From contig NZ_FQZP01000018.1 in the NCBI RefSeq assembly GCF_900142095.1, forward strand, positions 1-40,832: 40,832 nt of DNA. The letters are read 5' to 3'. Source of the stretch: Thermoclostridium caenicola (GTDB taxonomy: Bacteria; Bacillota; Clostridia; DSM-8532). Positions 1 to 40,832 of the stretch are shown in pieces. Below the pieces are notes generated by a model. It was not told the DNA's origin. It did no database searches and was given only the letters and a program-made list of their open reading frames with translations. Numbering within the stretch: the first letter of the stretch is position 1; each line of letters begins with the position of its first letter. Position numbers and translations under genes: made by a program.

Positions 1-57
1 AATGAATATCCAAGAAGAATGTTTGGTTATAGGTCAGCCATAGAAATGGCGGTATGA
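1..57 (+). pseudogene. C-terminal end of an IS30-like transposase (cut by the window edge)
   Basis: The first 19 codons read in frame from base 1 to a TGA at 55-57 and give 18 residues, NEYPRRMFGYRSAIEMAV. The PRR..GYR..IE pattern resembles the C-terminus of IS30-family integrases, where a 'PRK.LGY.TP.E' motif sits just before the stop. The catalytic DDE core would lie to the left of the window, so it is unknown whether the gene is intact. The family call rests on a very short motif. Confidence 0.5.
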
Positions 58-125
58 TGTATAGAATTTATTCCAGTAAGCAATGGATTTACCAAATTTT
101 TCACGGCATTTAATATTGCAATTTA
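58..125 (+). mobile_element. Probable right end of the IS30-like element
   Basis: This AT-rich stretch follows the transposase stop and precedes the GC-richer rimP leader. It contains a segment around 104-124 (CGGCATTTAATATTGCAATT) that resembles the short non-coding tails and terminal repeats of IS30-family elements. The matching left inverted repeat lies outside the window, so the exact boundary cannot be fixed. Confidence 0.3.
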
Positions 126-153
126 TATCCGGCAGGCCTGAAGCAAAAAGGTG

Positions 154-182
154 TTGCCACAGCAGTTATTTTATGCTACAAT
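154..182 (+). promoter_or_regulatory. Sigma-A-type promoter of the rimP-nusA-infB operon
   Basis: A -35 box TTGCCA (154-159), a 17-bp spacer and a -10 box TACAAT (177-182) preceded by TGC (174-176, an extended -10). Each hexamer is one base from consensus. Transcription would start near 189, giving a leader of about 65 bases that contains the hairpin at 207-233. The same box arrangement occurs upstream of secG (19986-20014). Confidence 0.75.
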
Positions 183-206
183 GAGGTTGATCGAAGCGTC
201 TTTGTA

Positions 207-240
207 CAAAGAGTGGGTAGTTCCCACTCTTTGCATTTGT
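207..240 (+). promoter_or_regulatory. Leader hairpin / attenuator upstream of rimP
   Basis: A perfect 11-bp stem (207-217 pairs with 223-233) encloses a 5-base loop (218-222). It is followed by an interrupted T-rich tract, TTTG then CATTTGTG. It sits 10 bases before the rimP ribosome site. The shape is that of a weak intrinsic terminator whose U-tract is poor. In Bacillus subtilis the homologous operon is autoregulated by a NusA-dependent terminator in its leader, and this hairpin has the right position and weak tail for that role. The structure is seen; the regulation is inferred. Confidence 0.6.
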
Positions 241-254
241 GTATGGAGGTTTGA

Positions 255-719
255 ATGGCTAAAACAAGCATATCCGAATTGGTATGGTCCCTGGCACTTC
301 CCATTGTTGAGGAAGCGGGGTGCGAACTGGTTGATGTGGAGTTTGTCAAGGAAGGCAGCGACTGGTTTTTGCGTGTATTCATCGATAAAGATGGGGGCGT
401 CAGCCATGAGGATTGCGAACGCATTAGTCAACCCCTGAATAAGATACTCGACGAAAGAGATCCCATATCCCATCCGTACTACTTTGAAGTGTCTTCTCCA
501 GGTCTGGAGCGCCCGCTGAAGAAACCAAGGGATTATGAAAGAGCATTGGGAAAGCTGGTTGAAATCCGGTTGTTCAAAGCCGTTGACGGTGTAAAAAAAT
601 TCGAAGGACATCTTGAATCGTTTAACGGCAAGGAGATAGCGATCAGGCTGGATTCACAGGAAGTGAAGACCTTCCCGCTTGATCAGGTCGCGAAGGCAAA
701 AACTATTGTCAAATTCTGA
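255..719 (+). CDS. rimP: Ribosome maturation factor RimP
   Basis: RimP helps assemble the 30S ribosomal subunit in the cytoplasm. The 154-residue product has the usual family length and the signature SSPGLERPL at residues 80-88, at the junction of the N-terminal alpha/beta domain and the C-terminal SH3-like domain. The ATG at 255 follows GGAGG at 245-249 with good spacing. It is the first gene of the classical rimP-nusA-ylxR-ylxQ-infB operon, 18 bases ahead of nusA. The promoter at 154-182 and the leader hairpin at 207-233 probably control it. Confidence 0.95.
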   Translation: MAKTSISELVWSLALPIVEEAGCELVDVEFVKEGSDWFLRVFIDKDGGVSHEDCERISQPLNKILDERDPISHPYYFEVSSPGLERPLKKPRDYERALGKLVEIRLFKAVDGVKKFEGHLESFNGKEIAIRLDSQEVKTFPLDQVAKAKTIVKF

Positions 720-737
720 ATTGGAGGTATTGGGGAA

Positions 738-1967
738 ATGAGCGCTGAGTTGCTTCACGCCCTCGAACAATTGGAGAAAGAGAGAGGCATCAATAAGGAT
801 ATTCTGGTGGAAGCCATTGAACAGGCGTTGATTTCTGCATATAAAAGAAATTTCGGCTCGGCTCAGAATGTAGAGGTCGTGATTGACAGGACAACCGGAG
901 ACGTCAGGGTCTTTACGCATAAAACCATCGTGGGAGAAGTAACCGATCCTGCCACCGAATTGTCCATTGAACAGGCAAAACGGTTCGGCGCGGACTTTGA
1001 AATCGGCGATATCGTTGAGGTGGAAGTGACACCCAGGAAGTTCGGGAGAATTGCGGCGCAAACGGCCAAGCAGGTTGTCATGCAGAGGATTCGTGAGGCA
1101 GAGCGCGGCATTATATATGATGAGTTCGCCAATAAGGAAGAGGACATTGTAAGCGGCATTATCAGCCGGTTTGACAGGAAGAATGTCATCATCGACCTGG
1201 GCCGTGCGGAGGCTATCCTGCCGCCCGGTGAACAGACACCCGGAGAAAAATACAATGTCCATGATCGCATCAAGGTCTATGTGATCAATGTGAAGAAAAC
1301 CAATAAGAATCCCCAGATTTATGTTTCCAGGACCCATCCGGGACTGGTGAAAAGGCTTCTGGAACTGGAGGTTCCTGAGATCGCCGATGGTACGGTGGAG
1401 ATCAAGAACATTGCCAGGGAAGCCGGTTCCAGAACCAAGATTGCTATCCACTCCAGGAATGAAAACGTGGATCCCGTTGGTGCCTGTGTCGGCCAGAAGG
1501 GCAGCAGGATCCGGGCCATCGTGGATGAACTGCGGGGTGAAATGATAGATGTCATCAAGTGGAGCAGCAATCCTGAAGAGTTTATCGCCAGCAGTCTGAG
1601 CCCGGCCAAGGTGGTACAGGTTGATCTGGACGAAGAAGCCAAGGTGGCCAGGGTGATCGTTCCCGATTTCCAGCTGTCGCTGGCTATCGGAAAGGAAGGC
1701 CAGAATGCAAGGCTTGCCGCAAAGCTGACCGGCTGGAAGATAGACATTAAGAGCGAGTCACAATTCAGGAGCCAGATAGAATCCCAGCTCTTCCATCCTG
1801 GAGCGTTATCCGGCCAGGAGGAAGGGGATGCGGCATACGACGATGCCGAGGTTCCCGATGAGGCAGATATCCAGATGTCCGCAGCAGAGAATACTGAAGC
1901 CAATGCGGTGGCTGAGGATTCCGATTATGACAACGAAACGGTTACAGCTGATGATGAAAATCTCTGA
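738..1967 (+). CDS. nusA: Transcription termination/antitermination factor NusA
   Basis: NusA binds RNA polymerase and modulates pausing, termination and antitermination. The order along the 409-residue protein is the RNAP-binding N-terminal domain (about 1-125), an S1 domain (about 130-200), KH1 with GQKGSRI near residue 252, and KH2 with GKEGQNARLAAKLTGW near 318. A Glu/Asp-rich tail of about 50 residues follows. It lacks the C-terminal acidic repeats of proteobacterial NusA, as usual in Firmicutes. A GGAGG (723-727) precedes the ATG. It sits between rimP and ylxR, and may feed back on the leader hairpin at 207-233. Confidence 0.96.
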   Translation: MSAELLHALEQLEKERGINKDILVEAIEQALISAYKRNFGSAQNVEVVIDRTTGDVRVFTHKTIVGEVTDPATELSIEQAKRFGADFEIGDIVEVEVTPRKFGRIAAQTAKQVVMQRIREAERGIIYDEFANKEEDIVSGIISRFDRKNVIIDLGRAEAILPPGEQTPGEKYNVHDRIKVYVINVKKTNKNPQIYVSRTHPGLVKRLLELEVPEIADGTVEIKNIAREAGSRTKIAIHSRNENVDPVGACVGQKGSRIRAIVDELRGEMIDVIKWSSNPEEFIASSLSPAKVVQVDLDEEAKVARVIVPDFQLSLAIGKEGQNARLAAKLTGWKIDIKSESQFRSQIESQLFHPGALSGQEEGDAAYDDAEVPDEADIQMSAAENTEANAVAEDSDYDNETVTADDENL

Positions 1968-1998
1968 GCCTATGCGCGTATTGGGATGAGGTGAGCGG

Positions 1999-2277
1999 AT
2001 GATCAGGAAAAAGAAGATCCCCATGCGCCGATGCGTTGGATGCAGGGAGATGAAGGAGAAGCGGGAACTTCTGAGAATTGTCAGGAACAATGAAGGTGAG
2101 ATCTTTGTGGATCCCACCGGCAAGAAGAACGGCAGAGGCGCATATATCTGCAAGAATATGGCCTGCTTTGAACAGGCAAGGAAAGCGAAGAGCCTGAGCC
2201 GTGAATTCGGATGCGAAATACCACAGGAAGTTTACGACGAGATTACGCGGCAGATGGAGGCCTATGTCGGAAAATAG
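1999..2277 (+). CDS. ylxR: YlxR/RnpM family RNA-binding protein (DUF448)
   Basis: A small basic protein of 92 residues with the family signature RRCVGCRE near residues 10-17 and GRGAYIC near 48-54. In Bacillus the homologue is reported to bind and modulate RNase P RNA (RnpM). It lies 31 bases after nusA in the standard operon position. The ATG at 1999 is preceded by GAGGTGAG (1988-1995). Its 3' end overlaps the start of ylxQ by 14 bases, which suggests coupled translation. Confidence 0.92.
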   Translation: MIRKKKIPMRRCVGCREMKEKRELLRIVRNNEGEIFVDPTGKKNGRGAYICKNMACFEQARKAKSLSREFGCEIPQEVYDEITRQMEAYVGK

Positions 2278-2593
2278 GATATATTCCTTTATCGGACTGG
2301 CCAGAAAGGCCGGCAAGGTTGCGGCCGGCGATTGTGCCGTTGAAAGCGCCATCAAACGCGGCAAGGCGGCTTGCGTCATCCTGTCGGAGGATGCTTCTCC
2401 GAACACGGAAAAGAAGTATTTGGGGATCTGCGGCGCAAAAGGCATTCCAATCATCCGTTTCGGCGCCAGACAGCGCCTGGGAGAAATCCTGGGAAAAGAA
2501 ATGTATTCAGTAATTGCCGTTACTGATATGGGCTTTGCTTCAAGGATTGAAGAAATGATTCAGGATGAATCAAACCACGACAAATTGCGTTGA
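2264..2593 (+). CDS. ylxQ: YlxQ, L7Ae/L30e/S12e/Gadd45-family RNA-binding protein
   Basis: A 109-residue L7Ae-like protein of the nusA-infB operon that probably binds kink-turn RNA; its cellular role is unsettled. The core FIGLARKAGKVAAGD (residues 8-22) and the KRGKAACVILSEDAS stretch are typical. I start it at ATG 2264 because GGAGG lies at 2256-2260 and the encoded N-terminus (MSENRIYSFIGLARKAG) matches the family. An in-frame ATG at 2201 would add 21 unrelated residues. The spacing of only 3 bases from GGAGG is short, but the gene overlaps ylxR and may be reached by coupled ribosomes. Confidence 0.9.
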   Translation: MSENRIYSFIGLARKAGKVAAGDCAVESAIKRGKAACVILSEDASPNTEKKYLGICGAKGIPIIRFGARQRLGEILGKEMYSVIAVTDMGFASRIEEMIQDESNHDKLR

Positions 2594-2632
2594 TGGCTGG
2601 GGCCATTGGCAGAATACACGGGGGTGGCTTTT

Positions 2633-5600
2633 TTGAATAAACTGAAAATACATGAGCTTGCGAAGGAACTGAATGTGACAAGCAAGAGGCTCATGGAAAA
2701 GCTGGAGGAAATAGGCATCCATCCGAAGAGTCATATGTCGACTCTTGAGGATGACGAGTTGGAACGGCTCTATAAACATATAGGGATAGTTGACCGTACC
2801 CAAAAAAACGATGCCCCGGCTTCAAAGAATGAATCCGGAAAAAGCGACCGACCTGAAGCTGTTGTAAAGAGGGGCGTTCCCCGCATTATCAGGAAAACAG
2901 AGGTCGTGGTTCACGACGATTCGGGTTTGGATGATCAAAAGGATAAAAAGCGGGAGCGGCGCAGTTATGTCCGTGCGTCGGACTCCAACGACGGGCTGAT
3001 GGCCGGGTTTGTCAGGGGCGATCCGGACAGCGTCATAGCCGGTATCAGAAAACGCCCCAGGAAAGAAGAAGCGAAACCCCAGCCTGATGAGAAAAGGGAA
3101 TCCGGTGACAGCATCCTGGATTCAATCATTGCAGCAAACAAGATCAAGAAGCCGGTTGACGACATATTGAGCATAAAAAAAGTAGCCCATGTATCTGACT
3201 TGACGGATAAATCTGATAGCAAAGTTCACAGCAATGTGAAAGAACAGGAGAACATGCAGCAGGAAAGAACATCATCAGCGGAAACCAGGAAAGCGGAAGT
3301 GCAGGCGCCCCAGACGGCAGCGGACGTGGTCAAGGCCGAGGAGAACAAGTCCGAAGAGAAGGAAAAACAGGCGCAAAAAGCCGGGACCCAGGCTGTGCAG
3401 GATGTACAGAAAGAGGCGAAGAACGAAGGTTCCGCCCGTAGAAGCGTTGAACAGCCTGCCGCTGCCAGGGCTGAAAGCGAACAGCCCAGGGAGCAAAAGC
3501 CTGAAACCAGGGTTGCATCCGAAGGCGGCGCCAAGGTTCCTGCCGCCGGTGCGGCCGCTGCGGGCGAAGCGCACAGAAAGCCCGGTGAATTCAGGCAGGA
3601 TGAAAGAAGGTCGCCTGAGGACAGGCATGCAGGAAGGCCGGCTAATGCCGACAAAGCAGTGGCTAAAGCGCCTTACGGCGATCGCGGCCATGCAGGGAGA
3701 GATGGTCGCCCCAGGAGGGAAGACAGAGGTTCCGAAAGAAGGGGCAACCAGCTTGTCATACCCAAGGCGTCCGCTGCTTCTGAAGAAAAGGTGTTCACAC
3801 GCGGAGAACGCCGAGAAATGCAGGTTGTGGAAAAGCGGAAGGAAGAAAAGAAGGAGCAGAAAAAGGAAATCGTTCGGCCTACAACAGTGCCGCAGAAAGG
3901 CCGCCTGAAGAAGAAGATCGATATCGTTGGACATAAGGCCAGCGTATCCGATATGATGTCGGACGATTTCGTGATCGATACCTTCTACGATGACGAGCAT
4001 GAGGTCAAGAATGTCAAGCGGGTTGAAAAGAAGCTGAAGAAAGGAAAGCTTCAGAAGGAAGAGAAGCAGGCGCCTCCCAAGGCTGTCCTTACCGATATCA
4101 CCATTCCTGAGACCATTACGGTCAGGGAACTGGCCGAGGCCCTTAAGAAGACGGCTGCCGAAGTGATCAAGAAGCTGTTCCTGATGGGCATTACCGTGAC
4201 CCAGAACGAGGAACTGGACTTTGATACGGCGGCCATCATAGCCGATGAATTCGGCGTCAAGGTGCATAAGGCCGTTGTGGTCAGCGAAGAGGATATTCTC
4301 TTCGATGAAAGCGAAGATGCGCCTGAAGATCTGAAGCCTCGCGCACCGGTTGTTGTGGTCATGGGCCATGTTGACCACGGTAAAACCTCGCTGCTGGATG
4401 CCATCAGAAGCACCAATATTGCGGAAAGCGAAGCAGGCGGCATTACCCAGCGCATCGGTGCTTACACGGTCAACCTGAACGGACGGGATATCACATTCCT
4501 GGATACGCCGGGCCATGAGGCCTTTACGGCCATGCGCGCCAGGGGTGCCCAGGTAACCGATATTGCCATCCTGGTTGTGGCCGCCGATGACGGCGTGATG
4601 CCGCAGACCGTGGAAGCCATCAACCATGCCAAGGCTGCAGGCGTATCCATCATTGTGGCTATCAACAAGATAGACAAACCCAATGCCAATCCGGATAAGG
4701 TGAAGCAGGAACTTGCCGAGCACGGCCTGCTGATCGAGGAATGGGGCGGCGATGTGATAGCCGTTCCCGTATCGGCCAAGAAGCGTGAGAATATTGACCA
4801 GCTGCTTGAGATGGTGCTCCTGACCGCGGATATCCTTGAGCTGAAAGCCAATCCCAACAAGCAGGCCAAGGGTACGGTCATCGAAGCATCGCTGGATAAG
4901 AACAGGGGCCCTGTGGCAACCCTGCTGGTACAGAGAGGAACCCTCAGGGTCGGCGATTTCGTGCTGTCCGGTTCGGCTTACGGGCATATCCGCTCCATGG
5001 TAAACGACAAGGGCAAGAAGATCAAGGAAGCCGGACCTTCCGTTCCGGTGGAGGTGTTCGGCCTTTCGGAAGTGCCGGAAGCCGGCGAACTGTTCTATGT
5101 GGTTGAGGATGAGAAGCTTGCCAAGCAGCTTGCCGAGAAGCGCAAGGAGCAGGCCAGGGAAAAGCTCATCGGCTCACGGGGTAAGGTGACCCTGGAGGAT
5201 CTGTTCAATCAGATCCAGCAGGGCCAGGTGAAGGATCTCAACCTGATCGTGAAGGCGGATGTTCAGGGTTCCGTGGAAGCCGTCAAGCAGTCCATGGAGA
5301 AGCTCAGCAATGAGGAGGTCAAGGTTAAGGTTATCCATGGCGCAGTTGGTGCCATCACCGAGTCCGATGTCTCCTTGGCCAATGTGTCCAACGCCATCAT
5401 TATCGGCTTCAATGTCCGTCCTGGGGCCAATGTCATGGAAGCAGCCCAGGCGGCAGGCGTTGACTTAAGGCTGTACCGGGTTATCTATGATGCGATCGAG
5501 GACATCCAGAATGCCATGAAGGGTATGCTCAAGCCCACCTACAAGGAAGTTGTGGACGGTCATGTGGAGATCCGGCAGTTGTTCAAGGTTTCCAGCGTGG

Positions 5601-5836
5601 GAACCATCGGCGGTGCGTATGTTCTCGACGGAAAGATTGCGAGAAACTCCGACATCCGGCTTGTGCGTAACGGTATTGTCATTTACGAAGGCAAGCTGGC
5701 TTCGCTGAAGCGCTTCAAGGACGACGTCCGTGAAGTTGCAGCCGGTTATGAATGCGGTCTGATGATTGAGAAGTTCAATGACATCAAGGAAGGCGACATC
5801 ATAGAAGCCTATCACATGGAAGAAATAAAGCGCTGA
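2633..5836 (+). CDS. infB: Translation initiation factor IF-2
   Basis: IF-2 is the GTPase that delivers initiator tRNA and joins the ribosomal subunits. From the TTG at 2633 the product is 1067 residues. It has an IF2_N domain (about 1-55) and a long charged Ala/Glu/Lys/Arg-rich linker (about 60-470). A second IF2_N domain follows (about 495-545), then the G domain with GHVDHGKTS (578-586), DTPGHEAF (624-631), NKID (678-681) and SAKK (714-717), then domains II-IV. The linker makes it about 350 residues longer than the Bacillus protein. I chose TTG 2633 because GGGGGTGG (2620-2627) is well placed before it and the protein then begins [17 protein letters not shown] at 2606 and a GTG at 2624 are in frame alternatives. 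Confidence 0.95.
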
Positions 5837-5863
5837 TCCCCTTAGAGGATAGCGGTGTGGGTG

Positions 5864-5898
5864 AATTCGCCGCCCCGGGATCCGGGGCGGTGAATTTT
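5864..5898 (+). terminator. Strong hairpin after infB, possible terminator or processing site
   Basis: A 15-bp stem with one G-U pair (5864-5878 with 5882-5896) closes a 3-base loop and is followed by a short T run at 5895-5898. The stem is very GC-rich in its upper half. The T tract is only four bases, so termination may be partial. A second hairpin (5918-5927 with 5931-5939, one bulged base) follows immediately. Both lie in the 201-base gap between infB and rbfA. Confidence 0.5.
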
Positions 5899-6037
5899 CA
5901 ATCCGGCGGATTTTGAGCTTGTTCCGGATACCGGACAAGGAACGGGGCAATAATCCGGAAAAGGGTATATTATAGTATTAAGCGTCAAATCACCGGACGG
6001 TGAGATGACCATTGACCTTTGATGATAAGGAAGAGGG

Positions 6038-6409
6038 ATGGATATGGATAGAACCGACAGAATTGCAGAAGAGATCAAAAAGGAACTGAGCCATATCATC
6101 AGGGAAAATATCAAGGATCCAAGACTGCCGGATTTTGTGTCCATTACGGCTGTCAAAGTGACCAAGGATCTGAGGTATGCCAAGGTCTACGTCAGCATAT
6201 ATGGCGATGAAACCAAGAAGAAGGATGCCATTGCGGCCCTGACAAGCGCCGCGGGGTTTATCCGCCGGGAAGTAGGACAGAGAATCAGTTTGCGTTACAC
6301 GCCCGAAATCCATTTCAAGCTGGATGAATCCATTGAGCAGGGGATGCATATCAGCAAGCTCATCGAGGAAACTATGGGAGGTTCGGGCAATCAGGCATCC
6401 GACAGCTGA
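6038..6409 (+). CDS. rbfA: 30S ribosome-binding factor RbfA
   Basis: RbfA binds the 30S subunit and promotes 16S rRNA 5'-end maturation. The 123-residue KH-type protein has the family pattern in order: RIAEEIKKELSHII near the N-terminus, DPRLPDFVSITAVKVTKDLRYAKVYVS in the centre, and LRYTPEIHFKLDESIEQG in the second half. AGGAAGAGGG (6028-6037) precedes the ATG at 6038. The in-frame ATG at 6044 is as likely by spacing. It is separated from infB by a hairpin-rich gap but keeps the usual gene order, with nrnA 30 bases downstream. Confidence 0.94.
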   Translation: MDMDRTDRIAEEIKKELSHIIRENIKDPRLPDFVSITAVKVTKDLRYAKVYVSIYGDETKKKDAIAALTSAAGFIRREVGQRISLRYTPEIHFKLDESIEQGMHISKLIEETMGGSGNQASDS

Positions 6410-6439
6410 TGCCAATTCTGAATGAAGGAAAGAAAGAAT

Positions 6440-7414
6440 ATGTCTGATCAGAAACTGGAGGCCATTGCGAAAGCACTCAGCAAGGCCCGAAGCGTTGCCA
6501 TACTGCCCCATCTCAATGTGGATGGGGATGCGCTGGGCGCATCACTGGCCCTGGCGCTGGCACTGAACAGCAGCCATTGCCAGGCCCACGTGCTCATCGA
6601 GGAAGATGTTCCTGCCACACTGGATTTCCTGCCCGGGCAGGATTTGATCAAGCGAAGCCCGGAAGGGCGGTACCAGGTGGCCATCAATATTGACAATGGA
6701 GATATCAACAGGCTGGGGGAACGGTTGGCCGTTTACCAGAACGCGGAGATACGCCTGAGCGTGGATCACCATGCCACCAACAAGATGGAAGCGGATGTTT
6801 CCTATGTGGATACGGGTGCAGCAGCAACCGGTGAGATCATACACCGGCTTCTGACCGACTATATGGGAGCGCCCATCACCAAAGATATTGCCCTGTGCCT
6901 GTATACCGCCATCATCACCGATACCGGCGGTTTCCGTTTCTCCAACACCACGCCGGAGACCATGGTGATAGCCGGTGAACTGATGAAAACCGGCATCGAT
7001 TTCACCAACGCCAATAAAAAGGTGTTCGACAGGATATCCCATGCGAAGCTGTTTCTGATGAAACAGACCATGAATTCGCTGAAGCTCCTTTTCGACGGGA
7101 AGCTGGCTGTTGCCTGTCTTCGCTGGGATGATCTCTCCTCTTTTAACGCAAAGATTGAGGACAGTGAAGGGCTTGTGAACATCGGGCGAAACCTGGAGGG
7201 CGTGGAAGTCTCCCTGTTCCTCAGGGAGGAAAAGCCGGGACTTTTCAAGGGAAGCCTGCGTTCAAACGAGTATGTGGATGTGGCGCAGATTGCTGAAAAA
7301 TTTGGCGGAGGCGGGCATAAACGCGCTGCCGGCTTCAGCGCTGAGGGGGATTTGGACGATATTGTCAAGTCCCTTGCAGATGCCATAAAGGCCAGCCTGA
7401 CGGGTGATGCGTAA
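6440..7414 (+). CDS. nrnA: DHH-family phosphoesterase NrnA (oligoribonuclease / pAp phosphatase)
   Basis: NrnA degrades 2-5-mer RNAs and dephosphorylates pAp, needing Mn2+. The 324-residue protein shows the DHH core: PHLNVDGDALG with H24, D28 and D30, then DHH at 109-111, and the C-terminal DHHA1 domain with the glycine-rich GGGGHKRAAG near 289-298. I prefer ATG 6440 because AAGGAAAG at 6425-6432 is well spaced before it. An ATG at 6422 would add six residues without a ribosome site. The stop TAA abuts the truB ATG, so translation is probably coupled. Confidence 0.92.
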   Translation: MSDQKLEAIAKALSKARSVAILPHLNVDGDALGASLALALALNSSHCQAHVLIEEDVPATLDFLPGQDLIKRSPEGRYQVAINIDNGDINRLGERLAVYQNAEIRLSVDHHATNKMEADVSYVDTGAAATGEIIHRLLTDYMGAPITKDIALCLYTAIITDTGGFRFSNTTPETMVIAGELMKTGIDFTNANKKVFDRISHAKLFLMKQTMNSLKLLFDGKLAVACLRWDDLSSFNAKIEDSEGLVNIGRNLEGVEVSLFLREEKPGLFKGSLRSNEYVDVAQIAEKFGGGGHKRAAGFSAEGDLDDIVKSLADAIKASLTGDA

Positions 7415-8320
7415 ATGGACGGGATACTCAACATCAACAAACCCCCGGGCATGACCTCTTTCGGTGTGGTTCACAAGCTGAGGGGGATTCTGGGAATCAA
7501 AAAAATCGGACATGCCGGCACCCTTGATCCTGACGCGACTGGGGTGCTTCCTGTTTGTATCGGCAAAGCCACCAGGATTATTGAGTACCTGATGGAGAAG
7601 GACAAGGCCTACCACGTGGTGCTGAGACTGGGGATTGAAACGGATACCCAGGACGCTTCAGGCAGTATCCTGGCGGAGCGGGCGGTTCATCACAGCGATG
7701 ACGAGATAGCAGAAGCCATACGGTCCTTCGTAGGGGATATCATGCAGATCCCGCCCATGTATTCAGCCATACGTGTGGACGGCAAAAGGCTTTACGAAAT
7801 GGCCAGGCAGGGTATCGAGGTGGAACGGAAGCCACGGCCTGTAACCATCAAGGCCATAGAAAACCTGAAAATCGTCAGGGAAGGAGAAGCCGTGCGGGCC
7901 GTATTCGACGTTTCCTGCTCAAAGGGCACCTATATCAGAACCCTTTGTGCTGATATCGGTGCCAAACTGGGCTGCGGCGGGCATATGGAATCCCTGATCC
8001 GGACCAGGTCCGGTCCGTTTCGCCTGGAAGATGCGGTTACCCTTGAAGAACTTCAGGAACGCGCGGAGAATGGCACCCTGCAGGATGTTGTTCTGGGCAT
8101 GGATATTGCGCTGGTCCAGTTTCCGTGCTTTACCGCCGACGGAGAAGAGGCCGGTAGGCTCAGAAACGGCATGGCTGTACCGTGCCCCGATTCCCTGGGC
8201 AATGTTGGGGACCTGGTCAGGGTATACCATGAAAACGGCAACCTGATCGCATTAGGCAGAATTGAAGGCCGGGGCCGGACCCGCAGGGTCAGAAGCCATA
8301 AATGGCTGGGGGGTCAGTAA
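7415..8320 (+). CDS. truB: tRNA pseudouridine(55) synthase TruB
   Basis: TruB converts U55 to pseudouridine in the T-loop of tRNAs. The 301-residue protein starts with the motif I pattern GILNINKPPGMTSF and has motif II GTLDPDATG at 35-43, where D38 is the expected catalytic aspartate. The C-terminal third resembles a PUA-type domain. It begins at the base after the nrnA stop and overlaps the upstream extension of ribF, so this is part of one polycistronic unit. Confidence 0.95.
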   Translation: MDGILNINKPPGMTSFGVVHKLRGILGIKKIGHAGTLDPDATGVLPVCIGKATRIIEYLMEKDKAYHVVLRLGIETDTQDASGSILAERAVHHSDDEIAEAIRSFVGDIMQIPPMYSAIRVDGKRLYEMARQGIEVERKPRPVTIKAIENLKIVREGEAVRAVFDVSCSKGTYIRTLCADIGAKLGCGGHMESLIRTRSGPFRLEDAVTLEELQERAENGTLQDVVLGMDIALVQFPCFTADGEEAGRLRNGMAVPCPDSLGNVGDLVRVYHENGNLIALGRIEGRGRTRRVRSHKWLGGQ

Positions 8321-8322
8321 AA

Positions 8323-9258
8323 GTGAAAATCATCACGCAAAGCAACCAAATGGATAAGGCTGTGCACACCGGGGTAGGTCTGGGCAATTTTGACGGGCTT
8401 CACATCGGCCATATGGCGCTGCTCAATACCCTGATCAGCGAATGTCGCATGAACGGGCTTGCCTCCGTGGTCTATACCTTCCGTAAACATCCGGAAAACA
8501 TTCTGAGAAAGAATCTGGTCAATCCGCTTATCACATCCGGTGAACAGAAGATCAGGATCCTGGAAGCCCATGATATAGACTGGCTGTATTACCAGGACTT
8601 CGACGAAAACTTCTCACGCCTTTCGCCGGAGGATTTCGTAAAGGACATCCTGGTAGACGGCCTGAACATGAAGCTGGCCGTAGTAGGCTTCAATTATCGG
8701 TTCGGTTATATGGGCAAGGGAGAACCCGAGCTGCTGAAGCGCCTGGGAGATAAGTACGGCTTCCGGGTGATCGTGATTCCGCCAGTCAGGGTGAACTCGG
8801 AAATTGTGAGCAGTACGCTCATACGGGAATATATCCGGAAAGGGAAAATGGAGCGGGTGTTCCAGCTTCTGGGACGCCATTTTTCCCTGAAAGGCACGGT
8901 TGTGGACGGACGCAGGATAGGGCGAACCCTGGGCTTTCCCACGGCCAACATCATCGCTGATCCGGAGATGGTGGTGCCGGCCAACGGCGTATACATCACC
9001 AAGACCCTGAGCCGCGGCAGATGGCTGAACAGCGTCACCAACGTGGGTTATGCCCCGACAGTAAGGGGCAGGGAGAACCGGTTCAGCATAGAAACCCATA
9101 TCCTGGACTGTGATGAGGATCTGTATGGCAGCGAAATAGAGGTCTCCTTCTTCACAAAGCTCAGGGGCGAAAAGCGTTTCGAGAGCATCGATGCGCTAAA
9201 GAAGCAGGTGATGGAAGACATTGAACACGCCAGGCGTTACTGGGAAGTCTTCCGCTAA
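8323..9258 (+). CDS. ribF: Bifunctional riboflavin kinase / FAD synthetase RibF
   Basis: RibF phosphorylates riboflavin to FMN and adenylylates FMN to FAD. The N-terminal nucleotidyltransferase domain has GNFDGLHIGH at 21-30. The C-terminal kinase domain has GRTLGFPTAN at 200-209 and NVGYAPTV downstream. I start at GTG 8323, which follows a GGGGGG run (8308-8313) at a good distance and gives 311 residues. An ATG at 8302 within truB is in frame but has no ribosome site. It is the last gene of the nusA-infB unit. Confidence 0.94.
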   Translation: MKIITQSNQMDKAVHTGVGLGNFDGLHIGHMALLNTLISECRMNGLASVVYTFRKHPENILRKNLVNPLITSGEQKIRILEAHDIDWLYYQDFDENFSRLSPEDFVKDILVDGLNMKLAVVGFNYRFGYMGKGEPELLKRLGDKYGFRVIVIPPVRVNSEIVSSTLIREYIRKGKMERVFQLLGRHFSLKGTVVDGRRIGRTLGFPTANIIADPEMVVPANGVYITKTLSRGRWLNSVTNVGYAPTVRGRENRFSIETHILDCDEDLYGSEIEVSFFTKLRGEKRFESIDALKKQVMEDIEHARRYWEVFR

Positions 9259-9299
9259 GCTCCTTTCAGCCTGTCTGACGCTGCGCTGCTTATGAAGCT

Positions 9300-9351
9300 G
9301 CGCGATTTCGGGCATACTCCTTTCGGGGAGAGTATGATCATGAAATCGCGC
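9300..9351 (+). promoter_or_regulatory. Hairpin enclosing the ribosome site and start codon of the PBP gene
   Basis: A perfect 10-bp outer stem pairs 9300-9309 with 9342-9351. Inside it a 7-bp stem pairs 9313-9319 with 9330-9336. The GGGGAG ribosome site (9325-9330) lies mostly in the apical loop, the ATG at 9334 is in the inner stem, and the preferred ATG at 9340 sits in the internal loop against the outer stem. Such a fold could limit ribosome access. The pairing is visible in sequence; a regulatory role is inferred. Confidence 0.45.
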
Positions 9352-10992
9352 ATTTCGTTTATCAGGTATCTTTATTTCATCCTGATGATGCTTCTTGTCT
9401 TCAGGGTTTTTTCCATCCAGGCGGTGAGGGGAGAGGAATACTCCGAGGCAGCCGCAGTCCAGCGCTGGAGGCATGTCAGGATCTATACCGAGCGGGGGGA
9501 TGTCCTGGACAGGAACGGCATCCGGTTTACCAACCGACGGAAACAGTTCCTCGCCGTCATTCAGCCAAAAGAGCTGCTGAAGGATGCGTCCGGGCTGAGC
9601 CGGGCGTCCGGACTTCTGGATGTGCCCGTGCATGACCTGGAGTCTGCTGTATCCAAAAGCTTTCTGCCCAGTGCTGTCAGGGTGGCAGAGGAACGTGCGG
9701 CGGCCATCAGGGACGCCGCCGTGCCCGGACTGAGCATCGTGGAAGTACCCGTTCGGAGCTCGGAAGAGACGCTGGCTGTGCACCTGATCGGCTATGTTGA
9801 TGAAAAAGGGGAGACCGGACTGTCCGGCATTGAGAAGGCCTATCAGGATACCCTGAAGAAGGGCGGCGGGGTTTTTGCAGGGGTGCTGGCCGATGCGGGC
9901 AATACGGCCATGGAGCAGTTTGGATACCGCATCTGGGACACCACCGGTATCCAAAAACTCAACATCAAAACCACACTGGATTATCATATGCAGGAGATCG
10001 TCGAGGAAGCCATGGACAGGATGGTGGAGCGGGGCGCGGTAGTGATTGTGGATATCCTCAACGGTGATATACTGGCCATCGCATCGCGACCCAATTTTAA
10101 TCCCGCCCGTATCAGCACCGCCCTGAACGATCCGGCCCAACCCCTGTTCAACCGTGCTTTGGGCGAGTATACCCCGGGCTCCATCTTCAAGATTGTCACG
10201 GCCGCGGCAGCGCTGGAAAAAGGGATTTCGCCCGATACGACCTTTGATTGTCCGGGATATGCCATGCTGGGAAATCTGATGATGAAATGCTGGAGCTATG
10301 ACAGCGGCGGCCATGGCACCCTGGATATGGCCCAGGCGTTTGCCCAGTCCTGCAATACCTACTTCATCGCCCTCGGCCAGGAAGTCGGCAGAAATGATAT
10401 CATTGCCATGGCGGAGAAGCTTGGCCTGGGAAAGAGAACAGGACTGTACCTTCAGGGCATCGACGAGCCTTACGGGCTTTTGCCCAATACCATGGGCTAT
10501 GCTTCTGCGGCAGAAGTGGCAAATATCTCCATCGGCCAGGGCGACCTGCTCATATCACCCGTCCAGGCTGCCAACCTGGTGTCCGTTATCGCCAATGGCG
10601 GAATTCTCAACCGGCTTTCCCTTATAGACTGCATCGTCAACGATCGGGGCGAAAGGATCCGTAACATCAAATCTCCCGCATGGGAGCGGGTTATTGACAA
10701 GAGAACCGCCGAAACCCTTCAGGGAATGATGATGATGACCGTGGAAGACGGTACAGGCCGACTGGCCAATATCCAGGGTTTTGGCGGAAGTGCAGGAAAA
10801 ACGGGCAGCGCTGAAACCGGGTGGATACGGGACCAACGGGATGTACTGCATGCCTGGTTTGTTGGGTATTTCCCCGTATCCAACCCGAGGTACGCCATGT
10901 GCGTCTTCATTGAAGACGGTACCAGCGGCGGAAAAAGCGCCGCCCCGGTATTTGCCGAGATATCGGCCAGGATTCTGGACCTGGGATATTAA
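9340..10992 (+). CDS. Class B penicillin-binding protein (peptidoglycan transpeptidase)
   Basis: The protein cross-links peptidoglycan outside the membrane. Residues 1-25 form one N-terminal membrane anchor, followed by the pedestal-domain motif ERGDVLDRNG near 49-58. The transpeptidase domain has all three active-site motifs: S281-I-F-K284, SCN at 337-339 and KTG at 487-489. At 550 residues with no PASTA repeats it is a compact FtsI/SpoVD/PBP2-like enzyme; the subfamily is not clear. ATG 9340 is preferred over ATG 9334 because GGGGAG at 9325-9330 is 9 bases away. The start lies in the hairpin at 9300-9351. Confidence 0.9.
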   Translation: MKSRISFIRYLYFILMMLLVFRVFSIQAVRGEEYSEAAAVQRWRHVRIYTERGDVLDRNGIRFTNRRKQFLAVIQPKELLKDASGLSRASGLLDVPVHDLESAVSKSFLPSAVRVAEERAAAIRDAAVPGLSIVEVPVRSSEETLAVHLIGYVDEKGETGLSGIEKAYQDTLKKGGGVFAGVLADAGNTAMEQFGYRIWDTTGIQKLNIKTTLDYHMQEIVEEAMDRMVERGAVVIVDILNGDILAIASRPNFNPARISTALNDPAQPLFNRALGEYTPGSIFKIVTAAAALEKGISPDTTFDCPGYAMLGNLMMKCWSYDSGGHGTLDMAQAFAQSCNTYFIALGQEVGRNDIIAMAEKLGLGKRTGLYLQGIDEPYGLLPNTMGYASAAEVANISIGQGDLLISPVQAANLVSVIANGGILNRLSLIDCIVNDRGERIRNIKSPAWERVIDKRTAETLQGMMMMTVEDGTGRLANIQGFGGSAGKTGSAETGWIRDQRDVLHAWFVGYFPVSNPRYAMCVFIEDGTSGGKSAAPVFAEISARILDLGY

Positions 10993-11171
10993 GCATTTCT
11001 TCAGGATTTCTTCTGCCTTGCTGACGGCTCCCTGCGATCCTGTAAAATTTTCCATGTTCTTGTCCCGATATATCTTTTCAGGCATGTTTCAGACAATGCC
11101 GGCCCGTCTTCGTATATCATTATGAGTAAAGGACATTGCTTTTTCAGATTTACCCCGACAGAGGTGTAGGT

Positions 11172-11621
11172 ATGGGAAAAAGATTTCTGAGAAAAAGGGA
11201 CGACAGGGTTATCGGCGGTGTGTGCTCAGGCCTGGCGGATTATTTCGGTATGGACAAATCCATTGTCAGGCTTCTGGCCTTTGCTGCCATACTTGCCAGC
11301 GGCTTGCTGCCAGGCCTGTTTGTCTATTTCCTGGCGGTTATCCTTGTGCCCGATGACGGCCGGGCTTACCACGATCCGGGCTATGGCGGCCATGGTTACA
11401 GCCAGGCTTATCAAGACGAGAGCTTTTTTGGGGAGGAGCCGGGATACCGTGAGCCTGTGGACAGGGAAAACGCGAGGATATTTTTCGGTATCCTGCTGAT
11501 CGCGGCAGGCGTCTTCCTATTGGCGCGGATGTTCTTTGCCTGGCTCGACTGGCGCTATATCATCGCCGGATTGCTGGTGATAAGCGGGCTCTATATGCTG
11601 TTCGGCGGGAAGAAAATATAG
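11172..11621 (+). CDS. PspC-domain membrane protein
   Basis: A 149-residue protein whose first 60 residues match the PspC domain: basic start MGKRFLRKRDDRVIGGVCSG, then LADYFGMDKSIVRLL and one hydrophobic helix ending VPDD. A Gly/Tyr/His-rich linker (about 60-90) leads to two further hydrophobic segments (about 100-118 and 122-142). PspC proteins respond to membrane stress in other bacteria. The start is ATG 11172, behind GAGGTGTAGG (11161-11170); an ATG at 11136 has no ribosome site. It is followed 28 bases later by the LiaF-like gene, probably co-transcribed. I see no clear promoter in the 180-base gap after the PBP gene. Confidence 0.85.
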   Translation: MGKRFLRKRDDRVIGGVCSGLADYFGMDKSIVRLLAFAAILASGLLPGLFVYFLAVILVPDDGRAYHDPGYGGHGYSQAYQDESFFGEEPGYREPVDRENARIFFGILLIAAGVFLLARMFFAWLDWRYIIAGLLVISGLYMLFGGKKI

Positions 11622-11649
11622 GGACTGGAATCCCGGAAGGATGGATGAT

Positions 11650-12519
11650 ATGAGAAAATGGCGAAGCCTATGGGGCCTGCTGCTGATTGCCATCGGCATA
11701 CTTTGGTTGTTTGCTGCTGCCGATATCGTTTCCGCGGTGGTTGCTGTCAGTACGTTATGGCCTGTCTTCATTGTGGCGGCAGGTATCACGCTTCTTTTGA
11801 AAAAGGAATTCCGCGTGATGCGTGTTGTGGTTTGGATTCTGGCCTTTGGTATTGTTATCGGCTATGGCATCTACCTGGGCAACGGCAGCTACGATACCAT
11901 GGAAAGCGGCGAAATCCATGTCATTGAGCTGAAAGACGGCATGGAGTATGCCAGGATGGAGATCAACGTCGGGGCAGTCACCCTTCGTACCGGCGCGTCC
12001 GACTCGGTTCTGACACAGGTGAATTCTGACATCAAGGGTCTGAAATACGGTTATACCGGTGGGCGGGACAGCAGAATCGTTTGTTCCCAGCAATGGAAGC
12101 CTTTTGCGGTGGATTCGGGAAAGAACTTCTCTGCGGTTCTGAGCAATTCCGTCAAGTGGAACCTGGAGTTCAATGCCGGTGCGGCGGACGGTATTCTTGA
12201 CTTTTCGGGTTTCCCACTCGAGCAGTGCGAGATCAACTCCGGTACCTGTGATCTGAGGATTGTTGCGGGAAAGCTGCAGGATGAGACCTATATCGAATGC
12301 AATGGCGGCGTGGTCAGCCTCAGCATTACCCTGCCCCAAGGCACAGGGATCCGCATCAGGTCCGACTCCCTGGTGAAAAGCATCAATGGGGATGGCATAA
12401 CCCTCGGCAGGGATGGCGAAACCTATGAATCATCCAATTATAGCTCTGCAGACAGAATCATCAACCTGGATATCAGCAGCGCGGTCACCCATGTGACCGT
12501 GATCGCGCCGGATGCATAA
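11650..12519 (+). CDS. LiaF-like membrane protein (LiaI-LiaF-type membrane region plus beta-rich domain)
   Basis: The 289-residue protein starts with three hydrophobic segments (about 5-25, 28-46 and 56-74). The rest is a soluble domain rich in short beta repeats (VGAVTLRTG, CDLRIVAG, GVVSLSITLPQGTG), as in LiaF/YvqF-like and 'toast-rack' proteins that sense cell-envelope stress. ATG 11650 is preferred over ATG 11641 because AAGGATGG (11637-11644) overlaps the earlier codon. It pairs with the upstream PspC gene, and a terminator at 12545-12570 ends the unit. No LiaRS-type two-component genes are present in the window. Confidence 0.78.
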   Translation: MRKWRSLWGLLLIAIGILWLFAAADIVSAVVAVSTLWPVFIVAAGITLLLKKEFRVMRVVVWILAFGIVIGYGIYLGNGSYDTMESGEIHVIELKDGMEYARMEINVGAVTLRTGASDSVLTQVNSDIKGLKYGYTGGRDSRIVCSQQWKPFAVDSGKNFSAVLSNSVKWNLEFNAGAADGILDFSGFPLEQCEINSGTCDLRIVAGKLQDETYIECNGGVVSLSITLPQGTGIRIRSDSLVKSINGDGITLGRDGETYESSNYSSADRIINLDISSAVTHVTVIAPDA

Positions 12520-12544
12520 ACCGGATTGAACTTTGACATTTCAG

Positions 12545-12570
12545 CCTGCGTCCTGTACGCAGGTTTTTTT
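12545..12570 (+). terminator. Intrinsic terminator after the LiaF-like gene
   Basis: A 7-bp stem (12545-12551 with 12557-12563) has a 5-base loop and is followed by seven T residues (12564-12570). It separates the envelope-stress genes from spo0A. Confidence 0.88.
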
Positions 12571-12690
12571 ATGCCCTGATGCAGCCACACCGTCGAGACA
12601 TCTTTCGCCATATTTCCCTGAATTGACAGAGATTGACGTGGTAAAAGACGGAGCTCTTCAAACAAATTCAGGTAATATAAAAAGTTTACT

Positions 12691-12719
12691 TGTAAAAAGT
12701 GGAATAGAACAATATAATT
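12691..12719 (+). promoter_or_regulatory. Sigma-A-type promoter of spo0A
   Basis: TTGTAA (12691-12696), a 17-base spacer and a perfect TATAAT (12714-12719). Transcription would start near 12726, 26 bases before the GTG start. I looked for a sigma-H promoter like that of Bacillus spo0A and did not find one with correct spacing. Confidence 0.65.
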
Positions 12720-12751
12720 AGCACTAGAGACACAAAGGAGGTAGGTAAAGC

Positions 12752-13561
12752 GTGAAAGATAAAATTCGTGTTCTGGTAGCGGATGATAATGTCGCATTTG
12801 GTATGATTATCTGTGAATTTCTGGAAAGTCAGAATGATATTGAAGTGACTGCCAGAGTGGAGAATGGCGAAGATGCCATTGAAATGATTGAAAAAGCCAA
12901 ACCGGACATTGTTGTGCTGGATATCATCATGCCAAGGCTTGACGGACTGGGCGTACTGACCCGTTTCAAGGATGTAAGTCCGTCGGAAAAACCTCTGTTC
13001 ATCGTCCTTTCGGCTGTGGGCCAGGACACGATCACCCAGCAGGCCCTCGCTTTGGGTGCCATTTATTACATTGTCAAACCCTTTGACCTGGGCGTACTTG
13101 TCGAGAGAATCAGGGAACTGGTGAGAAGCCACGGCCCGACCGTCCTTCGGATGGACACAAATACTGCTACCACGACTGCTACTACCAAGATTACCGCTTC
13201 CAGTGCTGACAGCGTTCAGTCCAAAATCACCCAGATCATGCGGGATGTCGGTGTACCCGCTCATATCAAGGGTTATCAATATATGCGTGACGCCATCATG
13301 ATGGCCGTCAAGGACCGCGAAATCATCAGCGCCGTGACCAAGAGGCTGTATCCGGAACTGGCCAAGGTGCATAAGACAACCCCCAGCAGGGTAGAGCGGG
13401 CTATCCGGCATGCCATCGAGGTTGCCTGGAACAGGGGCCGGGTGGATACTATCAATGAACTCTTTGGGTATACTATCAATACGCGGAAAGGAAAGCCTAC
13501 CAATTCGGAATTCATCGCCATGGTTGCTGATACGCTGAGGCTGAGCGAAAAGATCAGCTGA
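12752..13561 (+). CDS. spo0A: Stage 0 sporulation response regulator Spo0A
   Basis: Spo0A is the master regulator that commits cells to sporulation when phosphorylated. The 269-residue protein has a receiver domain (about 1-125) with acidic pocket D11-D12, phospho-acceptor D57 in [12 protein letters not shown], and the conserved Lys in YIVKPFD. A Thr/Ala-rich linker (about 131-150) follows. The Spo0A DNA-binding domain (about 155-265) includes [21 protein letters not shown]. The GTG start is 9 bases after AAAGGAGGT (12734-12742). It has its own promoter and is bounded by terminators. spoIVB, its usual upstream neighbour, is about 10 kb away at 23413. Confidence 0.97.
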
Positions 13562-13615
13562 TGCTTTCAGGCAGAGCCATTCTCACAAAACCATAGGCGC
13601 TGACAAGCCTGTTGG

Positions 13616-13647
13616 CGGGACGGTTCCATGGGGCCGTCCCGTTTTTT
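13616..13647 (+). terminator. Intrinsic terminator after spo0A
   Basis: An 8-bp GC-rich stem (13616-13623 with 13634-13641) with a 10-base loop is followed by six T residues (13642-13647). Confidence 0.88.
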
Positions 13648-13707
13648 GATCCGAGGGAAAATACCCATTGCAGTTGTCCGCCGTTAGGGCATCATGCCAG
13701 GGAGATG

Positions 13708-13716
13708 TGTTATAAT
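13708..13716 (+). promoter_or_regulatory. Extended -10 promoter of mnmM
   Basis: TG-T-TATAAT: a perfect -10 hexamer (13711-13716) with an upstream TG (13708-13709). No good -35 box is seen 16-18 bases upstream, which is acceptable for an extended -10 promoter. It lies 84 bases before the start codon. Confidence 0.5.
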
Positions 13717-13799
13717 GTATAAGTTGGGCTGGCGCATGAGGCGGCCATGCTGTTTTCGCGACATGCCGGGCATTCGGCGGCAAGGGAGGGTTGAAGAGA

Positions 13800-14366
13800 A
13801 TGGCGGTTTTGCATAAGGCCCTGATACAGGCACACCAATACGCAGAAGCCGTTGTGAAGCCGGGGGACATGGTCATCGATGCCACCATGGGAAACGGAAA
13901 CGATACGTTGTTCCTGGCCAGGCTGACAGGATCGACGGGCAAGGTTTATGCCTTCGACATACAGGAGGAAGCCGTAAAGCGGACCCGGGAACGACTTGAG
14001 TCCCAGGCTGTTCTGGGCTGGTGTGAACTGATCCATGACGGACATGAGCATATGGACAGATACGTATCTGAGCCTGTCAAGCTGGTCATGTTTAACCTTG
14101 GCTATCTGCCCGGCGGTGATCATCGCATCAATACCCGGGCAGATACCACGATAGCGGCCGTTGAGAAATCCCTGGCCCTGCTCAGGGATGACGGTCTGGT
14201 CATCATCGTGATCTATTACGGTGGGGATACGGGCTTTGAGGAGCGGGATGCCCTCCTGGATTATCTCAGCGGCCTGGATCCCAGGCGGTTCAGCGTCATG
14301 AAAACCGAATTCATCAACCAGATCAACTGTCCTCCCATCCTGGTCTGCATTGAAAAGAACGTATAA
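13800..14366 (+). CDS. mnmM: MnmM (YtqB) class I SAM methyltransferase for tRNA wobble uridine
   Basis: The YtqB family was annotated as putative rRNA methylase and is now known in Gram-positives as MnmM, which methylates 5-aminomethyl-2-thiouridine at tRNA position 34. The 188-residue protein has the SAM-binding motif DATMGNGNDT at 27-36 and the family signature NLGYLPGGD at 99-107, followed by an Asn-containing C-terminal strand. The start is ATG 13800, 9 bases after GGGAGGG (13784-13790). A TTG at 13791 would touch the ribosome site. It is a single-gene unit between the spo0A terminator and the carboxyltransferase promoter. Confidence 0.85.
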   Translation: MAVLHKALIQAHQYAEAVVKPGDMVIDATMGNGNDTLFLARLTGSTGKVYAFDIQEEAVKRTRERLESQAVLGWCELIHDGHEHMDRYVSEPVKLVMFNLGYLPGGDHRINTRADTTIAAVEKSLALLRDDGLVIIVIYYGGDTGFEERDALLDYLSGLDPRRFSVMKTEFINQINCPPILVCIEKNV

Positions 14367-14385
14367 GATCATTTTCCAATAATTG

Positions 14386-14414
14386 TTGCAATTAAAAATG
14401 GACTCATATATAAT
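14386..14414 (+). promoter_or_regulatory. Promoter of the carboxyltransferase operon
   Basis: TTGCAA (14386-14391), a 17-base spacer and a perfect TATAAT (14409-14414). The region 14366-14460 is conspicuously AT-rich against the surrounding genes. A second TATAAT at 14429-14434 has no matching -35 box. The leader before the ATG at 14500 is about 80 bases. Confidence 0.7.
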
Positions 14415-14499
14415 TATTATGACCTAGTTATAATTAAAAGGTTAATTATTTAACGAACTGATTGTATACCGACCGATCAGCGTGTTTTGAGGTGAAAAA

Positions 14500-16050
14500 A
14501 TGACAACATATGAAAAGATTAATGACCTTCGCCAACGCAAAGAGCGTATTCTCCAGGGAGGCGGGGAAGCCAGGATAGCCAAGCAGCATGAGGCCGGGAA
14601 ACACACGGCCCGGGAACGCCTTGCGCTCCTGTTGGACGAGGGCAGCTTTGTGGAATTGGATGCCTTCGTGGAAACACGGGGTACGGATTTTGGCATGCAG
14701 GAAAAGAAAGTGGCCGGTGATGGTGTGGTAACCGGTTACGGAACCATCGACGGCAGACTGGTTTATGTCGCGTCCCAGGATTTTACCGTGATCGGCGGAT
14801 CCCTTGGTGAGATGCATGCAAAGAAGATCACCAAGGTCATGGACCTTGCCATGAAGATGGGGGCGCCCTTTATCAGCATCAATGACTCCGGCGGTGCCAG
14901 AATAGAAGAGGGCATCGATGCCCTTGGTGGATTCGGCGAAATTTTCCGGAGGAACACGCTGGCTTCGGGTGTCATTCCGCAGATCTCAGTCATCATGGGG
15001 CCTTGCGCAGGTGGCGCCGTTTACTCTCCGGCTATCACGGATTTTGTTTTCATGGTGGACAAAACCAGTCATATGTTCATCACCGGGCCGTCGGTCATCA
15101 AGGCGGTTACTGGTGAAGATGTCACCTTCGATGCCCTGGGAGGCTCGGGTGCACACAGCTCTGTCAGCGGCGTGGCCCATTTCCGGGCGCCGGATGAAGA
15201 AGCCTGTTTTGCACAAATCAAGAAGCTGCTCAGCTTCCTTCCCGACAACAACCTGAGCGATCCGGAAATCGTGGTTGCCGGAGACGATGTCAACCGGCTG
15301 GATGATGCGCTGAATACCATCATTCCGGATGATCCCAACAAGCCCTACGATATGCTGGACATCATCACCAGGGTGGTGGACAATGGGGATTTCTTCCAGG
15401 TCCATGAAGGGTTTGCCAAGAATCTGATTGTGGGCTTTGCCCGGATTGGCGGCAGAACCGTTGGTATCATTGCCAACCAGCCCAAGGTGGTGGCGGGCGT
15501 GCTTGATGTGGACGCTTCCGACAAGGGGGCGCGGTTTGTCCGCTTCTGCGACGCGTTCAACATCCCGCTGATCACCTTTACGGATGTTCCGGGTTATCTT
15601 CCCGGCGTCAAGCAGGAGCATAACGGCATCATCAGGCATGGTGCCAAGCTGCTGTATGCTTTTTCCGAGGCGACGGTTCCCAAGATCAACGTCATTGTCA
15701 GAAAGGCTTACGGCGGTGCCTATATAGCCATGAACAGCAAGCACCTGGGCGCCGATATGGTGCTGGCCTGGCCGACAGCCGAAATTGCTGTCATGGGCCC
15801 GGACGGTGCTGCCAATATTATTTTCAAGAAGGAGATCGGCAAGGCGGAAGACCCGATTGCCTTCAGGAAGGAGAAGATCCAGGAATACCGGGATAAATTC
15901 TCCAACCCCTACATCGCTGCCGCCAGAGGGTATGTGGATGATGTGATAGAGCCTGCCACAACCCGCCAGCGCATTGCCAGCGCGCTGGATATGCTGGCCG
16001 GGAAGCGTGAGACAAGGCCGCCCAAAAAGCATGGAAACATACCGCTTTAA
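14500..16050 (+). CDS. mmdA: Carboxyltransferase 12S-type subunit (methylmalonyl-CoA / propionyl-CoA carboxyltransferase)
   Basis: A 516-residue crotonase-fold carboxyltransferase that moves CO2 between biotin and an acyl-CoA such as propionyl-CoA. Family motifs: TARERLALLLDEGSF near the N-terminus, INDSGGARIEEG near 127-138, GPCAGGAVYSPA near 167-178, and FTDVPGYLPG plus RKAYGGAYIAMNSK in the C-terminal half. GAGGTG (14489-14494) precedes the ATG. It is followed by a biotin carrier and a 5S-type subunit, with no biotin carboxylase and no membrane decarboxylase subunit. This fits a transcarboxylase (12S + 1.3S + 5S). A sodium-pumping methylmalonyl-CoA decarboxylase alpha subunit is the main alternative. 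Confidence 0.88.
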   Translation: MTTYEKINDLRQRKERILQGGGEARIAKQHEAGKHTARERLALLLDEGSFVELDAFVETRGTDFGMQEKKVAGDGVVTGYGTIDGRLVYVASQDFTVIGGSLGEMHAKKITKVMDLAMKMGAPFISINDSGGARIEEGIDALGGFGEIFRRNTLASGVIPQISVIMGPCAGGAVYSPAITDFVFMVDKTSHMFITGPSVIKAVTGEDVTFDALGGSGAHSSVSGVAHFRAPDEEACFAQIKKLLSFLPDNNLSDPEIVVAGDDVNRLDDALNTIIPDDPNKPYDMLDIITRVVDNGDFFQVHEGFAKNLIVGFARIGGRTVGIIANQPKVVAGVLDVDASDKGARFVRFCDAFNIPLITFTDVPGYLPGVKQEHNGIIRHGAKLLYAFSEATVPKINVIVRKAYGGAYIAMNSKHLGADMVLAWPTAEIAVMGPDGAANIIFKKEIGKAEDPIAFRKEKIQEYRDKFSNPYIAAARGYVDDVIEPATTRQRIASALDMLAGKRETRPPKKHGNIPL

Positions 16051-16183
16051 GGCATAGGCATCCGATGCCGCATGACCGATGCCTGTATTCCGGCGGGATA
16101 ATTTGCAGTAAAGATTCTGATATATGCCGCCGCATCATGTGATCAAGCCGATAATTTGCCGGCGGATGGAAGGAGTAACCCGA

Positions 16184-16588
16184 ATGAGAAAGTTTGTTGT
16201 AAATGTAAACGGCAATCGTTACGAAGTGGAAGTTGAAGAAGTTGGCGGTTCGGCTCCGGCTGTGCCTCAGAGCGTGTCGGCAGCCACACCGGCGCCTGCG
16301 CCTGCAGCTGCCGCACCGGCTCCTGCCGCAGCGCCTGCGCCGAAGGCCGAGCCTGCGCCTGCAGGTACGGCGGGTGCGATCAAAATTACCGCTCCCATGC
16401 CCGGAACCATCCTCGATATCAGGGTGAAAGTGGGCGACAGCGTGAAAAAAGGAACGGTTATCGCCATCCTCGAAGCCATGAAGATGGAGAACGAGATCCT
16501 CGCCCCCAGCGATGCTGTGGTCGCAAGCATCAATGTTTCCAGGAACCAGCAGGTGAACAGCGGGGATATCATCGCGACCTTGAACTAA
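16184..16588 (+). CDS. Biotin carboxyl carrier protein (1.3S-type)
   Basis: A 134-residue carrier that shuttles carboxyl groups on biotin between the 12S- and 5S-type subunits. It has an N-terminal strand (MRKFVVNVNGNRYEVEVEE), an Ala/Pro-rich flexible linker (about 25-65) and a biotinyl domain with EAMKMEN at 97-103, where K100 is the biotinylated lysine. The start is ATG 16184, behind GGAAGGAG (16167-16174). An upstream in-frame ATG at 16124 would add 20 unrelated residues. It sits 133 bases after mmdA and 25 before the 5S gene. Confidence 0.93.
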   Translation: MRKFVVNVNGNRYEVEVEEVGGSAPAVPQSVSAATPAPAPAAAAPAPAAAPAPKAEPAPAGTAGAIKITAPMPGTILDIRVKVGDSVKKGTVIAILEAMKMENEILAPSDAVVASINVSRNQQVNSGDIIATLN

Positions 16589-16613
16589 GCGGGATCAGGA
16601 GGCCATATGAACC

Positions 16614-18011
16614 ATGGGTGTTAAGATTACAGAAACCGTATTGCGTGATGCGCACCAATCCCTGATCGCCACCAGGATGACCACGGAGGAAATGCTGCCC
16701 ATCGTGGAAAAGCTGGACCAGGTAGGGTACCACTCGCTGGAATGCTGGGGCGGCGCCACCTTCGATGCGTGCCTGAGGTTCCTCAACGAGGATCCCTGGG
16801 AAAGGCTCAGGAAGATCCGGGAAAAAGCGAAAAACACCAAACTGCAGATGCTGCTCCGTGGCCAGAATCTGCTGGGATACAAACATTATGCCGACGATGT
16901 GGTGGATTATTTCATCCAGAAAGCCGTTGCCAACGGTATTGATATCATCAGGATATTCGATGCCCTCAATGATCTGAGGAATGTGGAACGATCCATCAAG
17001 GCTTGCAAGAAGGAAGGCGGCCATGCACAGGGATGTATCTCCTATACCATCAGTCCTTACCACAGTCTTGAAAAATTTGTGGAGGATGCCAAAACCCTTG
17101 TGGAGATGGGTGCCGATTCCATATGCATCAAGGACATGGCCGGGCTTCTGGTTCCCTACCAGGCCTATGAACTGGTAAAGGCCCTCAAGGAAAGCGTGAA
17201 GGTCCCCGTTCAGCTTCACACCCACTATACCAGCGGCGTCGGTTCCATGACCTATCTGAAGGCCATTGAAGCCGGAGTGGACGTAGTGGACTGCGCCCTG
17301 TCCCCGCTGGCCATGGGAACATCCCAGCCGCCCACTGAGCCACTGGTGGCGACCCTGAAGGGAACAGCCTACGATACCGGGTATGAGCTGGGGCTTCTGA
17401 GCGAGATCGCCGAGTATTTCTCAAAACTTCGCGAAAAGTACCTGAGCAGCGGCCTTTTGAACACCAAGGTGATGGGCGTGGACGTGAACACGCTGACCTA
17501 CCAGGTACCTGGCGGTATGCTTTCAAACCTGGTTTCACAGCTTAAGCAGGCCGGACGGGAAGATCTGTTCATGGATGTTCTCAAAGAGGTGCCCAGGGTA
17601 AGGGAAGATTTGGGTTATCCGCCCCTTGTCACACCCACCAGTCAGATCGTCGGTACCCAGGCCGTGATGAATGTAATAGCGGGTGAGCGTTACAAAATGG
17701 TACCCAAGGAGACCAAGGGTCTTGTCAGGGGTGAATACGGCAAAACGCCGGCGCCTATCTCCGATGAAATCAGGAAGAAGATTATCGGGGATGAGGAGCC
17801 CATTACCTGCAGACCTGCCGATCTGATTCCAAACGAACTGGACAAGATCCGGGAGGAAATGGCCGAGTACATGGAACAGGAAGAGGATGTCCTGACCTAT
17901 GCCATGTATCCCCAGGTGGCGGCCAAATTCTTTGAATATCGGAAGGCACAGAAATACAAGATTGATTCGGATATGGTGAACTACGAATACAAGATTCATC
18001 CTCTCGGATAA
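16614..18011 (+). CDS. oadA: 5S-type pyruvate/oxaloacetate carboxyltransferase subunit
   Basis: A TIM-barrel enzyme that exchanges CO2 between oxaloacetate/pyruvate and biotin. The 465-residue protein has the metal and substrate motifs in order: ETVLRDAHQSL near residue 6, CIKDMAG at 171-177 (K173 is the expected carboxylated lysine) and LHTHYTSG at 201-208 (H202 and H204 metal ligands). A conserved PYC/OADA domain follows. It ends without a fused biotin domain, which matches the separate carrier upstream. AGGAGG (16597-16602) precedes the ATG. It may act as transcarboxylase 5S or as oxaloacetate decarboxylase alpha; the lack of a membrane beta subunit nearby favours transcarboxylase. Confidence 0.88.
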   Translation: MGVKITETVLRDAHQSLIATRMTTEEMLPIVEKLDQVGYHSLECWGGATFDACLRFLNEDPWERLRKIREKAKNTKLQMLLRGQNLLGYKHYADDVVDYFIQKAVANGIDIIRIFDALNDLRNVERSIKACKKEGGHAQGCISYTISPYHSLEKFVEDAKTLVEMGADSICIKDMAGLLVPYQAYELVKALKESVKVPVQLHTHYTSGVGSMTYLKAIEAGVDVVDCALSPLAMGTSQPPTEPLVATLKGTAYDTGYELGLLSEIAEYFSKLREKYLSSGLLNTKVMGVDVNTLTYQVPGGMLSNLVSQLKQAGREDLFMDVLKEVPRVREDLGYPPLVTPTSQIVGTQAVMNVIAGERYKMVPKETKGLVRGEYGKTPAPISDEIRKKIIGDEEPITCRPADLIPNELDKIREEMAEYMEQEEDVLTYAMYPQVAAKFFEYRKAQKYKIDSDMVNYEYKIHPLG

Positions 18012-18026
18012 TGGGCAGAATGATTG

Positions 18027-18062
18027 CCTCCCCGCTGAATCCGGCGGGGAGGTTTTTGCTTT
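18027..18062 (+). terminator. Intrinsic terminator after the carboxyltransferase operon
   Basis: A 9-bp stem (18027-18035 with 18044-18052) and an 8-base loop, followed by TTTTT then GCTTTT. Confidence 0.9.
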
Positions 18063-18130
18063 TGGCTGTGTACGCCTGTTTTTTTCCGGGTAAATAAATA
18101 ATACAGCCTTGTGGGAAAGGAGCGGTTTCC

Positions 18131-18307
18131 GTGAACATAGCGGCCATATCGGTTATTTACCATCAGAGCGCGCTTAAGCAGCAAGCGGGTATTGCCATTA
18201 TGAAAAAGGCAATGGAGAACATGCAAACCGATACCCAAGCTCTGATCCGGATGATGGAGCAAAGTGTCCATCCCCATAAAGGCGTCCATGTGGACACCAG
18301 GGTCTGA
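18131..18307 (+). CDS. Small YjfB-family protein (putative motility protein)
   Basis: A 58-residue protein starting at GTG 18131, 8 bases after AAAGGAG (18116-18122). The sequence (MNIAAISVIYHQSALKQQAG, then a helix with KKAMENMQTD..ALIRMMEQSVHP and a short polar tail) matches the YjfB family, small proteins common in Gram-positives and named putative motility proteins because of their company in Bacillus. The true function is not known. It is a stand-alone gene between two terminators; no flagellar gene is in the window. I saw no clear promoter, though it lies 69 bases after the previous terminator. Confidence 0.8.
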   Translation: MNIAAISVIYHQSALKQQAGIAIMKKAMENMQTDTQALIRMMEQSVHPHKGVHVDTRV

Positions 18308-18416
18308 AACCTGTCAAAGGCTCTGCAGTCCGGGCCCTGATGCCGGCTGACCGCATGGTTTGCCGGGCAGGATACCTGTGCGGATATGACTGTCCGGTTG
18401 TGTTCCCTGTATGAAG

Positions 18417-18446
18417 GCCCTGCAATGTATGCAGGGCTTGTTTCAT
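18417..18446 (+). terminator. Probable terminator downstream of the YjfB-family gene
   Basis: An 8-bp perfect stem (18417-18424 with 18430-18437) and a 5-base loop, followed by TTGTTT and, 10 bases on, GTTTTT. It lies 110 bases after the small gene's stop. Bases 18308-18416 show no gene. Confidence 0.55.
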
Positions 18447-18487
18447 GGCTGTTTTTCCGACGATCATGGGCCATAAGTTAATTTTTA

Positions 18488-18516
18488 TGCACAAGCCGTA
18501 AAAAACATGGTAGAAT
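18488..18516 (+). promoter_or_regulatory. Promoter of pgi
   Basis: TAGAAT (18511-18516) with an upstream TG (18508-18509, extended -10), and TGCACA (18488-18493) at a 17-base spacing as a weak -35. It lies 46 bases before the pgi start. Confidence 0.45.
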
Positions 18517-18561
18517 ATTTCCGGTAAATTATGCTAAAGCTAATCATATTCAAGGAAAGGT

Positions 18562-19914
18562 ATGAGCGACATGGAAAAACTGACTTTTGACCACAAAAAT
18601 GCTCTGGGTTTCATCAGTGAACATGAAATAGGCTATCTGGAACCCCAGGTTCTTTCTGCCCACACCATGCTCCATGAAAAGAGCGGGCCCGGTAATGACT
18701 TTCTCGGATGGGTCGAACTGCCCAACGCTTATGACAGGGAGGAGTTCAGCCGTATTCAGAAAGCCGCTGCGAAAATCCGCCAGGATTCGGATGTCCTGAT
18801 CGTGGTGGGCATCGGTGGCTCCTATCTGGGAGCGCGGGCGGCCATTGAAGCGCTGTGCCATTCGTTCTACAACATGCTCCCCAAAGAAAAGCGCAATGGC
18901 CCCGAGATCTATTTTGCCGGCAACAATATCAGTTCCACCTATCTGGCCGATCTCCTGGAACTGGTTGAGAACAAGGAAGTCTCCGTCAACGTGATCTCCA
19001 AGTCGGGTACTACCACCGAGCCGGCCATCGCATTCCGGATCATCAAGGATTTCATGGAAAAGAAATACGGGAAAGAGGGCGCAAGGAGCCGTATCTACGC
19101 CACAACCGACAAGGCGAGGGGCGCATTGAAAACCCTGGCGGATTCGGAAGGATATGAACAGTTCGTCATTCCCGACGACGTTGGAGGCCGTTTTTCGGTT
19201 CTCACTGCCGTAGGCCTTCTTCCCATTGCCGTGGCAGGCATTGATATTGCCGAGATGATGAAGGGTGCCCAGGATGCCTATGTGGACTGCAAGAAGCCCT
19301 ATGCTGAGAACCACTGCTACCGCTATGCAGCGGTGCGGAATGCCCTTTACAGGAAAGGGAAGACCACCGAGATCCTGGTCAACTATGAGCCTTCCCTGCA
19401 CTATCTGACCGAATGGTGGAAGCAGCTCTACGGCGAGAGCGAAGGCAAGGACAAGAAGGGTATTTTCCCCGCTGGCGTGGACTTCTCCACAGACCTGCAC
19501 TCCATGGGCCAGTACATCCAGGATGGTCTCAGGAATATTTTTGAAACGGTCCTCAACGTGGAGAAGTGCAGGAAATCCCTTGCCATGGTAAAGACCGAGG
19601 ACGATCTCGACAAGCTCAACTACCTTGCCGGCAAGGAAATGGATTTTGTCAACAAGATGGCCATGAAGGGCACTATCCTGGCCCATGTGGACGGGGAGGT
19701 TCCCAATCTGGTCATCAATATCCCGGAAATGACCCCTTACTGGTTTGGCTACCTGGTTTACTTCTTCGAGAAGGCCTGCGGCATCAGCGGCTATCTCCTG
19801 GGGGTCAATCCCTTTGACCAGCCCGGCGTGGAAGCCTATAAGAAGAATATGTTTGCTCTGCTTGGCAAACCGGGCTTCGAAGCGGAAAAAGCAGAACTGG
19901 AAAAACGTCTTTAA
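18562..19914 (+). CDS. pgi: Glucose-6-phosphate isomerase
   Basis: Pgi interconverts glucose-6-phosphate and fructose-6-phosphate in glycolysis. The 450-residue length is that of the short Firmicutes form. Visible family features are [16 protein letters not shown] near 90-105, [13 protein letters not shown] near 148-160, the [12 protein letters not shown] segment near 312-323 and [12 protein letters not shown] near the C-terminus, which carries the conserved lysine. AAGGAAAGG (18552-18560) lies just before the ATG at 18562; an in-frame ATG at 18571 is possible. It is a single gene with its own promoter and terminator. Confidence 0.96.
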
Positions 19915-19929
19915 TCCTTCCATTGTGCA

Positions 19930-19972
19930 GGGCGGCATGGCATGGAACCGATGCCGCCCATGTTGCTTTTTT
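19930..19972 (+). terminator. Intrinsic terminator after pgi
   Basis: A 9-bp GC-rich stem (19930-19938 with 19951-19959) has a 12-base loop. A T6 run (19967-19972) follows seven bases after the stem. The gap before the T run makes it slightly atypical. Confidence 0.7.
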
Positions 19973-19985
19973 GACAAAATGTCAC

Positions 19986-20014
19986 TTGCCATGGCTGAAT
20001 CTTTGTGCTACAAT
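19986..20014 (+). promoter_or_regulatory. Promoter of secG
   Basis: TTGCCA (19986-19991), a 17-base spacer and TACAAT (20009-20014) preceded by TGC (20006-20008). The three blocks and their spacing are identical to those of the rimP promoter at 154-182. Confidence 0.75.
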
Positions 20015-20052
20015 TGTACATGCTGCATTAATCCATGGAGGTTACGAGGGTA

Positions 20053-20289
20053 ATGAAAATCGTTGTCAATATTATATATCTGATCATCTGCCTCGCCATT
20101 ATTGCCATTGTATTGCTCCAGTCCGGCAGATCCGCCGGTTTGAGCGGTTCCATCGCCGGAGGTGCTGAAACCTTCTTCGGCAAGAACAAGGCGCGTACCT
20201 ATGAGGCTTTGTTCAGCAAGCTGACCGGATGGCTTGCGATAGCGTTTATCGTTATAACCGTGATTCTCGTATTCCTTTTGAAGGGTTGA
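20053..20289 (+). CDS. secG: Protein-export translocase subunit SecG
   Basis: SecG is the small, two-helix subunit of the SecYEG channel. The 78-residue protein has a first membrane helix (about 4-25), the conserved loop with LLQSGRSAGLSGSIAGGAE and FFGKNKARTYE, and a second helix (about 56-76). I start it at ATG 20053, 10 bases after GGAGGT (20037-20042); ATG 20035 overlaps the ribosome site. It has its own promoter and terminator. In many Firmicutes secG is followed by rnr and smpB, which are absent here. Confidence 0.93.
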   Translation: MKIVVNIIYLIICLAIIAIVLLQSGRSAGLSGSIAGGAETFFGKNKARTYEALFSKLTGWLAIAFIVITVILVFLLKG

Positions 20290-20310
20290 TTTCGAAGATT
20301 GCTGAAGAAG

Positions 20311-20350
20311 GGCTGTACATGCGATTGGCATGTATGGCCTTTTGTGTTTT
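20311..20350 (+). terminator. Intrinsic terminator after secG
   Basis: A 12-bp stem with two G-U pairs (20311-20322 with 20328-20339) and a 5-base loop, followed by TTTTGTGTTTT. It ends 17 bases before uvrB, whose promoter is not evident. Confidence 0.8.
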
Positions 20351-20366
20351 ATGACGGAGGGAGACC

Positions 20367-22349
20367 ATGCCCGAATTCAAGCTCAGATCGGATTATAAGC
20401 CAACAGGGGATCAACCCAGGGCCATAGAAGAGCTCACAGAGCTGATATTGAACAACAGCCGGCATCAGACGCTCCTGGGTGTCACCGGTTCAGGCAAGAC
20501 CTTCACCATTGCCAATGTCATTGAACGGGTCCAGAAACCCACCCTGGTCATTGCTCACAACAAGACGCTGGCTGCCCAGCTGTGCAATGAATTCTCCGAG
20601 TTTTTCCCGGATAACGCCGTGGAATATTTCGTGAGCTATTATGATTATTATCAGCCCGAAGCCTATATACCGGCCACAGACACTTATATCGAGAAAGATT
20701 CATCCATCAATGATGAAATAGACAAACTGCGGCACTCTGCAACAGCCGCCCTTTTTGAGCGGCGGGATGTGATCATCGTGGCCAGCGTTTCCTGCATCTA
20801 TGGTCTGGGTGATCCGGAGGACTATACCGATCTCATGCTGTCCTTAAGGCCCGGCATGATCAAGGATCGGGACGAGGTCATCAAGAAACTGGTGGACATC
20901 CAGTACACCAGGAACCAGTATGATTTCAAACGGGGAACCTTCCGGGTGCAGGGCGATATCCTGGACATCTTCCCGCCATCATCCAGCAATACGGCGCTGC
21001 GGGTGGAATTCTTCGGCGATGAGATCGAAAGGATAACCGAGATCGACGCCCTTACCGGAGAAATCATTGGCTACCGGTCGCACATTGCCGTGTTCCCGGC
21101 CTCCCACTTTGCCACCAAGAAGGAAAAGATGCAAAGGGCGATCCAGAGCATCGAGCAGGAGCTGGAAGAAAGGCTTCGCGAACTGAGGGCGGAAGGCAAA
21201 CTGGTGGAGGCACAGCGTCTTGAACAGCGTACCAGGTACGATCTGGAGATGATGCAGGAAATCGGGTTCTGCCAGGGGATTGAGAACTATTCCCGACATA
21301 TCAGCGGACGGGCGCCGGGCAGTGCCCCCTATACGCTGCTTGACTATTTCCCCAAGGACTTCCTGCTGGTGATCGACGAGTCACACGTCACCGTGCCCCA
21401 GATCGGTGCCATGTACAACGGCGACCGTTCCAGGAAGCAAGCCCTCGTGGAGTATGGTTTCAGGCTGCCATCGGCCTTCGACAACAGGCCGCTGACCTTT
21501 GAGGAATTCAATGAGCGCATTAACCAGGTGATCTATGTCAGCGCAACGCCTGCCGAGTATGAGCGGAAACTGTCCACCAGGGTGGTGGAGCAAATCATAA
21601 GGCCCACCGGGCTCCTGGATCCGGAGATCGTGGTGAAACCGGTCAAAGGTCAGATCGATGATCTGCTTGACGAGGTGAATGCGGTCGTCCAAAGGGGAGA
21701 AAGGGTCCTGGTGACTACGCTGACCAAGAGGATGGCGGAGGATTTGACCAAGTACATGGCGGATATGGGCGTTCGCGTAAGGTACCTGCATTCCGACATC
21801 GATACCATAGAACGCATGGAGATTGTACGGGATCTGAGGTTGGGCAAGTTCGATGTGCTGATAGGAATCAACCTGCTCAGGGAAGGACTTGACATCCCCG
21901 AGGTTTCCCTGGTGGCCATTCTGGACGCGGACAAGGAAGGATTCCTGCGATCCGAGACATCCCTGATCCAGACCATTGGCCGTGCAGCCAGAAATGTAAA
22001 CGGCCGGGTCGTCATGTATGCCGATACCATTACCCAGTCCATGGAGCGGGCCATCAACGAAACCAACCGGCGCCGGAGAATCCAGCATGAATATAACGTG
22101 AAACATGGCATTACGCCCAGGAGTGTCCAGAAAGCTGTGCACCAGGTCATCGAGGCAACCCATGCGGCCGAGGAGACCAAGGAATACAAGGCAGGACAGA
22201 AGAGCATGGAATCCCTGAATGTGGATACCATTAAGTCCCTGATAGAATCCCTGGAAAAGGAAATGAAGCAGGCGGCGAGGGAACTGGAGTTTGAGCGCGC
22301 TGCGGCTCTCCGCGACCGGATCGCGGAACTGAGGCAGTATCTGCAATGA
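20367..22349 (+). CDS. uvrB: Excinuclease ABC subunit UvrB
   Basis: UvrB is the damage-verifying helicase-like subunit of nucleotide excision repair. The 660-residue protein has Walker A GVTGSGKT at 38-45, the beta-hairpin segment [12 protein letters not shown] near 92-103, Walker B DESH at 337-340, and helicase motifs including the QTIGRAARN stretch in the second half. The C-terminal UVR domain that contacts UvrC runs from about 620 to 660. GGAGGGAG (20356-20363) precedes the ATG. uvrA, usually next to uvrB in Clostridia, is not downstream; an intergenic repeat and a glycosylase gene are. Confidence 0.97.
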
Positions 22350-22361
22350 GGCTTTGAACTT

Positions 22362-22600
22362 TACGGGCCTCCCTCCCGCGCGGTTGTCATTGCGGGCCAT
22401 GCGAAGCGAGGCGTGGCAATCTCCGGGAGCACGTAAAGCCGGTCGCTGTGCTGTACGGCTGCTAAACAGCTGTTCGAATGAGGGGCGGCCGAACTCGCTT
22501 CGCTCGGACAGCAGCCGCCCTTATCCCATTCTCACAGGCTGTTTTGGCACCTTATCGCAATGAAACCTTGACCTACGGGGTCCCTGTTGGAATGCCCACG
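22362..22600 (+). repeat. Modular intergenic repeat, copy A
   Basis: This non-coding stretch shares several blocks with 33522-33680. P is a 38-base imperfect palindrome beginning TGTCATTG and ending GGCAATCT (22386-22423). m1 is 22432-22461, starting CGTAAAGCCGG. m2 is 22525-22562, starting CCCATTCTCACAGG, with 36 of 38 bases identical to the other copy by my count. m3 is a looser block seen both before P and after m2. Between m1 and m2 copy A carries about 63 extra bases with their own hairpin (22483-22520). It overlaps the upstream in-frame extension of the glycosylase ORF, which is therefore probably not translated. Confidence 0.75.
22483..22520 (+). repeat. Palindrome inserted within repeat copy A
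   Basis: A 7-bp GC-only stem (22483-22489 with 22514-22520) encloses a segment with the internal CTCGCTTCGCTCGG pattern, typical of short extragenic palindromes. It is absent at the equivalent place in copy B (between 33552 and 33560). Confidence 0.55.
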
Positions 22601-22651
22601 GTAGACAATAGACTTTCAACCCGGCTTGAACTACAGAACGGAGGGTTTATC

Positions 22652-23368
22652 GTGTCCTTAATCCCTGAAAACAGGCATCCGGCATGGTCGGATTTCCTGG
22701 ACCAAAAGACCATGGCAATGCTTGATGAAATAGAATCCTGCCTTGGCGAGGATATCAATCCCCGCAAGCAGGATGTCCTGCGATTCCTCACCATTGACCC
22801 GGGGCAGGTTAAGGTGGTCATCCTGGGACAGGATCCCTATCCCGAGCCGGGAGCCGCAACAGGCCGGGCCTTTGAGGTGGGAACGCTGAAATCCTGGCAC
22901 CAGCCGTTCAGGCAGGTTTCCCTGAAGAATATCGTGCGTTTGATCTACAAAACCTATAATCATATCGAGGATTATTCCGATATTCCGACATTTTCGCAGA
23001 TCCTGCCCGAGATTAACGACGGACGTTTTGCCCTTGAATCTCCGGACAGGCTGTTTAAGGCGTGGGAACGCCAGGGCGTACTTTTGCTGAATGTCTGGCT
23101 CACTTCCTGCGCATCCTCGCCGGGGGCGCACCGTCGCATCTGGCATCCTTTTTCGAAAAGGCTTTTGAATTACCTGTCCGGAACTTATCCGGATTTGACC
23201 TGGTTTCTCTGGGGGAAGCATGTCATTTCCTATAAGCCTGAAATTCATTCGGGAACCCTGATGGAATCCAGGCATCCCATGATGTGCTCATCCGCTTACC
23301 CCGATGATTTTCTCAAGTCGGACTGTTTCAGAAATACCATGAAAATCATCAACTGGAAAGGAAAATAA
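22652..23368 (+). CDS. ung: Uracil-DNA glycosylase family protein
   Basis: The family removes uracil from DNA at the start of base-excision repair. The 238-residue protein has the water-activating motif GQDPY at 59-63 (D61), the strand GVLLLNVWLT near 145-154 and a C-terminal HP motif at 208-209 (SRHPMMCSS). In standard family 1 enzymes these read GQDPYHG and HPSPLS, so residues after the first motif and around the second differ. I start it at GTG 22652, behind GGAGGG (22640-22645). The frame stays open upstream to 22478, but that part is repeat sequence. Activity on uracil is likely but not certain. Confidence 0.8.
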   Translation: MSLIPENRHPAWSDFLDQKTMAMLDEIESCLGEDINPRKQDVLRFLTIDPGQVKVVILGQDPYPEPGAATGRAFEVGTLKSWHQPFRQVSLKNIVRLIYKTYNHIEDYSDIPTFSQILPEINDGRFALESPDRLFKAWERQGVLLLNVWLTSCASSPGAHRRIWHPFSKRLLNYLSGTYPDLTWFLWGKHVISYKPEIHSGTLMESRHPMMCSSAYPDDFLKSDCFRNTMKIINWKGK

Positions 23369-23412
23369 TGGGCTAATTGGAAAGCATAAGAGTCACGCTC
23401 AGGGGTTAACTT

Positions 23413-24753
23413 ATGAAAAGAGATTACAGACGGAGCGTGATCCTTTTGCTGAAAAGAAAATGGTTCCTGTTATCTTTTTTCATTTTATCTCTGATGGTGG
23501 CGGTCGCTTATGTGGTGACGCTCTTTGTCCTTCCCGGGCATATTACCCTTCTTGCCGGTGAGGACTATACCATTTCCATTCGTTCCCCGCTGTTTCTCCA
23601 GGCTTTTACCGACAGCAGCCTGTTAAAACTGACCTATATGGATGATCAGGCCGTTGATGCCTTCGAAAGGCCGTACAAACTTACATGCACAGGCGAAGGC
23701 CGGGCGGAAATGGAAGTGAAGATGCTGGGGTTTATCCCTGTTAAGACCATTGAAGTGAAGGCCATACCCAGCCAGCAGGTCCTCGTTTGCGGCTTTCCCG
23801 TGGGAATCAAGCTGAAAACCAGCGGCGTCATGATCATCAATGTTTCCAGCGTGGTACTGGAAAACGGCGAAAAGGTATCCCCGGCTGAGGAAGCCGGCCT
23901 GCTGGCTGGGGACATCATTATCGGTGCTGGCGGGAAGAATATTCAAAGCATCAAGGATCTGGTCTCGGTTATCGAAAACTCCAATGGGAAACCCATTCCC
24001 ATCACCTATGTGCGCCGGAATGTCAAGTATCATACGTCGGTGAAACCGTTCAAATCGGCTGAAGATACGCAATACCGCATTGGTATCTGGGTCAGGGACA
24101 GTTCTGCGGGCATTGGAACCCTGACTTTTATCGATCCTGAAAGCAAGGTTTATGGTGCTCTGGGACACGGAATCAGCGATATTGACACCGGTTCCCTGCT
24201 TCAGGTAGGCTCCGGCCAGCTGATGCGTTCAAACATCAAAGGCGTCAAAAAAGGAATCAAAGGTACGCCGGGCGAACTGGAGGGTGATTTTCTCAGCAAG
24301 AACCAGGTCATTGGCGATATCGAACTGAACTGTGATTTCGGTGTTTACGGACGGTTGGCTGATGATTTCCATGATCCCAAGGGCCGGCCCATTTCCATCG
24401 GCTCCCATAGCCTGGTCCATGTGGGAAAAGCGTCCATCCTGGCCTGCATCCGTGATGATATTGTGGAGGAGTTTGAGATAGAGATTCAGAAGATTGCCAA
24501 GTGGGACCTGGGAAGCACGAAAAACATGGTTATCCGGATAACGGACAAAAGGCTGCTGCAGGCCACCGGCGGCATTGTACAGGGCATGTCCGGAAGCCCG
24601 ATCCTCCAGGACGGACGTCTCATCGGAGCCGTGACCCATGTCTTTATCAACGATCCGGAGAGGGGTTACGGCGTGTTCATTGAATCCATGCTGCAGCAGG
24701 CCAAAGCCGTAGCCGGCAGATACCGGGGAATGCCAAAAGCTTCAGGTTTTTAA
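23413..24753 (+). CDS. spoIVB: SpoIVB serine protease (sporulation sigma-K checkpoint, family S55)
   Basis: SpoIVB is secreted from the forespore and triggers pro-sigma-K processing in the mother cell. The 446-residue protein has an N-terminal membrane anchor (about 15-40), a PDZ domain (about 135-215) and the S55 peptidase domain. Candidate catalytic residues are H252 in GALGHGISD, S393 in GMSGSPI, and D378 in RITDKRLL. The spacing of D to S (15) matches that known from the Bacillus enzyme. The ATG at 23413 follows AGGGG (23401-23405). spo0A, its normal neighbour, is elsewhere in this window. Confidence 0.94.
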   Translation: MKRDYRRSVILLLKRKWFLLSFFILSLMVAVAYVVTLFVLPGHITLLAGEDYTISIRSPLFLQAFTDSSLLKLTYMDDQAVDAFERPYKLTCTGEGRAEMEVKMLGFIPVKTIEVKAIPSQQVLVCGFPVGIKLKTSGVMIINVSSVVLENGEKVSPAEEAGLLAGDIIIGAGGKNIQSIKDLVSVIENSNGKPIPITYVRRNVKYHTSVKPFKSAEDTQYRIGIWVRDSSAGIGTLTFIDPESKVYGALGHGISDIDTGSLLQVGSGQLMRSNIKGVKKGIKGTPGELEGDFLSKNQVIGDIELNCDFGVYGRLADDFHDPKGRPISIGSHSLVHVGKASILACIRDDIVEEFEIEIQKIAKWDLGSTKNMVIRITDKRLLQATGGIVQGMSGSPILQDGRLIGAVTHVFINDPERGYGVFIESMLQQAKAVAGRYRGMPKASGF

Positions 24754-24789
24754 AGCTTCAGCCTGAATACCGGGAGGTTATAAAAGCCT

Positions 24790-24822
24790 GCCTGCCGTAT
24801 CCATGACGCGGCAGGCTTTTTT
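24790..24822 (+). terminator. Intrinsic terminator after spoIVB
   Basis: An 8-bp stem (24790-24797 with 24809-24816) is followed by TTTTTT. An A-rich 5' flank (24782-24785) could also pair with the T run, making it work in both directions. Confidence 0.88.
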
Positions 24823-24926
24823 ATACCAGCGCTGATCCGGCATCCGCCCTGCAGCCGTTTCTGCATTTGTGCTCCCATATTCGGGATTTGTGTCGCAAGA
24901 AGTCCGCTTTTATATTGATATAAAAA

Positions 24927-24941
24927 ATGGTATAATACCAT
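24927..24941 (+). promoter_or_regulatory. Extended -10 promoter overlapped by a perfect inverted repeat
   Basis: TGG-TATAAT (24928-24936) is an extended -10. The same bases form a perfect 7-bp inverted repeat, ATGGTAT-A-ATACCAT (24927-24941). No good -35 box is seen. The arrangement resembles an operator placed over a -10 box, 30 bases before the DUF3842 gene. Confidence 0.45.
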
Positions 24942-24970
24942 AGTGATGATTTTTAGTCGATTGGGGGATC

Positions 24971-25390
24971 ATGATGCGCATAGCAGTGGTAGACGGTCAG
25001 GGGGGCGGAATGGGAAAGACCCTGGTTGAAAAGATCCGGGAAACCCTGGGGTCCGGGGTCAGGATTCTTGCTCTTGGAACCAATGCACTGGCTACTGCTG
25101 CGATGCTGAAGGCAGGGGCGGATGAGGGCGCAACTGGTGAGAACGCTATTGTGGTAAACGCCTCCAAGGTTGATTATATCCTTGGCTCGGTAGGGATTCT
25201 GGCTGCCAATGCCATGCTGGGTGAACTGACCCCGAGAATGGCTGCGGCCATCGCCGAAAGCCCCGCCCAGAAGATACTGATACCGTTTAACCGTTGCAGC
25301 CTTTTTATAGTTGGCACCCGGGACGAACCACTGATCAAGTACATCGAGGAAGCCGCCGAATTGCTGAAAGCCATGATTTCAGCCGAATAA
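24971..25390 (+). CDS. DUF3842 family protein
   Basis: A 139-residue protein of unknown function found in Clostridia. Its N-terminus MMRIAVVDGQGGGMGKTLVEKI looks like a nucleotide-binding strand-loop-helix with a glycine-rich turn. The middle has ALGTNALATAAMLKAGAD, and the C-terminal part has NRCSLFIVG. GGGGGA (24963-24968) precedes two tandem ATGs at 24971 and 24974; the second is better spaced. It is followed by the TPR-GGDEF gene, with 76 bases between them. No enzymatic role can be read from the sequence alone. Confidence 0.8.
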   Translation: MMRIAVVDGQGGGMGKTLVEKIRETLGSGVRILALGTNALATAAMLKAGADEGATGENAIVVNASKVDYILGSVGILAANAMLGELTPRMAAAIAESPAQKILIPFNRCSLFIVGTRDEPLIKYIEEAAELLKAMISAE

Positions 25391-25466
25391 GCGGCAGTTG
25401 GACTGTTATCTTGAAAGATCAGGAAATCAGCGAATATCAGTTTTCTGCAGTCTGTTGGTGTTGCTT

Positions 25467-27011
25467 ATGAAAAGGACTGTCCAGGAAATCAATCATCTCC
25501 TGGAGGAAGCCAGAGCGCAAATCAATACCGATCCCTCCTTGTCCCGCCAAAAGGCTTCTGAGGCATTGAGCCTTTCCGAATCATGCCAGTATCTTGAAGG
25601 ACAGTTCGAAAGCCTCTTTATCCTGGGGCGGGTTTCCAATCTCTACAATCTGGGCTCCGAATCCATTGAGATCTTTGAAAGATGCTACAAGACAGCCGAT
25701 GTCATGGGCGATTCCAGAAGAAAGGCCATGGCCGTGAACGCTCTGGGTGTGACCTATGACAACACGCTGGTTCACTCCAAGGCGCTGGAATGTTTTCTAG
25801 ATGCCCTGGATATCACCCAAAAGCATCAGTTTCAGGACCTGGAGTGCAAGATCCTGAACAATGTGGCTTCTGTCTTTTCCTATCTGAAGGATTATCAGAC
25901 AGCCCTTTCCTATCTGCTTGAGGCTTATCAGAAATCGCTGGGGTCAGGTGAATCCGTAGCGGTTTACCTGCGCAACATAGCCAACATCTACCTGGAGATG
26001 GAGGACTTTGACAAGTGCTATGAGTACAGCATCCTGGCCCGCAATGCCGCCTGGCGCGAAAACGACGGGGAACAGAGAGGTGACGTCTATTTCTTTCTGG
26101 CTCTGGTATATGCCAGGAAGAACAGGCTGCGGAGGGCTTTCCGTTATTTCAACCTCGGATTTGAACTGACCAGGCGCAACCACTGTTTCCATTCCCATGC
26201 CGAGGGCTGCTATGATCTCGCCAGGATATTCCACGCCCAAAAACAGTATGACAGCGCCATCAAGTATCTGAACAAGGCCAGGGAATTGGCTTCGGCCTAT
26301 GGATACCATGTGCTGCTGAAGGATATTCTCAGGCTTAGCGCCGAAACATACCGTCTCATGGGAGACACCGGGATGGAACTCCAGTCGCTGAGGGATTACG
26401 TGGACATCTGTACGCAGCTGGAATCCAAGGATGTGGACAAGAAAAAGAATTATGCCCATCTGCAGTTGTCCCTGTTCAAAATGCGCAAGGAACAGGAGTA
26501 CCTGAAAGCCCAGGCTTATACCGATCCCCTGACAGGCTGCCTGAGTTACAGAGATTTTGACAGGACAGTCCAGGAGTATATCAAAAAACATGCGGATCGC
26601 CGCGTGGCCGTCATCTTTATGGATATGGACAACCTGAAACCCATCAACGACAGGTATGGCCATGACGCGGGGGATCAGTTGATCCTGGAGTTTGCAGGTA
26701 ACATTAAGGAGGCCCTGGGTGATTCAGGCCTCATCTTCAGAAAGAGCGGGGATGAGTTTGTTGTTATCAAACCCTTTACAAGCAGGGATGAACTGAAAGG
26801 GTTTTATGTCAGCCTTTTCTCCCGCCTGTCGAAGGTGAGGGTTATCGGCAGGACACTTACCAACATCAGCTGCAGCATGGGTATTGCCATTGCCCCCGAC
26901 GATTCAACCCAGCCTGCAGAACTTGTCAGGATGGCGGATACGGCCATGTATCGTGCCAAAAGGACAGGAAAAAGATGTTGCTGCTTTTATGATGAGATCC
27001 ATATAAAATGA
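25467..27011 (+). CDS. TPR-repeat diguanylate cyclase (GGDEF domain)
   Basis: A 514-residue cytoplasmic protein. Residues about 1-330 are helical TPR-like repeats (for example AVNALGVTYDNT, ILNNVASVFSYLKDYQTAL and YLRNIANIYLEMEDF). A short coiled linker leads to a GGDEF domain (about 350-512) with FMDMDNLKPINDRYGHDAGD and the signature SGDEF at 427-431. SGDEF is a known active variant, so c-di-GMP synthesis is likely. I see no RxxD inhibitory site before it. There is no membrane segment. The start is ATG 25467; the frame is open back to 25398 without a ribosome site. TPR repeats probably bind a protein or peptide partner, not identified here. Confidence 0.85.
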   Translation: MKRTVQEINHLLEEARAQINTDPSLSRQKASEALSLSESCQYLEGQFESLFILGRVSNLYNLGSESIEIFERCYKTADVMGDSRRKAMAVNALGVTYDNTLVHSKALECFLDALDITQKHQFQDLECKILNNVASVFSYLKDYQTALSYLLEAYQKSLGSGESVAVYLRNIANIYLEMEDFDKCYEYSILARNAAWRENDGEQRGDVYFFLALVYARKNRLRRAFRYFNLGFELTRRNHCFHSHAEGCYDLARIFHAQKQYDSAIKYLNKARELASAYGYHVLLKDILRLSAETYRLMGDTGMELQSLRDYVDICTQLESKDVDKKKNYAHLQLSLFKMRKEQEYLKAQAYTDPLTGCLSYRDFDRTVQEYIKKHADRRVAVIFMDMDNLKPINDRYGHDAGDQLILEFAGNIKEALGDSGLIFRKSGDEFVVIKPFTSRDELKGFYVSLFSRLSKVRVIGRTLTNISCSMGIAIAPDDSTQPAELVRMADTAMYRAKRTGKRCCCFYDEIHIK

Positions 27012-27044
27012 TAGGAGAATGTATGGTCAGCTTCAGGAGGATAC

Positions 27045-27887
27045 ATGCCAGACAGTGAAATCCATGCGCAGCTTCTGCGCATACGCATTGAAAAACCGAG
27101 AATCATCGATATCCCTGGTATGAAGGATTTTCCGGAACTGGTTCAGGGGTTCACCACCCGCTATGGCGGTGTCAGTCAGGGCCCTTATGCGACGTTGAAC
27201 CTGAACTTTTACCGGGAGGATGATCCCGCGCGGGTCATGGAGAATTTTCGCCTGCTGTCCGAAGAGGTGGGAGTTTCCCTTGAGAATATGGTCCTATCCC
27301 GGCAGGTCCACGGATGCCGCGTGTTCAGGGTGGATGATACCCACAGGGGAATGGGCGTGATACGCCCGCGTTCCTATGATGAGGTGGACGGGCTGACGAC
27401 CGATATTCCGGGCATCATGCTGGTAACCTATTATGCCGACTGCGTGCCCCTGTATTTTTATGATCCGGTGAAAAAGGCCATATGCCTGTCCCATTCCGGA
27501 TGGAAGGGTACCCTGCTGGACATAGCCGGCGAGTCGGTGAAAACCATGAAAAACCACTATCAAAGCCGGCCGGAGGATATCCGTGTCAGCCTTGGGCCGC
27601 ATATCCGTGCCTGCTGTTTTGAAGTGGGAGATGATGTTGCCCGGAAATTCTTTGACACTTTCCCATGGTCGGAAGAATCTGCGGGAAAGAACGACAAGGG
27701 CAAGTGGACCCTGAATCTTGAGGCTGTCATCCGGGGAAGCCTTCTGCGGCATGGCATTCTGGAACAACATATTTTCAGCTGCCCATTCTGTACCAAATGT
27801 GAACATGATGTCTTTTTCTCCCATCGGGGGAGTGGTGGAAAGACCGGAACCGGGGCGGCTCTGCTGATGATAAGGAGTTCGGTATGA
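27045..27887 (+). CDS. pgeF: PgeF/YfiH-type laccase-domain protein (peptidoglycan editing factor)
   Basis: Members of this family (once called polyphenol oxidase) remove wrongly inserted residues during wall precursor synthesis in E. coli and hydrolyse nucleosides in vitro. The 280-residue protein has the three metal-binding patterns: QVHG near 86-89, YYADCVPLYF near 129-138 and SHSGWKGT near 148-155. It also has GPHIRACCFEVG and a C-terminal FFSHRG. AGGAGG (27035-27040) precedes the ATG. Its stop overlaps the next gene's ATG (ATGA), so it heads a unit with the solute-binding lipoprotein. Confidence 0.92.
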   Translation: MPDSEIHAQLLRIRIEKPRIIDIPGMKDFPELVQGFTTRYGGVSQGPYATLNLNFYREDDPARVMENFRLLSEEVGVSLENMVLSRQVHGCRVFRVDDTHRGMGVIRPRSYDEVDGLTTDIPGIMLVTYYADCVPLYFYDPVKKAICLSHSGWKGTLLDIAGESVKTMKNHYQSRPEDIRVSLGPHIRACCFEVGDDVARKFFDTFPWSEESAGKNDKGKWTLNLEAVIRGSLLRHGILEQHIFSCPFCTKCEHDVFFSHRGSGGKTGTGAALLMIRSSV

Positions 27888-29428
27888 AGAAAACGGCCAT
27901 TTTCCTTGCTTTGCTTCTTTTCATTACGGGATTGTCGGGCTGCGGCCAGCAAGCCGCCAACCAGGAGGATGCCGGATATTATACCGGCCGGGAGGAGATG
28001 CCCGTCCTTTCACAGGATTCCGGGCCCGCCAAAGGCGGCATTCTCAGCCTCTTCATGACCACACCGGATTCCCTGAATCCCCTTTATACATTGAACCCAT
28101 ATGTCAGGAACCTTTCCATGTTCGTTTTTGACTCGCTGTTTATTGCGGATGGGGAGGACAGCTGTGTCAATCTGCTGGCCGAGTCCTGGCAGCTGAGTGA
28201 TGACGGTGTGACCCTGGATATCAAGCTGCGGGACAAAATCACTTTCCATGACGGCTCGGAGTTTTCCGCAAAGGACGTCGCCTTTACCATTGAAGCCATC
28301 CGCAATGCCGGAGCGAGAAGTCCCTATATGGACAATGTGGCCAATATTGACAGCGTCATGGTAACCGACAGGCTGCAGGTGCGCATGATCTTCAGAAAAA
28401 AGGATCCCCGCTGGCAGCTGAAGATGACCTTTCCCATCCTTCCCGAGCATGTGTTCAGAGACTGGCCCATAGACGGTTATGATCCTGATCAGAAACTGAT
28501 AGGTACAGGGGCATACCGTTTTGATGCCATTCAGGATGATGTGATATCCCTCTCCCGCCATGACGACTGGTGGTATGTTTCAGCACCGGATGGCCTTGGC
28601 CACCCGGTATGGATCGATCGCATTCAGTTCATCATCCATGGCGGTGAGCATGAAATGATGGCCTCTTTCCAGAAGAACATCATCGACATTGCCACGGTGA
28701 GCGGCAACAATATGGATTATTATGCCAATCGTTCCGATATTTTATATAGCCCATATGTGGGGAACCGCTTTGAATATATCCTCCTTTCCAATGTGGGGGC
28801 AGACAACCGGAGAATGGAGAACGTGGCATTCCGGACCATACTGCTCAGGTACCTGGCCGGTTATATGACCCAGAACCCGCTGGAACTCGGCGTATCGGCA
28901 ATTGAAGAAGTTGCCTGGGGAGATATGGAAAAACGTGCGGACAGGGAGGAAGCATTGGCAGCTCTGGAAGAGCTGGGGATGGTGTATGACGAGAGGAAAA
29001 ACGTGCTGTATACCTTCCGCAATGGTGCAAGAACGCCCCTGAACCTGAGCGTCCGGTACAACAGCCTCGATCTGGACAGGGAGACTGTTGCCGAATGGCT
29101 CCAGGCCGCGCTCAATGATATAGGTATTAACGTGGTTCTTGAGAAATCCTCGGAAGAGGAGGAGATGAAAGCCGTTGCCAATGGCAGGTTCGACATCATG
29201 GTCCTGGGAAGCCGCATCCCGCATTTTTCCAGCCTGGAGGAGACGCTTGAGCTGATATGCGGGAACCTGGGCCTTGGAGGTGAGGAGGCCGTGATCCTCC
29301 CCCTGTACCGTAAGTCTGAAGCCGCGCTCTACAGCCTGGACATCAGGGGAGCAAAGGAGCCGTTCTGGAAGAATGTTTACAATGGCTGGACCGATTGGTA
29401 TCTGGTCCGGCACGGAACCGAGCAGTGA
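27884..29428 (+). CDS. Solute-binding lipoprotein, ABC transporter family 5 (peptide type)
   Basis: A 514-residue extracellular binding protein of the oligopeptide/nickel type. It has a lipoprotein signal with lipobox LSGC ending at C20, then the family pattern GGILSLFMTTPDSLNPLYT and ESWQLSDDGVTLDIKLRDKITFHDGSEFSAKDVAFTIEA (about 100-140, the SBP_bac_5 signature). The start overlaps the pgeF stop by 4 bases, suggesting coupled translation. No permease or ATPase gene is next to it, so it is an orphan binding protein. The ligand cannot be predicted. Confidence 0.9.
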   Translation: MKKTAIFLALLLFITGLSGCGQQAANQEDAGYYTGREEMPVLSQDSGPAKGGILSLFMTTPDSLNPLYTLNPYVRNLSMFVFDSLFIADGEDSCVNLLAESWQLSDDGVTLDIKLRDKITFHDGSEFSAKDVAFTIEAIRNAGARSPYMDNVANIDSVMVTDRLQVRMIFRKKDPRWQLKMTFPILPEHVFRDWPIDGYDPDQKLIGTGAYRFDAIQDDVISLSRHDDWWYVSAPDGLGHPVWIDRIQFIIHGGEHEMMASFQKNIIDIATVSGNNMDYYANRSDILYSPYVGNRFEYILLSNVGADNRRMENVAFRTILLRYLAGYMTQNPLELGVSAIEEVAWGDMEKRADREEALAALEELGMVYDERKNVLYTFRNGARTPLNLSVRYNSLDLDRETVAEWLQAALNDIGINVVLEKSSEEEEMKAVANGRFDIMVLGSRIPHFSSLEETLELICGNLGLGGEEAVILPLYRKSEAALYSLDIRGAKEPFWKNVYNGWTDWYLVRHGTEQ

Positions 29429-29444
29429 CAAGCCGAGGTCTTGT

Positions 29445-29951
29445 ATGGAAGAAGTCAGTCTGCATGATATCAGCTTCAGGAGCATCAACCCGCCGGACAT
29501 GGCACAGTTGGAAAAGTGGTACGCCATGACCGACGAGCTGGGCTATGCCACAGGATTCAAGCGGCTTGATGAGGTCAGGGAAAAGCTGCTGTCCTATCCC
29601 ATGACATCCATGATGATCATCCATGGAGAGGAACAGGCCGCGGGTTTTGTATGCTATGAGCTGAAAAACATGAACGGAAAGAATGTGGCATGGATACATA
29701 TCCTCCTCGTTGATCCGGCCTTCCAGAACAGGGGCATAGGCTCATGGACCATCCGGAAACTGCTGGAATGGTTTGAATCCATGGATACCACAGCGGTGGT
29801 GGTTTCGGTTTCCGAACAGAACCATCGTGGGCTTAAGTTCTGGGAAAACCTTGGCTTTTCGCGCTCCCTGGACCTGGAAAGAATTCTCAGCGGTTTTGGG
29901 ACCAAAGGCGTAGTCATCATGAAGAGATACCTGGAGAGACGCTGCTTTTGA
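29445..29951 (+). CDS. GNAT-family N-acetyltransferase
   Basis: A 168-residue acetyltransferase. The acetyl-CoA binding motif reads VDPAFQNRGIGSWTIRKLLEW near residues 86-106, including Q-N-R-G-I-G, and NHRGLKFWENLGF is the usual motif B region. GAGGT (29435-29439) precedes ATG 29445; the longer open frame from 29373 lies inside the previous gene. It starts 17 bases after the lipoprotein stop and is 42 bases before comEC. The substrate is unknown. Confidence 0.85.
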   Translation: MEEVSLHDISFRSINPPDMAQLEKWYAMTDELGYATGFKRLDEVREKLLSYPMTSMMIIHGEEQAAGFVCYELKNMNGKNVAWIHILLVDPAFQNRGIGSWTIRKLLEWFESMDTTAVVVSVSEQNHRGLKFWENLGFSRSLDLERILSGFGTKGVVIMKRYLERRCF

Positions 29952-29993
29952 CAGCGGGAAAGCCTGCCAATATGAAATCCGCGGAGAGCCGCC

Positions 29994-32591
29994 ATGAAAA
30001 GACCGTTGGCTGTATCGGCAATCGCCCTGATAATTGGCATACTGATTGCTGACTGGGTGCCCTCTCTGATACCGGGTTTATGTGCGGTATGTCTTCTTTG
30101 CCTTGCCGGATTGCTTTTATACCGAATACTGCCCGAAAGATCGCCCTTCCTTCTCCTGGCACCTGCGCTGTTGGTGTCAGGTTTTTTATTGCATTATTTC
30201 AATATCCAGGCCGTCAACAGCAGATTCCTGCCGTGGCATGGCCGCCAGGTGATGATAGAAGGGGCCATCCATGATGAGCCCGTCTTTTCCGACGGTCGGG
30301 TGATTTTCACCCTGTCGGCGGATACCATCCTGGAGGAGGACAAGTCCACCCCAATACGCAACGGCAGGATTAAAGTCACTGTTTACAGCGACAGTCCCTT
30401 AAGTGAGCTGCAGTACGGAAAGGTTGTCCGGATTGGTGCAACGCTGGAAATTCCTGCGGGACAGCGCAATATCGGGGGATTTGACTACAGGCGTTTCCTG
30501 GCGGCAAAAGGCATAACGGCGGTATGCAGCATCAATCCTTCGCAGATCAATGTGCTGGAAGGCAGCAGGGGCTTCTTTCCCAAAACCGCCGGCTATGCGA
30601 TACGCAGAAGTGTGCTGGATGCCCTCTACGGGAGCTTGCCGGAACAGGCGGCCTCCCTGGTATCGGGTATGCTCATCGGTTACACCCAGGAAATGCCCGA
30701 AAGCCTGGAAGATGCTTTCAGGCGGGCCGGCCTGTCCCATATCATGGCGGTATCCGGAGCCAATCTGGCCTTCCTGCTGATGCCGTTCATCTGGGTGCTG
30801 AAACGGGCTGGGTTGAATCCCAGGTGGGCGGCGGTGATTGCGTTTCCCGTGATGCTGCTCTATGTCTTTGCTACCGGTATGGAAGCCTCGGTGATGCGCG
30901 CCGCCATCATGGCCGGTATCATGCTTCTGGGGATGATCATCTGGCGGCAGACCGATTTCTTTTGCTCCATATCGGCATCAGCACTGGTCATCCTGCTTTT
31001 CAACACCTATATGCTGTTTGACCCCGGGTTTATTCTGTCCTACAGTGCGGCCATATCCCTCGTGGTGTTCTATAAACCGGTCTTTGAGAAAATTCCTGCG
31101 AAATTGCCCAAGATGATACGGGATACGCTGGCGGGAACCTTTTCAGCCCAGCTGGGTGTGCTTCCTGTCATCGCGGGGAACTTCAACAGCTTTTCGGCGG
31201 TTTCCCTCCTTGCCAACCTGGCGGTGGTGCCCATGACGGGGTTCCTGACGGCGCTGGCTGCTGTTCTGGTTATTTTCTGGCATGTATTCCGACCTGTCTG
31301 CCATGTGCTGGGCTGGGTGGTTTCCGTTTTGTCCCAGGTGATCCTGGCTGTGACCCATGCGCTTTCATCCCTGCCCTGGGCCGAACTGGCAGTGGCCACG
31401 CCCGGTTTTCTTCTGACGGCAGGGTATTACCTGATTCTTCTGACCATCCGCTATGTGGTGCCCTGGCTGGAACAGCGGGCCCGGAAGGCTTATCCTGTAA
31501 GGGCGGATGTATGCCTGGCCGGTGCGGACGGCATTGAAAGGGGATGGGCGGAAGCGGCTGCTGCCATTGGGAGAGGGCGCCTTGTCTGTCCCGGGGCTAT
31601 GGATGTACCGGGACAGTATGCAGGCATTGAGCCCGGTGCCGAAAAAGGACTGGGCCCGGTCCATGCGGGCCATGATGATGGAGCAGGCCGCAAGGCATCG
31701 CGAAGAAAAGGGGCCGGCCGGCTGATTGCCTGCATGCTGGCCGTCTACGGGAGCCTGATCCTTCTGGACCAGGTTCCCTCCGGTAAGCTTGAAATCTATT
31801 TTGCGGATGTGGGGCAGGGGGACTGCAGTATCATCACAACCCCGGCAGGAAGGTGCATCCTCATTGACGGCGGAGGCAGTATCTATGATGACGAGGATTC
31901 CTATACAGGGGAAAGGATCGTGGTTCCCGTCCTTTATGATCTCGGGATAACCCAAATTGACGTCATGATTGCAACCCATGGCCATGCGGATCATATCAAC
32001 GGCCTCAAGAGCGTTATGGATATGATGCGGGTAAAAAGGCTGGTGGTTGCCGATGCGGATGACACCGAAATGAACGAACTGATCGATCATGCCCGCAACA
32101 GGGGTATCCCGGTGGAGCGGGCCAACCAGGATGATATCATATACTCGGAAAAGGATCTCATGCTGACGGTGCTCTATCCCCTTGAGGACAAAGCGCGCAT
32201 GCCTGCAGGGAGTTCCACCAACGCCAATGAGCTTTCACTGGTGACAAGGCTGGATTATGCCGGGTTCAGCGCCGTTTTCACAGGGGATATCGGAACCTCC
32301 ACCGAAAACCGGATCCTTGACCAGCAGAAACTGGACTGTGATTTGCTGAAGGTTCCCCACCACGGTTCAAAATATTCATCAGGCGTCGAATTCATCATGC
32401 GGGCAAGCCCCGCTGTAGCCGTCATCAGCGTGGGGAAAAACCGCTACGGTCATCCCGACGAGGGCGTGAAACAACGTTATACGGCAGCAGGAGCCAGGCT
32501 GTACGAGACCCTCAGTCATGGCGGGATCCTGGTCAGGGTGGACGCCGTTCAACCCGACCGGATATCGGTATGGACGGTGATCAAAGAATGA
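29994..32591 (+). CDS. comEC: ComEC/Rec2 family DNA-uptake channel protein
   Basis: ComEC forms the channel that brings single-stranded DNA across the membrane during natural transformation. The 865-residue protein has an N-terminal DUF4131-type region with hydrophobic segments, then the multi-helix Competence domain (about 220-500, with GLSHIMAVSGANLAFL). A linker (about 503-578) and one more membrane segment lead to a beta-lactamase-like domain with ADVGQGDCSIITTPAG, ATHGHADHINGL and KVPHHGSKYSS. The HxHxDH set is intact. GGAGAG precedes the ATG. The linker's reading frame looks disturbed (see findings). The stop overlaps the convergent speB gene by 11 bases. Confidence 0.93.
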   Translation: MKRPLAVSAIALIIGILIADWVPSLIPGLCAVCLLCLAGLLLYRILPERSPFLLLAPALLVSGFLLHYFNIQAVNSRFLPWHGRQVMIEGAIHDEPVFSDGRVIFTLSADTILEEDKSTPIRNGRIKVTVYSDSPLSELQYGKVVRIGATLEIPAGQRNIGGFDYRRFLAAKGITAVCSINPSQINVLEGSRGFFPKTAGYAIRRSVLDALYGSLPEQAASLVSGMLIGYTQEMPESLEDAFRRAGLSHIMAVSGANLAFLLMPFIWVLKRAGLNPRWAAVIAFPVMLLYVFATGMEASVMRAAIMAGIMLLGMIIWRQTDFFCSISASALVILLFNTYMLFDPGFILSYSAAISLVVFYKPVFEKIPAKLPKMIRDTLAGTFSAQLGVLPVIAGNFNSFSAVSLLANLAVVPMTGFLTALAAVLVIFWHVFRPVCHVLGWVVSVLSQVILAVTHALSSLPWAELAVATPGFLLTAGYYLILLTIRYVVPWLEQRARKAYPVRADVCLAGADGIERGWAEAAAAIGRGRLVCPGAMDVPGQYAGIEPGAEKGLGPVHAGHDDGAGRKASRRKGAGRLIACMLAVYGSLILLDQVPSGKLEIYFADVGQGDCSIITTPAGRCILIDGGGSIYDDEDSYTGERIVVPVLYDLGITQIDVMIATHGHADHINGLKSVMDMMRVKRLVVADADDTEMNELIDHARNRGIPVERANQDDIIYSEKDLMLTVLYPLEDKARMPAGSSTNANELSLVTRLDYAGFSAVFTGDIGTSTENRILDQQKLDCDLLKVPHHGSKYSSGVEFIMRASPAVAVISVGKNRYGHPDEGVKQRYTAAGARLYETLSHGGILVRVDAVQPDRISVWTVIKE

Positions 32592-33426
32592 GGGCCAGTT
32601 CTCTCAGCAGCTTGCATGCGGCCGCGGTGGATATGCCGCTATGGTCGTAATGAGGTGCCAGTTCCACCAGATCGGCAGCCTTGATATCCAGCGGGGTGAG
32701 TTTAACCAGGAAGTTCATAAGTTCCCGGAACGTGACGCCGCCATGCTCCGGTGTGCCGGTGCCGGGAAAGGCCGAGGGATCCAGAACATCCAGGTCAATT
32801 GTCAGGTAAACCGGCCTGCGCCCGATTTCCTGGATGGCCTTTTCAACACCGTCCAGGACAAATGGCGTCAGGAAGGTGTGTTGCCTGGCCCACTGGAACT
32901 CCTCGCGCTCGCCTGAACGGATGCCATACTGCCAGATCCTGTTGTCGCCGACCTTTTCCCATACTCTTCTGATGACTGTCGCATGGGATAACTTAACGCC
33001 AAGGTAATCATCCCTCAGATCCGTATGGGCGTCCAGGTGGATGATACACAGGTCGGGAAAGGCTTCCAGAACGGCTTCCACGGCAGGCAGGGTGACCAGA
33101 TGCTCGCCGCCCAGCATAATGAATTTTTTCTGATCGCGCACAATGCGCCTGGCACAGTCCCCAATATCCCTGAGGACTTGCTGGGTATCCCCGAAGGGGA
33201 GATCCAGATCACCCAGATCGTGGCCCTTGAGATCGGTCATATCCTTGTCCTGATAGGGACTGTATGTTTCAATGCCATAGGATTCGTTGCGGATGGCCGA
33301 CGGGCCGAAGCGCGAACCCGGCCGGAAGGATACCGTGCCGTCAAAGGGTGCGCCGAACACAACGATGTCGGCATCTTCGTATGGGCTGTCGAAACCGAGG
33401 ATTTTGAATTCCGAATTTATCTTCAT
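32581..33426 (-). CDS. speB: Agmatinase/arginase-family ureohydrolase
   Basis: Probably hydrolyses agmatine to putrescine and urea; other ureohydrolase substrates are possible. The 281-residue protein has the Mn-binding motifs GGEH near 104-107, DAHTD near 129-133 and DLDVLDP near 211-217, and the N-terminal segment FGAPFDGTVSFRPGSRFGPSAIR typical of agmatinases. On the minus strand GGAAGGAG lies upstream of the ATG (33424-33426). It is the only clear minus-strand gene and converges on comEC with an 11-base overlap. No spermidine synthase or speD is nearby. Confidence 0.92.
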   Translation of the reverse strand: MKINSEFKILGFDSPYEDADIVVFGAPFDGTVSFRPGSRFGPSAIRNESYGIETYSPYQDKDMTDLKGHDLGDLDLPFGDTQQVLRDIGDCARRIVRDQKKFIMLGGEHLVTLPAVEAVLEAFPDLCIIHLDAHTDLRDDYLGVKLSHATVIRRVWEKVGDNRIWQYGIRSGEREEFQWARQHTFLTPFVLDGVEKAIQEIGRRPVYLTIDLDVLDPSAFPGTGTPEHGGVTFRELMNFLVKLTPLDIKAADLVELAPHYDHSGISTAAACKLLRELALIL

Positions 33427-33754
33427 CCGTACCTTTTCGCTCCTTCCAGGGGAATGCTGTCATCTTCCATCCCATCCTATTCAATCTTGGCAGCCCTGTC
33501 AACGGTTGATGTACGGAAGCCCGTAAAGGCCGGCTGCTGTGCTGCACGGCTGTCCTTTTCCCATTCTCACAGGCTGTTTTGGCGCCTTATCACAATGCGC
33601 CAACCTTTATGGGATCCCTTCCTGCACCAAATGTCATTGTGATCCACGCGTAAGCGGGGCGTGGCAATCTTGCCGCTACGGGCAGAATAGGGTAAAGTAT
33701 AGATAATCAATCATTAAGTCTTGATAGTCAATAACGGAAGGGCGGTTGCTGAGT
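33427..33754. other. Intergenic region between speB and thyA
   Basis: A 328-base gap between divergent speB and thyA. It holds the speB ribosome site and promoter region at the left, repeat copy B (33522-33680) in the middle, and an AT-rich segment (33690-33735) that probably carries the thyA promoter. No convincing hexamer pair is visible there. Confidence 0.6.
33522..33680 (+). repeat. Modular intergenic repeat, copy B
   Basis: Shares blocks with 22362-22600 in the same strand. m1 is 33522-33552, m2 33560-33597 (36 of 38 bases as in copy A), m3 about 33600-33625, and the palindromic block P 33632-33670. The order is m1-m2-m3-P, whereas copy A reads m3-P-m1-insert-m2-m3, as if the unit were circularly permuted or tandem. 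Neither block carries an ORF of note. Confidence 0.75.
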
Positions 33755-34585
33755 ATGAGTCGGGCGGATCTGATCTTCATAGAAATGTGCAAAGATATCC
33801 TGGAAAACGGGTTCTCTGATGAAGGGGCTGAGGTGCGGCCAAAATGGCCGGACGGCACGCCGGCCCATACCATCAAAAAGTTCGGCGTGGTCAACCGGTA
33901 CGATCTCTCGGCCGAGTTTCCCATCCTGACCTTAAGACCGACGAATTTTGAGAAAGCCATAGACGAAATCCTCTGGATCTGGCAGAAAAAGTCCAACAAC
34001 ATCAAGGATCTGAACAGCCACATCTGGGATGCCTGGGCGGATGAAAACGGCTCCATAGGAAAGGCTTATGGTTATCAGCTGGGCATTAAGCATCGCTATA
34101 AGGAAGGCGAGTTTGACCAGGTGGACAGGGTGCTTTATGATCTGAAGCATAACCCTTACAGCAGGCGCATAATTACGAATATGTACAACCATGCCGACCT
34201 GATGGAAATGAATCTTTATCCCTGTGCCTACAGCATGACCTTCAACGTGACAGGCAAAAAACTCAACGCCATCCTCCATCAGCGTTCCCAGGATGTGCTG
34301 GTGGCCAACAACTGGAATGTGGTGCAGTACGCGGTGCTTGTGCACATGTTTGCCCAGGTCAGCGGACTGGAAGCGGGCGAACTGGTCCATGTCATCGCCG
34401 ACGCCCACATCTATGACAGGCATATCCCCCTGGTGAAGGAACTCATCAGCAGAGAGCCCTATCCGGCGCCCAAATTTGTTATGAATCCTGATATCAGGGA
34501 CTTCTATGCTTTCCGGGTCAGCGACTTCAGGCTGGAAGGTTATGTGGCCGGACCGCAAATCAAGAACATACCTGTTGCGGTATGA
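33755..34585 (+). CDS. thyA: Thymidylate synthase ThyA
   Basis: ThyA methylates dUMP to dTMP using methylene-tetrahydrofolate. The 276-residue protein has the active-site cysteine C157 in LYPCAYSMTF, RSQDVLVANNWNVVQYAVLVHM and DAHIYDRH. The usual motif is PPCH and R-S-x-D-x-x-LG-x-P-F-N, so a histidine after the cysteine is replaced by alanine and the phosphate/dUMP segment is divergent. The catalytic Cys, Asp and HIY are kept. Start ATG 33755 lies behind GGAAGGGCGG (33736-33745); TTG 33746 is possible. folA follows, 13 bases downstream. Confidence 0.92.
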   Translation: MSRADLIFIEMCKDILENGFSDEGAEVRPKWPDGTPAHTIKKFGVVNRYDLSAEFPILTLRPTNFEKAIDEILWIWQKKSNNIKDLNSHIWDAWADENGSIGKAYGYQLGIKHRYKEGEFDQVDRVLYDLKHNPYSRRIITNMYNHADLMEMNLYPCAYSMTFNVTGKKLNAILHQRSQDVLVANNWNVVQYAVLVHMFAQVSGLEAGELVHVIADAHIYDRHIPLVKELISREPYPAPKFVMNPDIRDFYAFRVSDFRLEGYVAGPQIKNIPVAV

Positions 34586-34598
34586 TGGGAGGATGCCG

Positions 34599-35117
34599 AT
34601 GCGTTCACAGTTCAGAAAGGATCTTATTCTCATCGCCTCAGCCGACAGGAACTGGGGAATCGGGTATGAGAACAGGCTTCTCAAAAGAATACCCGAGGAT
34701 TTGAAGCGCTTTGCCCAGCTGACCAGGGGCAATCTGATCGTGGTAGGCAGAAAGACGATGGAATCCTTCAAGGATGCCAAACCCCTTCCGGACAGGGTGA
34801 ACGTTGTGCTGACGCGGGACAGGCAATACCAGTGCCCGGGTGCGGTAGTGGTGCATGATCTGGAAGAGCTCATGTCCGCCATTTCCGGATATCCCGGAAA
34901 GGTTTATGTATGCGGTGGGGAATCGGTTTACCGGCTGCTTCTGGATTATTGCGCCCTGGCCCTTATCACACGAATAGATGCTGCATTTGAAGCCGACACC
35001 CACCTTCCCGATCTGGACAGCGACAGCCGATGGGTCAGGGAAGAAACCGGCCAGTGGCAGCAAAGCAGTGTCGGAATATCTTTCAGGTACGACACATACA
35101 GGAGGTGCGGAGGTTGA
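34599..35117 (+). CDS. folA: Dihydrofolate reductase
   Basis: FolA regenerates tetrahydrofolate from the dihydrofolate produced by ThyA, its upstream neighbour. The 172-residue protein has ILIASADRNWGIGYENRLL, IPEDLKRF (the acidic residue of the active site), VVGRKTMES and YVCGGESVYRLLL. The LPW tryptophan of classical enzymes is replaced by LLK, a pattern I recall from clostridial homologues. ATG 34599 is preferred, six bases after GGGAGG (34587-34592); ATG 34593 abuts it. Its stop overlaps the next gene's TTG start by 4 bases. Confidence 0.92.
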   Translation: MRSQFRKDLILIASADRNWGIGYENRLLKRIPEDLKRFAQLTRGNLIVVGRKTMESFKDAKPLPDRVNVVLTRDRQYQCPGAVVVHDLEELMSAISGYPGKVYVCGGESVYRLLLDYCALALITRIDAAFEADTHLPDLDSDSRWVREETGQWQQSSVGISFRYDTYRRCGG

Positions 35118-35773
35118 AAACAACGGTTATTCAATCGGGCATTTACTGGATTCAATGGGTAGTGATTCTGGTTTGCTTAATTGCTTTTTGGCCGGTGGGA
35201 CTTCTGCTGCTGTGGCTGAAGATGCGTTCAGATCTTAAGGCCACCCTGGTGGCATCGGCGACTTTGAAGGCGGTTGCCTGGGCGCTCCTGGGACTGATGA
35301 GTTTCCTCATCCTTCTTATGTTGATCACAGACGATAAGTACGTGTATGATGCGATTCCGGGGTTTATCATCCTGCTTTCCGGTTGTGCCGGGCTGCTGAT
35401 AGCCGCCAGTATCGCCAACAGGAAGGCCATCCTGTACAAAAAACTGATCAGCATCGTTGTCAATGACGGCATAACCAGTATCGACGAGATCAGCCAGATT
35501 CTCAACCTGTCATACGAAAAGGTCTACCGCTACCTGAACAGGCTGATCAACCGGAGTTTGCTGAAAAATGCGTACATAAGCGAAGCACACCGTGCGGTTG
35601 TGTTTCCTGACAGCAACAGGAAGGAGCAGGAGAACGTTCGGGCAGGCGTTCGGGAGCATGAACCCGAACCGGAATATACAATCGTGTATTGCAAAAGCTG
35701 CGGCGCGCAAAAGGCAGTGGTCGTGGGAAAGATTGATACCTGCAACTTCTGCGGGTCCAAGCTGAAAGGATAA
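35114..35773 (+). CDS. Membrane protein with winged-helix and zinc-ribbon domains (unknown function)
   Basis: A 219-residue protein I do not recognise. It has three hydrophobic segments (about 10-35, 48-70 and 76-98), a cytosolic winged-helix-like domain (about 105-165, with NDGITSIDEISQILNLSYEKVYRYLNRLINRSLL), a charged linker, and a C-terminal zinc ribbon with CKSCGA and CNFCGS at about 193-213. I start it at TTG 35114, which overlaps the folA stop (TTGA) and has GGAGG at 35101-35105; an upstream in-frame ATG at 35030 is inside folA. Translational coupling to folA is likely. It could be a membrane-bound regulator; no substrate or target is evident. Confidence 0.75.
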   Translation: MKTTVIQSGIYWIQWVVILVCLIAFWPVGLLLLWLKMRSDLKATLVASATLKAVAWALLGLMSFLILLMLITDDKYVYDAIPGFIILLSGCAGLLIAASIANRKAILYKKLISIVVNDGITSIDEISQILNLSYEKVYRYLNRLINRSLLKNAYISEAHRAVVFPDSNRKEQENVRAGVREHEPEPEYTIVYCKSCGAQKAVVVGKIDTCNFCGSKLKG

Positions 35774-35781
35774 TGCAAGCC

Positions 35782-35810
35782 TTGACAGACTTTGTGTTTA
35801 TGTTTATATT
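35782..35810 (+). promoter_or_regulatory. Sigma-A-type promoter of the valine T-box operon
   Basis: A perfect TTGACA (35782-35787), a 17-base spacer and TATATT (35805-35810). Transcription would start near 35817, at the T-box leader. Confidence 0.8.
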
Positions 35811-35816
35811 CATTAT

Positions 35817-36105
35817 TAAAACCGATATTGGGCGATGAAGAAGAGGAGTAGGCAATAACGCCCTGCAGAGAGGAAGCGCCCTGGCTGCAAGCGCTTCCGG
35901 GAATGTGTTGCCGAAGGTCGCTTCCGAGCCTGGCGGTCGAACCGGCAGCATCCGATATGGAGTAAGCCAAAGTAGGCCGCACCGGGTGGGAACCGTTAGA
36001 TTCCCATTAAAGAGCCCGTTGCGTTCATGTGTCTTTCGACGCTGACGGGAACTTTGGTGGTACCGCGGAAAACCTTCCGTCCAAAGAATGGATGGAAGTT
36101 TTTTT
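35817..36105 (+). ncRNA. T-box leader, valine specific (tRNA-Val sensor)
   Basis: A T-box riboswitch that reads tRNA charging. Stem I has the AGTA bulge (GGAGTAGG, near 35844-35851) and the distal hairpin near 35872-35898 with GAAGCGC/GCGCTTC arms. The specifier loop carries GAAG-GTC-G, with the valine codon GTC at 35917-35919. The antiterminator contains TTTGGTGGTACCGCGG (36053-36068), whose UGGU bulge would pair with the ACCA end of uncharged tRNA-Val. A terminator follows (36074-36105). It controls the small membrane gene at 36215 and valS at 36538. Confidence 0.93.
36074..36105 (+). terminator. T-box terminator hairpin
   Basis: A 9-bp stem with one G-U pair (36074-36082 with 36090-36098) and a 7-base loop, followed by seven T residues (36099-36105). 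Binding of uncharged tRNA-Val to the antiterminator would prevent it from forming. Confidence 0.9.
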
Positions 36106-36214
36106 ATGATTGCGGCCGGCCAGGCCGTGGGATCCCATTGACGGACAGGGAAAGGCATACTGCAAACATCTGCATGCCTGTTTAGCCCGGTGGTCTTGAC
36201 ATGACGGAGGAACC

Positions 36215-36457
36215 ATGATCGCATTGAAAATAGCAGGTATCCTGCTCATGATGGCAGGAGCTGCCATCAACTATAGCGCAAAATATATCGTCAGGCGCCT
36301 GGCGCTGGAACAGCGCGTTACGGTGAAGGAGGCCGGTGAGTTAACCGGAGAAGCCTTGGAAGAATACAAACGGATGAAGGCGTGCTCAATAGTTAAGCTG
36401 GTGGGATTGTTCACGCTCCTGCCTGGGGTTGTGCTTGTTCTTATTGCCTTCAGGTGA
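36215..36457 (+). CDS. Small membrane protein of unknown function, within the T-box operon
   Basis: An 80-residue protein with two hydrophobic helices (about 2-22 and 57-79) separated by a charged loop of about 30 residues (RRLALEQRVTVKEAGELTG..EEYKRMK). It does not match any family I recognise. GGAGG (36206-36210) precedes the ATG at 36215. It lies between the valine T-box and valS. Unless there is an internal promoter, it is made only when valine tRNA is uncharged. Confidence 0.75.
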   Translation: MIALKIAGILLMMAGAAINYSAKYIVRRLALEQRVTVKEAGELTGEALEEYKRMKACSIVKLVGLFTLLPGVVLVLIAFR

Positions 36458-36537
36458 TTTTTTCTTCATTGATGGTGCCCATAATGTTCTTCTATATAGA
36501 CATCAACTGTGCATTATAACAGGAAAGGATTGGGAAT

Positions 36538-39189
36538 ATGCGGGTGAATGAAATTGAAAAGACCTACGATCCGGCAAAAGTAGAGGAAAAGATCTATCAG
36601 AGATGGATGGAGAAGGATTACTTCCACGCGGAGGTTGATCCTGACAAGGAACCCTTCTGCATTGTGATACCCCCACCGAACATTACAGGCCAGCTCCACA
36701 TGGGGCATGCCCTGAATAACACCCTTCAGGACATCCTCATCCGGTCCAGGAGGATGCAGGGGTATAATGCCATGTGGCTTCCCGGAACCGATCATGCCAG
36801 CATCGCCACCGAGGTAAAAATTGTTGAAAAGATGGCCGAGGAAGGCCTGACCAAGGAAATGGTGGGACGCGAGGAATTCCTGAAAAGGGCCTGGAAGTGG
36901 AAGGAACAATACGGAGGACGCATCGTGGAGCAGCTCAAGAAGCTGGGCAGCTCCTGCGACTGGAAGCGCGAGCGCTTTACCATGGATGAGGGCTTGTCCA
37001 AGGCTGTACTTGAGGTCTTTGTACGGCTCTATGAGAAAGGCCTCATCTACAGGGGCGAAAAAATCATCAACTGGTGCCCCTGCTGCGGCACCTCCCTGTC
37101 GGATGCCGAAGTGGAGTATGAGGAAAAGGAAGGCAGCTTCTGGCATATCAGGTACCCTGTCGTGGGAACGGATGAATATGTAGAGGTAGCTACAACCCGT
37201 CCCGAGACCATGCTGGGAGATACGGCGGTTGCCGTCCATCCCGAGGATGAACGTTACAGGCACCTGATTGGGAAAACCGTCATGCTCCCCCTGGTGAACC
37301 GCGAGATACCCATTATCGCCGATGAATACGTGGAACGGGATTTCGGAACGGGTGTGGTCAAGATTACGCCTGCCCATGATCCCAATGACTTTGAGATCGG
37401 CCTCAGGCATGGCCTGGAAATGATCAATGTCATGAACCCTGACGCCACCATCAATGAAAACGGCGGAAAATATGCCGGTCTGGACCGCTATGAGGCCAGA
37501 AAGCAGGTGGTGAAGGACCTTGAAGCGCTCGGACTTTTGGTCAAAGTCAAGCCCCACCAGCATAACGTGGGCTCCTGCTACCGCTGCAACACCGTCATCG
37601 AGCCCAGGGTGAGCCGCCAGTGGTTCGTGAAGATGAAGCCCCTTGCAGAGCCGGCCATCGAGGCGGTTAAAAACGGGACCATCAAGTTTGTGCCCGAACG
37701 TTTCTCCAAGATCTATTTCAACTGGATGGAGAATATCCAGGATTGGTGTATTTCAAGACAGCTTTGGTGGGGACACAGGATCCCGGCCTATTACTGCGAT
37801 GACTGCGATCACATCACCGTAGCCCGCCAGGCGCCGGAAAAATGCCCGAAATGTGGTTCCGCGCGCCTGCATCAGGATGAGGACGTGCTGGATACCTGGT
37901 TCAGCTCGGCCCTGTGGCCGTTCTCGACCCTGGGATGGCCGGAAAAGACCCCGGAACTGGAGTATTTCTATCCGACCAATGTGCTGGTAACCGCATATGA
38001 TATCATCTTCTTCTGGGTAGCCCGAATGATCTTCTCCGGGCTGGAGCAGATGGGGAAGGAACCCTTCAGGTACGTCCTGATCCACGGACTGGTTCGGGAT
38101 GCCCAGGGCCGGAAGATGTCCAAGTCCCTTGGAAACGGCATTGATCCTCTGGAAGTCATTGAGAAATACGGTACCGATGCCCTCAGGTATGCCCTGACCA
38201 TTGGTACGTCGCCCGGAAATGACCTGCGTTTCTCAGAAGAAAAGCTGGAGGCCAGCCGCAATTTCGCAAACAAGATCTGGAATGCCTTCCGTTTTGTCAT
38301 GCTCAATTTTGACGAGAATGCGGATTTCTCCAAGGTGGATCCGGGCAAGTTCACCACCGCCGACAAGTGGATCCTGAGCCGCATCAACACGGTGGCCCGG
38401 GAAGTTACCGAGAACCTGGAACGCTTTGAGCTGGGTATCGCGTTGCAGAAGATCTATGATTTCATTTGGGATGAATTCTGCGACTGGTATATCGAGCTGG
38501 TGAAGCCCCGTCTGTATGATCAGGAGGCTCCCGGCCGGCTGGAAGCCCTTTATGTGCTCAATGAGGTCCTGAAAAACGCCATGAAGCTCCTCCACCCCTT
38601 CATGCCGTTCATCACCGAGGCCATCTATGAGCATCTCATCACATCCGATGAGAGCATCATGATCTCCAAATGGCCCGAATACCGGGAAGGTGTACTGTAT
38701 CCCGAGGAAGAGCGTATCATGCGCGTGATCATGGATGCCGTCCGCGGCATCCGCAATGTGCGGCTTGAGATGAACGTGCCGGTTACCCGGAAGGCGAAAG
38801 CCATCTTTGTGACGTCCGATCCCGCACTGGCTGCAGCTGTGGAAAGGGAAGCCCATACCTTTAAGCGACTTGCCTCCCTTTCCGACGCGGTGGTCAGACA
38901 GGACAAGGCAGGTATTGCCGACGACGCGGTGGCCGTCGTGGTGGAAGGCATGGAGATCTACCTGCCACTGGAAGAGCTGATCGACATCGAAAAGGAAATT
39001 GAGCGGCTTGAAAAGGAAAAAGCCAACCTGGAGATGGAGCTGGATCGGGTTGAAAAGAAGCTGAGCAATGAGGGCTTCGTCGCAAAAGCGCCCAAGGCTG
39101 TCGTGGATGCCGAGAGGGAAAAGGAAGCCAAGTACCGCGACATGTACCGGAAGGTAATTGAGCGTCTGGAAACTCTGAAAAAGAGATAA
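36538..39189 (+). CDS. valS: Valyl-tRNA synthetase
   Basis: ValS charges tRNA-Val with valine. The 883-residue class I enzyme has the HIGH motif as HMGH at 54-57, the editing domain (about 190-350), KMSKS at 526-530, the anticodon-binding domain, and a C-terminal coiled coil (about 815-880) with alternating Glu/Lys that contacts tRNA. AAAGGA (36524-36529) precedes the ATG. The 80-base gap after the small membrane gene contains a possible extra promoter, TTGATG (36469-36474) then TATATA at an 18-base spacing. Regulation by the T-box at 35817-36105 is expected. Confidence 0.97.
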
Positions 39190-39314
39190 CCTGACCTGAT
39201 TCAGGGGAGGCCGCCGGCGGAAGCAAATGCCTGATAGACGGATGGTGTTTGCCGCATGCGCGCCTCCTCTTTCAGTGTCATCCGGTTTTTGATGTGCAAA
39301 GCTTTCCTGTGTCA

Positions 39315-39352
39315 GCAAAACGGCGCAAATGACGTTTGCGGCGGCATTTTGC
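39315..39352. repeat. Two-part inverted repeat upstream of the LCP gene
   Basis: An outer 6-bp stem (39315-39320 with 39347-39352) and an inner 6-bp stem (39324-39329 with 39335-39340), with bulged bases between them. The fold is GC-rich and has no T run, so it is not an ordinary terminator. It lies 190 bases before the LCP start codon, near the promoter region. Confidence 0.5.
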
Positions 39353-39443
39353 CGATTCGGGCGGCAAGATATGTCCATTATATTTTGTTTCAACTTGATT
39401 AAAATATCGTTATGAGGATTTCATAAGGACAACAAAAGTGCTA

Positions 39444-39452
39444 TGATATAAT
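39444..39452 (+). promoter_or_regulatory. Extended -10 promoter of the LCP gene
   Basis: TGA-TATAAT: a perfect -10 hexamer (39447-39452) with an upstream TG (39444-39445). No good -35 box is visible at 16-18 bases. It lies about 50 bases before the GTG start. Confidence 0.5.
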
Positions 39453-39503
39453 TTGGCAATTTTAAAGGTTTGCGCAGAATGGCATGCTGAAGGGGGTGTA
39501 ACG

Positions 39504-40592
39504 GTGTACAGAAGCAAAAGGGCAAGGATCCTGATTAGCTTGTTTGCTTCTATTTTTGTTGTCTTTTCAAGCATGTTGTTTTTCCAGAGCCTTTCGGTGG
39601 GTAATGCCAATCAGGAGCCCTATTTTCCGGATGATAACCCCTCGGCGTATTCACCTGAACCGACCGAGGAAACAGAACCTCCGGAGGAAACCGAAAAGCC
39701 CCCCGAGCTGAAACTGACCAACAATCAGAAGTATTACAAGCCATTGATTTCTCCCAACAGTGTCAATGTTCTGATCACCGCATCCGATGTGGTGGGGTGG
39801 AATTTCGATACCATCCTGATCATGAGCATTGACAAGGATGCCAAGGCTGTTAAACTGCTGAACCTGCCACGGGATATCCATATCGATTACAGTGATTATG
39901 TGCTCAATGAGCTGAAGGCCAAGAAGCCGTCCTTTCTGAACGAAAAGGGAATCAACAAGATTAACGCGGCGCCGTCCATCGGCAACGCCATCGAATACAA
40001 GAAGAATGTGGGCAGGTTCCAGAGACCGTATATCGATTTTCTGTGCGATCTCATCGAGGAGATATTCTCTATTCACATTGATGATTATGCCTATGTGAAG
40101 GTTCAGGGCGTCAGGAATATCGTAGACTATTTCGGCGGCGTATACATCAACGTTCCTATCCTGATGAACTACCAGGATCCGCTTCAGAACCTGGATATCT
40201 ATATAGAACCGGGCCCGCAGACGTTGAACGGCAGGCAGGCCGAAGGCTTCCTGCGGTTCAGGCAGGGATGGGATGAGCATGGCGTATGGCACAGCTACGG
40301 GGATTTATACAGGAAAAAGAACCAGATTGCCTTTGTGGAGGCGTTCATCAGGCAGAAAGTGACCCTTGCCAACCTGGCCAGGATCAATGAAATCGCCCAG
40401 GTGATTCAGAAAAATATCATCACCAGCGTAACCGACCTGGAAACCGTGATATCCTATGGCGCCCTGGCGGAAGAGGCTGTCAGGGAAGAATTCCGGATGG
40501 AAAGCCTGGAGATTGAGTATGTCGAAAAAAGAATCGGCGGGGTGGACTACATTGTTATCAAGCAGGAAGGCGCCCAGGGGGGCGATGCCTGA
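39504..40592 (+). CDS. LytR-CpsA-Psr (LCP) family wall-polymer ligase
   Basis: LCP proteins attach teichoic acids or other polymers to peptidoglycan outside the membrane. The 362-residue protein has an N-terminal membrane anchor (about 8-28), a Pro/Glu/Thr-rich linker (about 40-65) and the LCP domain (about 75-290) with DTILIMSID, LNLPRDIHI and the arginine-rich RFRQG..YRKKNQIAFVEAF. A C-terminal extension follows. I start at GTG 39504, behind AGGGGGTG (39491-39498); the open frame back to 39453 has no ribosome site. It is a single gene with a promoter at 39444-39452. Confidence 0.88.
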   Translation: MYRSKRARILISLFASIFVVFSSMLFFQSLSVGNANQEPYFPDDNPSAYSPEPTEETEPPEETEKPPELKLTNNQKYYKPLISPNSVNVLITASDVVGWNFDTILIMSIDKDAKAVKLLNLPRDIHIDYSDYVLNELKAKKPSFLNEKGINKINAAPSIGNAIEYKKNVGRFQRPYIDFLCDLIEEIFSIHIDDYAYVKVQGVRNIVDYFGGVYINVPILMNYQDPLQNLDIYIEPGPQTLNGRQAEGFLRFRQGWDEHGVWHSYGDLYRKKNQIAFVEAFIRQKVTLANLARINEIAQVIQKNIITSVTDLETVISYGALAEEAVREEFRMESLEIEYVEKRIGGVDYIVIKQEGAQGGDA

Positions 40593-40738
40593 ACCATCGC
40601 CCGTGTGTATCCTTCTGGTAGGAACCGGCAGGCAGTCCTTCCAGGAAAAGGCCTTTGACAAAGGGAAACCGGCATGATAAACTATGAATCCGTCGGCAGT
40701 CGGCCGAGAGAATCTGTCAAAAAAGATTGAAAATACGG

Positions 40739-40832
40739 TGTCAAGCGTCTGTGAAAATGTCAGGTTAACTGTTCTATGAAAATGTCAGGGATGATAGCTG
40801 ATTAAACAACCGCCGTCCTCTTGCAGACTAGC
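40739..40832. mobile_element. Probable end of an IS21-like element, cut by the window edge
   Basis: Beginning near TGTCAAGC (40739), two identical 13-base direct repeats TGAAAATGTCAGG occur at 40752-40764 and 40777-40789, 25 bases apart. Short multiple repeats of this kind are typical of the terminal regions of IS21-family elements. No transposase is visible, because the sequence stops 43 bases later. The region 40593-40738 before it holds no gene I can support. Confidence 0.4.

Follow-up and report, generated by a model that had tools for sequence, protein, structure and literature searches.

Two repeat-bearing regions of the window

The window analysed here, a 40,832-nucleotide (nt) stretch of the Thermoclostridium caenicola genome (contig NZ_FQZP01000018.1, positions 1 to 40,832 of the forward strand), contains two intergenic regions, A and B, in which a preliminary description had recognized the same four sequence blocks, P, m1, m2 and m3. 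The two regions do have these blocks in common, and the near identity of m2 is confirmed, with 2 differences between 22525–22562 and 33560–33597 (36 of 38 bases identical). The similarity of regions A and B is far above chance, because a BLAST search with 22362–22600 returned 38 matches in the same genome at an expect value of 0.001 or less, so that there are more copies than these two. The matches consist of pieces of an element that we call E, of a second element, P, or of both (Table 1).

The open reading frame (ORF) listed upstream of region A stops at 22349, directly 5′ of an orphan right end of E, and we take it to be uvrB. Region A then has the arrangement orphan E right end–P–E, and region B the arrangement short E–P. 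The second m3 block is E's own right end (22574–22585 in copy A, 33605–33619 in copy B), and the interval 22362–22600 truncates the orphan end on its left and overshoots the right end of E (22585) by 15 bases. What had been described as a separate palindrome inserted into copy A turns out to be an ordinary part of full E, its apical arm, which the 15 full-length copies aligned from this genome all possess. The loop of this arm in copy A carries two G for A (CTCGGACAG), and the copy A tip was left out of the 17-site tip comparison described below. Copy A (Table 1) and the short copy B (z −1.72) both fold weakly and look decayed. For the gene that follows uvrB, the longest ORF call (window 22478–22652) starts within E; the true start of this gene is probably downstream of E, and annotation may over-extend genes into repeats.

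Table 1. Positions of E and P features in regions A and B of the window
Feature	Position	Strand	Remarks
Orphan E right end (block m3)	22356–22374	+	Lines up with E right ends
P, REP-like palindrome with TGTC tag	22385–22423	+	1 base off the 13-mer TGTCATTGCGAGC
E, full-length copy A (looks decayed)	22425–22585	+	RNA fold z −2.16; terminal branch 0.17
Left terminal inverted repeat of E copy A	22425–22438	+	One mismatch
Right terminal inverted repeat of E copy A	22574–22585	+	Decayed
Apical arm of E copy A	22483–22520	+	9-nt stem, 20-nt loop (22492–22511), 9-nt stem
E, short form (copy B)	33515–33619	+	Without apical arm, about 105 bp
P 3′ of copy B	33632–33670	+	12 nt past E

Full-length E is about 160–169 bp long (typically about 167 bp), starts GGGAGCCCGTAAAG and ends CTTTACGGGCTCCC(T); at the fifth position of the end, most copies in the relatives have T, with A as its partner. 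A query with full E gave 40 matches in this genome (G000), where 40 of the 50 candidates were scored. Once 3 reverse-complement matches to copies counted before and 3 matches to the second piece of a copy are set aside, E occupies at least 34 distinct places, at least 15 of them with full-length copies. Four other genomes of the genus (G001–G004) yielded 37, 31, 18 and 2 matches, pieces and reverse-complement matches included; the counts for G000 and G001 are lower bounds, with at most 40 candidates scored in each. By BLAST, to which relatives that share the tip alone are undetectable, E was found in five of five genomes of the genus and in none of 36 genomes outside it. A scan of species genomes with a core pattern of E gave 19 stretches, all in three Clostridiaceae MAGs (one recorded as Bacillota). 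The phage search with E gave no match, the core pattern occurred 0 times in viral contigs, and the plasmid search with E returned one record, from Variovorax, that matched in the tip only. As far as searched, E is genus-specific in sequence. The earlier picture of a modular, dispersed, intergenic and apparently non-coding family was borne out, with no ORF of its own apparent in E.

E also has short and P-carrying derivative forms. Deletion forms like copy B (about 105 bp) occur at L018, L019 and L020, and several E copies in G001 and G002 hold an inverted pair of P (P–P′) where the tip would be. Tandem E–spacer–E pairs are found in G001 (L031 and L035).

Contigs C32, C47, C57, C61, C75, C78 and C86 of G003 terminate in, or a few bases from, E copies; near-identical copies may have broken this assembly, and the copy counts there are likely too low. 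Elsewhere, a partial E copy in L015, at about 1450–1500, adjoins a stretch that by eye is CRISPR-repeat-like and ends GGCGGGAATTGAAACACGC.

A long interrupted hairpin kept by paired substitutions

As a single strand, E folds into one end-to-end hairpin with small internal loops. For the copy at L006, the predicted RNA fold has an energy of −95.1 kcal/mol (z −8.9), that of the other strand −102.3 kcal/mol (z −10.0), and the DNA fold −53.4 kcal/mol (z −8.1). Conserved pairing, which the preliminary description had suggested testing for, is found across the family. In an alignment of 27 of the 28 distinct full copies (one near-duplicate omitted; mean column identity 86%), 93.7% of cells were paired. 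Both sides had changed at 16 of 55 pairs, in 77 cells, compared with 8.7 and 26.6 in shuffles and at most 6 and 9 in slid controls; the count of pair types was not elevated (39 versus 41.1 shuffled, with 481 of 500 shuffles as high). The 14-bp inverted ends change together, columns 6 and 171 being GC in 13 copies, TA in 11, AT in 1 and unpaired in 2. The bubbles between the stems are conserved like the stems themselves (0.91 versus 0.90 across the 27 copies), with TG present in 27 of 27 copies, TGCAC in 24 of 27 and TTATC in 26 of 27. Given this covariation and a bubble conservation equal to that of the stems, both pairing and non-pairing are kept in E. Taken together, E is a dispersed element with inverted repeats at its bounds and a single long, interrupted hairpin that paired substitutions have maintained. 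Paired changes can also arise without function, through hairpin-templated repair.

The preliminary description had offered a structured RNA as one explanation of the family. E would then be transcribed and its hairpin would act in RNA, as a terminator or mRNA stabiliser, as has been proposed for ERIC and REP. The very stable RNA fold of E suits such a role, as do its intergenic position by a simple ORF method and the precedent of Yersinia ERIC, which is reported to regulate its neighbours in the form of RNA hairpins (PMC2267715). However, G–U should exceed A–C on the transcribed strand, but the E copies contain GT in 33 cells and AC in 37 (33 and 38 when the 2-bp hairpin inside is included), so RNA is not favoured as the active form. 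There is also no orientation bias: by a crude ORF finder, 21 of 34 E copies, full and partial, lie between co-directional genes, 10 the same way and 11 opposite, with 7 others between convergent genes, 5 between divergent genes and 1 undetermined. Nor does any G–T occur in 216 stem positions of the tip domain discussed below (registers chosen by Watson–Crick pairs), and the absence of G–T among so many kept pairs is unusual for RNA. Rfam 15 gave 0 matches at an expect value of 5 or less in window 22100–34000 and, in eight other loci, 5 matches at 1 or less, none at the gathering score. The mispair counts and the lack of orientation bias favour a DNA-level over an RNA-level element, and we regard action of the hairpin in RNA as very unlikely.

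The E–P mosaic and the search for a mobiliser

P is about 40 nt long (TGTCATTGCGAG...GGCAATCTC). The 13-mer at its start, TGTCATTGCGAGC, occurs 38, 19, 31, 27 and 17 times in G000–G004 and 0 or 1 time per genome in 20 genomes outside the genus; the reversed 13-mer has 0 occurrences in this genome. The junctions of E and P were counted over 37 loci of this genome. Of 27 right ends of E, 18 have a P start on the same strand in the next 20 nt (in 8 cases at exactly 11 nt) and 0 have one on the opposite strand; of 28 left ends, 15 have a same-strand P end in the preceding 20 nt and 1 has an opposite-strand one. This makes 33 same-strand junctions and 1 opposite-strand junction, P starts with up to 3 mismatches being accepted and the junction at 6 nt in L014 being possibly due to chance. 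Gap lengths peak at 11 nt to the right of E and at 0–2 nt to its left, with 8 cases each. The junction lists do not include the orphan end at 22356, the short L122 right end or the left ends of L011 and L124. Where G001 has E, G002 (L131, G002:C66:1-250) has a run of P-bearing units with the spacer CCGACCTCAAAGCCCTTCTTATATTCCCACC in common, which make up a further kind of repeat unit.

The block order in regions A and B had been interpreted as the circular permutation of a single unit that once existed in tandem or excised as a circle. The part of this claim that stands is the fixed cyclic order of P and E, as for a tandem unit. E also occurs without any P (L006 and L007), so E and P are two element types and not one permuted unit; the apparent permutation arises because the same-strand order E–P–E–P is seen in two views. 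We therefore replaced permutation of one unit with two elements in a fixed order, on the count of 33 junctions against 1.

A circle could nevertheless be involved if E and P together integrated site-specifically at a chromosomal P by means of a recombinase, as has been suggested for dRS3 in Neisseria, to leave a unidirectional P–E–P. The fixed spacing on both sides and the excess of same-strand junctions (33 versus 1) would follow from such events, and the NIME of Neisseria (PMC3898611) offer a precedent, in which dRS3 is 20 bp long, ATTCCC(N8)GGGAAT. E and P likewise join a short palindrome to a longer repeat (dRS3 and RS elements in NIME) in regular alternation and in intergenic arrays. P, at about 40 nt, is unlike dRS3, and the link to a prophage integrase belongs to NIME. 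The E copies in L006 and L007, which have no P at either end, and the inclusion of weak P starts (up to 3 mismatches) among the 33 junctions speak against site-specific integration of a circle, which we consider unlikely.

In its inverted ends, its size of 160–168 bp (within the 70–300 bp class) and the lack of an apparent ORF, E matches MITEs; it differs from them in having no target site duplication. The search for duplications at 28 copies gave a mean of 1.5 nt, compared with 1.46 (s.d. 0.23) in 2,000 shuffles, and insertion was never caught, because no target duplication is present. An ordinary MITE of a DDE transposon, in which the terminal inverted repeats alone matter and the interior is passive, would explain the co-changing 14-bp ends as well as the size and dispersal of E. 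It would not explain the missing target duplication, the failure to find an autonomous copy with E ends in five draft genomes, the conserved stems and bubbles of the interior, or the recurrence of the tip in other phyla without the ends of E, and we hold it to be distinctly unlikely. The search for an autonomous copy covered these five drafts, which are broken at repeats, and found no pair of inverted ends (up to 1 mismatch) less than 6 kb apart around a transposase. One 2641-bp end pair in G000:C3 was rejected, as its ends belong to two different E copies and the ORFs in between were judged ordinary by eye; a 601-bp pair found in G003:C7 consists of one E copy and a further end 0.44 kb off.

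The relatives' genomes offer some view of the history of E. All 15 full copies of G000 fall on one side of a branch with support of 98/94, with few resolved forks within, a grouping that may reflect either homogenisation or an expansion that postdates the split from the relatives. At locus B, G002 has an E with P inside, and G001 has only AAGGATTCCT, which we read as a fusion of the two ends of E; both outer sides are alike, and about 60 nt to the left of E differ. Since the window carries E in the same intergenic region and in the same orientation, loss of E in G001 is the simplest reading, the site not being a clean empty site.

REP palindromes moved by RAYT transposases provide a further comparison. 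P palindromes, like those of REPIN/REP–RAYT systems, lie in direct and inverted pairs, and four relatives have one Y1 gene. In contrast to those systems, no RAYT gene was found in this genome and no repeats were found flanking the gene of the relatives. The preliminary description had pointed to IS200/IS605-like transposases, and no Y1/IS200-type (PF01797) match was found in this genome, even though its E copies form a group of their own. G001–G004 each encode one Y1_Tnp/RAYT-like protein (L160–L163; 257 and 259 amino acids in the two read), of which two of the four were tested and scored 69.6 and 64.2, below the NCBIfam cut-off of 80, and neither P nor E was found in the 4.7–8 kb surrounding these genes. 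An IS200/RAYT mover was rejected on these grounds: no gene detected in this genome and no repeats detected beside the relatives' gene.

P also resembles CGTC-tagged REPs (Di Nocera et al. 2013, PMC3733652). In that account, CGTC-1 dimers of H. neapolitanus lodge in 41-bp palindromes, CGTC repeats are listed in five phyla, Firmicutes not included, and their mode of movement is left open. The start of P, TGTCATTGCGAG, has a TGTC variant of the tag followed by AT, and the P–P′ pairs inside E in G001 and G002 parallel the dimers in palindromes. P is longer, E is commonly without an internal P, and P lacks the short tail fitting CCA, most copies ending GGCAATCTC. The P copies that were folded, the two of the window, fold unlike the CGTC-REP stem of 8–9 bp with its loop of 4–5, and may be decayed.

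The ERIC or IRU repeats of enterobacteria (127 bp) and YPAL are intergenic, dispersed and predicted to form a single long stem–loop (PMC2267715). E is like them in its intergenic dispersal and single long stem–loop, and is set apart, as far as their description there goes, by its conserved 20-nt tip loop, its fixed bubbles and its REP-like partner. As a well-bounded repeat family, and as a palindrome of MITE-like and ERIC-like character joined to a REP-like partner in a mosaic that resembles NIME, E is a variant on known kinds. A text search of the literature for P strings and loop strings returned no relevant paper; subscription literature lay largely outside its scope, so a description elsewhere is possible.

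Recurrence of the tip hairpin in other phyla

Hairpins with the tip loop of E, AACTCGCTnCGCTCAAACAG, occur in plasmids of Variovorax, Ilyobacter and Parabacteroides and in viral contigs. A search with the tip only led to the plasmids of Ilyobacter (Fusobacteriota) and Parabacteroides (Bacteroidota), and searches with a loop pattern led to the viral contigs. The five plasmid tip sites all lie outside listed genes, the PLSDB gene tables being incomplete. Outside the Clostridia, the tip domain lacks the inverted ends of E and its leader is often different. The loop is constant by construction at the pattern-fetched sites, and the informative parts are the arms, the 27 E copies and a scan with a relaxed loop.

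At 17 tip sites (14 of them non-E), the 9-nt arms differ in sequence yet pair in 84.8% of cells, compared with 46.9% in shuffles and at most 49.0% in slid controls, with a covariation score of 0.908 versus 0.218. Double-change pairs (9 versus 7.9; 142 of 500 shuffles) and pair types (24 versus 21.2; 75 of 500) were within the range of shuffles. The loop pattern matched 101 stretches, 80 of which were listed, whereas the reversed pattern matched 13; the 82 loci read contained 53 distinct sites. Among the matches listed, 15 of these 53 sites pair at nine of nine arm positions, against 0.14% of random places, and 19 pair at eight or more, against 2.1%, with 34 below eight; the 15 fully paired sites have 11 different arms, some of them near-copies. 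The loop was also relaxed to 0–4 mismatches across 119 loci, which had been retrieved with the loop or with its reversal. Of the 69 sites obtained in this way, 21 had arms pairing at eight or more of nine positions, all of them at 0–1 mismatch, and paired arms accompanied the reversed loop at 1 of 44 sites. Anchored folds gave z values of −2.0 to −5.7 at non-E tip sites and of −7.6 and −10.0 for E.

A set of 24 sites with 18 different arms, made up of 19 picked for paired arms (G–T allowed) and the 5 plasmid sites, has 206 of 216 positions in Watson–Crick pairs, 0 in G–T, 2 in A–C and 8 in other combinations; the register was set by Watson–Crick pairs, which leans slightly against G–T. Candidates H7 and H35 proved to be without the loop and were discarded. 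In L177 the loop sits on a weak stem, with 4 apical pairs and 111 of 300 controls reaching as many, and this site stands in the 17-site set and not in that of 24. L180 and L185 were middling (26 and 12 of 300 controls as high) and were kept, as was the minus-strand copy of L187 (7 apical pairs, 79 of 300; 7 of 9 in a shifted register).

In the 27 E copies, which are free of any pattern constraint, 14 of the 20 loop positions are invariant, five change in 1–4 copies and one base, n, is free (T in 9 copies, G in 9, C in 6, A in 3). This base coincides with the N of GCGNAGC on the complementary strand. GNA loops closed by at least two G–C pairs form DNA mini-hairpins, and GCGAAGC melts at 78 °C (PMC4686876). 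The likeness of tips across phyla might accordingly be convergence on a stable DNA mini-hairpin, with no common descent: the complementary strand of the loop holds GCGNAGC, a self-stable kind of sequence, and the ends and leader differ between E and the other sites. The shared 20 nt, however, exceed the length of a mini-hairpin, and TTA[AT]CGC lies within 130 nt 3′ of the tip at 9 of 25 sites, E included and several of them near-copies, against 2.9% of random places (pattern chosen post hoc). Convergence seems to us somewhat unlikely. A leader such as AAGTAACCAAAAA or TCAAGGC accompanies 14 of the 25 tip sites, E not among them, against 4.0% of random places (pattern chosen post hoc); E has its terminal inverted repeats in place of such a leader.

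The tip looks like a domain common to hairpins of at least three other phyla. Our preferred explanation, which we consider probable, is that E is a palindromic mobile DNA repeat, non-coding and non-autonomous, whose size and inverted ends are those of a MITE and whose hairpin acts as single-stranded DNA and is moved in trans. E would work in its folded single-stranded form; an enzyme supplied in trans would recognize the hairpin by its fixed bubbles and its tip capable of forming GCGNAGC; and E and P would travel or duplicate together, giving rise to E–P–E–P arrays. We propose more tentatively, and with rather less than even confidence, that the E tip belongs, as one branch, to an unnamed class of DNA hairpins spanning Bacillota, Pseudomonadota, Bacteroidota and Fusobacteriota. 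Members of this class would combine the fixed 20-nt loop AACTCGCTnCGCTCAAACAG with a freely varying Watson–Crick stem and act as single-stranded DNA whose complementary strand caps itself through the GCGNAGC mini-hairpin, and they may serve as a recognition module for an undescribed system of single-strand DNA transposition, recombination or replication start.

Palindromic intergenic repeats are common, and their mobilisers and active form, DNA or RNA, are mostly unknown. The fixed two-part order of E and P, a structure without preference for G–T and a tip found in several phyla are concrete handles on this problem: the loop for protein pull-down, the stem for a test that separates DNA from RNA action, and the plasmids of Variovorax, Ilyobacter and Parabacteroides. 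Membership of the tip in a wider, unnamed class of DNA hairpins, if it holds, is the aspect worth following.

Plasmids and phages were searched for relatives of the L183 element, and none was found. In the Parabacteroides plasmid record L187, two opposed tip copies, at 792–829 (+) and 1155–1192 (−), flank a 75-bp ‘smalltalk protein’ gene, and the pair resembles the two ends of a composite element. The viral-contig sites L190, L191, L200, L203, L213 and L250 carry long hairpin elements that closely resemble one another and have leaders of the kind TTTCTTGCTTGTGCAAGAAAG; they form a separate subfamily of the tip class.
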